From Larsenimonas suaedae (GTDB taxonomy: Bacteria; Pseudomonadota; Gammaproteobacteria; Pseudomonadales; Halomonadaceae): a stretch of DNA of 64,000 nucleotides. The notes beneath the pieces were generated by a model. That model saw nothing but the letters and a program-made list of their open reading frames with translations, did not search any database and was not told the origin of the DNA. The translations under genes were made by a program, and so were the position numbers. The stretch spans positions 682,001-746,000 of the forward strand of contig NZ_JAMLJI010000001.1 of assembly GCF_023712105.1 (NCBI RefSeq), read 5' to 3'. Below, piece after piece: positions 1 through 64,000 of this stretch. The first letter of the stretch is position 1. Each line of letters opens with the position of its first letter.

Positions 1-665
1 GCCTGCCTGAAGCGCCACCAGGACCGGGTCGCGAGAGCGTAGCTTATAACCACAAGCCGTGCCGGCACCCAGTTCAGCACATCGTCAAGCCGCGCTGCGG
101 CCCAGCCGAAATGGAGATAGCGCTTTGATTTGTAGCCCCACATGGCGTCCAGCGTATTGACCACGCGATAGATCACGACGCCCGGAAGCCCCGCCACCAT
201 GAACCAGAAGATCACCGCGAAAATGGCGTCGCTGCCGTTTTCGAGCACCGATTCGGTCGTCGCGGACGCCACCTGGCTTGGCGTCATTGCCTCGGTATCG
301 CGGCTAACCATCAGCCCGAGCCGCGTGCGGGCAAGATCAAGCTCCCCCCGACGCAGGGGCGCCGCCACCCGCCGCGCATGCTCCTTGAGACTGCGCCAGC
401 CAATCGCTACATAAAGTGTGATGATCGAGACCACGGCGTAGGTCGAGGTTCGATCCGACAGCACAAGCTCGAGCCAGAGCGACACAATCAGAAGCGGCAG
501 CACCACAACCGATAGCGCAATAAGCCCCGCTATTCGACTTGGTCGGTAGTAGCGCGCCTCCACCCAATCGATAATGCGACCAAGCCCCACAAGAGGGTGA
601 TAACGCCTTGGCTCACCAAAGGTGTGATCTAGCAACAAGGCCAGTGATAAAACGATAAACAGCAT
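1..665 (-). CDS. cbiB: Adenosylcobinamide-phosphate synthase CbiB/CobD (3' end outside window)
   Basis: Inner-membrane enzyme that joins the aminopropanol (phosphate) arm to adenosylcobyric acid. The translation starts MLFIVLSLALLLDHTFGEP and shows hydrophobic segments near residues 1-12, 45-65 and 75-92. The family hallmark appears as ENGSDAIFAVIF followed by NTLDAMWGYK. Only about 221 residues are present, because the C-terminus runs off the left edge. It follows cobC after 27 bases and is the last visible gene of the minus-strand cobT-cobS-cobU-cobC-cbiB run. The name cobD is also used for this protein in the aerobic nomenclature. Identity is clear; the stop codon is not visible. Confidence 0.9.
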   Translation of the reverse strand, partial: MLFIVLSLALLLDHTFGEPRRYHPLVGLGRIIDWVEARYYRPSRIAGLIALSVVVLPLLIVSLWLELVLSDRTSTYAVVSIITLYVAIGWRSLKEHARRVAAPLRRGELDLARTRLGLMVSRDTEAMTPSQVASATTESVLENGSDAIFAVIFWFMVAGLPGVVIYRVVNTLDAMWGYKSKRYLHFGWAAARLDDVLNWVPARLVVISYALATRSWWRFRQ

Positions 666-693
666 GTTCGAGGCTCACAATATAACGGTATAA

Positions 694-1335
694 TTAATAA
701 TTCAGCGCATCCGGCAGCGCAAACGGTGCCTGAACAACGCCGTGGTGCAGCAGTCTCAACCTGGGCACGGCCTCATCGTGATCGACCCGAACGCGCGCTA
801 CGCTTGCGTAGGGCACATCGAGTCGATGCACGTACGCACCGGCGTCATGGTTCATGCCCAGCACCTGTTGCAGAACCGCTCGAATCACGCCGCCGTGGGT
901 CATCACCACCGTATGACGCTCATGGCACATCAGCCTGTCCTTTAACGCCTCGCCCACACGTTGCTCGAACGCCGAAAGCGTTTCGCCGCCAGGGGGGCCT
1001 GCAAGCGCCGGCGCCGCCCAGAACCGCGCAAGATGGTCAGGGTCTTGCTCATAGAGCTCCGCCACCGGGCGCCCGTCCCAGTCGCCGAAATCCATTTCCG
1101 CCCAGCGTGCGTCCACATCCAGCTCGACACCTGCTGTCTCGGCCAGGCGCTCTCCCATGCGTCGGCAACGCTTTAATGGGGAACTTATAACGTGCGTTGG
1201 CGTAGGCAGCCACCCAAGCACCGCCTCGATCTGGCGTGTCCCTTCTGCACTGAGCTCAACGTCTGTGCGCCCACGCAGCATCGGGCCCCCTTCGCAGGCA
1301 CCATGGCGGACGAAATCGATAATGGTTGCGCTCAT
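694..1335 (-). CDS. cobC: Alpha-ribazole phosphatase, histidine phosphatase family
   Basis: Predicted to remove the phosphate from alpha-ribazole 5'-phosphate or adenosylcobalamin 5'-phosphate in nucleotide-loop assembly. The 213-residue protein has the phosphatase motif RHG at residues 10-12 (catalytic His11), the acidic segment AEMDFGDWDG near 79-88, and the second histidine in MTHGG near 145-149. I chose the ATG at 1335: it overlaps the cobU stop as ATGA, has GGAGGG just upstream, and begins MSATIIDFVRHG as expected for the family. A longer in-frame start at 1407 would lie inside cobU. The cob context separates it from other histidine phosphatases. Confidence 0.9.
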   Translation of the reverse strand: MSATIIDFVRHGACEGGPMLRGRTDVELSAEGTRQIEAVLGWLPTPTHVISSPLKRCRRMGERLAETAGVELDVDARWAEMDFGDWDGRPVAELYEQDPDHLARFWAAPALAGPPGGETLSAFEQRVGEALKDRLMCHERHTVVMTHGGVIRAVLQQVLGMNHDAGAYVHRLDVPYASVARVRVDHDEAVPRLRLLHHGVVQAPFALPDALNY

Positions 1336-1886
1336 GTGCCCTCCGGATGGCCAAGTGCCGGCATCGGCACGCCCTTCAAGCACTGTGGCAATCCGGCCAC
1401 GACCCACCAGGCGTGGCTGGCCCGCTGTGCGATGCGCTGATGCGCCGTACCGGAGAGATCGACAAAACGTCGACTGAGTGCGTTCATCGGCACCACGCCC
1501 TGGCCGACTTCATTGCTCACGATCAGAATCCGGCCTTCGGCGTGGGCCAGAACGTCGTCGAGCGCCTCGAGCGCAGCCGTCATGTCCCGCTCGCGCAAAA
1601 GCTCGTTGGTTAGCCAAAGTGTCAGGCAGTCGACCAGCACGCAGCGCCCGGGCGCCATCGCCCGAGAAAGCGTCTCAGGCAGGTCCAGCGGCGACTCGAT
1701 CAACCCCCACCCCTCCGGGCGGCGGGCGCGGTGTAGCTCGATGCGCTCCCGCATCGACGTATCGTCACCAGCCTGGGCGGTCGCGACATAGATGACCTCG
1801 TTCTCTCGATGCATCGAATACTGGGCAAGCGTTTCGGCAAACCGGCTCTTACCGGAACGCGCGCCCCCAAGAATCAGTTCAACCAC
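1332..1886 (-). CDS. cobU: Adenosylcobinamide kinase / adenosylcobinamide-phosphate guanylyltransferase
   Basis: Bifunctional enzyme that phosphorylates adenosylcobinamide and transfers GMP to give AdoCbi-GDP, the substrate of CobS. The 184-residue protein has a P-loop GGARSGKS at residues 7-14, HRARRPEGW near 52-60 (the region holding the guanylylated histidine in the family), and the conserved SNEVGQGVVP near 123-132. It overlaps cobS upstream by 13 bases and cobC downstream by 4 bases, so translation is probably coupled. The length is normal for the family. It is called CobP in the aerobic pathway. Confidence 0.94.
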   Translation of the reverse strand: MVELILGGARSGKSRFAETLAQYSMHRENEVIYVATAQAGDDTSMRERIELHRARRPEGWGLIESPLDLPETLSRAMAPGRCVLVDCLTLWLTNELLRERDMTAALEALDDVLAHAEGRILIVSNEVGQGVVPMNALSRRFVDLSGTAHQRIAQRASHAWWVVAGLPQCLKGVPMPALGHPEGT

Positions 1887-2656
1887 ACCGCTACTCCTGC
1901 CAATAACACTGAAAGTTCAGTAATCTGCTGAGAAAATCCCAGCGCATCGCCGGTATACCCGCCAAGCATTGTCCGAAGCCACCGCGCAAGCCCGACGTAG
2001 GCAACCGCAGCCACACCAATCATCAATGCGCCGGTAGTGCCGCAGGCCCACAGCGCGATCACACACGCCGTCAGCGCCGAGCCCCCCTGAACCCTGCCCG
2101 CGACCGGACTGGCCTGGGCGCGCACCTTGCTGTCGCTCAGACGCACATAGGAAAGCCGCCCCATGACCGCAACCGCCACGGCCCGGCCAAGACAGTGCGC
2201 CGCGATCAGCGTCACGGTGGCAACGCCGGCGGACACCTCGACCAGCGCAACCAACAGGGCGTACTTCAAGAGGGTTGTCCCCACCAGCGCGAGCACCCCG
2301 TAGCTGCCGACCCGGCTGTCCTTCATGATCACAAGGCGCTGCTCTCGGGTGTGGCCGCCGCCAAGGGCATCGACCGTATCCGCAAGCCCGTCTTCGTGCA
2401 GCCCGCCGGTCACAAGCCAACCAATGATCAATGAAAGCCCTACCGCGACCGTGGGCGGCCAAAGCAGCAACGAAAGCCACAGCACGAGGGCGATCAGCCC
2501 CCCGATCAGCGCTCCGATCAATGGGTAATACCTGAGCGCATCGGACAGCTCATTACCTTCCGGCCGCTCGGTCCGCATCGCCGGCAGCCGGGTCAGAAAA
2601 CTGACCGCCCACCCCATGAGACGCGCTTCACGGCGGCATCGATCACGCAGCGTCAT
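1874..2656 (-). CDS. cobS: Adenosylcobinamide-GDP ribazoletransferase (cobalamin synthase)
   Basis: Integral membrane enzyme that condenses AdoCbi-GDP with alpha-ribazole (phosphate) to form adenosylcobalamin (phosphate). The 260-residue protein contains the family motif GGLHEDGLADTVD at residues 84-96, whose acidic residues bind metal, and several membrane helices (about 45-64, 68-82, 118-150, 180-210 and 240-258). The ATG at 2656 overlaps the cobT stop as ATGA; an internal Met at residue 14 is an alternative start. Length and motif are typical. Confidence 0.94.
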   Translation of the reverse strand: MTLRDRCRREARLMGWAVSFLTRLPAMRTERPEGNELSDALRYYPLIGALIGGLIALVLWLSLLLWPPTVAVGLSLIIGWLVTGGLHEDGLADTVDALGGGHTREQRLVIMKDSRVGSYGVLALVGTTLLKYALLVALVEVSAGVATVTLIAAHCLGRAVAVAVMGRLSYVRLSDSKVRAQASPVAGRVQGGSALTACVIALWACGTTGALMIGVAAVAYVGLARWLRTMLGGYTGDALGFSQQITELSVLLAGVAVWLN

Positions 2657-3696
2657 ACCGTGACGCCGGCGTCGTCAAACGAGGCCATTTCATTGTAGAA
2701 CGCCAGTGCCGAGCGCAACATCGGCAACGCAAGTGCCGCCCCGCTGCCCTCGCCGATGCGAAGGCCCAGTGAGAGCAGTGGCCTTGCGGCGAGCCAATCG
2801 AGAGCCAGCGCGTGACCGCGCTCCTCGGACTGATGTGAAAAGATCAGGTACTCCCGCGCCTCCGGCGCAATCGCACAGGCGTACATCGCCGCCACGCTCA
2901 CCATGAAGCCATCGATCACCACCGCCATGCCGGCCTCGGCACCGGCAAGAATCGCCCCGACCAGCCCTACGAGCTCGAAACCGCCCAGCGCGGCCAGTGT
3001 ATCGATCGGATCGAACAGCGCCTCACGGTGACGCCGGAGCGCCTGGGTAATAAGGGCCTTCTTGCGCGCGAGCTGAATGTCGTTGACGCCCGTACCTCGC
3101 CCGACGCACGCCGCCACCGGGTGGCCGGTGAGCGCAGCCATCAGGGCGCTTGCCGAACTGGTGTTGCCAATGCCCATTTCACCGAGGGCAATCAGGTTGG
3201 TGCCCTCATGGTGCAGCCTGCCAATGAGCGATCGGGCATGCTCGAACCCTGCCTCCACGCAGTTCCGATCCATCGCCGGACCCTGATGAAACGCCGCCGT
3301 GCCCGCGCCAAGACGGGCATCGATGATGCGCTCATCGTCGAGAGCCGTGCGCATGCCCCAATCAACCACGGTCACGGGAAGATCCGCCTGGCGTGCGAAG
3401 GCGTTGACGCTGGCGCCACCGGCCAGAAAGTTCGACACCATCTGGCGCGTCACCGCCTGAGGCGCGATCGAGACGCCAAATTCGGCCACGCCGTGATCAC
3501 CGGCCATGATCAGAAGCCTTGGCGCGCGAATCTCTGGAGGCGTTGCCTGAAACGGCGGCGTGCCAAGCACGCGGGCAAGCGTAAAGGCCAGAGCTTCAAG
3601 CTCGCCCAAAGCGCCCGGGGGCTTGGTTCGGCTGTCGATCCGGCGGCGAATCAGATCGTCCATCACGGTCGACACCGGAGGAATGTTAAAGGTCAT
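2653..3696 (-). CDS. cobT: Nicotinate-nucleotide-dimethylbenzimidazole phosphoribosyltransferase
   Basis: Activates the lower ligand by making alpha-ribazole 5'-phosphate from nicotinate mononucleotide and dimethylbenzimidazole. Visible family signatures are SRTKPPGALGELE near the N-terminus, GDHGV, ALGEMGIGNTSSASAL, and the C-terminal RIGEGSGAALALP that holds the catalytic glutamate. The reading frame is open upstream to 3804, but homologous sequence begins around MTFNIPPVSTVMDDL, so I start it at 3696; an ATG at 3708 is possible and neither has a strong ribosome site. It heads the minus-strand cob operon, divergent from the riboswitch-controlled operon. Confidence 0.92.
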   Translation of the reverse strand: MTFNIPPVSTVMDDLIRRRIDSRTKPPGALGELEALAFTLARVLGTPPFQATPPEIRAPRLLIMAGDHGVAEFGVSIAPQAVTRQMVSNFLAGGASVNAFARQADLPVTVVDWGMRTALDDERIIDARLGAGTAAFHQGPAMDRNCVEAGFEHARSLIGRLHHEGTNLIALGEMGIGNTSSASALMAALTGHPVAACVGRGTGVNDIQLARKKALITQALRRHREALFDPIDTLAALGGFELVGLVGAILAGAEAGMAVVIDGFMVSVAAMYACAIAPEAREYLIFSHQSEERGHALALDWLAARPLLSLGLRIGEGSGAALALPMLRSALAFYNEMASFDDAGVTV

Positions 3697-3766
3697 GAAG
3701 GCTCGCATGCGGGTTCGAGGGCGCTCAGAACATACCACCGGCAAAGGCCACAACCAAGCACCTGCA

Positions 3767-3795
3767 TTGACGGGCTCGCAGCGCCTCAATAGGAT
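3767..3795 (+). promoter_or_regulatory. Sigma-70-like promoter of the riboswitch-controlled cob operon
   Basis: A -35 element TTGACG (3767-3772) and a -10 element TAGGAT (3790-3795) are separated by exactly 17 bases. The predicted start, near 3802, falls just before the first conserved base of the cobalamin riboswitch. The element lies upstream of cobT on the opposite strand. It is inferred from consensus and position only. Confidence 0.6.
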
Positions 3796-3804
3796 GGTCG
3801 CCAC

Positions 3805-3925
3805 GCACAGGTGCCCGGCCGCACGCCGGGATAATCGGGAAAGTGATGTGAGTTCACTGCTGTCCCCGCAACGGTAAGCCGCCCGCCTCGGTTCGAGACG
3901 GCTGCAAGCCCGGAGACCGGCCTGA
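3805..3925 (+). promoter_or_regulatory. Cobalamin (B12) riboswitch
   Basis: The plus strand carries the conserved elements in order: AGGTGCC (3809-3815), GGGATAATCGGGAAA (about 3828-3842), the B12 box CCGCAACGGTAAG (3866-3878) and AGCCCGGAGACCGGCC (3907-3922). Short stems between them close as expected for the class. No T-rich intrinsic terminator follows before the chelatase gene, so control is probably at translation initiation. It should repress the plus-strand cob operon when adenosylcobalamin is abundant. It lies between the divergent cobT and chelatase genes; no second copy faces cobT. Confidence 0.92.
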
Positions 3926-3978
3926 TGCGCTTTTGTTCACCTCTCTTGACGCGTACGGGCGATGCGCGGGAACGGACC

Positions 3979-4035
3979 ATGACACCACACGTTTTGATGA
4001 TCGCGGCGACCGCGCTTAACGGAGTTGCCCGATGA
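3979..4035 (+). CDS. Possible leader peptide overlapping the chelatase start
   Basis: An 18-codon frame (MTPHVLMIAATALNGVAR) runs from the ATG at 3979 to a TGA that overlaps the next gene's ATG as ATGA. The same frame is open back to an ATG at 3925, at the 3' edge of the riboswitch, giving 36 codons. GGAACGG sits a few bases before the 3979 ATG. I recognise no family. It may be a translated leader that couples riboswitch state to chelatase translation, or chance. The evidence is position and overlap only. Confidence 0.25.
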   Translation: MTPHVLMIAATALNGVAR

Positions 4036-5807
4036 GCACGTCTCCCCTGTTTCCGTTCACGGCCGTGATCGGTCAAGGCACGCTCAAGCGCGCCTTGATG
4101 CTCGCCGCCATCGAGCCTCGCCTTGGGGGCGTGTTGATCTCGGGCCCGCGAGGCAGTGCGAAATCGACGCTTGCCCGTGCGCTCGCCGCGCTTTTGCCCT
4201 CGAGAGACGCCCGCTTCGTGACCCTGCCGCTTGGTGCCAGCGAAGACCGCCTCACCGGCAGCCTCGATCTAAACCACGCGCTCTCTGAGCAGCGCGTGCG
4301 CTTCAATCCGGGACTTCTGGCGCAGGCCGATCAAGGCATTCTCTACATCGATGAAGTCAACCTGCTGCCCGACAGCCTGGTCGACCAGCTCCTCGATGTG
4401 GCGGCCTCCGGCGTCAACGTGGTCGAGCGCGACGGCGTCAGCCACTCACACCCGGCCCGGTTCACGCTGATCGGCACCATGAACCCTGATGAAGGCGCGC
4501 TTCGACCCCAGCTTGCCGACCGATTCGGTCTTCAGGTCGAGCTTGCCGATGCGCTGAGCCCCGAGCAGCGCATGGCGATTGTGCGCGCCCGCCGCGCGTT
4601 CGATGACGACCCCGAGGGGTTCTGCGCGCAGTACGCGAACGACCAGCGCGCCCTGACCGAAACCATTGCCACCGCCCGGGCGCAGCGCGCACGCGTCACC
4701 CTCTCGCCGGCGCTCGAGCTCGACATCGCCACCCGCGCCATGAACGCAGGCGTTGAGGGCGTGCGCGCCGACATCGCCTGGCAGCGCGCCGCTTGCGCTC
4801 ACGCCGCGCTTGACGGCCGAACGGCTGTCACGGCCGCCGACATCGACCTGGTCGAGCCCTTGGTGTTGAATCATCGGCGGACGACACCGCCGCCTCCGAA
4901 TCAGGGCAATCACAATACCCCTGATACGCCGCCACAATCGTCGTCGAACGACGCTCCGGGCGCTGGTAACGATCATGAGACCCGTGACACCAGCGAGGCC
5001 TCACCGTCTTCGGAAGACGACGGCGCGCACGGCGCCTTGCCGCCCGAGCCTCAGCCGACCGGCACCCGCCGCCGCTGGCGCCCGCTTGAGCGCAGCGCCT
5101 CCGGCGACAACGCCGCCGCCCCGCTTGAGGCCGAGCGCGCTCGGCACGTGGGAGGCGCCAACAAGGGCGCCCGCCAGCACCGCAGCGCCGTGGGCCCGGT
5201 CGACTGGCCGCGAACGCTTGCCGCCGGGCTTTTCGACGCCGCGCCGCAGCCGCACCATCGACGTCGTCGCACCGGCCGCCAGTCGCCTCTTCTGATCGTG
5301 CTCGACCGCTCCGGCTCGACACGTGCCGGCGCGCGCTTCAGTCAGCTCAAGGGGCTTCTTGCCAATATCGTCGAGCACGCCTACCGCACCCGGCGGCAAC
5401 TGGCCGTGCTGTCCTTCGGCGGCGACGGGGTTGTCTGGACGCATGCCCTCGGCCGAGCGCCGAAGCACGTCGAGACACTGCTTGCCCCGCTCGGTGCCGG
5501 CGGCGGCACACCGCTTCTGGACGCGCTCGAACGCGCGCGCTCAGAACTCGCGCGCTGGCAAAAACGCTTCAAGGTTCAGGCTGAAAGCTGGCTTTTGACC
5601 GACGCCCGAGCGCCGTTTCCAAAGACGCTTCCCCCCTGGCCCGGCGCCCTGACGGTTGTGGATACCGAGCAGGGGCGCGTACGTCTTAATCGCGCCGAGG
5701 CGCTCGCCAAGGCGCTCGACGCGCAGTACACAACGCTTGACGAGTATCCGGCCCTTGATGACACAGGCGCCGGTTCGACCGCACCCCCACGAGGAGCCCT
5801 TGCATGA
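4032..5807 (+). CDS. Chelatase AAA/VWA protein (ChlI-ChlD-like), probable cobaltochelatase partner of CobN
   Basis: A 591-residue fusion of the two small chelatase subunits. The N-terminal AAA+ ATPase has Walker A GPRGSAKST at residues 39-47 and Walker B ILYIDEVNLLPD near 106-117. A proline- and acid-rich linker covers about residues 280-400. The C-terminal von Willebrand domain has a MIDAS-type DRSGS near residue 426 and GGGTPLLDAL further on. In magnesium and cobalt chelatases such subunits hydrolyse ATP to power metal insertion by the large subunit. Its place first in the riboswitch-controlled operon, with cobN in the same locus, argues for cobalt; magnesium chelatase is unlikely because no chlorophyll genes are present. 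Confidence 0.85.
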   Translation: MSTSPLFPFTAVIGQGTLKRALMLAAIEPRLGGVLISGPRGSAKSTLARALAALLPSRDARFVTLPLGASEDRLTGSLDLNHALSEQRVRFNPGLLAQADQGILYIDEVNLLPDSLVDQLLDVAASGVNVVERDGVSHSHPARFTLIGTMNPDEGALRPQLADRFGLQVELADALSPEQRMAIVRARRAFDDDPEGFCAQYANDQRALTETIATARAQRARVTLSPALELDIATRAMNAGVEGVRADIAWQRAACAHAALDGRTAVTAADIDLVEPLVLNHRRTTPPPPNQGNHNTPDTPPQSSSNDAPGAGNDHETRDTSEASPSSEDDGAHGALPPEPQPTGTRRRWRPLERSASGDNAAAPLEAERARHVGGANKGARQHRSAVGPVDWPRTLAAGLFDAAPQPHHRRRRTGRQSPLLIVLDRSGSTRAGARFSQLKGLLANIVEHAYRTRRQLAVLSFGGDGVVWTHALGRAPKHVETLLAPLGAGGGTPLLDALERARSELARWQKRFKVQAESWLLTDARAPFPKTLPPWPGALTVVDTEQGRVRLNRAEALAKALDAQYTTLDEYPALDDTGAGSTAPPRGALA

Positions 5808-6406
5808 GCGACGCAGCTGATACCAAGTACCGTGAACGCATGGCTACCAAAAAGCAGGTCGTCGATGAGCGCATCGCCCGCGCAACGATCGAACGGGGCG
5901 TTTTGATCCTGATGAAAGGCAACGGCAAGGGCAAAAGCAGCTCGGCCTTTGGCACGCTCGCCCGCGCCCTCGGCCACGGCCACCGGGCCGCCGTCATCCA
6001 GTTCATCAAGGGCCGCAAGGCCACCGGCGAGTACCTGTTCTTCAAGGATCATCCTCAGGTCAATTTCCACGTCATGGGCCATGGCTTCACCTGGGAAACC
6101 CAGGACGCCACCAAGGACCGGGACGCCGCGCTCGCAGCCTGGGCTCAGGCCGAGGTCTACCTTCAGGACCCGAACTACCACTTCCTGGTGTTCGATGAGC
6201 TCTCCTATATGCTGAAGTACGGCCATCTCGAGCCAGAGCGCGTGGCAAAAGCACTTGCCGCACGGCCCGCGCACCAGAACGTCATCGTGACCGGGCGCAC
6301 CATGGCCCGAGAGCTTCAGGACATTGCCGATACCATCAGCATCGTCAACGATGAGCGCCACGCCTTTCGACAGGGCGTCAAGGCTCAACCCGGCATTGAG
6401 TACTGA
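5804..6406 (+). CDS. cobO: Cob(I)yrinic acid a,c-diamide adenosyltransferase
   Basis: ATP:corrinoid adenosyltransferase of the CobA/CobO/BtuR class, which adds the upper adenosyl ligand. The 200-residue protein has an unusual P-loop GNGKGKSS at residues 39-46, then the family segments FIKG, NFHVMGHGFTWETQD and FDELSYMLKYG. The start overlaps the preceding stop as ATGA. The size is typical. It sits between the chelatase component and cobB, which fits adenosylation of the diamide. Confidence 0.95.
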   Translation: MSDAADTKYRERMATKKQVVDERIARATIERGVLILMKGNGKGKSSSAFGTLARALGHGHRAAVIQFIKGRKATGEYLFFKDHPQVNFHVMGHGFTWETQDATKDRDAALAAWAQAEVYLQDPNYHFLVFDELSYMLKYGHLEPERVAKALAARPAHQNVIVTGRTMARELQDIADTISIVNDERHAFRQGVKAQPGIEY

Positions 6407-6413
6407 GACTGCC

Positions 6414-7751
6414 ATGACCGACGTCACCGCCCCCACTCGCGAGGCCCTATGCCCGGCCCTGTTCATTGCAGGCATCGCTTCCGGTCAGGGCAAGACCACC
6501 GTGACGGCCGCGCTTGCACGCCTGCATCGCCGCAAGGGGCGCAAGGTCGCGATCTTCAAGACCGGGCCGGACTACCTCGACCCGCTGATTCTGGCCCAGG
6601 CTGCCGACCACCCGGTCGAGCCGCTCGATCTCTGGATGGCCGGCGACGCCTTCTGCCGCCAGCAACTGTTCGATGCCGCGCGCCAGTGTGATCTGATCCT
6701 GATCGAGGGGGCGATGGGCCTTTTTGACGGCACGCCCTCGAGCGCCGACCTCGCCGCGACGTTCGGTATTCCCGTCGCTGCCGTCATTAACGCCAAGGGC
6801 ATGGCCCAGACCACCGCCGCGCTGGCCTTCGGGCTCAAATACGCCCCGCAGCCTGCGAGCAGGGCGTTTGAGCTTGCCGGCATCATCGGTAACCACGTGG
6901 GCAGCGCCCGCCACCGGGAACTGATCGAGACAAGCCTGCCCGATGACATTGCCCTGCTTGCAACGCTTGCCCGAGACGAGGCGTTCGAGCTGCCCTCGCG
7001 TCACCTCGGGCTGGTTCCTCCGAGTGAGCAGGACGGGCTTTCCAGACGCATTGACGCCGCCGCCGATGCGCTTGAAGGCACGGCCCTGGCCGCGCTGCCC
7101 CCGGCCTGTCGCTTTTTCGACCAGCACATTCCGGCGCCCGAGCCCACCCTGGCCGGCAAGACGGTCGCGATCGCCCGAGACGATGCGTTCAGTTTCATCT
7201 ACGCGGCGAACCTGCGCCTTCTTCGCGCCCTGGGCGCCGAGCTTTGCTTTTTCTCACCGCTTGAGGACGCGCATCTGCCGGACGCCGACGCCTACTGGCT
7301 GCCAGGCGGTTACCCCGAGCTTCACGGCAAGGCCCTGAGCGCCAACACCGCTTTGCACGAGGCACTTCGTCAGCGCCACCGCGCCGGCACGCCGATACTT
7401 GCCGAGTGCGGCGGTATGCTCTTTTTGCATGAAACCCTGACCGACCACGCCGGCACCTGCCACACCATGGCCGGGCTCTTGCAGGGGCATGGCGAAATGC
7501 GCACCAAGCGCGGCTGTCAGGGCATGCAGTACGCGCCGCTGCCTGAAGGCGACATTCGCGGCCACGCGCACCACCACGCGAGAAGCCACGCAACGCTCGA
7601 GCCGCTGACCCATGCCCGGCGCGCCCATCACCCGGCACCGGGTGAGGCAATCTATCGGAGCGAACGCCTCACGGCGAGCTACCTGCATCTGTTCTTTCCC
7701 TCGAACCCAGCCGCCGTGGCCTCGTTGTTCGGCGCAGACGGCTCACGCTGA
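6414..7751 (+). CDS. cobB: Cobyrinate a,c-diamide synthase
   Basis: Glutamine-dependent amidotransferase that amidates the a and c side chains (CobB or CbiA). The 445-residue protein has an N-terminal dethiobiotin-synthase-like ATPase with P-loop SGQGKTT at residues 23-29 and [10 protein letters not shown]. The C-terminal class-I-like glutaminase domain has ECGGM with nucleophile Cys332 and a histidine in SYLHLFF. I chose the ATG at 6414, eight bases after cobO, because homology begins there; the open frame further upstream lies inside cobO. The substrate (cobyrinate or hydrogenobyrinate) depends on which cobalt route operates. Confidence 0.93.
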
Positions 7752-7753
7752 CC

Positions 7754-8872
7754 ATGTGGCCTGAAAGCGACGACGCATCCCGCCCGCTCAGAACCGGTTT
7801 GACGACCGGCAGCTGCGCGACGGCGTGTGCGTTGGCCGCGGCCAGGTTGTTGCTGTCAGGCACGCCCACCACACAGTGTGATATCGACCTGCCCGCCCGT
7901 CGGGGACGACCGGGCAAGCGGGTCAGCCTGCCGATCACCCGCTGCGAGCGTGTGGCACCCGACCGCGCCCGCGCCGATACGATCAAGGACGCCGGCGACG
8001 ACCCGGACGTCACCCACGGCGCCACCGTGTTCGTGGTGGTGACGCAAGGCGCCCCCGGCATTCGCTTTCACGCCGAGCGCGGCGTCGGGGTTGTCACTCG
8101 AGACGGCCTGCCCGTACCTCGGGGGGAACCTGCGATTAACCCGGTGCCCCGGCGCATGATCACCGAGCACCTCGACACCCTGATTCGGGAGCACGGCGGC
8201 GAGCTCGGCTTCGACGTTGCCATTGGCGTTGAGCGCGGCGAAGCGCTTGCCCTGAAAACCATGAATCCCCGCCTCGGGATCGAGGGCGGGTTGTCGATTC
8301 TCGGGACGACCGGCATCGTGCGGCCGTTTTCCTGTGCGGCCTACATCGCCTCGATCCATCAGGCAATCGATGTGGCCCACACCAACGGCGTCACCCACGT
8401 GGCTGCGACCACCGGCAACATCAGCGAGCGCTACGCCAGGCACACGTTTGGCCTTGAGGACATGGCGCTGATCGAGATGGGCGACTTCGCCGGCGCCGTA
8501 CTCAAGTACCTGCGCCGGGTGCCCATGGCCCGGCTTTCGCTGGTCGGGGGCATTGGCAAGATCAGCAAGCTCGCCAACGGCCACCTTGACCTGCACAGCC
8601 GCGCCTCAAGCATCGATTTCGAGTTCATTGCCGAATGCGCCCGCGAGCTTGGCGCCTCGAACGCCATGCTCGAGGCCATTCGAGGCGCCAACACGACCGG
8701 CGCGGCGATCGAGGCGGCCTGCGCCCTGCCGCTGGCCGAACGCCTGTGCAAGCGAGCCTGGGAGACCGCACGGTCTCGCCTGCCGGCGACGCTTTTGGTG
8801 GATGTCACCGCGACCGACCGTCAGGGCCATTGCCTCGGCGCCTGGCCCCGGGAGACCGCATGCGCGCACTGA
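7754..8872 (+). CDS. cbiD: Cobalt-precorrin-5B C1-methyltransferase
   Basis: The enzyme of the early-cobalt (anaerobic) route that methylates C1, replacing CobF. The 372-residue protein has the N-terminal signature [12 protein letters not shown] at residues 13-24, [13 protein letters not shown] near 77-89, and NPVPRRMI and [16 protein letters not shown] further on. It starts two bases after the cobB stop and overlaps cobK by 13 bases. No cobF or cobG is seen in the window, so this gene and cbiG indicate CbiD-type chemistry. Confidence 0.95.
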
Positions 8873-9630
8873 TTCTCGGTGGCACGGGCGATGGCCGAGC
8901 CCTCGCTGACAGGCTGAGCGGGCACGGACTCGATGTCCTCTATAGCGTCGCCGGCAGGCTCACCTCCGCCCGACTGCCAACCTGCGCGACTCGCGTCGGC
9001 GGCTTCTCGAGCAGCGACCGCGATAGTCTCGAGGGCTTGGCCGAGACACTGATCCAGGAAAACATCACACTCGTGATTGACGCGACCCATCCCTTCGCGG
9101 CACGCATTTCGGCCACGGCCCTCGTGGCCGCTGAACGGCTTGGCCTGCCGTGTTGGCAACTGCGCCGGCCAAGGTGGACACCAACGCCTGAAGACCGCTG
9201 GCACGAGGCCGAGGATCTCGAGGCGCTGGTCTCAAATCTTGCATCTTACTCGCGGCCGTTCGTGACCCTTGGCCAATCAAGTCTTGCTCTGGTCGAGCGG
9301 CTCGCGCCGCATCAACACGCGCTGGTGCGAAGCGCCGCCGAACTCGAGCTTCCCGCGCCGCACCGCCACGTGCTCGACCGGGGCCCGTTTACGACACATA
9401 AAGAGCTCGACGTCATGCGCGAGTATCCCTGCGACGCACTGGTGACCAAGCACAGCGGCGGCGAGACCACCGAGGCCAAACTGCTCGCGGCCCGAGCACT
9501 CGGACTGCCCGTTTTTTTACTTGCTCGTCCGCCACTTCCTGAGGCGGACCGCGTTTTCTATAGCCCGGCGGCGCTTGCACGCGCGCTGATCCTGGGCCGA
9601 CCGACCGATGAGGTTCAACATGACCGATAA
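8860..9630 (+). CDS. cobK: Precorrin-6A / cobalt-precorrin-6A reductase
   Basis: NAD(P)H-dependent reductase of the macrocycle (CobK or CbiJ). The 256-residue protein begins [16 protein letters not shown], has VIDATHPFA near 68-76, and carries [28 protein letters not shown] near the C-terminus, all family hallmarks. The ATG at 8860 lies inside the end of cbiD; the longer frame from 8635 is antecedent noise inside that gene. The cofactor preference cannot be read directly. Confidence 0.93.
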
Positions 9631-10630
9631 ACCCGCCATCCTGTTCGTGGGCCACGGCTCCCGCGACGTCGATGCCGTCAACGAATTCACCCAGCTCACC
9701 GCCCACTTTCGCGAGCGCTACCCGGACCGCCTGTGCGAGTACGGTTTTCTCGAGTTCGCTCGCCCCGTCATCTATGACGGCGTCAAGAAACTGGTCGATC
9801 AGGGCGCAACCACCATTTCCGCCGTGCCCGGCATGCTGATGGCCGCAGGCCACGCCAAGAACGACATCCCGAGCGAACTGAACGCGCTTCAGGCCGAGTT
9901 CGACGGCATCACCATCAACTACGGCGCCGAGCTCGGCGTCAACGCCAACATGCTTCAGGCCGCGCGGGATCGCATCGAGGCCGCCGAGCAAGACTTCGGT
10001 GAGGACTACGATCGCAAGGAAACGCTGTTGGTGGTGGTCGGCCGGGGCGCCTCCGACCCGGACGCCAACTCCAACATCAGCAAGATTACCCGCATGCTCG
10101 AAGAAGGCATGGGCTTTGGCTGGGCGATTACCGGCTACAGCGGCGTGACCACCCCGCTTTTGCCCGAGGCGCTCGAGCGCGCACACCGGCTCGGTTTCAC
10201 CCGCGTGGTCATCTTTCCCTACTTCCTGTTTACCGGACGTCTGATCAAGAAGATCTACGACTGGGCCGACGACTACCAGCGGGCCCACCCCGAGGTGGAA
10301 GTGGCCAAGGCCGGCTACCTCAACGACCACCCGCTGGTGATCGACACCTTCGCCGATCGGCTGCATGACATCGAGGAAGGCAGCCCCAACATGAACTGCC
10401 AGCTCTGCCAGTACCGAGTGCAGGTGGTCGGCAACGAGCACAAGGTCGGCGCGCCTCAGGAAGGCCACCACCACCATGTGCGCGGCGCCGGCACCGACGC
10501 CGATGGGCATCACCATCATCATGACCATCACCACCACGACCATGGGCATCATCACCACGGACACGGACATCACGATCACGGCCACAGTCACGCCCATGAC
10601 AAGAACACGCTGGCGACCGACCGCGAATGA
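9620..10630 (+). CDS. cbiX: Sirohydrochlorin cobaltochelatase CbiX, long form with His-rich tail
   Basis: Inserts cobalt into sirohydrochlorin at the start of the anaerobic B12 route. The 336-residue protein has two chelatase domains: residues 1-125 with GHGSRD at 11-16 and a second histidine in AAGHAKND, and residues 132-255, where the equivalent loop is GRGASDPDAN. A tail follows with MNCQLC (258-263, an MxCxxC pattern tied to an iron-sulfur centre in CbiX-long proteins) and 20-odd histidines in residues 283-326. The ATG at 9620 has GAGG six bases upstream and overlaps cobK. The tail probably buffers cobalt or nickel. Confidence 0.92.
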   Translation: MTDKPAILFVGHGSRDVDAVNEFTQLTAHFRERYPDRLCEYGFLEFARPVIYDGVKKLVDQGATTISAVPGMLMAAGHAKNDIPSELNALQAEFDGITINYGAELGVNANMLQAARDRIEAAEQDFGEDYDRKETLLVVVGRGASDPDANSNISKITRMLEEGMGFGWAITGYSGVTTPLLPEALERAHRLGFTRVVIFPYFLFTGRLIKKIYDWADDYQRAHPEVEVAKAGYLNDHPLVIDTFADRLHDIEEGSPNMNCQLCQYRVQVVGNEHKVGAPQEGHHHHVRGAGTDADGHHHHHDHHHHDHGHHHHGHGHHDHGHSHAHDKNTLATDRE

Positions 10631-11283
10631 TCGACTGGCCCGAGTTCGAGCGTGACCCCAGGGCCATCGAGCGTGAGAGCTTTCGACAGATTCGCGCCCT
10701 CACCGACCTGAGCCGCTTCAATGACGATGAGGCGCAGGTCGCAATGCGCCTGGTGCACACCTGCGGTGACCCGGCGATGGCCTCGAGCGTGCGCCTGAGC
10801 GCGGACGCCGTGACACGCGGGCTGGAAGCGCTCTCTCGCCGAGCGTCGGTCCTCTGTGACGTCGAAATGGTGCGCTTCGGCCTGACTCAGCGCTACATGG
10901 ACGCCCTCGGGCTCGAGGCGCACTGTTTTCTGCGCCGGGACTCGACCGTCGAGCGGGCGCGCGCCCATGGCATGACCCGCACCATGGCCGCCATTGAGGA
11001 CTGGCTCGAGCATCTTGAGGGTTCGATCGTGTTGATCGGCAATGCCCCGACGGCGCTTTTTCACCTGCTCGAGAAACTGCGCGATGGCGCGCCACGGCCC
11101 GCGCTGATCATCGCCATGCCGGTTGGCTTTGTCGGCGCGGCCGAATCGAAGGCGCACCTGTGGGCGGCTCAGGACGCGCTTGGCCTTGAGATCATGACGC
11201 TGCTTGGCCGTTCCGGCGGCAGCGCGCTGACGGCGGCGGCATTTAACGCGCTCCTTCGTGTTCATCAGGGGGAGCGGTACTAA
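10627..11283 (+). CDS. cobH: Precorrin-8X / cobalt-precorrin-8 methylmutase
   Basis: Moves the C11 methyl group to C12, giving (hydrogeno)cobyrinate (CobH or CbiC). The 218-residue protein contains VHTCGDPAM near 43-51, DVEMVRFGL, and IGNAPTALFHLLE near 137-149, followed by MPVGFVGAAESK; these are the family's signatures. Translation starts on an ATGA overlap with cbiX. The length is normal for the family. Confidence 0.95.
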   Translation: MIDWPEFERDPRAIERESFRQIRALTDLSRFNDDEAQVAMRLVHTCGDPAMASSVRLSADAVTRGLEALSRRASVLCDVEMVRFGLTQRYMDALGLEAHCFLRRDSTVERARAHGMTRTMAAIEDWLEHLEGSIVLIGNAPTALFHLLEKLRDGAPRPALIIAMPVGFVGAAESKAHLWAAQDALGLEIMTLLGRSGGSALTAAAFNALLRVHQGERY

Positions 11284-12590
11284 TGGCGCTTCATGTGGTG
11301 AGCCTTGGCATCGAGTCGCCGGCCGTTCTGCCTACACGCGCTGTCAGGTGGCTCGCCGAGGCCGATCATCTCATCGGCAGCAAGCGCCAGCAGGCGATGA
11401 TCCACCCTTATGAAACGAACGCAAAGCGCCACGCCCTGCCCCGCCCGCTCGACGAATTGGGGCCGATGCTTTCGACTCTTGAAGGCACGATCGTGCTGCT
11501 CGCCTCCGGCGACGCCCGGTTTTTTGGCATTGCCAATACGCTTTCGAGGCGCTGGCCTGCGCTTTCGTTTGAAAGTTCGCCGAACGTGTCGAGCGTTCAG
11601 TATCTGGCGCATCGGATCGATACCGACCTGACCGTGTCGAGAACGGTCAGTCTCCATGGACGACCGCTCGAGGCGTTGACGCCGCATCTTGTATCCAATA
11701 ACACGCTGATGCTACTGACCGATGCCGCCAACACACCGCAGTCCATCGCCACCCATCTTGTCAGGCACGGGTTCGAACATAGCGTCTGCACGATTGGAGA
11801 ACGACTGGGTTACCCGGAAGAAACGGTGCGCAGGTTCGACACCGCCAGCGCGCTTGCCTCCGAAGAGACGCCCTTCGACGGCCTGAACGTGGTGTGCGTG
11901 ACACTTGCGCCCAAGATAAGGACCGAGCCTCAGGCCGCGCTCTTGAATGACACGCCGCCGTGGGTGTTGCCCGATGATCAGTTCGCAACCGACAGCCCGA
12001 CACCGGGCCGGGGGCTTCTGACCAAGGCCGATGTGCGACTGCAGGTGCTAGCCCTGCTCGCCCCACGCCCAAACGACATCGGCTGGGACATCGGCGCCGG
12101 CTGCGGCGGGGTCAGCATCGACTGGGCGCGTCAGCTCGAGTCGGGGTGTGTGCACGCGTTCGAGCATCACCCGGGCCGGTGGGAAGCGCTTTCGATCAAC
12201 CGCGACCGCTTCGGTGTCTCGAGCCGGCTTGCACTTCACTGTGAGACGGCATCGAGCGAGACGCTCGCCGCCTTGCCGTCTCCGGACGCGGTCTTTATCG
12301 GTGGAAGCGACGGCCACCTCGATGCCTTGCTGCCCTGGCTCTGGCAGACACTGCGGCCCGGCGGGCGGCTTGTGATCGCAACCGTGCTCGAAGGAAGCCG
12401 CGCCGAGGTGCTGTCGTTTGAAACCAGCCACGGCCTTGATGGCCAGTGGCGGCAGCTCGGCATCAGCCGCGGCGAATGGCTCGCCGGTCAACGCCTGCTG
12501 CGCCCGGCGCTGCCGGTCACGCTTGCCTGCTTTCATAAACCGGACGCCACCGACAGGACACACGCAACGTCACAGGAGCACCCGGCATGA
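11283..12590 (+). CDS. cobL: Precorrin-6Y C5,15-methyltransferase (decarboxylating), CbiE-CbiT fusion
   Basis: Fused enzyme that methylates C5 and C15 and decarboxylates the C12 acetate. The 435-residue protein has an N-terminal CbiE-type tetrapyrrole methylase domain (residues 1-210) and a C-terminal CbiT domain with the SAM site DIGAGCGGVSIDWA near 265-278 and DAVFIGGSDGHLD near 335-347. The start overlaps the cobH stop by one base. The fused state is the usual form in proteobacteria. Confidence 0.94.
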   Translation: MALHVVSLGIESPAVLPTRAVRWLAEADHLIGSKRQQAMIHPYETNAKRHALPRPLDELGPMLSTLEGTIVLLASGDARFFGIANTLSRRWPALSFESSPNVSSVQYLAHRIDTDLTVSRTVSLHGRPLEALTPHLVSNNTLMLLTDAANTPQSIATHLVRHGFEHSVCTIGERLGYPEETVRRFDTASALASEETPFDGLNVVCVTLAPKIRTEPQAALLNDTPPWVLPDDQFATDSPTPGRGLLTKADVRLQVLALLAPRPNDIGWDIGAGCGGVSIDWARQLESGCVHAFEHHPGRWEALSINRDRFGVSSRLALHCETASSETLAALPSPDAVFIGGSDGHLDALLPWLWQTLRPGGRLVIATVLEGSRAEVLSFETSHGLDGQWRQLGISRGEWLAGQRLLRPALPVTLACFHKPDATDRTHATSQEHPA

Positions 12591-13300
12591 GCGGTACCTT
12601 TTTCGGACTCGGCGTCGGCCCGGGCGACCCGGAGCTTTTAACGCTCAAGGCCCACCGACTGCTGCAGCGGGTGGATGTGGTGTGTTTCATTACCAACAAG
12701 GACGGCTACTCGCTTGCCGCCGACATCGCCCGTGAGAGCCTGCCAACGACGCGTCGCCAGCGCCATCTTCCGATTGAGATCGCGATGTGCCGAGATCGTA
12801 CCCTGATCGAGCAGGCCTATGATCAGGCAGCGGCTCAGATCGGTGAGGCGCTTGACCACGGTCATGATGTGGCCTTTCTGTGCGAGGGCGACCCGCTGTT
12901 CTATGGCTCCTTTGCCTACCTGCTGGCGCGCCTTGCCCCCGACTACCCGTGTACGAGCGTGCCGGGCATCAGCTCGCTTCAGGCCGCCGGCAGCGCACTG
13001 ACCCAGCCATTGACGACCCAGGGCGATCGATTGGCGGTGATCAGCGGGCTCGAGGACGAGCGTGACCTTCTGGACGCGCTCGAGCGCTTTGAAACCGTAT
13101 TTATCATGAAGGGCGGACGACGGCGCCATCACATCGCGGCGGTGATCGAGCGCGCCGGCCGCGCGCATGAATGCGCCTACCTCGAGCACATCTCGACACC
13201 GGCGGAGACGCGCCTTCGCACGCTCTCAAGGCTGCCGGACGGGCCCGGCCCCTACTTCTCGGTGTTCGTGGTCAGCCGCCATCACCGGAGTACGCCATGA
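12587..13300 (+). CDS. cobI: Precorrin-2 / cobalt-factor II C20-methyltransferase
   Basis: SAM-dependent methylase of the CobI/CbiL family acting first in the committed corrin branch. The 237-residue protein begins MSGTFFGLGVGPGDPELLTLKA, has FLCEGDPLFYGSFAYL near 102-117 and the VPGISSLQAAGSAL segment. It starts as ATGA at the cobL stop and its end overlaps the cbiG start. Whether it accepts metallated or metal-free substrate cannot be told from sequence alone. Confidence 0.93.
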   Translation: MSGTFFGLGVGPGDPELLTLKAHRLLQRVDVVCFITNKDGYSLAADIARESLPTTRRQRHLPIEIAMCRDRTLIEQAYDQAAAQIGEALDHGHDVAFLCEGDPLFYGSFAYLLARLAPDYPCTSVPGISSLQAAGSALTQPLTTQGDRLAVISGLEDERDLLDALERFETVFIMKGGRRRHHIAAVIERAGRAHECAYLEHISTPAETRLRTLSRLPDGPGPYFSVFVVSRHHRSTP

Positions 13301-14079
13301 TCACGATCGTCACACTGACCGAACCGGGCCGCGCCCTCGGCGAGCGCCTGCTCGAACAGCTCGGTCAGGGCGGCCGTCACGTCCACAAACCGGCGCCCTT
13401 CGGCGAGTGGCTCAGAGGCGCGTTTGTTGACGCACAAACAACGCGCGCTCCGCTGATCTGCGTCTGCGCCACTGGCATCGTCGTACGAACGCTTGCCCCG
13501 ATCCTCGGGGATAAATACCGGGACCCGCCGGTGCTGGTGCTCGATGAGCGCGGCCAATTCGTGATTCCGCTGCTTTCAGGCCACGAGGGCGGTGCCAACG
13601 ACTGGGCCGAACGGCTGGCCGGTATTCTCGGCGCCCAAAACGTAACGACCACAGCCAGGCGCTACGTCACCCCGCGCTATACGCTTGGCATGGGCTGCGA
13701 GCGCGGCTGCGAGGTCGATCATCTGGAGGCCCTGGCGCGCAGCTGTCTGAATGAACGCGGCCTTGCCCAGGGCGATGTTCACGCGATTGCAAGTATTGAC
13801 CTCAAGGCCGATGAAGTGGGTCTGATCGACCTGGCAAACCGCTGGCAAGTGCCCTTCCGGACGTTCACGGCGGCACAGCTTTTCGAGTTTGACGATGCAC
13901 TGACGCAGCGCTCCGAGATTGTCTATCGTGAAGTCGGGGTGTATGGCGTTGCCGAGGCCGCCGCGCTTGCCAGCGCGCACGCCCTGACCGGCGCAACCGA
14001 TGATGCGTGCGAACTGATCCTTCCCAAACAGAAAACGCGACGCGCGACCTGCGCGATCGCCCGAAGCTATGGTGACTGA
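13297..14079 (+). CDS. cbiG: Cobalt-precorrin-5A hydrolase
   Basis: Opens the delta-lactone formed during anaerobic ring contraction, releasing acetaldehyde. The N-terminal domain shows CATGIVVRTLAPIL near 51-64 and LLSGHEGGAND near 90-100. The C-terminal domain starts at LGMGCERGCEVDHL near 129. The protein has only 260 residues, shorter than many CbiG proteins of about 330-350, because the middle segment is reduced to a short linker. The ATG at 13297 overlaps cobI; the longer frame from 13171 lies within it. No cobG or cobZ is seen here. Confidence 0.88.
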   Translation: MITIVTLTEPGRALGERLLEQLGQGGRHVHKPAPFGEWLRGAFVDAQTTRAPLICVCATGIVVRTLAPILGDKYRDPPVLVLDERGQFVIPLLSGHEGGANDWAERLAGILGAQNVTTTARRYVTPRYTLGMGCERGCEVDHLEALARSCLNERGLAQGDVHAIASIDLKADEVGLIDLANRWQVPFRTFTAAQLFEFDDALTQRSEIVYREVGVYGVAEAAALASAHALTGATDDACELILPKQKTRRATCAIARSYGD

Positions 14080-14865
14080 ATGACTCCTCTCTACGTGATC
14101 GGTATCGGGCCGGGCGATCATGCCCACCTGACCATGGAGGCGGAAGCCGCGATTGCGGCGGTGACCGATGTGGTCGGCTACGGCCTTTATATGGATCTTC
14201 TAGGCGATGCCATGACCGGCAAGCGCCGCCATCAGCGCGAACTGGGTGAGGAAACCGACCGCGCCCGAATGGCGCTGGATCTGGCGGCGTCCGGCAAGCC
14301 CACCGCGCTGATCTCGAGCGGCGACATCGGCATCTTCGCAATGGCAACGCTTGTGTTTGAACTGCTCGATCACGCCAATCAGGGCCTCGAGAACGGTCGC
14401 GGCTGGGACCGCGTCGATATCCAGGTCATGCCCGGCATCAGTGCGATGCAGCTGGCCTCGGCCCGTCTCGGGGCGATTTTGGGCCACGATTTCTGCGCCA
14501 TCTCACTCTCGGATCTCTTGACCGATTGGGAGGTGATCGACCAGCGCCTGAACGCCGCGGCCAAAGGGGATTTCGTGACCGCCTTCTATAACCCGGTGTC
14601 CAAGCGCCGTGACTGGCAGCTCAACCACGCCCGCACGGTCTATCTCGAGCATCGCCCGCCCGAGACGCCGGTGATCGTCGCCCGCAACCTGGGCCGTGAC
14701 GATGAGCGGGTCGAGGTCATCGCCCTTGCCGAGCTGGAGGCGAGCCGCGTCGACATGCTGACCGTGGTCGTGATCGGCAGCTCCACCACCCGCCATATTC
14801 GCTTCGGTCGCAATGAGTGGGTTTATACGCCGCGCGGTTATGCCAAGAAGCGGGTCGAGTCATGA
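14080..14865 (+). CDS. cobJ: Precorrin-3B C17-methyltransferase (CobJ/CbiH)
   Basis: Methylates C17 and drives ring contraction. The 261-residue protein begins MTPLYVIGIGPGDHAHLTMEA, has ALISSGDIGIFAMATLVFE near 75-93, the MPGISAMQLASARLGA segment and FYNPVSKRRDWQL. It abuts the cbiG stop with no gap and overlaps cobM downstream as ATGA. With CbiG adjacent, CbiH-type chemistry on cobalt-factor III is the more likely role. Confidence 0.93.
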   Translation: MTPLYVIGIGPGDHAHLTMEAEAAIAAVTDVVGYGLYMDLLGDAMTGKRRHQRELGEETDRARMALDLAASGKPTALISSGDIGIFAMATLVFELLDHANQGLENGRGWDRVDIQVMPGISAMQLASARLGAILGHDFCAISLSDLLTDWEVIDQRLNAAAKGDFVTAFYNPVSKRRDWQLNHARTVYLEHRPPETPVIVARNLGRDDERVEVIALAELEASRVDMLTVVVIGSSTTRHIRFGRNEWVYTPRGYAKKRVES

Positions 14866-15656
14866 CGGTTCACTTCATTGGCGCAGGCCCGGGCGACCCG
14901 GAGCTGATCACGGTCAAGGGGCTCAAGTTGATTCAGCGCTGCCCGGTGATTCTCTACGCGGGCTCACTGGTGCCCATCGAGATTCTTGAGGAAGCCCGTA
15001 GTGATGCCGACATCATCGACACCGCCTCGATGGCACTTGACGCCATTATCGAACGCATCCAGCGCGCCCACGATGAGGGCCTGGATGTTGCGCGGGTGCA
15101 CTCGGGCGACCCGTCGATCTACGGCGCGACCGGCGAGCAGATGCGTCGGCTCGACGCGCTTGGCATCGACTTCGAGATCGTGCCCGGCGTGACGTCCACC
15201 AGCGCCTCGAGCGCGGCGCTCAAACGGGAGCTGACGCTTTCGGGCGTGACCCAGACCGTGATCATGACGCGCTTTGCTGGCAAGACCCCGATGCCCGAGC
15301 GCGAAAACCTCGACGCCCTCGCCCGCCATGGCGCCACGCTTGCGATTCATCTGGGCATTACGCGCATTCACAAGATCGTTGAGACACTGATCCCGCACTA
15401 CGGCGAAGACGCGCCGGTTGCGGTGAGCTACCGCGTCGGCTGGCCCGACGAGCAGCATCTGACCGGCACGCTCTCGACCATCGTCGAGCAGGTGCGCGCG
15501 GCCAAGATCACCCGTACCGCGCTGATTCTGGTCGGTCATGTTCTGGCCCCGCGGGAGTTTAATGATTCGTACCTGTATGACGCGCAGAAAGCGCACATCT
15601 ATCGCCCGAAATTCAAGACCGCTTCCCCGCGCGCGGTGAAGCGTGAGCCTCAATAA
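14862..15656 (+). CDS. cobM: Precorrin-4 / cobalt-precorrin-4 C11-methyltransferase
   Basis: SAM-dependent methylase of the CobM/CbiF family. The 264-residue protein begins MTVHFIGAGPGDPELITVKG, has VARVHSGDPSIYGATGEQ near 75-92, and the VPGVTSTSASSAALKREL segment. I chose the ATG at 14862, which forms ATGA with the cobJ stop. It is followed after 10 bases by cobW. Length and motifs are typical. Confidence 0.94.
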   Translation: MTVHFIGAGPGDPELITVKGLKLIQRCPVILYAGSLVPIEILEEARSDADIIDTASMALDAIIERIQRAHDEGLDVARVHSGDPSIYGATGEQMRRLDALGIDFEIVPGVTSTSASSAALKRELTLSGVTQTVIMTRFAGKTPMPERENLDALARHGATLAIHLGITRIHKIVETLIPHYGEDAPVAVSYRVGWPDEQHLTGTLSTIVEQVRAAKITRTALILVGHVLAPREFNDSYLYDAQKAHIYRPKFKTASPRAVKREPQ

Positions 15657-15666
15657 AGGACGCCTC

Positions 15667-16755
15667 ATGCATCTGAACAAGATTCCCGCTACCGTCGTGA
15701 CCGGCTTTCTCGGCAGCGGCAAGACCACCCTTTTGAGTAACGTGCTGCGCCAGGCCAGGGGCAAGCGCATCGCGGTCATCGTCAACGAATTCGGCGAGAT
15801 GGACGTCGATTCAGAGCTTTTAAGAAGCTGCCAGCTCGATCATGGCGATGACGCCTGCAATACGCTTGAAGCCGATGACGACGGCATCTATGAGCTGGCC
15901 AATGGCTGCATCTGCTGCACCGTGGAAGAAGAGTTTTTGCCGGTGATGAAAAAACTGGTCGAGCGTCGTGATCAGATCGATCACATCGTGATCGAGACCT
16001 CCGGCCTTGCCTTGCCCAACCCCCTGGTACAAGCCTTCAACTGGCCCGACGTGAAGCAGTTCTGTACTGTCGATGCTGTCATCACGGTGGTCGATGGCCC
16101 GGCGCTGGCCGAGGGCCGGGTCGCCCACGATGAGGACCGGGTCGCACACCAGCGCCTCGCCGATGAGAGCCTCGATCACGATCCCTCGCTCAAGGAGCTG
16201 CTCGACGATCAGCTTGATTCGGCCGACCTGGTCGCGATCAGCAAGACCGACCAGATGGAGGAAGGTGATCTCGAACGGATCGAGGATGAGCTTCGTGCGC
16301 GCCTGGCGCCGCACGTCAAACTGATCCGTGTGCGCGACGGGGAAATCGACGCGAGCGCCGTGATGGGGCTCAACCTTGAAAGCGAGGCGCGCATCGAGGC
16401 GCTTGAGACCCACCACGACCACCACCACACCCACGGCCATGACCATCATCACGCCCATGACGATTTCGACAACGTCGTCGTGCGGCTTGGCCAGGTCGAT
16501 CCGGCCCGACTCAAGGAAGCGCTCGCCGAGGCGATTCGCCAGTACCCGATCGTGCGCGCCAAGGGGTTTGCCGACGTCGGCAAACCGATGCGTCAAGTGG
16601 TTCACGGCGTGGGCCACCGACTCGACATGTATTTCGACCGCCCCTGGCAGTCAGATGAGCACCGCGATACCAAACTGGTACTGATCGGTAAGGGCCTTGA
16701 TCGACAGGCCATCACCGATGCCCTGGCCAAGGCACAGATGCCTACCCCCGCCTAA
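15667..16755 (+). CDS. cobW: CobW-type G3E GTPase (metal chaperone)
   Basis: P-loop GTPase of the CobW/COG0523 group, linked to metal delivery; in B12 loci it is thought to supply cobalt. The 362-residue protein has GFLGSGKTT near residues 13-21, VNEFGE, the metal-binding GCICCT (CxCC type) near 82-87, and SKTD as the guanine-specificity motif. A histidine-rich linker (HHDHHHTHGHDHHHAH) lies near residues 247-262. The ATG at 15667 has AAAGGA six bases upstream; a GTG at 15643 would overlap cobM. It ends the first plus-strand cob run. Confidence 0.92.
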   Translation: MHLNKIPATVVTGFLGSGKTTLLSNVLRQARGKRIAVIVNEFGEMDVDSELLRSCQLDHGDDACNTLEADDDGIYELANGCICCTVEEEFLPVMKKLVERRDQIDHIVIETSGLALPNPLVQAFNWPDVKQFCTVDAVITVVDGPALAEGRVAHDEDRVAHQRLADESLDHDPSLKELLDDQLDSADLVAISKTDQMEEGDLERIEDELRARLAPHVKLIRVRDGEIDASAVMGLNLESEARIEALETHHDHHHTHGHDHHHAHDDFDNVVVRLGQVDPARLKEALAEAIRQYPIVRAKGFADVGKPMRQVVHGVGHRLDMYFDRPWQSDEHRDTKLVLIGKGLDRQAITDALAKAQMPTPA

Positions 16756-16758
16756 TAC

Positions 16759-16786
16759 AAGGGCCCCGGCACATGCCGGGGCCCTT
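16759..16786 (+). terminator. Hairpin after cobW
   Basis: A perfect 12-base inverted repeat, AAGGGCCCCGGC and GCCGGGGCCCTT, closes a 4-base loop four bases after the cobW stop. The following bases are TACACTTCG rather than a T-run, so it may be a weak terminator or an mRNA-end stabiliser. Confidence 0.6.
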
Positions 16787-16818
16787 ACACTTCGTTACCT
16801 AAAAAAGCCTGAAAGCAT

Positions 16819-16845
16819 TAAAGCCAAGCGCTCTGGCGTCGTTAT
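16819..16845 (+). promoter_or_regulatory. Possible flagellar sigma-28 promoter of fliD
   Basis: TAAA (16819-16822), 15 bases, then GTCGTTAT (16838-16845) resembles the FliA consensus TAAA-N15-GCCGATAA with five of eight -10 bases matching. It would give a leader of about 60 bases before fliD. The match is partial. Confidence 0.35.
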
Positions 16846-16911
16846 TACCGACATGCAATCACGCGACCTTCGCCTGAATTCGCGGTTCAACGACTTACTA
16901 ATGGGGACATT

Positions 16912-18315
16912 ATGGCTTCCATTTCATCACTCGGAGTAGGTGCGGGGCTTGATCTTGGCTCGTTGCTCAATCAGCTTCAGAGCGCTGAGCGCTCCCGCCT
17001 GGCCCCCATTGCCACTCAGCAAAACAGCTACAACGCCAAGCTGACAGGCTACGGCAAGCTCTCGAGCGCACTCGAAAGCTTTCAGACCGCTGCCAAGGCC
17101 CTCGGTGACCCGTCGCTCTATCAAAGCAAAAGCGCTGCCAGTGAAAGCACGGCCTTTTCAGCCGCGCTCGGCGAAAACGCTCAGGAAGGCAGTTACAGCG
17201 TCAAGGTCAATCGTCTGGCCACGGCACAGTCTCTGGCCACCACCGGTCAGGCCAGCCGTACCGATACAATCGGCACCGGGGATGCGGGTAAGCTCACCAT
17301 CACCGTCGGCGACAAGACCACCGAGGTGGTCCTTGGCAGCGACAACAGCTCCCTCGAAGGCATTCGGGATGCAATCAACGGCTCTGACGCCGGCGTAACG
17401 GCCTCCATCATCAACGATGGCAGCGGCACGCCGCACCGATTGGTCTTGAGCTCCGAAACCACGGGTGAATCATCACAGATCACAACCTCATTCGCCTATG
17501 ACAGCCTGCTGGCCACGGATACGACCATGGCCAACATGTTGAACTACGACAGCGCAGACAAGAGCGGCAATCTGATCGAGACGGTTGCGGCCCAGAACGC
17601 CGAGGTCGTCATCAACGGGTTAACGGTCACCAGCAATACCAATACGGTCGAAGAAGCCATCCAGGGGGTAACGCTGAGTCTGACCGAGACCAATGAGACC
17701 GCCGAAACCCTGTCCGTGTCGCAGGATAAGGACACGATCAAGGGCGCGTTCGAGGAGTTGGTGTCGTCGTACAATGCGCTCCAGAAGGTTATCGATACTC
17801 AAACCAAGTTCGATGCCGAAAACGGGCGTAACGGCGCACTGTTCGGCGAGTCGTCGGTCAGAAACATGCAGGTGCAGATTCGGGGTGCATTCAATACCAG
17901 CACCGAGGGTACCGGGTTCAATTACATGGCGCAGATCGGCGTGTCACTGAACTCCGACGGCGAACTCGAAATCGACAGCGACAAGCTCGACAAGGCAATC
18001 GCAAGTGATAGCGCAGGCGTTGCCGAGCTGATGGCCGGTGCAGACGGAGAGTCTGGCGTCGCTGGCATCATGACCAGCACCATGGACCGCATTCTTGGTG
18101 ACGATGGGCTGATCGACTCGGTCAAGGACAACATCAATAACCGCCTCGACTCGCTCTCAAAGCGCTATGACCAGGTCTCGGCCAGCATCGACGCAACCGT
18201 TTCCCGCTACCGTAAACAATTCAACGATCTGGACGTGATGATGTCGTCGATCAATTCGACCAGTAATTATCTGAGCCAGCAGTTCTCGGCCATGAACGCA
18301 CAGTCCGGTCAGTAA
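16912..18315 (+). CDS. fliD: Flagellar hook-associated protein 2 (filament cap)
   Basis: Caps the flagellar filament and helps flagellin fold as it leaves the export channel. The 467-residue protein begins MASISSLGVGAGLDLGSLLNQLQSAE, the conserved FliD N-terminus. It has the repeated beta-rich middle part and a C-terminal coiled-coil segment (about 415-465) ending LSQQFSAMNAQSGQ. It has no signal peptide, as expected for a type III substrate. It is first of a three-gene flagellar block inserted in the B12 locus; no flagellin gene is present in the window. Confidence 0.93.
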   Translation: MASISSLGVGAGLDLGSLLNQLQSAERSRLAPIATQQNSYNAKLTGYGKLSSALESFQTAAKALGDPSLYQSKSAASESTAFSAALGENAQEGSYSVKVNRLATAQSLATTGQASRTDTIGTGDAGKLTITVGDKTTEVVLGSDNSSLEGIRDAINGSDAGVTASIINDGSGTPHRLVLSSETTGESSQITTSFAYDSLLATDTTMANMLNYDSADKSGNLIETVAAQNAEVVINGLTVTSNTNTVEEAIQGVTLSLTETNETAETLSVSQDKDTIKGAFEELVSSYNALQKVIDTQTKFDAENGRNGALFGESSVRNMQVQIRGAFNTSTEGTGFNYMAQIGVSLNSDGELEIDSDKLDKAIASDSAGVAELMAGADGESGVAGIMTSTMDRILGDDGLIDSVKDNINNRLDSLSKRYDQVSASIDATVSRYRKQFNDLDVMMSSINSTSNYLSQQFSAMNAQSGQ

Positions 18316-18324
18316 GGAGGCATC

Positions 18325-18732
18325 ATGTATTCACGTAAGAGAGCCAACGCCTACGCCAATATCGGTCTTGAAACCGGTGTAATGAGCGCATCGCCCCACC
18401 AGCTGATTGTCATGCTGTTTGACGGCGCTCAGGCCGCGCTCAAGAAGGCGCAGTGGGCTATCGAGCAACACGACGTGCCGACCAAGTGTACGGCGCTGTC
18501 CAAGGCGATTCGCATCATCGAGGAAGGCCTGCGCGCAAGTCTTGATAAGGATCAGGGCGGCGAGATTGCCGACAACCTCGACAACCTTTACGAGTACATG
18601 TCGCGTACGCTCACACGAGCCAATGCGCGCAATGATCTCGAGGCCATTCGTCACGTCGATGCGCTGCTCTCAGACATCAGCAGCGCCTGGAAGGACATCG
18701 CAGCCGAGCCGCAAAGTGCGGTGAGCGCATGA
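18325..18732 (+). CDS. fliS: Flagellar export chaperone FliS
   Basis: Cytoplasmic chaperone that binds the flagellin C-terminus before export. The 135-residue protein has the family core: YANIGLETGVMSASPHQLIVMLFDGA near residues 11-36, and helical segments ending LEAIRHVDALLSDISSAWKDI. It starts nine bases after fliD with GGAGG before the ATG. Its stop overlaps the next start as ATGA. Confidence 0.93.
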   Translation: MYSRKRANAYANIGLETGVMSASPHQLIVMLFDGAQAALKKAQWAIEQHDVPTKCTALSKAIRIIEEGLRASLDKDQGGEIADNLDNLYEYMSRTLTRANARNDLEAIRHVDALLSDISSAWKDIAAEPQSAVSA

Positions 18733-19064
18733 ATGCCAACGTCACGCCTCGCGCCTGCTATCAGGCCCTTCACAAGACAACCGAGGCGTTACTGAGTGCG
18801 GCCCGTGAAGGGCGCTTTGAGGAACTGACCGAGCGTCAGCAGGCCTATCAACGCGCCTTTAATCGGGTCGCTGCGATCGATACCGCGCTTGGCGAGGCCG
18901 ACAAGCAGTTCGAGGGCAAGGATGAACTGATCCGAGACGTACTGGCCATGAATAGTGAGCTGACCCGGCTGATCAAAGAGGCCAGAACCTCGCTCGACAA
19001 GGACACCGCCGGCCAGCAGCGAACCGACAAGGCACGTCTGGCCTACCTGTCACAAAGCAGCTGA
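18729..19064 (+). CDS. FliT-like flagellar chaperone
   Basis: A 111-residue, wholly helical protein (MNANVTPRACYQALHKTTEAL...) with strong acidic-basic heptad character. Its size, position directly after fliS and overlap with it match FliT, the FliD export chaperone. Sequence conservation in that family is low, so the assignment leans on context. It is followed by a hairpin and then cobN. Confidence 0.65.
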   Translation: MNANVTPRACYQALHKTTEALLSAAREGRFEELTERQQAYQRAFNRVAAIDTALGEADKQFEGKDELIRDVLAMNSELTRLIKEARTSLDKDTAGQQRTDKARLAYLSQSS

Positions 19065-19099
19065 GCACCTCCCCTTTGCCGACGAGAGTCGGTATGATG

Positions 19100-19146
19100 A
19101 CGCCCAACACGCATGGCTTTCGCGTTTACCTGTTGGGCGTTCTTTT
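19100..19146 (+). terminator. Terminator-like hairpin directly before the cobN start codon
   Basis: ACGCCCAACA (19100-19109) and TGTTGGGCGT (19131-19140) pair perfectly around a 21-base loop and are followed by TCTTTT (19141-19146), just before the cobN ATG at 19147. A smaller 5-base hairpin (CCGAC-GAGA-GTCGG, 19079-19092) precedes it. It could end the fli transcript or hide the cobN ribosome site. Confidence 0.55.
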
Positions 19147-22100
19147 ATGCATCTCTTTGCCGCGCAGCCTGGTAGCTTCGGCGACCAGGATGGCATCATC
19201 GATCTCGACCAATCTCCTGCCGATATCGTCATACTCGCCGCCGCCGATAGCCTTCTGGCCGCGCTAGCCGATGCCGTCGACGAGCGAACACAAGCCGCCC
19301 CCTCCATTCGGCTCGCCAACTGGCTGAACCTGACCAAGCCTGCATCCCTGGATCTTTATCGAACCAAGGTGCTCGATCATGCGCGTGTGGTGGTGGTCTC
19401 GCTTCTGGGTGGTCAGAGCTATTGGCATTACGGCCTCGATCAACTTAGAGACTGGCAATCGGCAAGACCGGAACGTCATTTGATTCTTGTGCCGGGCGAC
19501 GACCGGGCCGACCCCGACCTCATGACGCTGAGCAGTACAGAGCATCATGAAACCGAGCGCATGTGGCGCTACTTTCGAGAAGGCGGCGCAACCAACGCCC
19601 AGCGCGCGCTCGACTTTTTGATTCATCGTTTCTTCGATGACACGCAAGCCGTTGCCGCGCCCCAACGTTTGCCGAAGGCATTGATCTACGCCCCCGAGCG
19701 GCTGGAAGGCATTACCGTCGATCACTGGCATGAACAGGCTGATCCGCAGTGTGACAACGCACTGCTGATCTTTTATCGAAGCCACCTGCAGGCCGTGAAC
19801 ACGGCGCTATTTGATACGCTGATCGCGCTCGCACTCGAACACGGCATCAACCTGTTACCACTCGCCGTTACCTCGCTCAAGGACACGTACTGTCTAAGCC
19901 TTGCCAACCAACTGTGCCACACGGTCGATGCCAGACTGATCCTGAACACGACCGGCTTCGCGCTGTCCGGAACCGGCAACGCCTCACTCGCCTCGCAGCC
20001 TCGAGACGATGCGCCCGCCTTCGAGGCGGATGTGCCGGTCCTACAGGCAATCCTTTCAAGCAGTAGCCGAAACGATTGGCAGGACACCACTCAGGGGCTT
20101 AGAAGCCGCGATATCGCCATGCAGGTAGCGCTGCCTGAAATCGATGGCCGTATCACCACTCGAGCGCTTGCGTTCAAACATATAGAGCGCCGAAGCCAGC
20201 ACGCTCAAATAGACGTGATTCGCTTTGCACTCGATGACGGCCGGGCACGGTTTGTCATGCGTCTGGCCCAACGCTGGATTCGCCTGGGCCGGCGCACCAA
20301 TGCCGACAAGCGCGTGGCGCTGGTTCTGGCCAACTACCCCACGCGCGAGGGTCGCATCGGTAACGGTGTCGGCCTGGACACCCCCGCCTCGGCGCACGCC
20401 CTTCTTAACGCGCTCGAGCGTGCGGGCTATACGCTCGATGACCTGCCAGACGACGGCAATGCGCTGATCGAGCGGCTCAAGGACGGCATAACCAACGACC
20501 TTGATACCCTTCCCGGCCGCCCATGCTTTCAAAGCGTCTCGCTTGAACGTTATTTAATCTATTTCAAGGCGTTACCCGAGCCGCTTCAGCAGGCCGTATC
20601 GGCGCGCTGGGGGCTCCCTGAGCGCGACCCCAAATACCGCAGCGGCCGTCTGATGATTGCAGGCCGACGGTTCGGTCACGTATTCGTAGGGCTACAACCT
20701 GCCCGCGGCTTCGACATCGACCTTGATGCAAACTACCACGACCCCGACCTGGTCCCGCCCCATGCCTATCTGGCGTTTTATGCCTGGCTGACAGAGATCT
20801 GGAACGCCGACGCCGTCGTGCATGTCGGAAAGCACGGCAACCTCGAATGGCTACCAGGCAAGGGACTTGCGCTTTCCGAGCATTGCTGGCCGGAAGCCGC
20901 CTTCGCCCCGCTGCCGCACTTCTATCCCTTTATCGTCAACGACCCAGGCGAAGGGGCTCAGGCCAAGCGGCGCACTCAGGCGGTCATTATCGATCATTTG
21001 ATGCCGCCCATGGCCCGCGCTGAACTCTACGGACCAATGATCGAACTCGAGGAATTGGCCGACGAGTACTATCAGGCGCTGGGCATGGACGACACCCGAG
21101 CCGAGCACCTCAAGGCCGCGTTACTCGATAAAGCGCGGGAATCGCATCTGATGGAGGAACTCGGCCCGAGCGACGGTGACGATGAGTCACTCGTGGCGCT
21201 GGATGGCTATCTCTGCGAGCTCAAGGAAGCCCAGATTCGAAACGGGCTGCACTGCCTGGGCCGGCTTCCTGAAGGCGCCGAATTCGAAGAGACACTCGTG
21301 GCCTTATTGAGACTGCCCCGTGGTGAACGGGCAGAAGACCGAGGCCTTCTTCACGCCCTGGCCATCGACCTTGGCCTTCCCGAAGCGTTTGACCCGCTCA
21401 GTCAGGAAGTGACGCCCTGGCAAGGCCCGTACCCTGATATTCTGGCAGAACTCAGTGACGCACCATGGCGCACCCATCAGGACACGCGCGAACGGCTCGA
21501 GCAGCTGGCACGGCGCGTTGTGGGCGCGCTCAGTACCGAAGAACGTTCAAGCTTGAAACGATCGGACTGGCCGGCAACGACTGCGTTGCTCGACTTCATC
21601 GACACCCATCTGGGCCCTGCACTGGACGCCAGTGCCCATAACGAGCTGAACGCGCTCGTTCAGGGGTTGAACGGTCGTTTCGTACGCCCAGGCCCCAGTG
21701 GCGCCCCGACTCGGGGACGGCTCGACACCCTCCCGACCGGCCGCAATTTCTTCTCGGTCGACAGCCGCGCTATCCCGAGCAAGATGGCATGGACGCTCGG
21801 TCAGCGTTCGGCCGACCGGCTGATCGAACGTCATCTACAGGAACATGGCGACTACCCCAGAACACTGGGGCTTTCGGTCTGGGGGACGGCCACCATGCGC
21901 ACCGGCGGTGATGACATCGCCCAGGCCCTCGCTTTGATGGGGGTCAAACCACGCTGGGCGGCCGGTTCACAGCGCGTGGTGGGCTTTGAAATCATCCCGG
22001 GCTTTATCCTGAACCGCCCTCGGGTCGATGTGACCCTTCGGGTCTCCGGGCTATTTCGTGACGCCTTTCCCAATCTCATGCAGCTCATCGACGCCGCGGT

Positions 22101-22941
22101 ACGCCAGCTTGCAGACTTTGAGGAGCCTCTCGAACTCAATACGATTCGGGCCAATGTGCTTGAGCGAACTTCCGCCCTTGGCGCCACATTGACTGCCGAG
22201 CAGGCACACGAACAGGCGCGCTACCGCGTTTTTGGCACCCGCCCGGGGGCGTATGGCGCGGGCCTTCAAGGATTGATCGATGAGCGGCTTTGGGACAGTC
22301 GGGACGACCTGACCGAGGCCTATCTCAACTGGGGCGGCTACGCCTATGGCGAGCATGATCACGGCACACCGGCGCGCCAGGCGTTTGCTCATCAACTCGG
22401 TAACCTCGAGGCCGTCGTACAGAATCAGGACAACCGCGAACACGACCTGCTGGATTCGGATGACTATTACCAGTTCCAGGGCGGCATGACCAACGCCGTC
22501 ACCACGCTCAGCGGCCACGCGCCCTCGGTGTATCACGGCGATCACAGCCATCCCCATGCCCCGCGCATTCGAACCCTCAAGGAAGAACTCAATCGGGTAC
22601 TGCGCTCACGGGCACTCAATCCCAAATGGCAGCAGGCGATGCGACGCCATGGGTACAAGGGCGCGTTCGAGATGGCCGCGACCGTCGACTACCTGTTCGC
22701 CTTCGATGCCACTACGGCACTGATCGATGACTATCAGTACGAAAACGTGACCGACAGCCTGATCCTGGACCCGGACAATCGCGCGTTTTTGGAACATCAC
22801 AACCTGGACGCGTTGAAAGAAATGAGCGAGCGATTGCTTGAAGCCTGTCAGCGCGGGCTGTGGGCGCAGCCCGGCAATTACCAAGATACCCTCGAGGCGC
22901 TGCTGCTCGAGATTGATGCCAAGCAGGAGCACACCCGATGA
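19147..22941 (+). CDS. cobN: Cobaltochelatase subunit CobN
   Basis: Large subunit of the ATP-dependent chelatase that inserts cobalt into hydrogenobyrinic acid a,c-diamide. The 1264-residue length matches CobN. It begins [16 protein letters not shown] and contains family segments such as [54 protein letters not shown] and GWGGYAYG-like [13 protein letters not shown]. The ATPase partners would be the AAA/VWA protein at 4032-5807. No ribosome site stands clear of the hairpin that ends at the start codon. It overlaps cobQ as ATGA. Confidence 0.94.
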
Positions 22942-24425
22942 CGTACCCGCTGCCCCGTCACACATTCAAGGCCACAAGGAGCCTGATGATTCAGGGGACG
23001 ACCTCGGATGCCGGCAAGAGCGCAATTGTCACGGCCCTGTGCCGTTTGTACCGGGACCTAGGCGTGCGCGTTGCCCCCTTCAAGTCTCAAAACATGGCCC
23101 TGAACAGTGCGGTGACGCTTGATCAGGGTGAAATCGGCCGCGCCCAGGCCGTACAGGCGTTTGCCGCCGGCATCGAGCCAACTACCGATATGAACCCGGT
23201 GCTCTTGAAGCCCAACTCCGATCTTGGCGCCCAGGTCATCGTGCACGGCAGAGCCATCGGTAACATGGACGCGCGAACCTATCACCGCCACAAGCCGGCC
23301 CTGCTCGAGGATGTCGTCGACGCACACACCCGCTTGGCCGCCGAATTTGACGCCGTATTCATCGAGGGGGCCGGCAGCGCTGGCGAAGTCAACCTGCGCG
23401 AACATGACATTGCCAATATGGGGCTTGCCGAAGCGATCGACTGCCCGGTGGTCATCGTTGCAGACATTGATCGGGGCGGGGTCTTTGCCCACCTGCTCGG
23501 CACGCTTGATGTACTCGCGGCGTCTGAGCAGGCGCGCGTTGTGGGCTTTATCATCAATCGTTTTCGCGGCGATATCCGGCTACTGGAACCAGGCCTTGAG
23601 TGGCTCGAGCAGCGCACCGGCCGGCCGGTGCTCGCCGTACTGCCATACCTTGATAACCTGCACATTGAAGCCGAGGATGGCCTGTCCCGCGGTGGCAACA
23701 GCGGCGATGAGCAGCGCGCCCTTCAGGTGGCCGTGCCACTGCTTCCAAAGATCTCCAACCACACCGACCTGGACCCGCTCAGGCGCCATCCCGATGTGGC
23801 CGTCACCTACTGTGATCATCCCGATCAGATCGGCAGAGCCGATTTGATCATACTGCCTGGCAGCAAGAACGTGCGTTCGGACCTTGCGTGGCTGAAACAG
23901 CGCGGCTTCGACCGGCTGATCGAGCGCCATCTTCGTTATAAGGGCAAGGTATTAGGCATCTGCGGTGGCTATCAAATGCTGGGGCAATGGATTCACGACC
24001 CCGAGGGAGTGGAAGACTCCACTGGCAGCAGCGAGGGACTGGGTTGGTTCGCGATGCACACCGTATTAACCGGTGACAAGACACTGACTCGCGTCAAGGG
24101 CACTCTTAGCCTGGGGGGCGCGGTAGAGGGCTATGAGATTCATGTCGGGCGCAGTACACATTCAGCGGCCCACACATCGCTGGTGAGCCTTGCCGATCAA
24201 AAGGAAGACGGTGTGATATCAGACGATGGTCAGCTCGCCGGGAGTTATCTGCATGGCCTGTTCGATCATCCGGAGGCCCTGGCGTCGCTCCTTAAATGGG
24301 CAGGACTGGATGCGCCCGCGACGTTTAATTATCAAACGGAACGCGATGAACATATCACGCGGCTGAGCCAGGCACTTGATCGTGCCTGGCCCGAGGCAAA
24401 ACACTACATTACGCCACGAACGTGA
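22938..24425 (+). CDS. cobQ: Cobyric acid synthase (glutamine-hydrolysing)
   Basis: Amidates the b, d, e and g side chains of adenosylcobyrinic a,c-diamide (CobQ or CbiP). The 495-residue protein has the N-terminal ATPase motif [11 protein letters not shown] near 17-27, [13 protein letters not shown], and MNPVLLKP. The C-terminal glutaminase domain has [10 protein letters not shown] with nucleophile Cys342 and SYLHGLFDH with His439. It ends one base from the stop of the converging glycosyltransferase gene. A second candidate start (MIQGTTSD) exists 16 codons in. Confidence 0.94.
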
Positions 24426-24426
24426 C

Positions 24427-25245
24427 TTAGCCGGCTTTCTTTCGAAGAAAACGCTGGTACACCGTACCCAGCAGCCACTCGGGGGCGAGCCTGAGCGGCG
24501 CTCGTTTTGCGGCATTAATCACGCATTCAGGCATCGAGATGAAGCCCATCTTGCGAAATTTATTCTGCAAGATGACGTCCTGCTTGAAGTAGTGCCAACC
24601 TCGACGGCGAGTGAGCATGCCGTTGCCGACTCGGGCATCGACCAGAATATCTGTCATGTTATCCATGACACGTCCAGCCACAAGAAGCCGTGCCCACAAG
24701 TAGTAGTCTTCCATACCCAGAAACGGCTGATAGCCCCCTGCCGCCTCGATGGCCGACTTCCTGAACATGACCGTCATGTGATTGACCGGACACCGGGCCT
24801 TGGCGAACTCACGGACGCTTTTCACTCCAGTGGGCAGCTCGCGAATCGCATGAGGCTGCGCGGGGTCATCGTTGAACTCCGCAATCGCCCCACCGAGCAC
24901 ATCTGTTTCCGGATGGTGCTCAAAGAACGCCAGCTGTTTCTCGAAACGATCACGCCGACAGAGGTCATCGGTGTCCATTCGGGCAACCAGCTCGAATCGG
25001 CACTGTGCCAGTCCCTTGTTCAGGGCTTCACCAAGACCAACGTTTTTTTCAAGAGGCACGGACACGATATTCAGTACGTCCCGAAAGCGCTCAATGATGG
25101 CCTTCAGTTCGTCTCCGATCGGGCCATCTTCAACGATGATGACTTCACTGGCCTTGACCGTTTGTGCCACCAGGCTTTCAAGGCACGTCTCCAGAAAAGC
25201 CGGTTTCTCCTTGAAATAGATCGACATGAGTACCGAAAAGTCCAT
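24427..25245 (-). CDS. Family 2 glycosyltransferase (AmsE-like)
   Basis: Cytoplasmic GT-A enzyme predicted to add a sugar to the polyprenyl-linked exopolysaccharide repeat. The 272-residue protein begins MDFSVLMSIYFKEKP, has SEVIIVEDGP, and the DxD-like ARMDTDD near 87-93 for nucleotide-sugar and metal binding. GMEDYYLWARLL resembles the acceptor-side ED motif of the family. It is the last gene of the exopolysaccharide operon; its start overlaps the previous stop by one base. The donor sugar is not predictable. Confidence 0.85.
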   Translation of the reverse strand: MDFSVLMSIYFKEKPAFLETCLESLVAQTVKASEVIIVEDGPIGDELKAIIERFRDVLNIVSVPLEKNVGLGEALNKGLAQCRFELVARMDTDDLCRRDRFEKQLAFFEHHPETDVLGGAIAEFNDDPAQPHAIRELPTGVKSVREFAKARCPVNHMTVMFRKSAIEAAGGYQPFLGMEDYYLWARLLVAGRVMDNMTDILVDARVGNGMLTRRRGWHYFKQDVILQNKFRKMGFISMPECVINAAKRAPLRLAPEWLLGTVYQRFLRKKAG

Positions 25246-26369
25246 CAGGTACGCTCTCCCTGCGATAACGTCTCTGCATAGACGTCTTGATAGTGTTTTG
25301 CCATTACACGAGCGCTGAGATGGTCACGCACGATGGACAGTGCCGCCTGAGAGCGGCGCTCGACCTCGGCTTTGTCCATCGTTAATTCGTTATCCAGCAC
25401 GTTTTGAAGCGAGTCGGCATTGCCGGTTTCAAAAAGGGCCACGGCCTGCTCGTTGATGTCGTATAACTCGCGATGCGAAGGAATATCCGAAAGCACTGCT
25501 GGAAGTCCGCACGCCATGGCCTCGATCACGCCCATGGGAAGCCCCTCCATATGCGACGCGGAAATATACGCGTCAGCGGCGTGATACCACTTCACAACAT
25601 CCGACTGATAGCCCTTGAAAATAATGCGCTCGCTGCCAAATTCCCTGGTGAGTTCCTCGAGCAGCGGGCCATCACCCAAACAGACAAAATAATTATTACT
25701 GCCCGAGCGTGACAGTGCCTTTACAAGCGTACGGGGGTCTTTGCGCTCATTAAGATAAGCGCTTGTAACATAGATAACAGCATCCGCAGGCAGTCCCAGT
25801 TCCTCCCGCAACCGGTACTTTTCTTCCTGTGTCGCTGGAAGAAAGAACGTATCATCGACGCCGTTTCGGATATAAGTAAATCTAGGATTTGAAAGATAAC
25901 CGAGCTGATCGAGGATGCTTTTTGAAACCGTAATGCACTTGTCTTTTCTCGCAAAGATTCGCAAGTGCATGAACGCCATTAGTGTCCCTTTCTTCCCGAA
26001 GGAAAACGGATAGTCACCATATGGGTAATTATGCATCGTGCTGATGCAGGGGTATTTTTTCAAAAATAGTGTGTAAAAATCGCTTCTAAGATCCTGGGTA
26101 TGAATCAGATCAGGCGCAATGGCATCAACGCGTGATTTAAGCGATTTAATCACGGTCTTTGCAGACTCATATCGACTGAAGTTCAAGCATTCGATATCAC
26201 TGACGATCTCGTCAAAGTGAGGCTTGATCGAATTATCGCCTTCAGGCGATAACGTAATGATATTCACCTTGTATTGCCCTTGATCCATATTGGACACCAG
26301 CTGGTAAAGCTGGTTGATCGGTCCAGATCGTTTTAAGGCAGTTACAATAAATAGTATCTTTTTCATCAT
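25245..26369 (-). CDS. Family 4 glycosyltransferase
   Basis: GT-B enzyme with an N-terminal acceptor domain (MMKKILFIVTALKRSGPINQLYQL) and a C-terminal Rossmann domain. The C-terminal half has YIRNGVDDTFF, CLGDGPLLEELT, KGYQSDVVKWYHAADAYISAS and the EGLPMGVIEAMACGLPAVLSD nucleotide-sugar motif containing the E-x7-E pair. The length of 374 residues is usual. It overlaps the polymerase gene as ATGA. Its role in the repeat unit is inferred from the operon. Confidence 0.87.
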   Translation of the reverse strand: MMKKILFIVTALKRSGPINQLYQLVSNMDQGQYKVNIITLSPEGDNSIKPHFDEIVSDIECLNFSRYESAKTVIKSLKSRVDAIAPDLIHTQDLRSDFYTLFLKKYPCISTMHNYPYGDYPFSFGKKGTLMAFMHLRIFARKDKCITVSKSILDQLGYLSNPRFTYIRNGVDDTFFLPATQEEKYRLREELGLPADAVIYVTSAYLNERKDPRTLVKALSRSGSNNYFVCLGDGPLLEELTREFGSERIIFKGYQSDVVKWYHAADAYISASHMEGLPMGVIEAMACGLPAVLSDIPSHRELYDINEQAVALFETGNADSLQNVLDNELTMDKAEVERRSQAALSIVRDHLSARVMAKHYQDVYAETLSQGERT

Positions 26370-27412
26370 GAGCCTGTTAGCAGGAAGTTAAAGGCCGAGC
26401 TGAACAGGAACGTTGGCGCAATCCCCAGCATTACAAATACCAGGCGGCTGATCCAACGCAATGCAGCGTCTTTGAATAAGCGATCAAAGTCGGCCAAGAA
26501 CATTGGAACGATTATGATAAGCAGCATCATGCCTACACGCTCACCTTGTGCCCCGCCGAGTACCGGAAAGATAATCAAGAAGGAAAAGAACGCGTACAAG
26601 ATATAAGCGTAATCGGCGACGAGCTTTTTCAAGTTGAACTTCGCCATGAACACCGCAAGGATGAAAAACAGGGTAAACAGCGCTGCATACGCTGGACCAA
26701 GTGAAATTCCGGTGCTGTTCGAGGACTTGGCAAGTTCAGAATCCCCAAGAGACGAGTAATATACTCCGCCGATCATGACCAGAAAGGTCATGGAAAAGAT
26801 TGCCAATTGAATCGGGTTCAACTTTTTACGAGTAGAGCTCTTTCTCGCCGAGTACAAATAAAGTAAGGGCAAGTAGATGATCGCCGAGTTGTGAACAAAC
26901 AAGGCAACCAAGCCTAGCGCGTAAATAATGTATTTGTTCTTGAAACCGTAAAAGGCAAACATGACTACCATTGAGGCCAGGAACTGACGATAGATATTTT
27001 CGTAGCCCATCAATAGAGGGAAGAAACAGATCATGAACGGTGCACAGAATAAAGGAATGCTCCGCTCATTTTTCTTGTTGAGTACAGAGTAAAATACGAA
27101 AAATACCCAAATGATATCTACAACGATGAACGTCCAGATTTCATCGTCCACGATATTGAATATCGCCGGCATGCCGTACCAAAACACGAATTCCCGCATG
27201 TAATACATGTTTTCCATGCTGAAGTCGAAATTCGCATGGAGCATGGACGCATACAGATGCATGTCATAGTCCCAGCCTGAATGCCTGACTATTCCCATAT
27301 AAACGACTACAGCAATGAAAGCGAAACTAACTGTCAGTATGTTCTTGGGCATCAGCGTCGACGTCAGTGCAACAAGACAAACGCCAAGGTAGCCCATTAA
27401 CTCAAGCGTCAT
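26366..27412 (-). CDS. EpsG-like polysaccharide polymerase (Wzy role)
   Basis: Polytopic membrane protein of 348 residues with about ten hydrophobic segments, e.g. near 5-20, 24-40, 80-105, 120-140, 155-185, 200-220 and 235-260. The pattern RHSGWDYDMHLY near the N-terminus resembles EpsG proteins (SG-D-Y), which polymerise the repeat units. I chose the ATG at 27412, which has GAGGAA six bases upstream; the frame continues to 27475 inside the preceding gene. No other polymerase candidate is in the operon. Confidence 0.8.
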   Translation of the reverse strand: MTLELMGYLGVCLVALTSTLMPKNILTVSFAFIAVVVYMGIVRHSGWDYDMHLYASMLHANFDFSMENMYYMREFVFWYGMPAIFNIVDDEIWTFIVVDIIWVFFVFYSVLNKKNERSIPLFCAPFMICFFPLLMGYENIYRQFLASMVVMFAFYGFKNKYIIYALGLVALFVHNSAIIYLPLLYLYSARKSSTRKKLNPIQLAIFSMTFLVMIGGVYYSSLGDSELAKSSNSTGISLGPAYAALFTLFFILAVFMAKFNLKKLVADYAYILYAFFSFLIIFPVLGGAQGERVGMMLLIIIVPMFLADFDRLFKDAALRWISRLVFVMLGIAPTFLFSSAFNFLLTGS

Positions 27413-27422
27413 GGAACATTCC

Positions 27423-28304
27423 TCAATGATTTTTTCTGAAGTTGCACAAGATCCGGCAATAGGTCTTGAACACACCGACTCGACGAGCCATATCCCCGGT
27501 AAGTTTCACCACTTTCAACTGCGGCGAAAGATACGAAAGACGCATATGTCGACTAAAAAACGTAAACCCCGATTCATGAGCCGCCACAATCGACGTCAAA
27601 AACTGACGCTTGCAGAACCCGGTAATATGACGTTTATCGGTAAGATAATGCGAAATGAAAAACTCACTGGCCTGAATGTTGAGTGAGCTGCTCATGTTCG
27701 TACCGCGATCGACATACAAAACGACAGAGGCGTCAGAGTCGTAGCGCCAGTCAATGCCCTTATCGTCTATATCAAGAAAGAACCCCCAATCCTGATGCTT
27801 GTTAAGTGTTCCATTCATGTACTCTTTTCGCGACATCGAAATCGTTGATGTTCGAAAATCACCGTCATGAACAAACAGATAATCACGGGCCGGCACTTTT
27901 CCGATACTGTCGACAAAAACGTGATCACGCTCAGCGCGCTCGATAAACCCACCGAAAATGAATTCAGCGCCTTCCTCACGATGCATCTTTAGCCGCTTTT
28001 GAATATGATTGCGCTCAAAGGCATCATCGGAATCAAGCAGAAAAACGACTTCGCCTACGGCAGCTTCGATGCCCATGTTTCTGGAGGCTGCCGCATTGGA
28101 TTTTTCAGGCTTGTGAATAAGCGTTACGTTCGAATACTCGGCAACAATAGCCTCGAGTGACTCGGCATCATCCGAGCAGTCATCTACCAGGATGATTTCA
28201 GTACTGGCCGTATCAGCGGCACTGAATACACTATCGATCGTCTTCTTGATAAATGAAGAACTTTTATATGTCGGGATAACGACACTGGCATCCATGCTAT
28301 ACAC
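27423..28304 (-). CDS. Family 2 glycosyltransferase
   Basis: A 293-residue GT-A enzyme beginning MYSMDASVVIPTYKSSSFIKKT. It has EIILVDDCSDD near 34-44 and the metal-binding FLLDSDDAF near 93-101. The C-terminal part is less conserved and gives no donor information. It overlaps the flippase gene by eight bases and is followed after ten bases by the polymerase gene. Confidence 0.85.
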   Translation of the reverse strand: MYSMDASVVIPTYKSSSFIKKTIDSVFSAADTASTEIILVDDCSDDAESLEAIVAEYSNVTLIHKPEKSNAAASRNMGIEAAVGEVVFLLDSDDAFERNHIQKRLKMHREEGAEFIFGGFIERAERDHVFVDSIGKVPARDYLFVHDGDFRTSTISMSRKEYMNGTLNKHQDWGFFLDIDDKGIDWRYDSDASVVLYVDRGTNMSSSLNIQASEFFISHYLTDKRHITGFCKRQFLTSIVAAHESGFTFFSRHMRLSYLSPQLKVVKLTGDMARRVGVFKTYCRILCNFRKNH

Positions 28305-29607
28305 CCACCCAGAACAGATAAACGAAAGTCAATACGATCAGTCCTGGAAGCCAGGTCAAGGTGTACTTAAATACACTCAGCTTCATCAACCGACCCAGGA
28401 ACAGTTTTTGCTGGAGAATGGTCAGGGCAATCTGAACGCCAAGTATCGTGTAGGCGAAATACGTCGCACTGAAGAACACGGCAATGACAAGTGAAACACC
28501 CAAGATGATGGTCGAGATCACATTCCAGGAGAACTCGATACTGGTTTTACCCACGGACTGCGCAAGAATCCCGGTCGGCAGGCCAAGACAACGCAAGTAG
28601 GCAATCAAAAGGAAAATAGCAAAAAATTGCTGCGCATCCGCATAGCGTTCGCCGTAAATGAGCGTAAGGAAAAACTCTGCGAACACGATACCGACGATGG
28701 CGGGCAACCCGTAGGCCACCGTGATCCCATGAAGCGTTGCCAAATACGCCTTGGAGAGTGCCTTGTTATCTTTCTGGCGCTCAGCATAGATCGGCATTAC
28801 GACTTTCTGAATAACGGGTCGAATGATAATCATTGAGCGCAGTGCCAGTTCCTTGCCAACCGTATAAAGCCCCAGTAGATGAGCCGGCATAAAGCGGGCC
28901 GCCAGAAACACATCAAACTGCTTTCTAAACTCACCGATCAGGACACTTCCTAGATGGAATCCACCGAAGGACAAAGGCTCGCGCAAGAGCGCGAATGTGT
29001 CTCGACCGGCATAGAAGCGAATTGGGCTAATTCTGTTGGCGGCGTAAAAGCATAGAAGACTCATGATCAGATTGGCGCTGATCATTCCAATAAGCTGCGA
29101 ATAGATATCGAACCCGGAGTAAAGAAGTCCAACGACCAGAGCAAGCCCCGTCCCCTTCGCCAGCATGTCGAAAATAGCCAATTTATCCAGCATTTTCGAT
29201 TTGATTAGAATCGCCTGAGCCTGACTCCCAAGGCCAAGTGCCAGAAAATTCAAGCCGCCGACCATCATGAGACTCGCAAAACCCGGCTTATTGATCAGAT
29301 CCTCAATAAACCCGGCCGACCCCAGCGCTCCGAAAAACAGCAGAATTCCCAGAACAATGTTCAACGTAAACAGGATGTGGCGTTGATTATCGGTAATGTC
29401 TTGCTTATAGATCAGAAACGAGGAAAAACCGACATCCTGAAAAATGATGCCGATGTTCACGATTGCAATAACGACCGACAGAAGGCCCATATCGGAAACG
29501 GCCACGAAGTGACCGACGATTCCGAGTTGAACGATCTGAATAACGGAATTGATAATTGTGGCGGCAAACGTCCAAGAAATATTCTTGACCAAGGCGTTCG
29601 ATTTCAT
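28297..29607 (-). CDS. Wzx-type oligosaccharide flippase (polysaccharide exporter, WzxC-like)
   Basis: Inner-membrane flippase of the MOP superfamily, which moves the undecaprenyl-linked repeat to the periplasmic face. The 436-residue protein has twelve or more hydrophobic helices and opens MKSNALVKNISWTFAATIINSVIQIVQLGIVG, typical for this family. FGGFHLGSVLIGEFRKQFDVFL and MPAHLLGLYTVGKELALR resemble WzxC relatives. It overlaps the upstream glycosyltransferase as ATGA. Substrate specificity is unknown. Confidence 0.88.
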   Translation of the reverse strand: MKSNALVKNISWTFAATIINSVIQIVQLGIVGHFVAVSDMGLLSVVIAIVNIGIIFQDVGFSSFLIYKQDITDNQRHILFTLNIVLGILLFFGALGSAGFIEDLINKPGFASLMMVGGLNFLALGLGSQAQAILIKSKMLDKLAIFDMLAKGTGLALVVGLLYSGFDIYSQLIGMISANLIMSLLCFYAANRISPIRFYAGRDTFALLREPLSFGGFHLGSVLIGEFRKQFDVFLAARFMPAHLLGLYTVGKELALRSMIIIRPVIQKVVMPIYAERQKDNKALSKAYLATLHGITVAYGLPAIVGIVFAEFFLTLIYGERYADAQQFFAIFLLIAYLRCLGLPTGILAQSVGKTSIEFSWNVISTIILGVSLVIAVFFSATYFAYTILGVQIALTILQQKLFLGRLMKLSVFKYTLTWLPGLIVLTFVYLFWVGV

Positions 29608-30821
29608 GGCGTGGTCTCGTTCCTGAGAATCGATTCCAGCTCATCAATCAATTTAAACTTATCAAACTCGAGATTTACCTTTTCTCGCGCATTATTGCGG
29701 ATGTCGAGCATATCTTCCGCAGAATACGACAAGGCCTCTCTAATGGTCTGACTCAAAGACTCAGCATCCGCTTCGCGTGCCAAAAAGCCACTGCGCCGAT
29801 GTTCGATCAGCTCCGGAATTCCGCTGTGGGTCGATGAAATCACTGGCAGCCCTAGGCACATGGCTTCCATCAAAGCCACTGGAATACCTTCCATGTCACC
29901 ATCGAACGATGTCTTGCTCGGCAGTAGGAAGAAATGAGCGTGCTCCATTTCGTCGCGGATCGTTGCCTGGGTTTGATTACCCAGAAATACGATCTTGTCC
30001 GCAATATCAAGCTCTTCGGCACGCTGTTGATATCCCTGCAGCTGATCACCAGAACCAATAACACGATATGAAAAATCAATGCCCTGCTTATGCAGTTCAC
30101 CTAGCGCTTCTATTGCAGTGTCTATGCCCTTTTTAGGAGCAAGTCGCGCAACGCTCAGGAAACGAACAGGCGCGTCATGTTCAGGCGGCTTATATCCTTC
30201 GATCCAGCTAAAGCTATTCGAATCGACCCCCATTCGATGAAGCACAACTTTTTCAGGTGGACAGCCCAACTGCTTCAACTTGTCTGCCCACAGGTGACTA
30301 ATTGGCAGGAAAAGCTCGCCTTCAGAGAAAAGTGTCTTGTAGCGCGCTTCATAGTCGGCCATAACCTGGTAACGCGAGATGTCGTACCCATGAAAAACAG
30401 TGGCAAGCTTGCCTGTAAACAAACCATCATTTCTTAGATTACTGGCTTGAACGCCGACAGGTCCGAAATGCGCAATCACCATATCAAACTTACCAAGAAA
30501 GCCATTTTTACCGAGGGCGGCAAAATGATTGATCGACTCTCTATCCAGATTGCTCGGCATGGCCGGTTTCTTTAGGAAACCGACTACCCCATAAGCAAGC
30601 AGTTTGGCTGCCTTGACCCATTTATTGTCGCTAGCAGGCAATAAATAGACGGTTCTACTTAGAAGGTCGTATTTAGAAATAAGGTCATGCGATATACCGT
30701 ACTCTTTCTCGAAAGAGAGAATCGACACATCGTGCCCCTTGTCAATTAACCCAACAATCTGATTCAAAATGAATGTTTCAGAAAGCTTGGGAAAACCCGT
30801 TACAAAAAAAGCAATTTTCAT
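29604..30821 (-). CDS. Family 4 glycosyltransferase, WcaL/AmsK-like
   Basis: A 405-residue GT-B enzyme. The N-terminus MKIAFFVTGFPKLSETFILNQI is the hallmark of the WcaL/AmsK group from colanic acid and amylovoran clusters. The C-terminal domain has SVARLAPKKGIDTAIEAL, VIGSGDQL and DMEGIPVALMEAMCLGLPVISS, the donor-binding motif. It begins 15 bases after the stop of the initiating transferase. Donor sugar (galactose or galacturonate-like in relatives) cannot be fixed here. Confidence 0.87.
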   Translation of the reverse strand: MKIAFFVTGFPKLSETFILNQIVGLIDKGHDVSILSFEKEYGISHDLISKYDLLSRTVYLLPASDNKWVKAAKLLAYGVVGFLKKPAMPSNLDRESINHFAALGKNGFLGKFDMVIAHFGPVGVQASNLRNDGLFTGKLATVFHGYDISRYQVMADYEARYKTLFSEGELFLPISHLWADKLKQLGCPPEKVVLHRMGVDSNSFSWIEGYKPPEHDAPVRFLSVARLAPKKGIDTAIEALGELHKQGIDFSYRVIGSGDQLQGYQQRAEELDIADKIVFLGNQTQATIRDEMEHAHFFLLPSKTSFDGDMEGIPVALMEAMCLGLPVISSTHSGIPELIEHRRSGFLAREADAESLSQTIREALSYSAEDMLDIRNNAREKVNLEFDKFKLIDELESILRNETTP

Positions 30822-30836
30822 TCCGTCACCGAAGAT

Positions 30837-32117
30837 TTACCGCGCACCGAAGCCAGTCAGCATTGTCTTGATTGTTCTTACAACGATCAAAACATCCAGC
30901 CAGAACGAAAAGTGCTTAATGTAATAAAAATCATATTCCAGTTTCTTGGTCATGCCCTCGATCTCTGCGGCATAGCCCTGCTCGACCTGCGCCCAGCCAG
31001 AAATACCCGGGCGAACAATGTGTCGATAATGGAAAAAAGGAACGTCTTTTTCATACCACTCAGCAAGGCTCAATGACTCAGGCCGAGGCCCGATCAAGCT
31101 CATGTCGCCTTTAAGCACATTGAAAAGCTGCGGCAGCTCATCGATCCGATACTTACGAATCACCTTACCGATCTTGGTAATACGCGGATCTTCGCCTTCG
31201 GAGGTAAACCCTTCACCTGGGTGATTCACATACATGCTTCGGAATTTATAAACCTTGAACGGCTTACATTTGAATCCCATCCGCGTCTGGTTGAAAAAAG
31301 CCGGGCCCGGATCATCACGCTTGATCAAGATCGCTGTTACAAGCATGACAGGCAGGACCGGAGGCAGAACCAGAAGCACAGCGACAACATCAATCAAACG
31401 CTTGAAAAACTCATAATCTTCACGCGGCAGCAGGCTACCGAACTTGTTTTCATACATGTGATCGAGGTGTACGCGGCCAGTAACTGACTCATGAATTTGG
31501 CGCGCGTTATACACCGGAATGCGGTTGATTGCGCATTCAGCCAGAAACTTTTGCCACTCGTCCGGGATCTCGGCTCTCAAATCTGCAACGATGCCATCAA
31601 CGCGCATATCTTCAAGATCCGCCTGCTCGAGAAAGCGCCAGTCAATGTCCTTGCTGGTACAAAACTCACCAATTCTGCCAAATGGCACGACCGCGAGCTT
31701 GGCAGTTTGATACTTCTTTCCAATATAGCTTCCTACAAAGCTATAGATAATCGAAAAGAGGCAAGAAACCGCCATTGCGTTTTCAAATATTTTAATACCT
31801 AAAAGATACGCAATCAGATAAGCAATACCGAACGCTGCCAGCGCGACCGGCACAATATAAAAATAGGATATAGCGCCAGGATAAGACGCAATCTGTCTTA
31901 CGACACTAACGGTCGCAAGCAGAGCCAAGCCATTGAGAATGAACGTACTGAGAAGGCTTACTCGACCGAATTCGCTCTCACCTGGGACAACTAGAAATGG
32001 CAAAATGACGCAAAACGCAATACCGAGAAACAGATGAATATTGCGGCTGAAGATCAGCTTTTCGTACCACAACGAATGTCTACGATTTTTGTCCAGGCTG
32101 TCCTTGAACGATTCCAT
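30837..32117 (-). CDS. Undecaprenyl-phosphate sugar phosphotransferase (WcaJ-type)
   Basis: Starts each repeat by moving a sugar 1-phosphate, probably glucose, to undecaprenyl phosphate. The 426-residue protein has N-terminal hydrophobic helices (about 28-45, 58-74, 84-105 and 108-128) and a CoA-binding-like central domain. The catalytic bacterial sugar transferase domain spans about 237-426 with KRLIDVV, DPGPAFFNQTRMG, KFRSM, IDELPQLFNVLKGDMSLIGPRP and PGISGWAQV. It sits downstream of a terminator-like hairpin after wzc. Confidence 0.9.
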   Translation of the reverse strand: MESFKDSLDKNRRHSLWYEKLIFSRNIHLFLGIAFCVILPFLVVPGESEFGRVSLLSTFILNGLALLATVSVVRQIASYPGAISYFYIVPVALAAFGIAYLIAYLLGIKIFENAMAVSCLFSIIYSFVGSYIGKKYQTAKLAVVPFGRIGEFCTSKDIDWRFLEQADLEDMRVDGIVADLRAEIPDEWQKFLAECAINRIPVYNARQIHESVTGRVHLDHMYENKFGSLLPREDYEFFKRLIDVVAVLLVLPPVLPVMLVTAILIKRDDPGPAFFNQTRMGFKCKPFKVYKFRSMYVNHPGEGFTSEGEDPRITKIGKVIRKYRIDELPQLFNVLKGDMSLIGPRPESLSLAEWYEKDVPFFHYRHIVRPGISGWAQVEQGYAAEIEGMTKKLEYDFYYIKHFSFWLDVLIVVRTIKTMLTGFGAR

Positions 32118-32134
32118 ATCAACATCCCTTTAGT

Positions 32135-32160
32135 AAAAATCAGGCCGGCTTTCGCCGGCC
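32135..32160 (-). terminator. Hairpin and T-run between wzc and the sugar genes
   Basis: On the minus strand GGCCGGC, a 4-base loop and GCCGGCC (32143-32160) is followed by TGATTTTTA. It lies eight bases after the wzc stop and 25 bases before the next ATG, so it probably acts as an attenuator that lets only part of the transcription through to the glycosyltransferase genes. Confidence 0.7.
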
Positions 32161-32168
32161 ACTCATGC

Positions 32169-34358
32169 TTATTTATAAGAATAATTATAATAGCTGTACT
32201 GATTACGCATGTTCTTTTCAACCGCGTTGAAGATACAGCCTTTAACCTCAATTCCGTTATGTGACAAACGACGTTGAGACGTCTTAACTTCCTTAATCGA
32301 GTTAGTCTCGTACTTAACTACCATCATGGTCGTGCCAGCATGCTTACCAATAACCGCAGCATCCGTGACAGCCAATACGGGCGGCGTATCGATAATAACC
32401 AGATCGAAATTCTTGTTTGCCCAGGACGCAAACTCGCTGAATCGGACATTGGCAAGAAGCTCTGAAGGATTGGGCGGCGTTTTACCCTTGGAGATAAAGC
32501 TCAGATTTTCATGTTTAGTGCTTTTCACCACAGTTTGCGGATCCTTCGCACCACTCAGGATATCACTCAACCCGTTTTCTGATTTTGCATTAAAGGCGTT
32601 GTGAACATGCCCTTTACGCATATCAGCATCGATCAGCAATACTTTTTGACCAGCCTCCGCACAAACTGCTGCCAAGTTCGACGTCAGGAAGCTTTTACCG
32701 ATACTTGGGCTTGCACCCGTGATCATCAGAATCGAGTTCGATGCTTCCATCATCGCAAAATGCAAACTTGTCCGCAGCGAACGTACCGCCTCGACTGACA
32801 TGTCTGTCGAATCGTGGAAAGCCAGCACGTCGGTATCCACGGATGTGCTTTTGCCAACCTTGGATTTTTTGATACTGCGAGTCAGCGACTGCTGCTTTTC
32901 AGCCAGCGGGATTGTTGCGTAAACAGGAAGCCCTGTTTTCTCCAGCTCGTCCGGATCCTCGATACCCTTGTTCAATGCAGCACGTACGAATACGTAAAGA
33001 ACGCTTAGGATAAGGCCCATGAAGGTAAACAAAAGAACCACGAGCGTGGAACGTGGCGAGACCGGACCACGAACAACGGCATCGTCGATGATACGAACGT
33101 TACCTACGGCACCTGCCTTGGCGATGTTCAACTCTTGAAGCTTATTAAGAAGTTGTACATAAATATCCTGGGTTACAGACACATTGCGCTGTAATCGTAG
33201 GATTTCCTGCTGTGTTTCTGGCAGGTTATCAATGCGCTTCTGAAGATTCTCTTTTTCCTGATTAAGCTGCTGTTTCTTTTCAAGAAGAGATTGGTACTGC
33301 GGGTGGTTCTTAGTGAAACGTTGAGAAAGGTCAGCTTCATCAAATTTCAACTGATTGAGCTGAGATTCCACATTGACCAACTGATTTAGTGTTGACTGAG
33401 TTTCTTGAGTCAGGTCAACAGAATCCTGGCGCACACGGTAGTCGTTAAGCTTATTCTCGGCGCTCGAAAGATTTTCGCGTACTTCAGGAATTTGCTTTTT
33501 AAGGAAGTCAATGCTGTTTTGAGCTTCCGCTGACTGTCGGCGAATATTCTGCTCAAGATAAACTTCATTAATCGCTTGAAGGCTGTCTTTGATCTGAAGT
33601 GCATCAGCACCAGAAAGAGTCAGCTGAAGGATGCCGGTGCCAGAACGACCCGTTTCTTCAACGCTAAAACGACTTTTAAGACTTCCAATCGCAGAAAGGT
33701 CCGAGCGCTTGTACATGATGAACTCAGCCCCTTTAGGAGCATCCAGGTTCATGACTCGTACTTCGACGTTGCCATCGGAGGATTGAGAGAGCTGTCCTAC
33801 CAGTCCGGAAAGCACACGCTCGCCACCGGCATAAACATCATAGCTTTGATCGCCAGTCACCTTTACTGTCAGCGGGTAACCAATAAGACGGGACGGAAGA
33901 ACCAGACGAGTAACGTTAATCCCCTCACCGCCGAACACGTAGGACCAGTTACTGGCAAATCCTGGCCGCTTAACGCCTTTACGTAAAATAAGGTCGCCGA
34001 TAAAAGGCAGCTTCTTAGGTTTTACTACAGTTTGAAGATTTACACGATTTGCCGCGTTACCCAGCACCTTGCGTGACTGCAAAATCTGCATTTCGGCGAC
34101 AGACTTTGGCCCCGTGTTACCAAAGATATTACCGATCTCACCTGCTGCATTGCTGGCATTAGGGCGAGACTCGATCTCTATCAAGGAATTGGCTTGATAA
34201 ATAGGGGTCGCTACAAACGAGTAGATAACACCGATCATGGCGAATATAAAGGTAACGCCAGCGATCAGCCATTTCCTATCATATAAAAGGCCGAGGATAC
34301 GACCAATGTCCATATCCTCGTTTTCTTGCGCAGTTTCAAGCTTTTCGTGCGAAGCCAT
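32169..34358 (-). CDS. wzc: Wzc-type tyrosine autokinase and chain-length regulator
   Basis: Inner-membrane copolymerase that sets polymer length and regulates export by autophosphorylation. The 729-residue protein has helices near 31-51 and 437-459 flanking a periplasmic Wzz domain with coiled coil about 275-415. The cytosolic kinase domain has Walker A GASPSIGKS (548-556), Walker A' LLIDADMRKG (574-583) and Walker B LVIIDTPP (653-660). The C-terminus ends in a tyrosine cluster YSYYNYSY (721-728). The cognate phosphatase Wzb is not in the cluster. Confidence 0.93.
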   Translation of the reverse strand: MASHEKLETAQENEDMDIGRILGLLYDRKWLIAGVTFIFAMIGVIYSFVATPIYQANSLIEIESRPNASNAAGEIGNIFGNTGPKSVAEMQILQSRKVLGNAANRVNLQTVVKPKKLPFIGDLILRKGVKRPGFASNWSYVFGGEGINVTRLVLPSRLIGYPLTVKVTGDQSYDVYAGGERVLSGLVGQLSQSSDGNVEVRVMNLDAPKGAEFIMYKRSDLSAIGSLKSRFSVEETGRSGTGILQLTLSGADALQIKDSLQAINEVYLEQNIRRQSAEAQNSIDFLKKQIPEVRENLSSAENKLNDYRVRQDSVDLTQETQSTLNQLVNVESQLNQLKFDEADLSQRFTKNHPQYQSLLEKKQQLNQEKENLQKRIDNLPETQQEILRLQRNVSVTQDIYVQLLNKLQELNIAKAGAVGNVRIIDDAVVRGPVSPRSTLVVLLFTFMGLILSVLYVFVRAALNKGIEDPDELEKTGLPVYATIPLAEKQQSLTRSIKKSKVGKSTSVDTDVLAFHDSTDMSVEAVRSLRTSLHFAMMEASNSILMITGASPSIGKSFLTSNLAAVCAEAGQKVLLIDADMRKGHVHNAFNAKSENGLSDILSGAKDPQTVVKSTKHENLSFISKGKTPPNPSELLANVRFSEFASWANKNFDLVIIDTPPVLAVTDAAVIGKHAGTTMMVVKYETNSIKEVKTSQRRLSHNGIEVKGCIFNAVEKNMRNQYSYYNYSYK

Positions 34359-34428
34359 TGTCTATACACCTAGCGATAAAATAGAAAAGCGCTCGCTATC
34401 GAAATAACGAACGCTTCCAAACGAACAA

Positions 34429-35550
34429 TTAATCGAAGTCGTTGTTGATACCAGTACCCTGGCGAGTGATGTTGGTGGTCGGCAGCAGCAGGCTGATAAC
34501 CTTGTTCCAACGAGCCAACGGTGCGGCAGTCACATAGACAATGTCTTTCGGTTGCAGTTCAAACTCGGTACCAAGTACAAACGCAGCTGAGTTGGATACA
34601 TCCAACTGGTAGACGGTGACGTCTTTATCCTGTTCGGAGGCTTCAGCATTGCGGCGAATCACGAAAATACCGGAAGGTTGCGCCTGAAACTCATCAATAC
34701 CACCAGACTGTGCAATTGCGTCAGTCAAGCTAAGACTATAACCGCCCATCGGCAAGGCTTGAGGACGGTTTACTTCGCCCATCACGTAAACTTGCTGCCC
34801 GCCAATATCTGGAATGTGAATCACGTCGCCATCGTGAAGGATTCCGTTAACGCCTGCGCGGCCATTTTGAAGAAGATCATATAGAGAGATTTCACGCCGC
34901 TGCCCGTTGTGCGTGATCACAATGTGATGCCAATCTGCGGCATCAGTTACACCGCCTGCTTGCGTAATAGCATCCATAATGGTCAGCGGAATGTTAGTGA
35001 TCGGCTGAGGACCAGGATTCTGAACACGCCCTGTGATGTAGGCTTTCTTGGCACGGTAGGAAGCCACATTCACGTTAACCTGAGGATCAGCCACGTAGTC
35101 CTGGAGTGCGGAAGTGATAATACCGCGGACCTGATTGACGGTCTTTCCTTCGACGCGAATACGACCTACATACGGATAGTAGATAGAGCCATCTTGCTGA
35201 ACAACATAACCAGAGTCGCTTGAGCTACGCTCGGATCCGGCCGGAATGGTCAGCTCAGGATGGTCATAAACGATAATATTAAGAATATCGCCACGACCGA
35301 GTTCATACTCATATTCATTTAGGCTATTTACATAATCGAGAGAAACAGTTTTATCCTGCGCCTGCTCGCTTACCGCCTTACGCTGCATTTCTTGCTGATT
35401 GATCAAGTCGAATGTAATCGCCTTGACTTCAACGTGATCGTCCATCGAAGGACTCTCAGCGCTATAATCGATGTCACCACCAGGCGCCAGAACACACCCC
35501 CCCAGAAGAAGCGTTGAACTCAGCAGCACACAACCATAGATTTTTTTCAT
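34429..35550 (-). CDS. wza: Outer-membrane polysaccharide export lipoprotein Wza
   Basis: Forms the outer-membrane channel for the polymer. From the ATG at 35550 the protein has 373 residues, with a lipoprotein signal ending LLLGGC. It then carries the poly-export domain (ELGRGDILNIIVYDHPELTIPAG) and two SLBB-type segments (KKAYITGRVQNPGP and GGQQVYVMGEVNRPQALP). The open frame extends to 35631, but the lipoprotein signal fixes the start. It is the first gene of the exopolysaccharide operon. The final Tyr and C-terminal helix ending WNKVISLLLPTTN are typical. Confidence 0.93.
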   Translation of the reverse strand: MKKIYGCVLLSSTLLLGGCVLAPGGDIDYSAESPSMDDHVEVKAITFDLINQQEMQRKAVSEQAQDKTVSLDYVNSLNEYEYELGRGDILNIIVYDHPELTIPAGSERSSSDSGYVVQQDGSIYYPYVGRIRVEGKTVNQVRGIITSALQDYVADPQVNVNVASYRAKKAYITGRVQNPGPQPITNIPLTIMDAITQAGGVTDAADWHHIVITHNGQRREISLYDLLQNGRAGVNGILHDGDVIHIPDIGGQQVYVMGEVNRPQALPMGGYSLSLTDAIAQSGGIDEFQAQPSGIFVIRRNAEASEQDKDVTVYQLDVSNSAAFVLGTEFELQPKDIVYVTAAPLARWNKVISLLLPTTNITRQGTGINNDFD

Positions 35551-35624
35551 AATACAGCTCTCTATCCTTTTAAAACCGCCAATTAGCTGATAATTGTCAT
35601 GTTTTTTGTCCGACTTGCCAGCGT

Positions 35625-35716
35625 TTTGCACATACGCTCAAGCAGAAGATAAGACATAAGTTTGAGCAAACGATACCAGAAAGCGCTCTCTAGGCATATG
35701 CCGTTTTGCGCAAACG
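35625..35716. repeat. Three related 12-mers upstream of wza
   Basis: TTTGCACATACG (35625-35636), TTTGAGCAAACG (35661-35672) and TTTGCGCAAACG (35705-35716) share the pattern TTTG[CA][GA]CA[AT]ACG, in the same orientation, 36 and 44 bases apart. The last two are close to palindromic (GTTTG-N2-CAAAC and CGTTT-N5-AAACG). They fill the 172-base wza leader and may be operator sites. I see no convincing -35/-10 pair there. Confidence 0.45.
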
Positions 35717-35722
35717 CCAGTC

Positions 35723-35750
35723 AAAAAAAAGCGCCCCGGAGGACGCTTTT
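35723..35750 (-). terminator. Terminator after mvaT
   Basis: Four bases after the mvaT stop, AAAAGCGTCC and GGGGCGCTTTT pair around a 3-base loop on the minus strand and are followed by a run of T. It is A-rich on its other side and may work in both directions. It isolates mvaT from the wza promoter region. Confidence 0.85.
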
Positions 35751-35754
35751 GGGG

Positions 35755-36120
35755 TTATTCAACAAGCCAGGATTCGACCGTATCCGCTCCATACTGCTCT
35801 TTCCAGGCTTTAAGCGTTTTCTGGTTTCCACCTCGAGTTTCTACAACTTCTCCGCTGTGCGGGTTTTTATACACCTTGAGCTTTCTCTTCTTGCGCTGAT
35901 TCGAAGTAGATTCGGTTTTTTCAGCTGATTGTCCCTTGGAAGGCTCCAGCAGTTCAATAACATCACTTGATGTCTTACCGAACTCTTCCATGAGATTTTC
36001 TAATTTAGACTTAAATTCAAGCTCTTCCTTGAGGCGCTGATCCTGCTCGAGCGACTGCAATTCATCCTGCAATTTCTTAAGCAGCTGCTCTTTTTCCATG
36101 TATTGATTTAATAGCGACAT
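35755..36120 (-). CDS. mvaT: MvaT-type H-NS-like nucleoid protein
   Basis: DNA-binding xenogeneic silencer of AT-rich genes. The 121-residue protein matches Pseudomonas MvaT along its length. It has an N-terminal dimerisation coiled coil (residues 1-60, MSLLNQYMEKEQLLKKLQDEL), a basic linker, and a C-terminal AT-groove binding domain. That domain has YKNPHSGEVVETRGGNQKTLKAW, where RGGN (96-99) is the pincer. It lies next to the AT-richer exopolysaccharide operon, a likely target. The upstream yrbL-like gene ends 18 bases before it. Confidence 0.92.
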   Translation of the reverse strand: MSLLNQYMEKEQLLKKLQDELQSLEQDQRLKEELEFKSKLENLMEEFGKTSSDVIELLEPSKGQSAEKTESTSNQRKKRKLKVYKNPHSGEVVETRGGNQKTLKAWKEQYGADTVESWLVE

Positions 36121-36138
36121 CGACTCAACCTCAATAAT

Positions 36139-36774
36139 TCAATTTAATTTGGCAACAATATTATGAGATTGATTATCTGTAATCAAGCCAGCTCTTGAAA
36201 ACTTGCCTAATAATTTTCTTAGTCTTTTCTTTATGCGCCTCTGAGCAAACCATTTCGAATAATTTGCAATCGGTAAAAAAGCTGGATTGGAAACACCATC
36301 GATCAAAAAAAGACGCATACACTTTTGGTCCTCAATGACGCAAACAATGTTTCTATCATTTATGTCTGATGGAATAATCCAGTTGGAATACAAAAAAACA
36401 CATAGCTCGAGCAATGCATCCTGAAACCGATATAACTCCAATAGCTCTGGTTTAGACTCTCGATAGAATTTTAGTGTTTTAGCAGGGACACCTTTATCCA
36501 GAATCAGATCAAATATAAGTCCTTCACCCCGCCCTCCAAGATCAACCGACCCATAATATTTGGGAATGAAGTGCCAGTAAGGCACATTGCGCGCCTCCAA
36601 ATAGGAGAAATAACGCTTTTCGCGTAAATTCTGCTCACTTCCCCGCTTGGGATACCTCGGCAATTTCAAGCAGCGGGGCGTACTACATTCGAGCTGATAG
36701 ACGACTCGGTCATTGCCTTGACCGATAGGCTCCTGATGCGTCAGCGTCTTCAAAATTTGTTGCTTGTCGTTCAC
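36139..36774 (-). CDS. YrbL-like protein (PhoP network family)
   Basis: A 211-residue protein resembling E. coli YrbL, a small kinase-fold protein of unknown biochemical role in the PhoP regulon. Visible matches are GQGNDRVVYQLE (nucleotide-loop-like), PRCLKLPRYPKRGSEQNLREKRYFSYL, IPSDINDRNIVCV (equivalent of the catalytic loop) and FLPIANYSKWFAQRRIKKRLRKL near the C-terminus. Codon use is AT-richer than in the flanking moa genes. It may be cotranscribed with mvaT. Related kinase-like genes often occur in polysaccharide loci. Confidence 0.75.
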   Translation of the reverse strand: MNDKQQILKTLTHQEPIGQGNDRVVYQLECSTPRCLKLPRYPKRGSEQNLREKRYFSYLEARNVPYWHFIPKYYGSVDLGGRGEGLIFDLILDKGVPAKTLKFYRESKPELLELYRFQDALLELCVFLYSNWIIPSDINDRNIVCVIEDQKCMRLFLIDGVSNPAFLPIANYSKWFAQRRIKKRLRKLLGKFSRAGLITDNQSHNIVAKLN

Positions 36775-36863
36775 GCTACTCTATCCGTGATAAATCCTTG
36801 CCAGTCACGGTCCAGACACCGACGCCCCTACTATGACACGTCACATCGAAACCGCCTTACGAC

Positions 36864-37853
36864 CTAGCCACCGGTCATATTCATAAAACGCACGACCTGA
36901 ACATCCCCGTCCGTTCTGAAGTGGTGCTTTTCTGGTTTCAAGCCCATGGCATCAATAATCACCTGCTTAAGCTTCTCAAGATCGCCAGGATACGTTCTGA
37001 TTGTTTCCTTTAGATCGACCGAATGCTCATTTCCTAAACACAAAAGAAGTCGACCTTCTACAGTTACGCGCACGCGATTGCAATCGGCACAGAAGTTATG
37101 GGAATGCGGTGAGATAAACCCGACCTTCTGATTACGATCGATCAACTGGTAATAGCGCGATGGCCCAAGCGTAGATTCCGCCAGCGGGACCATGGCGTAT
37201 TTCTGGCGTATACGTGCATAGACATCATCATTGGACATGAAGGTCTCCTCCCGACTGTGGTCGGACACCTCACCAAGCGGCATCTCCTCGATGAATGAAA
37301 TATCCACGCCTTCCTGATAGGCAAACTCGACGAGATCAAGAATTTCGTCATCGTTACGATTTTTAAGAATCACGGCATTGAGCTTGATGCGCTCAAAACC
37401 CGCGGACTTGGCCGCTCGAATACCTTTTATAACCCGGTCCAAGCGCCCCGTACGCGTAAGCGCCTTGAAACGCTCCGGGTCGAGAGAATCAAGACTGATA
37501 TTGAGTCGACGAAGCCCCCCATCGAACAAACGCCTGGCGTATTTATCAAGCTGTGCGCCATTGGTTGTCATGGCAAAATCCTTGATGCCCGAAAGCGCAC
37601 CAATTTTATCAACGAGGTCATCTACCCCACGTCGCACCAAGGGTTCACCGCCCGTCAAACGCACCTTTTCGACGCCGAGGGACTCAAATGCCTCGGCAAC
37701 AAACGCCAGCTCATCGATCGAAAGCACCTGATTTCGAGGCAGGAACTCCATGTCCTCGCTCATGCAGTAGACGCATCGAAAATCACATCGATCCGTAATC
37801 GAAATACGTACATATTTGATTCGACGTTGAAAGTTATCGACCAAAGCCGTCAT
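36864..37853 (-). CDS. moaA: GTP 3',8-cyclase (MoaA)
   Basis: Radical SAM enzyme that starts molybdenum cofactor synthesis by cyclising GTP. The 329-residue protein has the N-terminal cluster motif CDFRCVYC (Cys23, Cys27, Cys30), [20 protein letters not shown], and the second cluster region [20 protein letters not shown]. It ends in Gly-Gly as required for activity in the family. I start it at 37853, where GGAG lies six bases upstream, rather than at an upstream TTG. It overlaps moaE by four bases. Confidence 0.95.
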
Positions 37854-38302
37854 GCATTTCTCCAACGATCCTTGGCGTGTTGATCGCTTTCGCGTTCACG
37901 CACCCAATAGGAACCGTGGCTGGTGTGTTCCTGCTTCCAGAAGGGAGCATCGGTCTTGAGTATGTCCATGAGATAGGCACATGCTTCAAACGCAGACTGA
38001 CGATGGCGGGCCCCCACGATCACCAATACGATGTCTTCCCCGAGAGAAAGGCGTCCGACTCGGTGAACAATGCGCGCCTGATCGATGTTCCAGCGTGCCT
38101 TCGCGTCCTTTACAAGATCATCCAGAATCCGCTCGGTCATGGCCGGGTAATGCTCGAGCGTGAGGGCCTCGACCGAGGCATCAATCATATCCCGGACCCG
38201 ACCGACAAACATGACTACGCCGCCCATCTCTCGATTATTTTCGGTAAATTCAAGGTACTCGGCGTTGATATCAAAGGCGTCTGGCTGGATGCGAACGGTC
38301 AT
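37850..38302 (-). CDS. moaE: Molybdopterin synthase catalytic subunit
   Basis: Large subunit that transfers sulfur from the MoaD thiocarboxylate to precursor Z. From the ATG at 38302 the protein has 150 residues, with [12 protein letters not shown] near 28-39, [35 protein letters not shown], and the catalytic-lysine region [21 protein letters not shown] precedes the start, one base after the stop of the MoaD-containing fusion. This gives direct coupling of the two synthase subunits. Confidence 0.94.
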
Positions 38303-38303
38303 A

Positions 38304-39668
38304 TCACCCCCCTGTGACTGGCGGGAAAAATGCAACTTCATCATTTTGAGCCAACACATCGTCCATACGCGCCATTCTTTGATTGACAGCGACCATCAAA
38401 CGCGAGGCCCCAACGGAAGATAAGTCGATACCATGTTGACGCTCGAGATACGTTAACAAGGCAGCCGGTGTCGTATCCGCCAGCGCATCAAGATCAAGCC
38501 GCATTTCTTTATGACCTGCAAGCTCGCCAATTTCGCCAAAAAAACGCACCAATAGCGTCGAGGACTCTGATGAGATCGCATCACCCTCATTCTCCAGAGA
38601 GACCTGCTCGACATCGTTTTGAATCAACGACCAGTCGCCACTTTTACCACCTTGTTTTGCCCGCACTCGGGTGTAGTCGATACTCATGCGCTTATCGACG
38701 GCCTTGCACATGTCATAAAGCGTTAGGCTCGCTACGCTTGCAGCCGTCAACGCCTCCATTTCAACGCCTGTCTTGCCATCGGTTTTGCAGGTCGCCAGCA
38801 CGTGTACGCCACCGCGGTCCTTATCCGGCGTACATTCAATGCTCACATGCGTCAGCGACAGCGGATGACAAAGCGGAATCAGTTCCGATGTGCGCTTGGC
38901 AGCTTGAATCCCCGCAATGCGCGCGCTTGCCAGCACATCTCCCTTGGGCAGGCGCTCATCAAGCAGTAACTCCAGCGTTTCCGGCGCCATGGACAAAAAG
39001 CTTTCGGCTTCTGCAGTGCGCTTAGTAGTAGCCTTATCGGCAATATCGACCATGTGCGCGTCACCGCGCTCATTAAGATGCGTGAGAGACATTTGGTGCC
39101 CATCAAATCCATTGTGAGTTGCAGACCGTCTCGAGTACAACCAGCGAACGACCCATTCGAGCGTCTGTTCGTGAGTGTCGAGCACTGCCATATTCGGCGA
39201 AAAGGGTATATTTTGTTTGGAAAGGTCCGGGCTGAATACCGCCTCGATATTCGGATCATTCACGACCTTGATCGCATCCGAATCATCCACCGCTTTACGA
39301 GCCACCCAAAGCTTGGGCACTGAGTGTGATTTAAAACCTTCAAGCAGCAATAGATCGGGTGACAGGGTCTCAGCGTAGCGGATCACATCATCCAACGCAG
39401 GCTCATCCGATGTTTCCTTGACCAGCGAAAAACCATTTTGCCCCGATATGATCGAGGCTACGGCCCCGGCACGCCGATAGCGCTCGCTGTCTGATCCCGG
39501 CTTATCCAGCGCAAGAGCGTGATGGCTGTGTTTGAAGACACACACACTGACCCCAAGCGCGGACAACCTCTGCACCAAATGTTCAAGCAAAGTGGTCTTG
39601 CCTTGGCCGCTGTAACCGGAAACCGCCAACACTGGCAAGGCCGTTCTCATCAAGACGGATGCAGTCAT
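38304..39668 (-). CDS. MobB-MoaC-MoaD triple fusion for molybdenum cofactor synthesis
   Basis: One 454-residue protein with three Moco domains. Residues 1-178 are MobB-like: GYSGQGKTTLLEHL P-loop (18-31), VFKHSHH (44-50) and LLLEGFK. Residues 193-350 are MoaC, cyclic pyranopterin monophosphate synthase: MVDIADKATTKRTAEAE, LIPLCHPL (263-270) and KTGVEMEALTAASVASLTLYDMCKA. Residues 368-454 are MoaD, the small sulfur-carrier subunit, ending PPVTGG with the essential Gly-Gly free at the C-terminus. All three keep their key motifs, with no stop or frameshift between them. Linkers are short. It lies between mobA and moaE. Confidence 0.9.
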   Translation of the reverse strand: MTASVLMRTALPVLAVSGYSGQGKTTLLEHLVQRLSALGVSVCVFKHSHHALALDKPGSDSERYRRAGAVASIISGQNGFSLVKETSDEPALDDVIRYAETLSPDLLLLEGFKSHSVPKLWVARKAVDDSDAIKVVNDPNIEAVFSPDLSKQNIPFSPNMAVLDTHEQTLEWVVRWLYSRRSATHNGFDGHQMSLTHLNERGDAHMVDIADKATTKRTAEAESFLSMAPETLELLLDERLPKGDVLASARIAGIQAAKRTSELIPLCHPLSLTHVSIECTPDKDRGGVHVLATCKTDGKTGVEMEALTAASVASLTLYDMCKAVDKRMSIDYTRVRAKQGGKSGDWSLIQNDVEQVSLENEGDAISSESSTLLVRFFGEIGELAGHKEMRLDLDALADTTPAALLTYLERQHGIDLSSVGASRLMVAVNQRMARMDDVLAQNDEVAFFPPVTGG

Positions 39669-39712
39669 ACCCTACCCATTTTTTAGCACACGCATGACAA
39701 GCCTGCTAACGT

Positions 39713-40318
39713 TCAATGCGTCTTTTTAAGCTCCGTAGACATGATCCGCTCTACAAGCGCCCTATCTTCTGGCGTATTCACATTCTGAAAGCATTCGGCC
39801 CGTGAAAACACCATGCGCTCCGCGTCATGGCGCTCATACCAGGGTAGAATCTTGCGCTCCCCCTTGAGAATGTATGATTCAAGATCTTGCGCCAGCGACG
39901 TTTTCACGACCGCAACCACAGGATGCGCTCGTTGCCCATCAGCGGCATACACCATATCCCTTGCCCCCCTGCGGGCTCGATCAACCAACGCTTCAAAAAT
40001 ACCCGGCGCAATGGCAGGCACATCGCAGGGCGCGATCATCAGCCACGCGGCATTGGATGCGCAAAGGGCTGCGTGAATACCGCCCAGCGGTCCGATAAAT
40101 CCGGGAACACGATCTGCTATGACATGCCACCCGAATGCCGCGTACTCATCAACCGATCGATTGGCGCTAACATAAAGCGTCTCGACCTGATTCGTCATCG
40201 CGTTCGCGACATGCATGACCATCGGAGCGCCATTGACTAACTGCAACCCCTTATCGACGCCACCCATTCGGGTGCCTTGACCGCCAGCAAGAATCAACCC
40301 GTCCATCGATTCATTCAT
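39713..40318 (-). CDS. mobA: Molybdenum cofactor guanylyltransferase
   Basis: Attaches GMP to molybdopterin to make the guanine dinucleotide cofactor. The 201-residue protein has the nucleotidyltransferase signature LILAGGQGTRMGGVDKGLQ near residues 8-26, GPLGGIHAAL and LMIAPCDVPAI (metal-binding Asp). Two ATGs four codons apart are possible starts and neither has a strong ribosome site. It heads the moa cluster, divergent from the cupin regulator. MobA with the fused MobB covers dinucleotide formation. Confidence 0.93.
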   Translation of the reverse strand: MNESMDGLILAGGQGTRMGGVDKGLQLVNGAPMVMHVANAMTNQVETLYVSANRSVDEYAAFGWHVIADRVPGFIGPLGGIHAALCASNAAWLMIAPCDVPAIAPGIFEALVDRARRGARDMVYAADGQRAHPVVAVVKTSLAQDLESYILKGERKILPWYERHDAERMVFSRAECFQNVNTPEDRALVERIMSTELKKTH

Positions 40319-40421
40319 GAGTATCGTATCGCTCTATTGCACCGCATTGCGTAAAATCAAAACGTTATCCCAGCTGTTGCCATAAGAAAAGACGCCGGAC
40401 AGGTGTCGATAGGACCAAGTC

Positions 40422-41021
40422 ATGACCGATACCCAAACAACGCATAACGTGGGCCAAAGACTCAAAGACCTCCGACAGCAGCACCAACTGTCTCAGCGAG
40501 AGCTTGCAAAGCGCGCCGGCGTCACCAATAGCACGGTGTCCTTGATCGAACTCAATACGGTCAGCCCGTCCGTCAGCTCACTTCGAAAGATTCTGGACGC
40601 CATTCCAGTATCGCTCAGCGAGTTTTTCGCCGAAGAAGCAACGAGCCAGACCAAGTTTTTCTACAGGGCAGATGAACTGGTTGAGCTTGGAGACGGTCAC
40701 CTGTCATTTCGAATGATAGGCAATCACGGCAAGCACCGCGCAATGACCATATTGCATGAACGCTACCCAAGCGAGGCCGACACGGGCGCAGATATGCTGA
40801 GTCACGACGGTGAAGAAGGTGGCATCATCGTCGAAGGAGAAATCGAATTGACCGTCGACGGTGAAACACGGGTACTGAAAGCAGGCGATGGGTATTACTT
40901 CGATTCCAGCCTGCCCCATCGATTTCGGAACGTGGGCGACGCACCCTGTGTCATCGTAAGCGCCAATACGCCTCCCACGTTCTCAGAGGGCCAGTTCAGA
41001 AGTGATAAGGCTCACTCCTGA
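40422..41021 (+). CDS. XRE-family regulator with cupin sensor domain (PuuR-like)
   Basis: A 199-residue transcriptional regulator. Residues 10-68 form a Cro/C1 helix-turn-helix (GQRLKDLRQQHQLSQRELAKRAGVTNSTVSLIE), followed by SLSEFFAEE. A cupin (about 115-185) has GEEGGIIVEGEIELTVDGE and GDGYYFDSSLPHRFRN. The architecture and wording match PuuR of E. coli, which senses putrescine. No polyamine genes are nearby, so the ligand and target are unknown. It is divergent from mobA with a 103-base gap in which I see no clear promoter. Confidence 0.85.
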   Translation: MTDTQTTHNVGQRLKDLRQQHQLSQRELAKRAGVTNSTVSLIELNTVSPSVSSLRKILDAIPVSLSEFFAEEATSQTKFFYRADELVELGDGHLSFRMIGNHGKHRAMTILHERYPSEADTGADMLSHDGEEGGIIVEGEIELTVDGETRVLKAGDGYYFDSSLPHRFRNVGDAPCVIVSANTPPTFSEGQFRSDKAHS

Positions 41022-41041
41022 CCAGAGTCTCCCAATCAGAG

Positions 41042-41671
41042 TCAGCGCGTACCGAAAATCTTGTCTCCGGCGTCGCCCAGGCCGGGGACGATGTAGCCTG
41101 ACTCATCAAGGCGCTCATCAACAGAGGCCGTATAGATCTCGACATCGGGATGCGCCTGCTCGACCTTTTCAATGCCTTCTGGCGCGGCGACCAGCACGAT
41201 TACCTTGACCTGAGAGCATCCTTTCGCCTTCAGCATATCGATAGTAGCCACCATCGAACCGCCTGTTGCAAGCATTGGGTCAATCACGATGGCCAGGCGC
41301 TCGTCCAGGTCACTGACAAACTTCTCGAAATACGGCACCGGTTCGAGGGTTTCCTCGTTGCGGTATAGCCCGACCACGCTGATACGCGCACTCGGCAGAA
41401 GCGCCATGACACCGTCCATCATGCCAAGACCGGCACGCAGAATCGGAACAATCGTTACCTTCTTGCCCTTGATGTGCTCGACTTCGATCTTCTCGCCGTT
41501 CCAGCCATCAACAAACGTCTTTTCGACCTCAAACCCCTTGGTCGCCTCGTACGTCAGCAACTCAGCCACCTCAGAAGCAAGCTCCCGGAAGTTTTTCGTG
41601 CTGACACGAGCGGTGCGCATCAAGCCGATCTTGTGTTTGATCAGCGGGTGGTCAATTTCATGCACACTCAT
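41042..41671 (-). CDS. upp: Uracil phosphoribosyltransferase
   Basis: Salvages uracil to UMP using PRPP. The 209-residue protein has the type I phosphoribosyltransferase motif [12 protein letters not shown] near 129-140, [10 protein letters not shown] near 76-85, and the C-terminal uracil-binding loop [17 protein letters not shown]. Length and sequence are typical of bacterial Upp. It is the last gene of the apt-gpt-ung-upp run, 65 bases after ung. Confidence 0.96.
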
Positions 41672-41736
41672 GCAATCATCCTTTTCTAAAATCGTTCGGT
41701 TTTAACTGTTCTCGTCGCCACAAATGGGCTGTGCGA

Positions 41737-42429
41737 TCACTCGCTGACGCGTGCTGGCAATCGCCAATCGATCGGCTCGAGACCGTGCTCGACGAGAAAC
41801 TGATTTGTTTGGGAAAAATGACGGCACCCCAGAAAACCGCGGTGCGCAGACAGCGGCGACGGGTGTGGGGCGTGAAGCACCAGATGCTTCTTGCGATCAA
41901 CAAACGCGGCCTTCTTCTGGGCATAACTTCCCCAGAGCAAAAACACGACATGATCACAGGATCGATTGATCGCCTCGATGGCACGATCGGTGAACTGCTC
42001 CCACCCCTGTCCACGGTGAGATGCAGCCTGACTCTGCTCGACCGTCAACACGCTGTTCAACAACAACACACCCTGTTCGGCCCAAAATTTGAGATAGCCG
42101 TGATTGACCGGCTCGAAGTCGACCGTATCCGCGGCCAGCTCCTTGTAGATATTCACAAGAGACGGGGGCGTCTTGACATCCGGTCGCACCGAAAAGCACA
42201 GGCCATGCGCCTGTCCGGGACCATGATAGGGGTCCTGACCAAGGATAACGACCTTGACTCGATCCAATGGCGTAAGCTCAAAGGCCTTGAACCAGTTCGA
42301 TGAGTGAGGATAGATCACCTTGTGCGCGGCTTTTTCATTGGCAAGAAATGCGCGCAACGCCTGCATGTAAGGCGTCTCGAATTCCTGACCGATCTCATTG
42401 GCCCAGCTTTCGGGAAGCGGCGTCGTCAT
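41737..42429 (-). CDS. ung: Uracil-DNA glycosylase
   Basis: Family 1 glycosylase that removes uracil from DNA. The 230-residue protein has the water-activating motif [18 protein letters not shown] near 64-81, [10 protein letters not shown], and the DNA-intercalation loop [11 protein letters not shown] near 190-200. The start overlaps the gpt stop as ATGA. It sits in an operon of base-salvage genes, which places uracil excision beside uracil recycling by Upp. Confidence 0.96.
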
Positions 42430-42926
42430 GACGATTCGGAGCTGCCGCGCTGAGCGGCAAGCGGCTCAATGTAGGACAGCGCCATATCCCAGGGAAACTG
42501 AATCCAGGTCGCCTGCTCGACATCGACCACACTTAGATCCACCAACGCCTTGCCCTCGGGCTTGGCATACACAGTGGTAAACAAGGCATTGGGGAGCATG
42601 TCGCGAACGGCGCGTGCCGTATTGCCAGTATCAACCAGATCGTCGATCAAGAGCCAGCCCTGACCGTCGTGATCGACGCCCTTGAGCACGTCCAGACCGC
42701 CCTGATCCATGTGATCATAGCTTTTAATGCATACGGTATCGATCAACCGAATGTTCAGCTCCCGGGCCACCAGCGCAGCTGGAATCAACCCACCGCGCGT
42801 AATGGCAACGATCCCCTTGAACGGCTCTTCATGCGCTTCAAGCAACCGATGGCACAGAGTACGAACATCGCGGTGCAAACGATCCCATGAAATCGTCAGG
42901 TGAGTTTGATAACGTGCTTCACTCAT
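42426..42926 (-). CDS. gpt: Xanthine-guanine phosphoribosyltransferase
   Basis: Converts guanine and xanthine to nucleotides with PRPP. The protein of 166 residues closely resembles E. coli Gpt, with [26 protein letters not shown], the PRPP loop [12 protein letters not shown], and TWIQFPWDM near the C-terminus. I chose the ATG at 42926; the open frame begins at an upstream TTG (42935). It follows apt by 26 bases and overlaps ung. Confidence 0.93.
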
Positions 42927-42952
42927 TACATTCAACCTTGGCGATAACGCCC

Positions 42953-43498
42953 TTACTCGTTTTCCAGAAAACTACATACCGCAAAGACATTGTGACCCGA
43001 CTGACGGATTTTTTCTGAGCCACCCAGCTCAGGAAGGTCCACAATGGTCGCGGTTTCAACGACATGGCCACCGCTTCGCTGAATGAGCTTGGCGGCCGCA
43101 AGCATAGTGCCGCCCGTCGCAATCAAGTCATCCATCACTACGATCCGATCCCCTTTTTGGAACGCATCGGAGTGGAGTTCAACCGATGACTCGCCGTATT
43201 CCAGGGAATACGTTTCACTGATGGTCTTGAACGGGAGCTTGCCCTTCTTTCGCACCGGCACGAAACTGCAGCCCAACTCATAGGCCAACGGTGCACCGAT
43301 AATGAACCCGCGAGCATCGATCGCAGCAACGGCATCGACCTCAAGCTCCTGGTAGCGATGCACGAAACTGTCGATCAGTTTTCGAAACGCCGCACTGTTT
43401 TGCAAAAGCGGGGTTATGTCGCGGAAATTGACGCCGGCCTGCGGCCAGTCAGGTACCGTACGAATGACCGACTTGATGTAATCGCCGTAGATGCTCAT
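42953..43498 (-). CDS. apt: Adenine phosphoribosyltransferase
   Basis: Salvages adenine to AMP. From the ATG at 43498 the 181-residue protein begins [32 protein letters not shown], the normal Apt N-terminus. It has [23 protein letters not shown] and the PRPP loop [18 protein letters not shown] lies about 12 bases before this ATG; a TTG at 43531 would lengthen it. It follows ribE by 86 bases. Confidence 0.95.
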
Positions 43499-43584
43499 GG
43501 CTTGGGCGCTGTCCTTTGTTGAATCAGGCAAAACACAAAACCGCGCATCTTAGCGAAAGCGAGGCAGTGAATCGAGTCAATTTA

Positions 43585-44190
43585 TCACCGTGCGGCCAGC
43601 ACACGCTCAACCGTTTCAACGATGGCCTGGGTTTGGGGATCGATCTCTATATTGACCGAATCGCCAATGCCCTTGTCGGCAAGGGTCGTGCGCGCCATGG
43701 TCTCAGGGATCAAGTTGACACAGAAACGTCCGTGATCGACTGCCCCAATCGTCAAACTGATGCCATCGATACCAATGTAGCCCTTGTCCAAGACGAACCG
43801 CGTGAAATCCATTGGTAAATCGAACCAGATTCGAAGGTTATTGGGCGCCGTATCCAACTCGACAATGGACGCCATGCACGCGATGTGACCAGACATCAGA
43901 TGTCCGCCGATATCGTCCCCGACGCGCGCGGCGCGCTCGACATTGACCACATCGCCAGCTTCACGTTGCCCAAGCGTTGTCAGACGAAGCGTTTCACGCA
44001 TCATATCGAAGGTGACACGCGTACCTTCAATGGAGGTTACGCTCAAGCAGCAGCCATCGAGGGCGACCGAGGCGCCAAGCGCCAGGCCATCGATCATGGG
44101 CTCAGGAAGCTCGACTTCAATCTGGGACAGCGCTTGCTGCCGTAGATGGGCAATGACCGGCGCTTTGGCCTGGACGATTCCGGTAAACAC
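43585..44190 (-). CDS. ribE: Riboflavin synthase alpha subunit
   Basis: Dismutates two lumazines to riboflavin. The protein has 201 residues with two internal repeats typical of the family: the N-terminal VFTGIVQ with VALDGCCLSVT, GGHLMSGHIA, and the second YIGIDGISLTIG. The start is a GTG at 44190 with a strong GGAGGT six bases upstream; it encodes the conserved MFTGIVQ N-terminus. The open frame continues to 44409 but without homology. No FMN riboswitch is visible upstream. The gene symbol ribC is used in some species. Confidence 0.92.
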   Translation of the reverse strand: MFTGIVQAKAPVIAHLRQQALSQIEVELPEPMIDGLALGASVALDGCCLSVTSIEGTRVTFDMMRETLRLTTLGQREAGDVVNVERAARVGDDIGGHLMSGHIACMASIVELDTAPNNLRIWFDLPMDFTRFVLDKGYIGIDGISLTIGAVDHGRFCVNLIPETMARTTLADKGIGDSVNIEIDPQTQAIVETVERVLAAR

Positions 44191-44293
44191 GCGACCTCCG
44201 ATAAGGCGGAAGCACATCGGCACCGGGTTTTCCCGGCTCTGAATGCCCGCCTCTGGACAATGAATGGAATTGGCGTGACCATTTTGCCACGCG

Positions 44294-44322
44294 TTGACAC
44301 GATGAGGCGAGCTATCTAAGAT
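44294..44322 (+). promoter_or_regulatory. Sigma-70 promoter of metNIQ
   Basis: A consensus -35 TTGACA (44294-44299) and a -10 TAAGAT (44317-44322) are spaced by 17 bases. The predicted start near 44329 lies about ten bases before the SAM-II-type aptamer. It overlaps the leader of the divergent ribE gene. Confidence 0.75.
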
Positions 44323-44337
44323 TGCGCTCCGTTTTTT

Positions 44338-44390
44338 CGCGCCGATTTGAACCCAGCTTGCGGGGCGCTTATAAATGCCGCTAAACGGGT
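44338..44390 (+). promoter_or_regulatory. SAM-II-type riboswitch upstream of metN
   Basis: The segment follows the SAM-II (metA motif) layout: P1 arms GCGCC (44339-44343) and GGCGC (44364-44368), the conserved GATTTGAA loop (44344-44351), CCC and CTTGC for the pseudoknot (44352-44361), then ATAAATG-CC-GCTAAA (44371-44385) and the closing GGG (44387-44389). CCC-GGG and parts of TTGC-GCTAA can form the P2 pseudoknot. A strong terminator follows 14 bases later. SAM binding should favour termination and shut off methionine uptake. The match comes from memory of the consensus, not a covariance search. Confidence 0.8.
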
Positions 44391-44403
44391 GTGTCCAGCG
44401 TTG

Positions 44404-44429
44404 AGCCACCCTTCGGGGTGGCTTTTTTT
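44404..44429 (+). terminator. Intrinsic terminator of the metN riboswitch
   Basis: AGCCACCC and GGGTGGCT close a stable TTCG tetraloop (44404-44423), followed by seven T. No gene on the plus strand ends nearby, so it is a regulatory terminator in the metN leader. Its 5' arm starts 14 bases after the aptamer. Confidence 0.9.
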
Positions 44430-44481
44430 ATGTCTGTAGTACACTTGCATCTCTCACATTGCCGACACCTTGCCAGGTACC

Positions 44482-45516
44482 ATGATTCAACTTGAGCAAC
44501 TCAGTAAATTCTACGGCTCGGATCACGATGCGATCTGCGCACTAAACAACGTTGACCTGACGGTCCCCAAGGGCAGCATCACAGGCGTCATCGGTGTCTC
44601 GGGGGCGGGGAAAAGTACGCTCATTCGCTGCGTCAACATGCTCGAGCGTCCAAGCAGCGGGCGGGTTCTGGTCGACGGCCAGGACCTTACTCAGCTCGAT
44701 GCACCAGCGCTTCGCAAAGCGCGCCACGACATCGGCATGATTTTCCAGCATTTCAATCTGCTCGATTCTCGCACGGTCTATCAGAATATCGCGTTTCCCC
44801 TGGAACTGATGGGCTTTGACAAGAACGCTATGAAAGAGCGTATTACGCCTCTTCTGGAACTGACGGGGCTCAGCGACAAGAAAGACCGCTACCCTTCTGC
44901 GCTTTCAGGCGGTCAGAAACAGCGCGTCGCCATTGCACGAGCCCTGGCCAGCCGACCGAAAGTTCTTCTGTGCGACGAGGCCACCTCCGCCCTCGACCCG
45001 CAGACCACCTCCTCCATCCTGGAACTGCTTCGTGAAATCAACCAGGAACTTGGCCTGACTATCCTTTTGATCACGCATGAAATGGAAGTGGTCAAATCAA
45101 TCTGTGACAGCGTGGCACTGATCAGCGGCGGCGAACTGGTCGAGACATCAAAAGTCGGGCCATTTTTTACCGCCCCGAGCACAAAGCTGGGCCGAGAGTT
45201 TCTGGAGGAATTCCTTCGCATCGACCCGCCAAAATCGCTGCTTGACCGGCTCTCCAGCGATGGAAGCGATAAACCCTATCCGGTGATACGTATCATTTTC
45301 AACGATGAGAATGTCGCATCACCACTGATCTCCCAGTTGGCGCGCTCGTTCGAACTGGACATCAGCATTCTTCAGGCCAAGATCGAGGACATCCAGGGGC
45401 ATACCCTCGGCCTGATGATCGCCGAATTTCGTGGCAACGCCGCACATATAGAGAAAGCGCTTGCCAGACTGTCCGATATGCAACTGTCCACGGAGGTTTT
45501 AGGGTATGTCGACTGA
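44482..45516 (+). CDS. metN: Methionine ABC transporter ATP-binding protein
   Basis: ATPase of the D/L-methionine importer. From the ATG at 44482 it has 344 residues, with Walker A GVSGAGKST near 38-46, the ABC signature LSGGQKQRVAIARAL near 139-153, Walker B VLLCDEATSALDP, and a C-terminal NIL regulatory domain (about 265-344) that senses methionine in this family. AGGT lies five bases before the start; an upstream TTG at 44470 is unlikely. It overlaps metI by 11 bases. Confidence 0.95.
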   Translation: MIQLEQLSKFYGSDHDAICALNNVDLTVPKGSITGVIGVSGAGKSTLIRCVNMLERPSSGRVLVDGQDLTQLDAPALRKARHDIGMIFQHFNLLDSRTVYQNIAFPLELMGFDKNAMKERITPLLELTGLSDKKDRYPSALSGGQKQRVAIARALASRPKVLLCDEATSALDPQTTSSILELLREINQELGLTILLITHEMEVVKSICDSVALISGGELVETSKVGPFFTAPSTKLGREFLEEFLRIDPPKSLLDRLSSDGSDKPYPVIRIIFNDENVASPLISQLARSFELDISILQAKIEDIQGHTLGLMIAEFRGNAAHIEKALARLSDMQLSTEVLGYVD

Positions 45517-46159
45517 CATGATGGCTCTTATCGGCCACGCCACATTGCAAACGCTTTACATGGTCTTGATCAGTGGCATTATTTCAGGTGTGCTGGGCCT
45601 GGCGCTCGGACTGGCACTTTACGTGACACGACCGGGTCAGATCCTTGCGTATCGCCCGGCGTTTCTGGTCACAAGCGCAGTAGTCAATATCGGGCGTTCG
45701 ATTCCCTTTATTATCCTGATGGTGGCCATCGTTCCCTTTACTCGCCTTGTCGTCGGCACCTCCATTGGCACCAATGCGGCCATGGTACCGCTGACGATCG
45801 CAGCGATCCCCTTCGTTGCCCGACTGATCGAAGGTGCATTGAACGAGATTTCGCCCGGACTGATCGAGGCGGCTCAGGCCATGGGGGCGACACCGAAGCA
45901 GATCGTAACCAAAGTACTGATCCCGGAAGCGCGAGGCGGCATCATTACGAGCATCACCATCACGATTGTTACACTCATAAGCTACTCGGCCATGGCCGGT
46001 GCCGTTGGCGGTGGCGGTCTGGGTGACGTCGGCATTCGCTACGGGTATAACAGGTTCGAGCCGTTGATCATGCTGGTGACGGTCGCCATCCTGGTAATCA
46101 TGGTTCAAGGCGTGCAGATGCTCGGCGACTCGATGGTCAAACGCGCCAACCACAAATAA
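45506..46159 (+). CDS. metI: Methionine ABC transporter permease
   Basis: Inner-membrane channel of the methionine importer. The 217-residue protein has five hydrophobic helices (about 15-40, 53-75, 85-105, 150-172 and 185-205). It carries the ABC coupling-helix EAA motif as GLIEAAQAMGATPKQIVTKVLIPEA. GGAGG and AGGG precede the start inside metN. Size and motif match MetI. Confidence 0.95.
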   Translation: MSTDMMALIGHATLQTLYMVLISGIISGVLGLALGLALYVTRPGQILAYRPAFLVTSAVVNIGRSIPFIILMVAIVPFTRLVVGTSIGTNAAMVPLTIAAIPFVARLIEGALNEISPGLIEAAQAMGATPKQIVTKVLIPEARGGIITSITITIVTLISYSAMAGAVGGGGLGDVGIRYGYNRFEPLIMLVTVAILVIMVQGVQMLGDSMVKRANHK

Positions 46160-46191
46160 GACACCACATCACTAAAGCAGGGAGTTCATCA

Positions 46192-47004
46192 ATGCATCTA
46201 CCTATTCGTTCACTGGCCCTGGCTGCCCTCACCCTCGGCTCGGTCGCATTGGCCGGCTGCGGCAACTCGGAAACCGATGACACCACGGTCAAGGTCGGCA
46301 CGATGTCGGGCCCTGAAACCACGGTCATGGAAACGGCCAAGAAAATCGCCAAGGATAAGTACGGGCTGGACGTTCAGATCGTTGAGTTTACTGATTACAA
46401 CTCCCCGAATGCGGCGCTTGCTGATGGCAGCCTCGACGCCAACGCGTATCAGCACAAACCGTATCTTGAAAGCATGGTCAACGATCGTGGCTACAAGTTT
46501 GCCACTGCAGGCGCAACATTTGTCTATCCGATCGGCGCCTATTCCAAGCGCTACGACAGTATCGACGATCTGCCGGAAGGTGCCACGATCGCTATTCCCA
46601 ACGATCCGTCCAATGAGGGCCGCTCCCTGATCCTGATGGATAAAAAGGGACTGATCACACTCAAGGACAATACCGATCTGAATGCCACGCCGATGGACAT
46701 TTCAGAGAACCCACATAACTTCAAGTTCAATGAGATCGACGCCGCTCAATTGCCACGCACGCTTCAGGACGTCGACCTTGCCTTTATCAACAATACCTAC
46801 GCCCAACCAGCCGGCTTGAGCCTGCAGGACGACGCGCTTATCAAGGAAGGTCCGGATTCACCCTACGTGAACCTGATCGTAGTGCGTGAAGGTGACCAGG
46901 ATAAAGAAAAGATCAAGCATCTGGTCGAGGCCTACCAGACAGACGAAGTCGCTGAAAAAGCGAAAGAGCTGTTCAAGGGCGCCGCCGTTCCCGGCTGGGA
47001 ATAA
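46192..47004 (+). CDS. metQ: Methionine-binding lipoprotein
   Basis: Periplasmic substrate-binding lipoprotein of the NlpA/MetQ family. The 270-residue protein has a lipoprotein signal ending VALAGC (Cys23), then VKVGTMSGPETTVMETAKKIAKDKYGLDVQIVEFTDY and NAYQHKPYLESM, family-typical segments. It lies 32 bases after metI. Relatives bind methionine and sometimes its oxidised or D forms. Confidence 0.95.
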   Translation: MHLPIRSLALAALTLGSVALAGCGNSETDDTTVKVGTMSGPETTVMETAKKIAKDKYGLDVQIVEFTDYNSPNAALADGSLDANAYQHKPYLESMVNDRGYKFATAGATFVYPIGAYSKRYDSIDDLPEGATIAIPNDPSNEGRSLILMDKKGLITLKDNTDLNATPMDISENPHNFKFNEIDAAQLPRTLQDVDLAFINNTYAQPAGLSLQDDALIKEGPDSPYVNLIVVREGDQDKEKIKHLVEAYQTDEVAEKAKELFKGAAVPGWE

Positions 47005-47011
47005 TGAAGAC

Positions 47012-47040
47012 GGCTCGCCGGCCATCATGCTCGGCGAGCC
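47012..47040 (+). terminator. Hairpin after metQ
   Basis: GGCTCGCCG and CGGCGAGCC pair across an 11-base loop eight bases after the metQ stop. The following TTGATGCC is a poor T-run, so termination may be partial and allow read-through into msrC. Confidence 0.5.
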
Positions 47041-47071
47041 TTGATGCCATTTCGATGTGAGTCTTGATTTA

Positions 47072-47524
47072 ATGACAGACACGCTTTTCGACCGCCAGCT
47101 GGATGCGCTCCTGGATACCCGAGATTGGGTAACCAATACCGCCCAGATGAGCGCTTTTTTGTTCAATACACTTTCGGACGTCAACTGGGTCGGGTTTTAC
47201 CTGCATCGCACGCCATCGGTTCTGAGTCTCGGCCCCTTTCAGGGCAAGCCCGCCTGCAACCCAATCCCCTTTTCAAAAGGCGTTTGCGGCAAAGCTGCCA
47301 CCATGCGCCAAACTCAACGCGTCGATGACGTTCATAGTTTCCCCGGCCACATTGCCTGCGATGAGGCGTCACGCGCCGAGCTGGTCGTTCCTCTCGTGGT
47401 TGGCGATACGCTCTGGGGAGTACTGGACATCGACAGCCCGCGCCCGGAACGATTCAGTGTCGACGACGTCGAGCTTATAGAGCGCCTGTGCGCTCTATTC
47501 ATCGAGCGCACCGACCTCATCTAA
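47072..47524 (+). CDS. msrC: Free methionine-(R)-sulfoxide reductase (GAF type)
   Basis: Reduces free methionine-R-sulfoxide with thioredoxin electrons. The 150-residue GAF-domain protein has NWVGFYL near 38-44, LGPFQGKPACNPIPFSKGVCG (Cys62, Cys72) and DVHSFPGHIACDEASRAELVVPL (Cys96), the three conserved cysteines of the fRMsr family. I use the ATG at 47072; a GTG at 47057 is an alternative. It follows metNIQ, so imported oxidised methionine may be its substrate. Confidence 0.9.
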   Translation: MTDTLFDRQLDALLDTRDWVTNTAQMSAFLFNTLSDVNWVGFYLHRTPSVLSLGPFQGKPACNPIPFSKGVCGKAATMRQTQRVDDVHSFPGHIACDEASRAELVVPLVVGDTLWGVLDIDSPRPERFSVDDVELIERLCALFIERTDLI

Positions 47525-47554
47525 AAAAACGGGCGCCATCGGCGCCCGTTTTTT
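47524..47554. terminator. Bidirectional terminator between msrC and the tailspike-like gene
   Basis: AAAAAACGGGCGCC and GGCGCCCGTTTTTT form a perfect 14-base stem around a 3-base loop, with A and T tracts usable on both strands. It starts at the msrC stop and lies 29 bases after the converging gene's stop. Confidence 0.93.
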
Positions 47555-47583
47555 ATACAGCGTTTAGAAACGTCAAATGGGGA

Positions 47584-49332
47584 TCACTCTTCAAGCTTGT
47601 TACCTTCAACGTGCGCAAGCATCAGACAGAACCGGTCAGGCGTTTTGGCTTCTCCCGTCTCACGGTCAATGAAAAAGACATCAAAGCCCTTGGCACGACG
47701 ATAGGCATTCCACGACCCACCGTAGACATTGACATGACCAATGCCGTCACACATGACACCGCGTGTGTGCACCGTGCAATGAATCAAGTAGTTACGAAGC
47801 TGGGGCGCACCATCTTCTAATAGAAAACGCACACGACCCGGCTGGCTGTCATCGATTTCCGTAAAGCACCCGGTGCCTGTTGACGGGCCGGAGTCCCAGA
47901 GTACCTGCTGAGGGATCGCGACAGTGGTTTTTCGAACCTTACTGTCACACTGGAAATCAGCCTCACCGACCAGCCCCCCAATACTCCAGGAGGGAAAGCT
48001 GTAGCTTTCCTTGAGGTCATTGCCGTCATCATCCTTACCCTGAAGGAAGTGAAGCTTGCCTTGCCAGCTGCCATCATTGCCGCGCGAGGTGAACACTAGA
48101 CTGCCGTTTTTCAGGTCGCGATGACGATAGCCGGTGTTATTGCCGGCCATGATGTAAAAGTCGCCAACGTTTGAATAGACCTTGTCATAGCCGGTTTCAA
48201 GCGTCAGGTCCCCCTTGCCGGTCCACTGATCGCATTCAGACTTGATCGATTCGTGATCGATTCGAAGCGCCTGACCGGTCGGCGTTCGAATAACCACATT
48301 ACCCTCGCCCGTCATGACACCGCCAACACGGTTATCGTGCGTATCACTGTTGAATACATTGATCCAACCAAATACCGCGTAATTGGCACTGGCTGTATTG
48401 TAGAAAAGCTGTTGATACATCTCGGTAGTCACACAGCGCGCCTCTTCAGCGCCGTTACGATGCTCCCACCAGTTACCTTGGAAGTGGGAGTGATAGATTA
48501 CCTTGCCATGAATGGCCCGACCCGTAACGCGTTCGAAAATGTTATCGACGAAGCTTGCACCGTAGAGTTCACCGTCGACCAGAATACAGTCATGAACGTA
48601 ATGGAAGTGGTTTCGAATAAATCGGCTGGTCGTACACAGTGAGGCATCCTGAAGATGGATCGCCGTCTCGACCGAGGTAAAGGTATTGTCCAGCAGCGAC
48701 AGATCCACCCCGCCCGGCGTTTCAATCGCGCTTTTGAAATTGTGAAACGAGCAGTTCTGAACCAGATTGACGTAAGATGTCATTTCAAGCGCGGTATGGG
48801 TTTGATTGCGATCATGAAAGGCAATCCCGATTACGTTCTTGCCGACCTTGGTAAACATGGCTCCGTCGAGATCGGAGCCGGTAATCAAGCTTGAATAGGC
48901 CGCTTTTTGGCCGAAGTGATCCTTACTGCCACCGATCAGACTGACACGACCCAGCTCGATCGTTTCATTGATGACAAATTTACCCTCGTGCGGAATGACC
49001 ACCGTTCGCGTCTTGCCATCGGCGATTGCGGCCTTGATCGCAGAAGAGCTGTCATTTTTACCAGAGGGATCAGCGCCCCACAGCAGAATATTGCCTCGCT
49101 CCTCACCTTCTGTGACGCGCTTCCAACGACACCCGCCCTTGGTGACGATAATCATGCCGTTGTCATCAGCGCTTTTAGTATCGCCCGAGGCAACGAACCG
49201 ACCGCCTCCACAGTAGGGGTAGGTGTGATAAAGAACCTGGACGATTTGCTTTTCCGCTTCAGGTTCGTAGGCTCGCAGCTTTTCGACGTTTTCAACAGTG
49301 ATCACGGCATTGGCGGTTGTTAGTTCAGTCAT
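47584..49332 (-). CDS. Phage tailspike-like beta-helix protein (possible polysaccharide depolymerase)
   Basis: A 582-residue protein. Its N-terminal part (about 14-72) has ENVEKLRAYEPEAEKQIVQVLYH, CGGGRFV and DDNGMIIVTKGGCRWKRV, the head module common in phage tailspikes. A pectate-lyase-type parallel beta-helix follows from ILLWGADPSGKNDSSSAIKAAI (about 82-103) through repeated short strands with Asn, Asp and Gly turns to about 480. No signal peptide or membrane helix is seen. There is no other phage gene around it. It could digest a capsule or exopolysaccharide. The catalytic residues cannot be assigned. Confidence 0.75.
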   Translation of the reverse strand: MTELTTANAVITVENVEKLRAYEPEAEKQIVQVLYHTYPYCGGGRFVASGDTKSADDNGMIIVTKGGCRWKRVTEGEERGNILLWGADPSGKNDSSSAIKAAIADGKTRTVVIPHEGKFVINETIELGRVSLIGGSKDHFGQKAAYSSLITGSDLDGAMFTKVGKNVIGIAFHDRNQTHTALEMTSYVNLVQNCSFHNFKSAIETPGGVDLSLLDNTFTSVETAIHLQDASLCTTSRFIRNHFHYVHDCILVDGELYGASFVDNIFERVTGRAIHGKVIYHSHFQGNWWEHRNGAEEARCVTTEMYQQLFYNTASANYAVFGWINVFNSDTHDNRVGGVMTGEGNVVIRTPTGQALRIDHESIKSECDQWTGKGDLTLETGYDKVYSNVGDFYIMAGNNTGYRHRDLKNGSLVFTSRGNDGSWQGKLHFLQGKDDDGNDLKESYSFPSWSIGGLVGEADFQCDSKVRKTTVAIPQQVLWDSGPSTGTGCFTEIDDSQPGRVRFLLEDGAPQLRNYLIHCTVHTRGVMCDGIGHVNVYGGSWNAYRRAKGFDVFFIDRETGEAKTPDRFCLMLAHVEGNKLEE

Positions 49333-49472
49333 TAGGCTTCTCCTTAGGTCCCTGTGTAGCGCAGTCCGAAGCGTGCACCGCTTCCCGACTCCACAGCCCT
49401 ATTTGTAAGAGACACCTAAAAAAGAATCTAACGATACGCCGAGTAAGCGCAAAGCTTACACCCGACCAACAC

Positions 49473-49505
49473 AAAAAAAGCCCAACTTTCAAAAAGTTGG
49501 GCTTT
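49473..49505 (-). terminator. Terminator of the tRNA-Val transcript
   Basis: On the minus strand AAAGCCCAACTT and AAGTTGGGCTTT pair around a short loop and are followed by a run of T. It begins eight bases beyond the CCA end of the second tRNA, as expected for a tRNA operon. Confidence 0.9.
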
Positions 49506-49512
49506 CGGGATC

Positions 49513-49589
49513 TGGTAGGACCGAGCGGATTTGAACCGCTGACCTCCACGATGTCAACGTGGCGCTCTAACCAACTGAGCTACGGTCCT
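49513..49589 (-). tRNA. tRNA-Val (anticodon GAC), copy 2
   Basis: A 77-base cloverleaf on the minus strand. The acceptor arms AGGACCG and CGGTCCT pair, the D arm is GCTC-AGTTGGTTA-GAGC, the anticodon arm is CCACG-TTGACAT-CGTGG with anticodon GAC, and the T arm carries GGTTCGAATCC. The discriminator is A and CCA is encoded. It is identical to the copy upstream and separated from it by 28 bases. Confidence 0.96.
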
Positions 49590-49617
49590 GTATAGCGATG
49601 TCATTGATCGGGTTTAT

Positions 49618-49694
49618 TGGTAGGACCGAGCGGATTTGAACCGCTGACCTCCACGATGTCAACGTGGCGCTCTAACCAACTGAGCTACGGTCCT
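49618..49694 (-). tRNA. tRNA-Val (anticodon GAC), copy 1
   Basis: Same 77-base sequence as the neighbouring copy, with encoded CCA at 49618-49620 and the 5' end at 49694. It is the promoter-proximal gene of the pair. Anticodon GAC reads GUC and GUU valine codons. Confidence 0.96.
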
Positions 49695-49725
49695 GCAAGG
49701 GGTCTTGCCTGATCAACGCTGCGCT

Positions 49726-49774
49726 ATTTTACGGATTTGCCCTTTGAATGCAAGCATTTAAATTACTTTTTTTA
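49726..49774 (-). promoter_or_regulatory. tRNA-Val promoter with AT-rich upstream element
   Basis: On the minus strand, TTGCAT (49748-49753), 16 bases, then TAAAAT (49726-49731). It is followed by the GC-rich discriminator AGCGCAGCG, typical for stringently controlled tRNA promoters. AAAAAAAGTAATTTAAATG lies upstream like an UP element and reaches the glpF stop. No terminator separates glpF from this promoter. Confidence 0.7.
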
Positions 49775-50497
49775 AGCGGCCGGGATCAGGCTAGTCCACA
49801 TAAGTGCACCAACGGACGCACCAATGATCGGCCCAAGAATCGGAATCCATGCGTAGGACCAATCCGAGCCGCCCTTACCTGCGATCGGCAACAGCGCATG
49901 GGCCAATCTGGGGCCAAGGTCTCGCGCCGGATTGATGGCGTAGCCCGTCGGCCCCCCAAGGGACAACCCGATGGCCCAAACCAGCCCACCCACCAGAAAC
50001 GGCAGTAGTCCACCGGCAATAGAGCTTGAGTGAACGATCGCCCCGATACCAACAATCAAGGTGATCGTGCCGATCACTTCGCTCAGGACATTGCCGAACG
50101 GATGCCGGATTGCCGGCGCCGTACAAAAGATGCCGAGCTTACTTTCTTTCGATTCCGTCAGCTTCCAGTGCGGCAAATACGCAAGCCAGACACAGATCGC
50201 CCCGACAAAACACCCAAGCATCTGAGCCGCGATCATCCCGAAAACCACATTGGCCTCGACGTACATGCCCATGACCCACTTGGCGATGGTCACCGCCGGA
50301 TTGATATCGGCCCCGGGCGAGCCCATTGCGTTGGCAACGAACACGCCCATCATGACCGCAAGACCCCACCCGGTGGCAATGACCATCCACCCACTGTCCT
50401 TGCCTTTCGTTCGCTGCAGCAGCACGTTGGCCACCACCCCGTCTCCGAACAAAATCAGAGTCAGCGACCCAAAAAATTCCCCAATGTACGCATGCAT
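49772..50497 (-). CDS. glpF: Glycerol facilitator (aquaglyceroporin)
   Basis: Inner-membrane MIP channel for glycerol. The 241-residue protein has six transmembrane helices and both half-helix motifs: INPAVT near 66-71 and INPARD near 190-195. The aspartate after the second NPAR is characteristic of glycerol-conducting members. AAGGAGAG precedes the start. It follows glpK by 30 bases and forms glpKF with it. Confidence 0.95.
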   Translation of the reverse strand: MHAYIGEFFGSLTLILFGDGVVANVLLQRTKGKDSGWMVIATGWGLAVMMGVFVANAMGSPGADINPAVTIAKWVMGMYVEANVVFGMIAAQMLGCFVGAICVWLAYLPHWKLTESKESKLGIFCTAPAIRHPFGNVLSEVIGTITLIVGIGAIVHSSSIAGGLLPFLVGGLVWAIGLSLGGPTGYAINPARDLGPRLAHALLPIAGKGGSDWSYAWIPILGPIIGASVGALMWTSLIPAA

Positions 50498-50527
50498 GAC
50501 ACTCTCCTTTTCGTCGTGTTTAAGGGC

Positions 50528-52021
50528 TTAATCCTGATTGTCGGATTTAACCCGGGACACGGCGTCGAGCCAGCCGGCATAGAGTGATTGACGCTTGTCA
50601 TCGGAAAACTGCGGATAAAATGAGCGCTCTTTGTGCCAAAGCGAGGTGATGTCTGAAAGCGACTCATACCAGCCAAGCTTCAAGCCTGCCAGATAGGAGA
50701 CCCCAAGCGCGGTGGTTTCAAGCACTGTCGGACGATCGACCTGAACATCGAGAATGTCGGCCAAGAACTGCATGACCCAATTGTTGCTGACCATGCCACC
50801 ATCGACCCGCAGTGCCGCCGTGGACGCCGTCACATCACGGTTCATGCACTCCTGAAGGTCACGTGTCTGATAGCAGACCGACTGCAATCCGGCCGCCACC
50901 AGTTCGGCAATGCCGGTATTTCGGGTCAGCCCGAAAATCGCGCCCCGCGCCTGCGGATCCCAGTGTGGCGCCCCCAGCCCGGTAAAGGCCGGCACCAGAT
51001 ACACGCCGTGGCCATCGTTGGTCTCGCGCGCAAGATGTTCTGTTTCCGAGGCATTGGAGAAGAGCTTCAATCCATCGCGCAGCCACTGAACTGTCGCGCC
51101 CGCAATGAAAATACTGCCCTCCATCGCGTAGGTGACCTTGCCATCCAGGCGATACCCAACAGTGGTCAACAGCTTGTTATTGGATACCTCTGCTCGCTCG
51201 CCGGTGTTCATGATCATGAAACAGCCGGTGCCATAAGTGCTTTTGACCATGCCCGGCTCGAAACAGGTTTGACCGATCAAGGCAGCCTGTTGATCGCCGG
51301 CAACGCCTGCAATCATCAGGCTCGCCCCCAGAAGCTGAGCATCGGTTCGCCCGAACTCATCACTTGAATCCATAACCTCCGGCAGCATGGACGCCGGAAT
51401 ACCAAACAGCTCCAGAAGATCACGGTCCCAGCACTGCTCATGAATGTTGAAAAGGCAAGTGCGAGAGGCATTGGTCGCATCGGTTCGATGCTCGCGTCCT
51501 CCCGTAAGCTTCCAGATAAGATAAGTGTCGACCGTTCCGAACAAGAGCTCGCCTCGCTCGGCACGCTCGCGAGCCCCATCTACATTTTCTAGAATCCAGC
51601 GAAGCTTGGTGGCTGAAAAGTACGGATCGATCAAAAGCCCGGTCTTGCTTTGGATCTTTTCGTCATGCCCTTGAGATTTCAGGGAGCGGCAATAATCACC
51701 CGTGCGACGATCCTGCCAGACGATGGCGTTGTAGACCGGCTCGCCGGTGTTCTTGTCCCAGACCAGGGTGGTTTCGCGCTGGTTGGTAATACCGATCCCG
51801 GCGATCGAATGCACGGTCTTGCCGCTATTGGTGATGGCCTGCTTGATGGTTCTAAGCGTTGACCCCCAAATATCATCCGGATGATGCTCAACCCAGCCGC
51901 CCTCAGGGAAATGCTGTGGAAATTCTTCCTGAGCCAATGAAACAATATTGCCGGTCTTGTCGAACAAGATGGCTCTGGAGCTGGTTGTACCCTGATCAAT
52001 GGCGAGCATGAGAGAGGTCAT
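50528..52021 (-). CDS. glpK: Glycerol kinase
   Basis: Phosphorylates glycerol, trapping it in the cell. From the ATG at 52021 it has 497 residues and begins [21 protein letters not shown], with the FGGY-family phosphate motif DQGTTSSRA. It also has [31 protein letters not shown] and [10 protein letters not shown]-like [17 protein letters not shown] lies eight bases before the start. The open frame further upstream covers a GlpR-like site and is not coding. Confidence 0.96.
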
Positions 52022-52048
52022 GGCGAAGTCCTTTGTGTCTCGGATGTC

Positions 52049-52076
52049 ATGTTCATTTATTTTCACTTTCGAACAT
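52049..52076. promoter_or_regulatory. GlpR-like operator upstream of glpK
   Basis: TTTTCACTTTCGAACAT (52060-52076) differs at only two of 17 bases from a site upstream of glpD (53013-53029). An extra half-site ATGTTCA lies at 52049-52055. CGAACAT is the known GlpR half-site core. The element lies between the divergent glpK and glpR genes. Confidence 0.65.
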
Positions 52077-52203
52077 TGGGTACAGTACTGGCATGTCGCA
52101 CATACAAACAAACTAAAATTGCGTGAACGTCCTTAGACATTGGTAGAGCAGCATTCACCAACGGCGCGCAAACCGACCATTCTTGATGAAGGAACGTGGC
52201 TTG

Positions 52204-52983
52204 ATGTCCCAACATAAACGCCAGGACGAAATGGTGTCGCTGATACAACAGCAGAAGTACATAAGCATCGAACAGCTGACCGCGCATTTTAACGTAACGC
52301 CCCAGACCGTTCGCAGAGACCTTAACGTACTCGCGGAAAAGGGCATGATCCGGCGGGTTCATGGCGGGGCGGGAAGCATCGAATCCAGCACCGTCAACAC
52401 GTCCTACAACACGCGTAAAACGCTGAATTATGAGGAAAAGAAAGCGATCGCGGCCACCCTTGCGTCGCATATCCCCGACCACAGCTCCATTTTCATCAAT
52501 ATTGGCACCAGTACCGAACTGGTGGCCGAAGCCCTGCTCGACCACAAGGGGCTTGAGGTCATCACCAACAATCTGAACGTGGCCGCCATGATGCACGCCA
52601 AGGATGATTTCAACGTCATTGTGGCCGGCGGCGTGGTGCGCTCTCGTGACGGGGGCATTATCGGTGAGGCCGCGATCGATTTCATAAACCAGTTCAAGGT
52701 TGATTTCGGCATCATCGGCATCAGCGGCATCGACGAAGACGGCTCGCTGTTGGAGTTCGACTATCAGGAGGTCCGCGTCGCCCAGGCCATCATCGGCAAT
52801 TCCCGACACGTGTTTCTGGCCGCGGATCATTCGAAATTCATGCGTCGGGCAGTGGTTCGCCAAGCCCACATCAACCAGGTCGACGCCCTTTTTACCGACG
52901 TTCGCCCGCCCGATGCGTTTTGCGCACTGCTCGATGAGTCCGATGTTCGGCTCTACCTTCCGGAGTCGGACTCGACGAGGTAA
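52204..52983 (+). CDS. glpR: Glycerol-3-phosphate regulon repressor (DeoR family)
   Basis: Represses glp genes until glycerol 3-phosphate binds. The 259-residue protein has an N-terminal DeoR helix-turn-helix (about 5-57: RQDEMVSLIQQQKYISIEQL, VTPQTVRRDLNVL). The C-terminal sugar-phosphate-sensing domain has FINIGTSTELVAEAL, VIVAGGVVRSRDGGIIGEAAIDFI and DHSKFMRRAVVR. I chose the ATG at 52204 over in-frame starts at 52183 and 52186. It sits between glpK and glpD, which carry matching operator-like sites. Confidence 0.93.
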   Translation: MSQHKRQDEMVSLIQQQKYISIEQLTAHFNVTPQTVRRDLNVLAEKGMIRRVHGGAGSIESSTVNTSYNTRKTLNYEEKKAIAATLASHIPDHSSIFINIGTSTELVAEALLDHKGLEVITNNLNVAAMMHAKDDFNVIVAGGVVRSRDGGIIGEAAIDFINQFKVDFGIIGISGIDEDGSLLEFDYQEVRVAQAIIGNSRHVFLAADHSKFMRRAVVRQAHINQVDALFTDVRPPDAFCALLDESDVRLYLPESDSTR

Positions 52984-52989
52984 TGGATT

Positions 52990-53029
52990 GATGTTCGTTC
53001 GAACTTGTATTATTTTCTTTTTCGAACAT
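52990..53029. promoter_or_regulatory. GlpR-like operators upstream of glpD
   Basis: ATGTTCGTTCGAAC (52991-53004) contains opposed half-sites, and TTTTCTTTTTCGAACAT (53013-53029) nearly repeats the glpK-side element. Both lie within 80 bases before the glpD start. They fit GlpR half-sites TGTTCG and CGAACA. Confidence 0.65.
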
Positions 53030-53066
53030 AAATGACACATCGAAGACGACTTCGGCGGAGAACAGC

Positions 53067-54602
53067 ATGGCACATCAGCAAACGCCCCTATTGGACATGT
53101 ATGTCATTGGTGGAGGCATTAACGGCACTGGTATTGCCTGCGACGCTGCCGGCCGGGGTCTGAGCGTCGGGCTCTGCGAGCAGGCTGACCTTGCAAGCGC
53201 CACATCCTCGGCGTCCAGCAAGCTGATTCATGGCGGCCTGCGCTATCTCGAGCATTATGAATTTCGTCTGGTCAGAGAAGCGCTTCACGAGCGGGAAGTC
53301 TTGCTCAAAAAAGCGCCGCACATTGTCTGGCCGATGCGCTTTATCCTGCCCCACCAGCCGCATTTGAGACCGGGCTGGATGATTCGAACGGGACTTTTCC
53401 TCTACGACCATCTAAGCCATCGGGACAGCCTGCCCAAGGCCAAGAAACTGACGTTCGGTTCGGGTTCACCGTTGTCCTCAGACATCAAGAAAGGTTTTGA
53501 GTACTCAGACTGCTGGGTTGATGATGCCCGCATGGTGGTACTCAACGCGTTGCAGGCCAAGCAAAATGGGGCCGAGGTTCTGGTCAGAACCCGCTGCGAG
53601 CAGGCCCGCGCCGATGAAAACGGCCACTGGGAGCTCACGCTCAAGGATATGCTGACCGGTGAAACACTCGTCCGTCGAGCCCGAGTTCTGATCAATGCTG
53701 CCGGCCCGTGGGTGGAATCCTTCATCCGAAACGAAACCCAGCGAAAGCCGCGCTACGGCATCAAGATGATCAAGGGCAGCCACCTGGTCACCAAACGCAT
53801 CAATACCGACGATCGCGCTTATATCCTTCAAAACAAGGACAAGCGCATCGTGTTCGTGCTGCCCTATCAGAACGACTTCAGTCTCATCGGTACCACCGAC
53901 GTCGCCTACGACGGCGACCCATCCAAGCTGACCATCAGCCAGGAAGAAACCACGTATCTATTGGACGTGCTCAACGACCATTTTGACGCACGCATCACCG
54001 AAGATGACATCGTCACCAGCTACTCAGGCGTGCGCCCGCTTTGCGATGACGAGTCCGACGACCCATCAGCCATGACGCGGGACTACACCTTGAACCTCGA
54101 TGCCGAGAAGGCGCCGATGCTTTCCGTGTTCGGCGGCAAGATCACCACATTCCGCAAGCTCTCGGAAGCCGCACTGCACGAGTTGAAAGCCTATTACCCG
54201 ACCATGCGTGGCGACTGGACGGCAGAAGCCACCATGCCCGGCGGCGACATCACCGACCGGCTCGAGTACGCCAAGACCTTGAAAGCCAACTATCCCTTTT
54301 TGGAGACCAAGACGGCCGAGCGTTTTGCCTCGAGTTACGGCACGCTCTGCGAGCAGTTCCTTGACGGCTGCAGCACGCTTGATGATCTTGGCGAGCAATT
54401 CGGCAGCGGCATGAGCGCCGCCGAGATCAACTATCTGATTGAGCAGGAATGGGCGCGTGAGCTTGACGACGTTATCTGGCGCCGAACCAAGATGGACCTG
54501 CGCCTCGATGACGCTCAAAAGAATCGCCTGAGCGACTACATCGCAGAACGCATCGCTCGTATTTACCCAGGCACGCCCAAGGCGGAAAGTGCTCAGGCCT
54601 GA
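53067..54602 (+). CDS. glpD: Aerobic glycerol-3-phosphate dehydrogenase
   Basis: Peripheral membrane flavoprotein that oxidises glycerol 3-phosphate to dihydroxyacetone phosphate and feeds electrons to quinone. The 511-residue protein has the FAD motif VIGGGINGTGIA near 13-24, SSKLIHGGLRYLE, and RVLINAAGPWV, with LIGTTDVAYDGDP later. GGAG lies ten bases before the ATG. It follows glpR by 83 bases that hold two operator-like sites. Confidence 0.96.
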   Translation: MAHQQTPLLDMYVIGGGINGTGIACDAAGRGLSVGLCEQADLASATSSASSKLIHGGLRYLEHYEFRLVREALHEREVLLKKAPHIVWPMRFILPHQPHLRPGWMIRTGLFLYDHLSHRDSLPKAKKLTFGSGSPLSSDIKKGFEYSDCWVDDARMVVLNALQAKQNGAEVLVRTRCEQARADENGHWELTLKDMLTGETLVRRARVLINAAGPWVESFIRNETQRKPRYGIKMIKGSHLVTKRINTDDRAYILQNKDKRIVFVLPYQNDFSLIGTTDVAYDGDPSKLTISQEETTYLLDVLNDHFDARITEDDIVTSYSGVRPLCDDESDDPSAMTRDYTLNLDAEKAPMLSVFGGKITTFRKLSEAALHELKAYYPTMRGDWTAEATMPGGDITDRLEYAKTLKANYPFLETKTAERFASSYGTLCEQFLDGCSTLDDLGEQFGSGMSAAEINYLIEQEWARELDDVIWRRTKMDLRLDDAQKNRLSDYIAERIARIYPGTPKAESAQA

Positions 54603-54629
54603 AACGCTCTGGTGCACTCTGCATGAAAA

Positions 54630-54657
54630 ACGCCCCGCTTAAGTAAGCGGGGCGTTG
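54630..54657. terminator. Terminator between converging glpD and fumC
   Basis: AACGCCCCGCTT and AAGCGGGGCGTT pair around a 4-base loop. On the minus strand TTTTTCATG follows, so it serves fumC best and may also stop glpD transcripts. Confidence 0.88.
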
Positions 54658-54683
54658 TCGGTTTGATGGGCCTTGCCTGACGA

Positions 54684-56060
54684 TTACTGAATGCCGCCTT
54701 CGGTCAGCTTGGCCGGATCAAGATAGCGCTCGAGCTCCTCTTTCGACAGCTCGGTCTCCTCTTCGGCCACCTCCAGAATCGGCCGCCCTTCCTGATACGC
54801 CTTCTTGGCTACTTTCGCCGCCGCATTGTAGCCAATGACCGGATTCAAGGCCGTGACCAGCACCGGGTTTTTCGAAAGCGGAGCTTCAATGCTGTCCTTT
54901 CTGACACTAAAGGTTGCGATCGCGTTATCGGCCAGAAGGCGCGACACGTTGGTCAACAGCGTTATCGAGGAAAGAACATTACTCGCCATCAGCGGCAGCA
55001 TCACATTGAGCTGAAAATTACCGGACTGACCGGCCACGGTGACGGCTGCGTCATTACCGATAACCTGCGCCGCCACCTGCGCCGCCGACTCGGGAATGAC
55101 CGGATTGACCTTGCCGGGCATGATGGAACTTCCTGGCTGAAGCGCTTCGAGCTCAATCTCGCCAAGCCCCGCAAGCGGCCCGGAATTCATCCAGCGAAGG
55201 TCATTGCTGATCTTCATCAACGCACACGCGAACGCCTTGAGGTGCCCGGAAAGCTCGACGGTAGCGTCCTGTGAGCCAAGGCTTGCAAAGAAGCTGTCAC
55301 TGGGCGCGTACGAAAGCCCGGTGTGCTCACCCAGCACCCTGGCAAACCGCTCGGCAAATTCCGGGTGCGCATTGATGCCGGTGCCCACTGCCGTGCCGCC
55401 TTGTGCAATACGAAGAAGGCGACGCTGTACGTCTTCAAGGCGCTCAACCGACTGCGCCACCTGAGACGACCACCCTCCAAGCTCTTGGCTCATCTTGATC
55501 GGCATGGCGTCCATCAAATGGGTGCGCCCTGTTTTTACGACGTCTTCGACCTCGCCGGCCTTGGTATCGATCACCGCGCTCAGGTGCCTGAGCGCCGGCA
55601 ACAGCGTTTCATGCAGAGCCATCGATGCAGACACATGAAGCGCCGTGGGGATCGTGTCGTTGCTGCTCTGCCCCATATTGACGTGGTCATTGGGGTTGAC
55701 CTCGAGCTCATCGCTTGACGCCAGGTGAGCGATAACCTCGTTGACGTTCATGTTGGTCGAGGTGCCCGAGCCCGTCTGGAACACATCGACCGGGAACTGG
55801 TCCTGGTGCTTGCCTGAAAGCAGTGTGTCGGCAGCCGCAATGATGGCCTCGGCGCGGGGCTTATCCAGAAGTTCAAGGTCGAGATTAACCTGGGCGGCAG
55901 CCCGTTTGACGTGTACCACTGCCTTGATGAACTCGAACGGCAGGGGCTGACCGCTGACCGGAAAGTTATTGATCGCGCGCTGCGTCTGCGCGCCGTAAAG
56001 CGCCGATTCCGGTACCTCGAGCTCACCCATGCTGTCACGTTCAATGCGCGTATTGGCCAT
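54684..56060 (-). CDS. fumC: Fumarate hydratase class II
   Basis: Oxygen-stable, cluster-free fumarase of the citric acid cycle. The 458-residue protein has TGSGTSTNMNVNEV near 96-109, GQSSNDTIPTA, GRTHLMDAMPI and the family signature GSSIMPGKVNP near 313-323. The C-terminus carries TALNPVIGYNAA. Length is normal. It is transcribed alone. Confidence 0.96.
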   Translation of the reverse strand: MANTRIERDSMGELEVPESALYGAQTQRAINNFPVSGQPLPFEFIKAVVHVKRAAAQVNLDLELLDKPRAEAIIAAADTLLSGKHQDQFPVDVFQTGSGTSTNMNVNEVIAHLASSDELEVNPNDHVNMGQSSNDTIPTALHVSASMALHETLLPALRHLSAVIDTKAGEVEDVVKTGRTHLMDAMPIKMSQELGGWSSQVAQSVERLEDVQRRLLRIAQGGTAVGTGINAHPEFAERFARVLGEHTGLSYAPSDSFFASLGSQDATVELSGHLKAFACALMKISNDLRWMNSGPLAGLGEIELEALQPGSSIMPGKVNPVIPESAAQVAAQVIGNDAAVTVAGQSGNFQLNVMLPLMASNVLSSITLLTNVSRLLADNAIATFSVRKDSIEAPLSKNPVLVTALNPVIGYNAAAKVAKKAYQEGRPILEVAEEETELSKEELERYLDPAKLTEGGIQ

Positions 56061-56274
56061 GCCTGTGTTCTCCCACTTGAGATTGAAACTGCGTTAGTGC
56101 GTTCAGGATAGACCCAGCACAAGGCGTTCGTCGAAAAAAGCAATGCGACTCATTACCATAAATGATTGAGTACCTGGCCAGAATGTGGGTAGAAGGCGCT
56201 CTACACCCGCTGGCGCGTCTTCTAGACTACAAACCTATGCGCGACGCGCCCTTATCACCGATGGAGTCAACGCC

Positions 56275-56694
56275 ATGTGGATGCAAAAAGAGATCACCCT
56301 GAATGCGCGCTCGCGCGGATTCCACATCATCACCGACGACATCGAACGCGCCCTCAAGGACCTCGGCACGATCAAGACCGGACTTTTGAGCGTGTTCATC
56401 AAACACACCTCGGCTTCGCTGACCATTAACGAAAATGCCGATCCGACCGTACGCACTGACTTCGAAAGCTTCTTCGACCGCGCCGTGCCCGAAGACGAGC
56501 CGTATTTCGAACATGTCTTTGAAGGCAGCGACGACATGCCAGCCCACTTGAAAAGCAGCCTGCTGGGGCCGAGCGTTCAGATCCCGATTACGGACGGCCG
56601 GCTCAACCTCGGCACCTGGCAGGGCATCTATCTCTGCGAGCATCGCAATCACGGCGGCAGCCGGCGGGTCGTGATCACCGCGTTCGGCGAGTAA
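56275..56694 (+). CDS. yjbQ: YjbQ family protein (UPF0047)
   Basis: A 139-residue member of the YjbQ family, small metal-binding trimers with reported thiamin phosphate synthase side activity but no settled role. Visible signatures are GLLSVFIKHTSASLTINENADPTVRTDFE near 36-64 and LGTWQGIYLCEHRNHGGSRRV near 113-133, with the conserved histidines. The ATG at 56275 has GGAG nine bases upstream; the frame extends further upstream without homology. Confidence 0.9.
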   Translation: MWMQKEITLNARSRGFHIITDDIERALKDLGTIKTGLLSVFIKHTSASLTINENADPTVRTDFESFFDRAVPEDEPYFEHVFEGSDDMPAHLKSSLLGPSVQIPITDGRLNLGTWQGIYLCEHRNHGGSRRVVITAFGE

Positions 56695-56715
56695 CCCTTG
56701 CCCGCACATGACCAT

Positions 56716-56750
56716 AAAAAACGCCGGGGCAGATCTGCCCCGGCGTTTTT
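56716..56750. terminator. Bidirectional terminator between yjbQ and araH
   Basis: AAAAACGCCGGGGCAGA and TCTGCCCCGGCGTTTTT form a perfect inverted repeat of 17 bases per arm, with A and T tails for both strands. It lies between two converging genes. Confidence 0.93.
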
Positions 56751-56767
56751 CATATGACATCTTTGTG

Positions 56768-57772
56768 CTAACGCTCCCCTGCCCTTCGGGACTGCTTCCA
56801 GCGGTCGAACATGACCGCCAGCAGCAGGATCGCCCCTCGAACGAGATACTGATAAAAGGTCGGCACATTCAATAGCCCCATGGCGTTTTGCACGCAGCCC
56901 ATGATCAGCACCCCGACCAGTACGCCGGTGATCGAAGCCACACCGCCCGACAGTGACACCCCACCCAGCACACAGGCAGAGATCACGGCAAGCTCCAGCC
57001 CCTGTGAGGTGTTCGGGTCGCCAAGGCCCATACGCGAGGTCAAGAGCACGCCGGCAATACCGGCCACCAGCCCCTGCAGCGCAAACACGGTGATCTTGAG
57101 CTTTCGTACGTTGACCCCGGCCAGAGCCGCCGCTTCGGCATTGCCGCCGGTGGCCAGCGTATTTCGACCGAAACTTGTCATGTTGAGGATGACCCCGAAC
57201 ACCACAAAGCACGCGATCATCGTCCACACCGGAAGCGTCAACCCCAGAAAGGCCGCGCTGCCGAGATCGAAAAAGCCCGGCACCGTGATCATGACGGCGT
57301 CACCGCCGGAGGTGATGTAGGCAAGCCCGCGCACGAACTCCATCGCGGCAAGGGTCGCAATCAGCGAATTGATGCCAAAGCGCGCCACCACAAACCCATT
57401 GAACGCTCCGACCGCCGCGCCGGCGGCAATGCCCGCCACCACGCCGATGAAAACGCTGCCGCTGGTCGATGTGATCACCGCGGCTACCACCCCGGCGAAG
57501 GCAACGATCGAGGCAACCGAGAGATCCACCTCCCCAAGCGCCAGCACCATCATCATGGTGGTCGCGATCGAACCGATCAAAGTGACCGACAGCAACAGCC
57601 CCACGATGTTACGCCCGGTCAGAAAGTCCGGCACTAAAATCGAGAGCCCGGCGAACAGCAGAATGAACACCGCAATCAGACCGGACGTATCCAGTAATGT
57701 GCGAAGCGGCTTTGGCAGCCGACGCCGCGTCGGCTCGCTTACCGAGGACGCGGCGGTATCGTGTTGAGACAT
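56768..57772 (-). CDS. araH: L-arabinose ABC transporter permease
   Basis: Permease of the carbohydrate uptake (CUT2) family. The 334-residue protein has eight or more membrane helices and matches E. coli AraH better than RbsC along its length. Examples are GEVDLSVASIVAFAGVVAAVI, SFGRNTLATGGNAEAAALAGV, VISACVLGGVSLSGGV and YLVRGAILLLAVMFDRWKQ. AAGGAAAA precedes the ATG. It follows araG after 63 bases. Confidence 0.88.
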   Translation of the reverse strand: MSQHDTAASSVSEPTRRRLPKPLRTLLDTSGLIAVFILLFAGLSILVPDFLTGRNIVGLLLSVTLIGSIATTMMMVLALGEVDLSVASIVAFAGVVAAVITSTSGSVFIGVVAGIAAGAAVGAFNGFVVARFGINSLIATLAAMEFVRGLAYITSGGDAVMITVPGFFDLGSAAFLGLTLPVWTMIACFVVFGVILNMTSFGRNTLATGGNAEAAALAGVNVRKLKITVFALQGLVAGIAGVLLTSRMGLGDPNTSQGLELAVISACVLGGVSLSGGVASITGVLVGVLIMGCVQNAMGLLNVPTFYQYLVRGAILLLAVMFDRWKQSRRAGER

Positions 57773-57835
57773 GGCGTTTTCCTTATCATTGTTAAGAGCA
57801 CAACAAGCGCATCGAGAGCAGACGAGATGACTCGA

Positions 57836-59329
57836 TCAGGCCGGCAGCGCCAGCCCGAGCAGACGTTCGGGCGTGGCGTGCTCCCGCGAGACGATGTCCA
57901 GCAGTTCGCCGTCTCGCATGACACCGATGCGATCGCAGATCGAACTGACCTCCGCCAGATCGCTCGAGATCACCAGCACGCTCTTGCCCTGTTCGGCCAG
58001 GTCATAAAGCAGGCTATAGATGTCACGGCGGGCGCCGACATCGATCCCTCGGGTCGGCTCATCCATGATGAACAGATCGATTTCCTCGGCCAGCCAGCGC
58101 GCCAGAATGACCTTTTGCTGGTTGCCACCGGACAAGTTCGCGATCGGCGTGCGCGGCCCCGGCGTCTTGATGCTGAGCGCACGAATGTAGTGCTGCGTGG
58201 TCTCCATCTCGCGGGCCGTGTGTCGAAAAAGACCAAGTCGTTTGAAAAAACGACGGCAGCTGATGTTGAGGTTGTCCGACACACTCGCGACCGGAAAGAT
58301 GCCCTGGGATTTACGGTCTTCCGGGCACATGGCGATGCCGGCTCGAATCGCGGCCTGGGCGCTGGTGTAGCGACTGCGCTGCCCCTTGAACATCACGGCG
58401 CCGTCGCTTGCGCGCTCGGCGCCACAGACCAGACGCATCAGTTCACTGCGCCCGGCGCCGACCAGACCAAAAAGCCCCAGCACCTCGCCACGACGCACCT
58501 CAAGCGATACCGGCGCGCGAACGCCTCGCCCCTTCAGGCCGTCCAGCGCCAGCAGCACCTCGCCAATGTCACGCGGCCGGTAGCCGTACACGTCCTCGAT
58601 GTCACGGCCAACCATTTCGCTGACCAGCGTGTCGTTGTCGACCCCCTCAAGCGTCTCGTGAGTGCAGATGTGACGCCCATCTCGAAAGACGGTGATCGCA
58701 TCGCACATCTCGAACACCTCTTCCATGCGATGGGTAACGTACAAGACGACCCGTCCTTCATCACGAAGGCGTGCAACGATCCGCTTCAGGTGCCGGGTTT
58801 CCTGAACCGAGAGCGAGCTGGTCGGCTCATCGAAGGCAATGATGCGCGCATCCCGTAACAGCGCCCGCCCGATCTCGATCATCTGCTGCTGGCCGACCGA
58901 CAGCTCACGCACCTTGGTTGCCGGGTCGAGCGCCCCTTCGCCCAGATCATCCAATATAGCGAGGGCGCGCTCGCGCAGGCGCCGACGGTCCACGAAGCCG
59001 TGGTGAGCCGGCAGCTGCCCCATCAGAAGGTTTTCCGCCACCGACAGATTCGGTGCCAGTGTCAGCTCCTGATAAATGATGGCGATGCCGCTTTTGAGCG
59101 CCTCGCGGGCGTTGGCGAACACATGCGACGTGCCCTGGATCACCAGATGCCCCTGGGTTGGCGTGTTGACACCGCTCAGCACCTTCAAAAGAGTCGATTT
59201 CCCCGCGCCGTTTTCCCCCATCAGGGCGTGCACCTGCCCCTGATGTGCGGCGAAACTGACGCCGTCGAGCGCCTTGACCCCCGGGAACTCAACGGTCACG
59301 TTTTCCACGCGAAGATATGGTTCGTTCAT
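57836..59329 (-). CDS. araG: L-arabinose ABC transporter ATP-binding protein
   Basis: Double-cassette ATPase of the arabinose importer. From the ATG at 59329 it has 497 residues. The first cassette has GENGAGKST near 37-45 and the degenerate signature LSVGQQQMIEI; the second has GLVGAGRSEL and LSGGNQQKVILARWL with DEPTRGIDVGA. Segments such as YGYRPRDIGE and ISLEVRRGE-like VSLEVRRGEVLGLFGL match AraG. AGGAG lies eight bases before this start; a start at 59350 is possible. Confidence 0.88.
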   Translation of the reverse strand: MNEPYLRVENVTVEFPGVKALDGVSFAAHQGQVHALMGENGAGKSTLLKVLSGVNTPTQGHLVIQGTSHVFANAREALKSGIAIIYQELTLAPNLSVAENLLMGQLPAHHGFVDRRRLRERALAILDDLGEGALDPATKVRELSVGQQQMIEIGRALLRDARIIAFDEPTSSLSVQETRHLKRIVARLRDEGRVVLYVTHRMEEVFEMCDAITVFRDGRHICTHETLEGVDNDTLVSEMVGRDIEDVYGYRPRDIGEVLLALDGLKGRGVRAPVSLEVRRGEVLGLFGLVGAGRSELMRLVCGAERASDGAVMFKGQRSRYTSAQAAIRAGIAMCPEDRKSQGIFPVASVSDNLNISCRRFFKRLGLFRHTAREMETTQHYIRALSIKTPGPRTPIANLSGGNQQKVILARWLAEEIDLFIMDEPTRGIDVGARRDIYSLLYDLAEQGKSVLVISSDLAEVSSICDRIGVMRDGELLDIVSREHATPERLLGLALPA

Positions 59330-59377
59330 GGCCCTGCTCCTGTCCGACATGAGTACACGTTCTGACCGATAACGGGC

Positions 59378-60367
59378 TTACAGGCCGAGATCGTCGCGTA
59401 CCTCCTGCCAGTTCTCACGGGTCATGAGCGTGCCGGTAGTTTCAGTATTGGCCTTGGGCTTATCCCCGGTGGTGATCCAGGTATAGAGGTTGTCTGCGGT
59501 TTGACGGCCATGCATGGTCGAGCTGACCGCCATGGTGCCGTAAAAGCCTGTGGGGTTCTTGCGCGAGAATTCGGCAAAGGCGGCACCTGAGCCGTTGATG
59601 CCAACGCCGATGACCTGATCGGGTGACAGCCCGTACTGCTCACTTGCGCGCACGCCGCCCAATACGCTTTCTTCATTAAGGGCATAGATAACCCAATGAT
59701 CGAAGTTGCCGTGTTTTGAAAAGACCGGTGAGGCCGCAGCAAATGCGCTGCTGGTGTCGGTGTTCTGTTGGGGCGCGTCAAAAATGTTGGCCTTGACGAA
59801 CCCGGACTCAAGCAGTGCCTGGGTCGCACCATCAGTGCGCTCCTTCGCGGTCGGCAACTCATAGTTGGTAATACGAAGTGCGGCCACGGACTTTGGATCC
59901 CAGCCGCGGGCCTTCATCTCGGCCGCGATCGCCTTGCCGACCTGCTGGCCGATCTTGTAGCCCGACATGCCAAGGTGCGGCACCGACTCGATGGGCTCAC
60001 CGCCCGGCCCTAAAAACCGGTCGTCAACGGTAATGACCTTCATGCCGTAACGCTCGGCCCGGTTGACGATGGCCGGCCCAAGCCGGACATCCGGCGGACA
60101 GATCACGAACCCCTGAGCACCCTGAGAGTGAAGGTTATCGATCGCACTCAAGACCTGCTGGCCATCTTCGCCTGCAAGGCGCACCACCGAAAACCCTTTA
60201 TCCTCGCCAAGTTGGGTCGCCGCCTTTTGTTCGTTGATGAACCAGGCTTGTTCGGGCTTTTTGACGATAAATCCGATCTTGACGTCGTCCTGGGCCTGGG
60301 CACTGCCCATGCAAACTCCAAGACTCAGCCCGAGCGTCAGTAAGGAAGGTTTCACAAAGCGGATCAT
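59378..60367 (-). CDS. araF: L-arabinose-binding periplasmic protein
   Basis: Periplasmic sugar-binding protein that feeds AraGH. The 329-residue protein has a signal peptide cleaved after GSAQA near residue 25. It then matches E. coli AraF closely: KIGFIVKKPEQAWF, GAQGFVICPPDVRLG, MKVITVDDRFL, RITNYELPTAKERTDGA, ALNEESVLGGVRA and GINGSGAAFAEF. These include the sugar-contact residues of the family. GGAG precedes the start. The substrate is inferred from this similarity; no arabinose catabolic gene is in the window. Confidence 0.88.
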   Translation of the reverse strand: MIRFVKPSLLTLGLSLGVCMGSAQAQDDVKIGFIVKKPEQAWFINEQKAATQLGEDKGFSVVRLAGEDGQQVLSAIDNLHSQGAQGFVICPPDVRLGPAIVNRAERYGMKVITVDDRFLGPGGEPIESVPHLGMSGYKIGQQVGKAIAAEMKARGWDPKSVAALRITNYELPTAKERTDGATQALLESGFVKANIFDAPQQNTDTSSAFAAASPVFSKHGNFDHWVIYALNEESVLGGVRASEQYGLSPDQVIGVGINGSGAAFAEFSRKNPTGFYGTMAVSSTMHGRQTADNLYTWITTGDKPKANTETTGTLMTRENWQEVRDDLGL

Positions 60368-60476
60368 TGGCGTTCTCCGGCCTAAAGGCTCAATTGTTGT
60401 TGGACACTGTCTCCTGCTTTGAGCCGATAGTAGAGGCCGAACCGATTACAGAGTAATAACGGTTGGACGCCAAACC

Positions 60477-60494
60477 GATACCTTATCTGGTATC
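60477..60494. promoter_or_regulatory. Inverted repeat upstream of araF
   Basis: GATACC-TTATCT-GGTATC is a perfect 6-6-6 inverted repeat, 110 bases upstream of araF. It may bind a regulator of arabinose uptake. No AraC- or GntR-type gene is in the window to match it. The rest of the 319-base gap (60368-60686) holds no convincing gene. Confidence 0.4.
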
Positions 60495-60518
60495 AATAAA
60501 GCGCAGAGCCATACAGTA

Positions 60519-60601
60519 CGGGCGTTGTCGCCCGCCCGTGAGTAAAACGCCATGAACTAAAGTTGTCTTCGACTTTCGCGAAAGTCCGCTGTCGTCAGCG
60601 G
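60519..60601. other. Structured intergenic segment between hda and araF
   Basis: Three inverted repeats cluster here: CGGGCG-TTGT-CGCCCG (60519-60534), the palindrome GACTTTCGCGAAAGTC (60571-60586), and CCGCTG-TCGT-CAGCGG (60586-60601). They follow the hda stop by about 85-170 bases on the minus strand. None has a clear T-run. They could form an mRNA end structure or part of a small RNA; there is no direct support. Confidence 0.35.
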
Positions 60602-60686
60602 TACACGACGCACAGGCCACCCTTAAAAGGGGCAGCGGGGAGGGAAAAATAATCAGGGGGCATGCAAGCGATCAGATAAAAACGTG

Positions 60687-61388
60687 TTACCACCCAAGCG
60701 CTTGCTTGACGAAGGGAATGGTCAATTTGCGCTGTGCCGACAGCGAGGCCTCATCAAGACGCGCCAATGTATCGAACAGCGTTGTCAGTTGGCGCGGGCC
60801 TCGGTGGCAGAGATAACGCCCGACTTCATCGGGAAGCATCATCCCTCGGCTCCGCGCCCTGAGCTTCAATGCCTCGAGCCGCTCGTCATCGTTGAGCGGC
60901 TTGAGATGAAACGTGGTCCCCCAACTCAGACGCGAGCCGAGATCAGCCAGCTTGACCGGCAACTGACGTGGCGGCTTTTCTGCCGCGATAATCAGTCGCC
61001 GACCCGCGTCTCTCAATCGGTTGAAGCAGTGAAACAGCCCTTCCTCCCAGCGCTTGCGCCCGATCACCGTGTCCAGATCATCGATCGCGATCAGCTCGAG
61101 ATGCTCGATGTCCTCGAGCATCAAGGGGGGGAAATGACCAATGTCTGAGAGCGGGAGATACAGCGTGGAAATACCCTGCTGGCTGGCCTCATGACAGGCG
61201 GCTTGAAGCAGATGACTCTTGCCGGATTCAGGCGCACCCCACAGATACAGAAACTGCTCGCCCGTCGGCGTAGGCTGGCGCACGAGCTGATCGACCAGTG
61301 TCTGGTTGCCCCCGGCCATGAAGTTGGCGAAGGTTGCATCGTCTCGCAATCCAACTCCCAGCGGGAGCTGAGCCGGCCCGGACATCAT
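60687..61388 (-). CDS. hda: DnaA regulatory inactivator Hda
   Basis: AAA+ protein that acts with the DNA clamp to convert DnaA-ATP to DnaA-ADP after initiation. From the ATG at 61388 it has 233 residues and carries the clamp-binding motif AQLPLGV near its N-terminus. It then has the Walker A-like WGAPESGKSHLLQAA, the Walker B-like IAIDDLDTV, and SRLSWGTTFHLKPLND and AQRKLTIPFVKQAL near the C-terminus, as in E. coli Hda. It starts one base after the perM stop, the usual gene pair. Confidence 0.94.
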   Translation of the reverse strand: MMSGPAQLPLGVGLRDDATFANFMAGGNQTLVDQLVRQPTPTGEQFLYLWGAPESGKSHLLQAACHEASQQGISTLYLPLSDIGHFPPLMLEDIEHLELIAIDDLDTVIGRKRWEEGLFHCFNRLRDAGRRLIIAAEKPPRQLPVKLADLGSRLSWGTTFHLKPLNDDERLEALKLRARSRGMMLPDEVGRYLCHRGPRQLTTLFDTLARLDEASLSAQRKLTIPFVKQALGW

Positions 61389-61389
61389 G

Positions 61390-62463
61390 TCAGCGCGCAT
61401 CCTGATCGATCTTGGAGGAAGAGGAGTACATGGGGCTTTCTTTATACTGAGTAAACAGGTAGCGCAATACTACCATGAGCACCGCCGCGACCGGCAACGC
61501 CAGCAGCACGCCGACAAACCCGAACAACTGCCCACCGGCCATGACCGCAAAGATCACCACCACCGGATGCAGCCCGATGCGATCACCAAGCAAAAGCGGC
61601 TGGAACACCATGCCTTCAAGCAGTTGCCCAACGACGAACACCCCCCCAACGCCGAGGAGCGGCAGCCAGTCCTGAAACTGGAAAAACGCCACCAGCTCAG
61701 CAATCGCCACCCCGACAATCACACCAAGATACGGCACAATACTCGCCATACCGGCAATGATCCCGATGAGAAAGCCGAACTTGACCCCCAAAAGCGTCAG
61801 CCCGATGGCGTAAACAATGCCGAGCCCCAGCATCACCAGCAGCTGGCCGCGCATGAACGCCCCAAGCACTTCATCGCACTCACGCGCAAGCCGGGTGACG
61901 GTAGACACCCAATCGCGGGGAATCGCATCCTTGATCTTGGCCTTCATGCGATCCCAGTCCAGCAGCAGATAGAAGGTCACGACCGGAATGATCGCAAGGT
62001 TGCCGATCAAAAACGCCAGCGCGAGCCCCGAACGCGACAGCTGAGTCAAAAACTGGGCGGCAATGGAGCCGGTTTCCTTCCAGTGCCCGGTCACGATATT
62101 TCTGAGCTGATCGAAATCGGCGGAAAAATCCGACCCGGTCCAGGACTGGATCGTGGGCATGACCACCTGCTGCACCCAGTTCAAAATAGCCGGAAGCGCT
62201 TCAACGAACTGAATCAACTGCCGCCAGAGCACCGGCAATACGATGATGGTCAACCCGATGACCGTGATCGACAAGAGAGAAAACACCACCGTCACCGCCA
62301 AACGCCGGGATAGCCCACGCGCCTCGAGCCGATCCGCCAGCGGGTCGCCCAAATACGCAAGGATCGTGCCGACAAAAAACGGCATCAAGATCGGCGTCAA
62401 ATGTGAAAACAACCACAGTCCGGCAATTGCCCCGCCAATCCCCCACCAAAATCGCATCGACAT
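61390..62463 (-). CDS. perM: AI-2E family transporter (PerM-like permease)
   Basis: Polytopic membrane protein of 357 residues with about eight helices. Family-typical segments are LTPILMPFFVGTILAYLGDPLADRL near the N-terminus, YLLLDWDRMKAKI, GIIAGMASIVPYLGVIVG and DRIGLHPVVVIFAVMAGGQLFGFVG. The family includes the autoinducer-2 exporter TqsA, sodium/proton exchangers of halophiles and unassigned PerM proteins, so substrate is unknown. It is upstream of hda and divergent from purM. Confidence 0.88.
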   Translation of the reverse strand: MSMRFWWGIGGAIAGLWLFSHLTPILMPFFVGTILAYLGDPLADRLEARGLSRRLAVTVVFSLLSITVIGLTIIVLPVLWRQLIQFVEALPAILNWVQQVVMPTIQSWTGSDFSADFDQLRNIVTGHWKETGSIAAQFLTQLSRSGLALAFLIGNLAIIPVVTFYLLLDWDRMKAKIKDAIPRDWVSTVTRLARECDEVLGAFMRGQLLVMLGLGIVYAIGLTLLGVKFGFLIGIIAGMASIVPYLGVIVGVAIAELVAFFQFQDWLPLLGVGGVFVVGQLLEGMVFQPLLLGDRIGLHPVVVIFAVMAGGQLFGFVGVLLALPVAAVLMVVLRYLFTQYKESPMYSSSSKIDQDAR

Positions 62464-62565
62464 GCTGTCATCCTTGTTGGTCTTGCCTACCTGATGCAGG
62501 CAGTTTAATGGCTTTATCGATTCCTGCCATCACGGCCCGAGCTTCGTGCCCGCGGGCCGAGGCGA

Positions 62566-62574
62566 TGTTATACT
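62566..62574 (+). promoter_or_regulatory. Extended -10 promoter of purM
   Basis: TG-T-TATACT (62566-62574) is an extended -10 element about 55 bases before the purM start. There is no good -35 hexamer 17 bases upstream, which is common for this promoter type. No PurR operator was recognised. Confidence 0.5.
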
Positions 62575-62628
62575 CGCGCTTTATTTTTGGCCGCAGGGCC
62601 CAGGTCACCGTACAGCACAGGAACATAC

Positions 62629-63690
62629 ATGACTTCACACTCCGATGCTCCCTTAAGCTACAAAGATGCCGGCGTGGATATTGACGCCGGTAATGCACTG
62701 GTCGATCGCATCAAAGGCGTTGCCAAGCGGACCCACCGCCCCGAAGTCATGGGTGGTCTGGGCGGCTTTGGCGCCTTGTGCGAACTGCCCAAGGGATATG
62801 ACGAGCCGGTTCTGGTCACCGGCACCGACGGCGTGGGCACCAAGCTGCGACTGGCCATGGATCTTGGCAAGCACGACACCATCGGTATCGATCTGGTGGC
62901 CATGTGCGTCAACGACCTGGTCGTTGCCGGCGCCGAACCGCTTCAGTTCCTTGACTACTACGCGACCGGCAAGCTCGATATCGACATCGCCTCTCAGGTC
63001 GTGACCGGCATCGGCGAAGGCTGTCTGCAGGCAGGCTGCGCCCTGGTGGGCGGTGAAACGGCAGAAATGCCGGGCATGTACGAAGGCAACGATTATGATC
63101 TGGCGGGGTTCTGCGTCGGGGTAGTCGAAAAACGCAAGATTCTTGATGGTCAAAAGGTCAAGGAAGGCGATGTGGTGCTGGGCCTTGCCTCGAGCGGCCC
63201 GCACTCCAACGGCTACTCGCTGATTCGAAAGATCATCGAGCGCAGCGGCGAGTCACTGGATCAGCTCATCGACGGCGTTCCCTTGAGCGACGCACTGATG
63301 GCGCCGACACGCATCTACGTCAAGCCGCTGCTGTCCTTGATCAATGACAGCGACGTAAGCGTCCATGCGCTGTCGCACATTACCGGCGGTGGTCTGCTCG
63401 AAAACCTGCCCCGCGTTCTGCCGGAAGACGCTACCATCCATATCGACACAACACGCTGGACGCGTCCGGCCGTGTTCGATTGGCTCCAGCGTCAGGGCAA
63501 CGTCGATGACCATGAAATGTACCGCGTGCTCAACTGCGGCATCGGCATGGTCGTGGTCGTGGATCAAGCCGATGCCGAGCGCGCGGCCGATCACCTCAAG
63601 GCACAGGGTGAGACCGTCTACACCCTCGGCCACATCCAGTCGCGAAGCGCCGACGAAGAACAGGTACAGCTCGCGGGGCTTGATGCATGA
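62629..63690 (+). CDS. purM: Phosphoribosylformylglycinamidine cyclo-ligase
   Basis: AIR synthetase of purine biosynthesis. From the ATG at 62629 it has 353 residues, with [16 protein letters not shown] near the N-terminus, GTDGVGTKL near 65-73, [14 protein letters not shown] and [19 protein letters not shown] lies seven bases before the start. It overlaps purN as ATGA, the standard purMN arrangement. Confidence 0.96.
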
Positions 63691-64000
63691 CGTTTGAAGC
63701 CGAAACCGCCGACGCACGCAGGATCGTCGTATTGATCTCCGGCAGCGGGAGCAACCTTCAGGCACTTCTTGATGCGATGGAGCATGACGAGCTCGGGGGC
63801 AACGTCGTCGCCGTCATCAGCAACAAGCCCGACGCCTATGGCCTTGAGCGCGCCAAGGAAGCGGATGTGCTGACCGAGGTTGTGGAGCCGAGCAAGTTTC
63901 GGCATTTTCACGACGAACGCGACCGCGAGCTTTATGACGCTGAACTGATTCGCGTGATCGACCACCATCAGCCCGACCTGGTGGTGCTGGCCGGCTTCAT
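63687..64000 (+). CDS. purN: Phosphoribosylglycinamide formyltransferase (3' end outside window)
   Basis: Transfers a formyl group to GAR in purine synthesis. The visible 104 residues include [20 protein letters not shown] near 12-31, [14 protein letters not shown], and LVVLAGFM at the edge. These are the family's conserved N-terminal elements. The catalytic Asn-His-Asp part lies beyond the window. Confidence 0.94.

Follow-up and report, generated by a model that had tools for sequence, protein, structure and literature searches.

The window analysed here, a stretch of 64,000 nucleotides from Larsenimonas suaedae, contains the methionine importer genes metN, metI and metQ. They are preceded at 44294-44429 by a sigma-70 promoter, a SAM-II aptamer and a terminator against which an antiterminator hairpin competes (Table 1). 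The promoter, P1 arms, motifs, closing GGG and terminator named in the original prediction all lie in the sequence where it had placed them. The importer genes were identified with NCBIfam and Pfam. The best NCBIfam match of MetN is the MetN equivalog, with 463 bits under a curated cut-off of 499.7. No MetJ was matched in the genome of the window in a search for which the E. coli control was positive.

Table 1. Positions of the elements of the metN leader and of the genes that follow it.
Feature	Position	Strand	Basis or remark
Sigma-70-type promoter, TTGACA-17-TAAGAT	44294-44322	+	TTGACA 44294-44299, TAAGAT 44317-44322; about 15 bases 5' of the aptamer
SAM-II aptamer	44338-44391	+	R1 match 44336-44397; RF00521 match 44329-44404
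P1 5' arm, GCGCC	44339-44343	+	Pairs with 44364-44368
GATTTG	44344-44349		Aptamer core motif
P2a pseudoknot 5' strand ACCC, loop L1	44351-44354	+	Own-versus-swapped pairing test
CTTGC	44357-44361		Aptamer motif
P1 3' arm, GGCGC	44364-44368	+	Sequence; compensatory pair-type variation in relatives
ATAAATG	44371-44377		Aptamer motif
GCUAAA, third strand/ligand side	44380-44385	+	Invariant across aligned relatives
GGGU	44387-44390	+	Proposed P2a 3' strand (SAM bound) or antiterminator start (SAM absent)
Antiterminator hairpin, GGGUG/CACCC and inner pairs	44387-44411	+	-8.7 kcal/mol
Intrinsic terminator, GAGCCACCC-TTCG-GGGTGGCTT and T-run	44403-44429	+	Stem 44403-44424, T-run to 44429; about -17 kcal/mol
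metN, methionine importer ATPase with NIL domain	44482-45516	+	TIGR02314, E 4e-139; PF09383
metI, permease	45506-46159	+	NF008049, 252 bits, above cut-off 212
metQ, substrate-binding lipoprotein	46192-47004	+	TIGR00363 above cut-off; PF03180

Assignment of the leader to SAM-II

The conserved SAM-II core motifs GAUUU(G), UUGC, AAAU and GCUAAA occur in the window in the correct order and with the correct spacing. ACCC and GGGU can form the H-type pseudoknot P2, and aptamer and terminator stand ahead of methionine genes. P1 has 5 pairs only, with an extra G on its 3' side. One promoter-like site is present in the leader region against 0.3 expected from shuffles, and one terminator against 0.4 expected by chance. 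The same TTGACR and -10 arrangement also precedes the metN leaders of other Halomonadaceae.

When a 251-bp stretch was scanned at relaxed thresholds, SAM_alpha (RF00521) was the top Rfam family (29.6 bits, E 4e-5), and the metN-leader element was its best match genome-wide (E 1.2e-4). A default Rfam scan misses the element because this score is lower than the gathering score of 36 bits, which is an operational cut-off and not a structural feature. We therefore rely also on a covariance model, R1, built from 17 relatives (15 Halomonadaceae genomes and the Legionella and Tistrella plasmid records), with the window and its genus left out of the training. R1 gives the element 60.8 bits (E 5.3e-15), the runner-up in the window reaching 10.4 bits. 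Genome-wide the element is the sole R1 match below E 0.9, hence a single copy. The other RF00521 matches in the genome (L002 with 21.5 bits and the weaker L003-L006) were attributed to chance, none being backed by R1; L002 and L003, when read, showed no core motifs and no recognisable methionine gene downstream. Folding of 44322-44432 alone, which is blind to the pseudoknot, gives an uninformative MFE z of -1.47. Three Halomonadaceae metN leaders do exceed the Rfam gathering score (L011, 47.8 bits; L014, 38.9 bits; L016, 36.9 bits), and L011 and L016 belong to other genera with the same GGGTG...GCCACCC platform.

The element resembles SAM_alpha in its core motifs, in P1 and pseudoknot P2, in the terminator behind them and in the methionine genes downstream. 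It differs in its score below the gathering threshold and its short P1, in its target, metNIQ being absent from the SAM_alpha list of Leyn 2014 (PMC4239095), and in the GGGUG/CACCC platform, which is particular to Halomonadaceae. Judged by its sequence, the metNIQ leader is very probably a genuine SAM-II riboswitch; its kind is known, and the design by terminator and antiterminator is clear. This agrees with the complete SAM-II-type switch controlling metNIQ that had been proposed.

Conservation in Halomonadaceae

R1 matches were found in 196 of the 250 Halomonadaceae genomes, covering 20 of 24 genera. The metN leaders collected from the family comprise 60 loci in 16 genera, and MetN is encoded downstream in all 60. 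Weak R1 matches (34-49 bits, some spanning P1 alone) fall among these loci. We considered them as possible false positives and rejected this, since MetN follows all of them and most carry an inserted hairpin. This insert, of 18-42 bases, separates P1 from the AAAU-GCUAAA strand in 48 of the 58 leaders that could be parsed, with 45 different sequences. All inserts fold better than the mean of their own shuffles (means of -15.2 versus -8.2 kcal/mol). The aptamer has the compact form in the window's own genus and in a small number of others. The insert-bearing leaders that were tested give no Rfam report even at E 0.5. Loci L226-L235 and L240-L279 are Halomonadaceae metN aptamers with the highly variable inserted hairpin.

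Comparison with the relatives, which the original prediction had proposed as a check, also supports the pairings. In 6 of the 56 distinct Halomonadaceae leaders, the second pair of P1 is A-U in place of G-C, so that pairing is kept. The outer pair is CG, GC, AU, UA or GU over 140 relatives, and inner changes occur in the divergent ones. The inner P1 pairs vary little among close relatives, and for the named pattern set the pattern used in the search had dictated them. For P2a in fixed register, the same 140 relatives form a mean of 2.65 pairs with their own tail versus 2.23 with swapped tails (maximum 2.44); that 0 of 1000 swaps reach the own-tail pairing is to be read as support and not as a probability, because swapping leaves relatedness in place. 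In free register, which makes a weak test, 1 of 300 swaps reaches the own-tail value.

The presence of the leader on metN throughout the family indicates vertical inheritance within Halomonadaceae and not recent acquisition. The idea of lateral spread in the original prediction is therefore not upheld. A recent transfer of the switch together with metNIQ from alphaproteobacteria could be suspected from SAM-II elements that also precede metN in Tistrella (pTM4), Thalassospira and a Legionella plasmid record. We regard it as very unlikely, however, since the switch is on metN in most Halomonadaceae genera with a platform common to the family and unlike that of Tistrella and Legionella. Moreover, the MetN of the window is 46% identical to that of Tistrella and 57% to that of Legionella, versus 61-67% for other Halomonadaceae genera. 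An ancient transfer may have preceded the origin of Halomonadaceae.

Besides the metN leaders, SAM-II aptamers arranged in tandem, with a distance of about 110 bases, were observed at L012 (1508-1680) and at similar loci (L017-L038), mostly from one Halomonadaceae genus. A terminator lies between the aptamers, and the second aptamer looks translational, its CUCCCCU being complementary to the AGGGGA/GGAG preceding the start codon. Downstream are a short conserved ORF and a protein of 216 amino acids without Pfam or NCBIfam match; variants have AzlC (L019 and L024) or a MetK-like gene (L239). Tandem SAM-II is already known from 44 cases (PMC9481103), and the targets of the Halomonadaceae tandems look unusual.

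Proposed switching mechanism

We read the metN leader as a SAM-II switch of the transcriptional OFF type, with a probability of about 0.93 for this reading as a whole. The match in sequence and structure, the conservation, the support for the pairings and the mutually exclusive helices are observed; binding of SAM and the sense in which it regulates are predicted. Polymerase would start at the promoter, and the aptamer would fold first. At high SAM, loop L1 and GCUAAA-C-GGGU would close the P2 pseudoknot (ACCC/GGGU). With GGGU held there and not free, the 5' arm AGCCACCC (44404-44411) would be available for the terminator, and metNIQ would stay untranscribed. At low SAM, GGGUG would pair with CACCC (44407-44411) in the antiterminator, the terminator would be blocked and the importer would be made. 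By sequestering GGGU from CACCC, the pseudoknot would thus couple SAM to termination and low import.

The antiterminator, GGGUG-U-GU-C-CA[GCGU]UG-A-GC-CACCC, belongs to the MFE fold that is computed for the leader as long as the 3' arm of the terminator is missing. Programs for RNA folding are unable to score the pseudoknot against this hairpin. Antiterminator and terminator are mutually exclusive, and both are conserved. The block GGGTGTGTCCAGCGTTGA-GCCACC (GGGTGTGTCCAGCGTTGAtgGCCACC) is retained in most Halomonadaceae leaders, and in L227 a double change from CA[GCGU]UG to UU[GCAU]AA preserves the inner antiterminator pairs. In other lineages, metZ and metK leaders often have GCUUUAGC in the 5' arm of the terminator, complementary to the GCUAAAGC of the aptamer. 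The same switching logic appears to be written there in other letters.

The aptamer could instead be derived from SAM-II but degenerate or changed in ligand (e.g. SAH or another adenosyl compound), so that SAM is not sensed. The sub-threshold Rfam score, the extra G near P1 and the single copy in the genome could be taken in this sense. Against it, the conserved core motifs are all intact, the whole leader is kept over 16 genera with MetN downstream, and the genes that the element precedes in relatives are consistent with feedback by SAM. As for SAH, its switches (RF01057) form a separate family that is found separately in relatives. We consider this alternative highly improbable. A SAM-V switch, or another pseudoknot class resembling SAM-II and acting on translation, shares its binding core with SAM-II in the case of SAM-V (PMC6061858), but this reading is scarcely credible, as SAM_alpha is the top match, the SAM-V model gives no match in the 251-bp stretch at E up to 10, and a terminator, lying about 50 bases 5' of the start codon, takes the place of ribosome-site sequestration. 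The covariance-model check suggested at the outset came out in favour of SAM-II. With this switch, the methionine importer of L. suaedae, which lacks MetJ, would have a direct SAM sensor.

Range of the element and relation to known families

A small number of SAM-II occurrences outside alphaproteobacteria was noted in 2005 (Corbino 2005, PMC1273637), and a paper of 2009 (PMC2704228) names alpha-, beta- and gammaproteobacteria as the groups in which SAM-II is commonest. Leyn 2014 (PMC4239095) reported SAM_alpha in Rhizobiales and Rhodobacterales only. Across 369 genomes drawn evenly from the GTDB Gammaproteobacteria, a class to which the betas belong, R1 at E 0.01 matches 186 genomes (137 of 272 genera), whereas RF00521 matches 136 at E 0.01 and only 30 above its cut-off. 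Default Rfam scanning under-calls beta/gamma SAM-II about sixfold in this sample. R1 was not trained on most of the matched lineages, because it consists of Halomonadaceae sequences and two outside ones only. Of these 369 genomes, 4 gave a match to MetJ, and the genome of the window gave none. For the class as sampled, the assumption that repression is usually left to proteins therefore does not hold. The surprise of SAM-II in a gammaproteobacterium dissolves, and lateral spread with it. The under-recorded range, the other suggestion made for the locus, is right for Rfam annotation, where the under-annotation is real and large, but as a statement on distribution it is not new, having been made in 2009.

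Among the best 30 of the 186 R1 genomes, the genes downstream are mostly metZ, then metK and metF. The matches listed by the named pattern scan come from alpha-, beta- and gammaproteobacteria, and the genes that follow them are metX, metZ, metH, aspartokinase, cysH-like genes and metN; gene names outside the window rest on reading of translations and clustering. The genes preceded by these other carriers, metZ, metK, metF, metX and metH, all belong to methionine/SAM metabolism.

Two orphan elements of betaproteobacteria can be placed in this context. Leyn 2014 (PMC4239095) described a "new" metXZ element, without ligand, ahead of metX or metZ in betas. Like SAM-II it has two crossing pairings (regions 1-4 and 2-6) and a terminator, and its genes follow the SAM-II pattern found here, with metX in most betas and metZ in Nitrosospira (L089) and Novimethylophilus (L078). 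From this comparison of gene pattern and described topology, we infer that metXZ is SAM-II. The second element, RF02424 (Bp2_Cand287_SIPHT, "Burkholderia sRNA"), matches the opposite strand of the elements of the window (44307-44426, minus strand), L145, L089 and L128, all matches found being below the RF02424 gathering score. The reverse complement of its consensus, GCGTCGATTTGA...CAGCTTGCGGACGC...AACAGCTAAA, contains the SAM-II core, and its authors place Bp2_Cand287 upstream of metX/metZ (PMC3521395). Rfam lists RF02424 as an sRNA encoded opposite to the SAM-II element. It would correspond to the SAM-II leader of metX/metZ and is likely a wrong-strand Rfam family. A likely ligand is thereby assigned to both elements. 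SAM-II long loops (RF01726), known from Bacteroidetes and marine sources (PMC2864571), and SAM-V have the core architecture of SAM-II; SAM-V is translational, unlike the element of the window, and RF01726 gives no match even to the Halomonadaceae members with inserted hairpin.

We lean, with moderate confidence, towards a wider view in which Gammaproteobacteria without MetJ, the betas among them, most commonly sense SAM through the beta/gamma form of SAM-II, mostly missed by Rfam's alphaproteobacterial model. This form would control metX, metZ, metK, metF, metH or metN according to lineage, metXZ and RF02424 would be the same RNA, and the variable hairpin within the aptamer would be an innovation of Halomonadaceae. 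Methionine regulation in MetJ-less gammaproteobacteria becomes directly testable by SAM-binding assays.

Several further loci deserve mention. SAM-II precedes metN in two alphaproteobacterial genera, at L081 and L085 (Thalassospira) and L008 (the Tistrella plasmid pTM4), as well as at L007, a plasmid record of Legionella adelaidensis; the expression platforms of these three genera differ from those of Halomonadaceae. On two Acidimicrobiia MAG contigs (L108 and L124), a MetH-like gene follows the element, with proteins about 90% identical in different isolates, and this reflects either transfer to Actinobacteriota or a binning error. At L048, L049, L051 and L058, metK is under SAM-II and an SAH riboswitch match lies 1.2-1.4 kb away on the SAM-II strand, so that SAM- and SAH-sensing switches stand close together. 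Finally, the window contains a cobalamin riboswitch at 3795-3939 (81 bits), shortly 5' of a frame starting near 4034 that was named a chelatase-like AAA ATPase from reading of its translation only.
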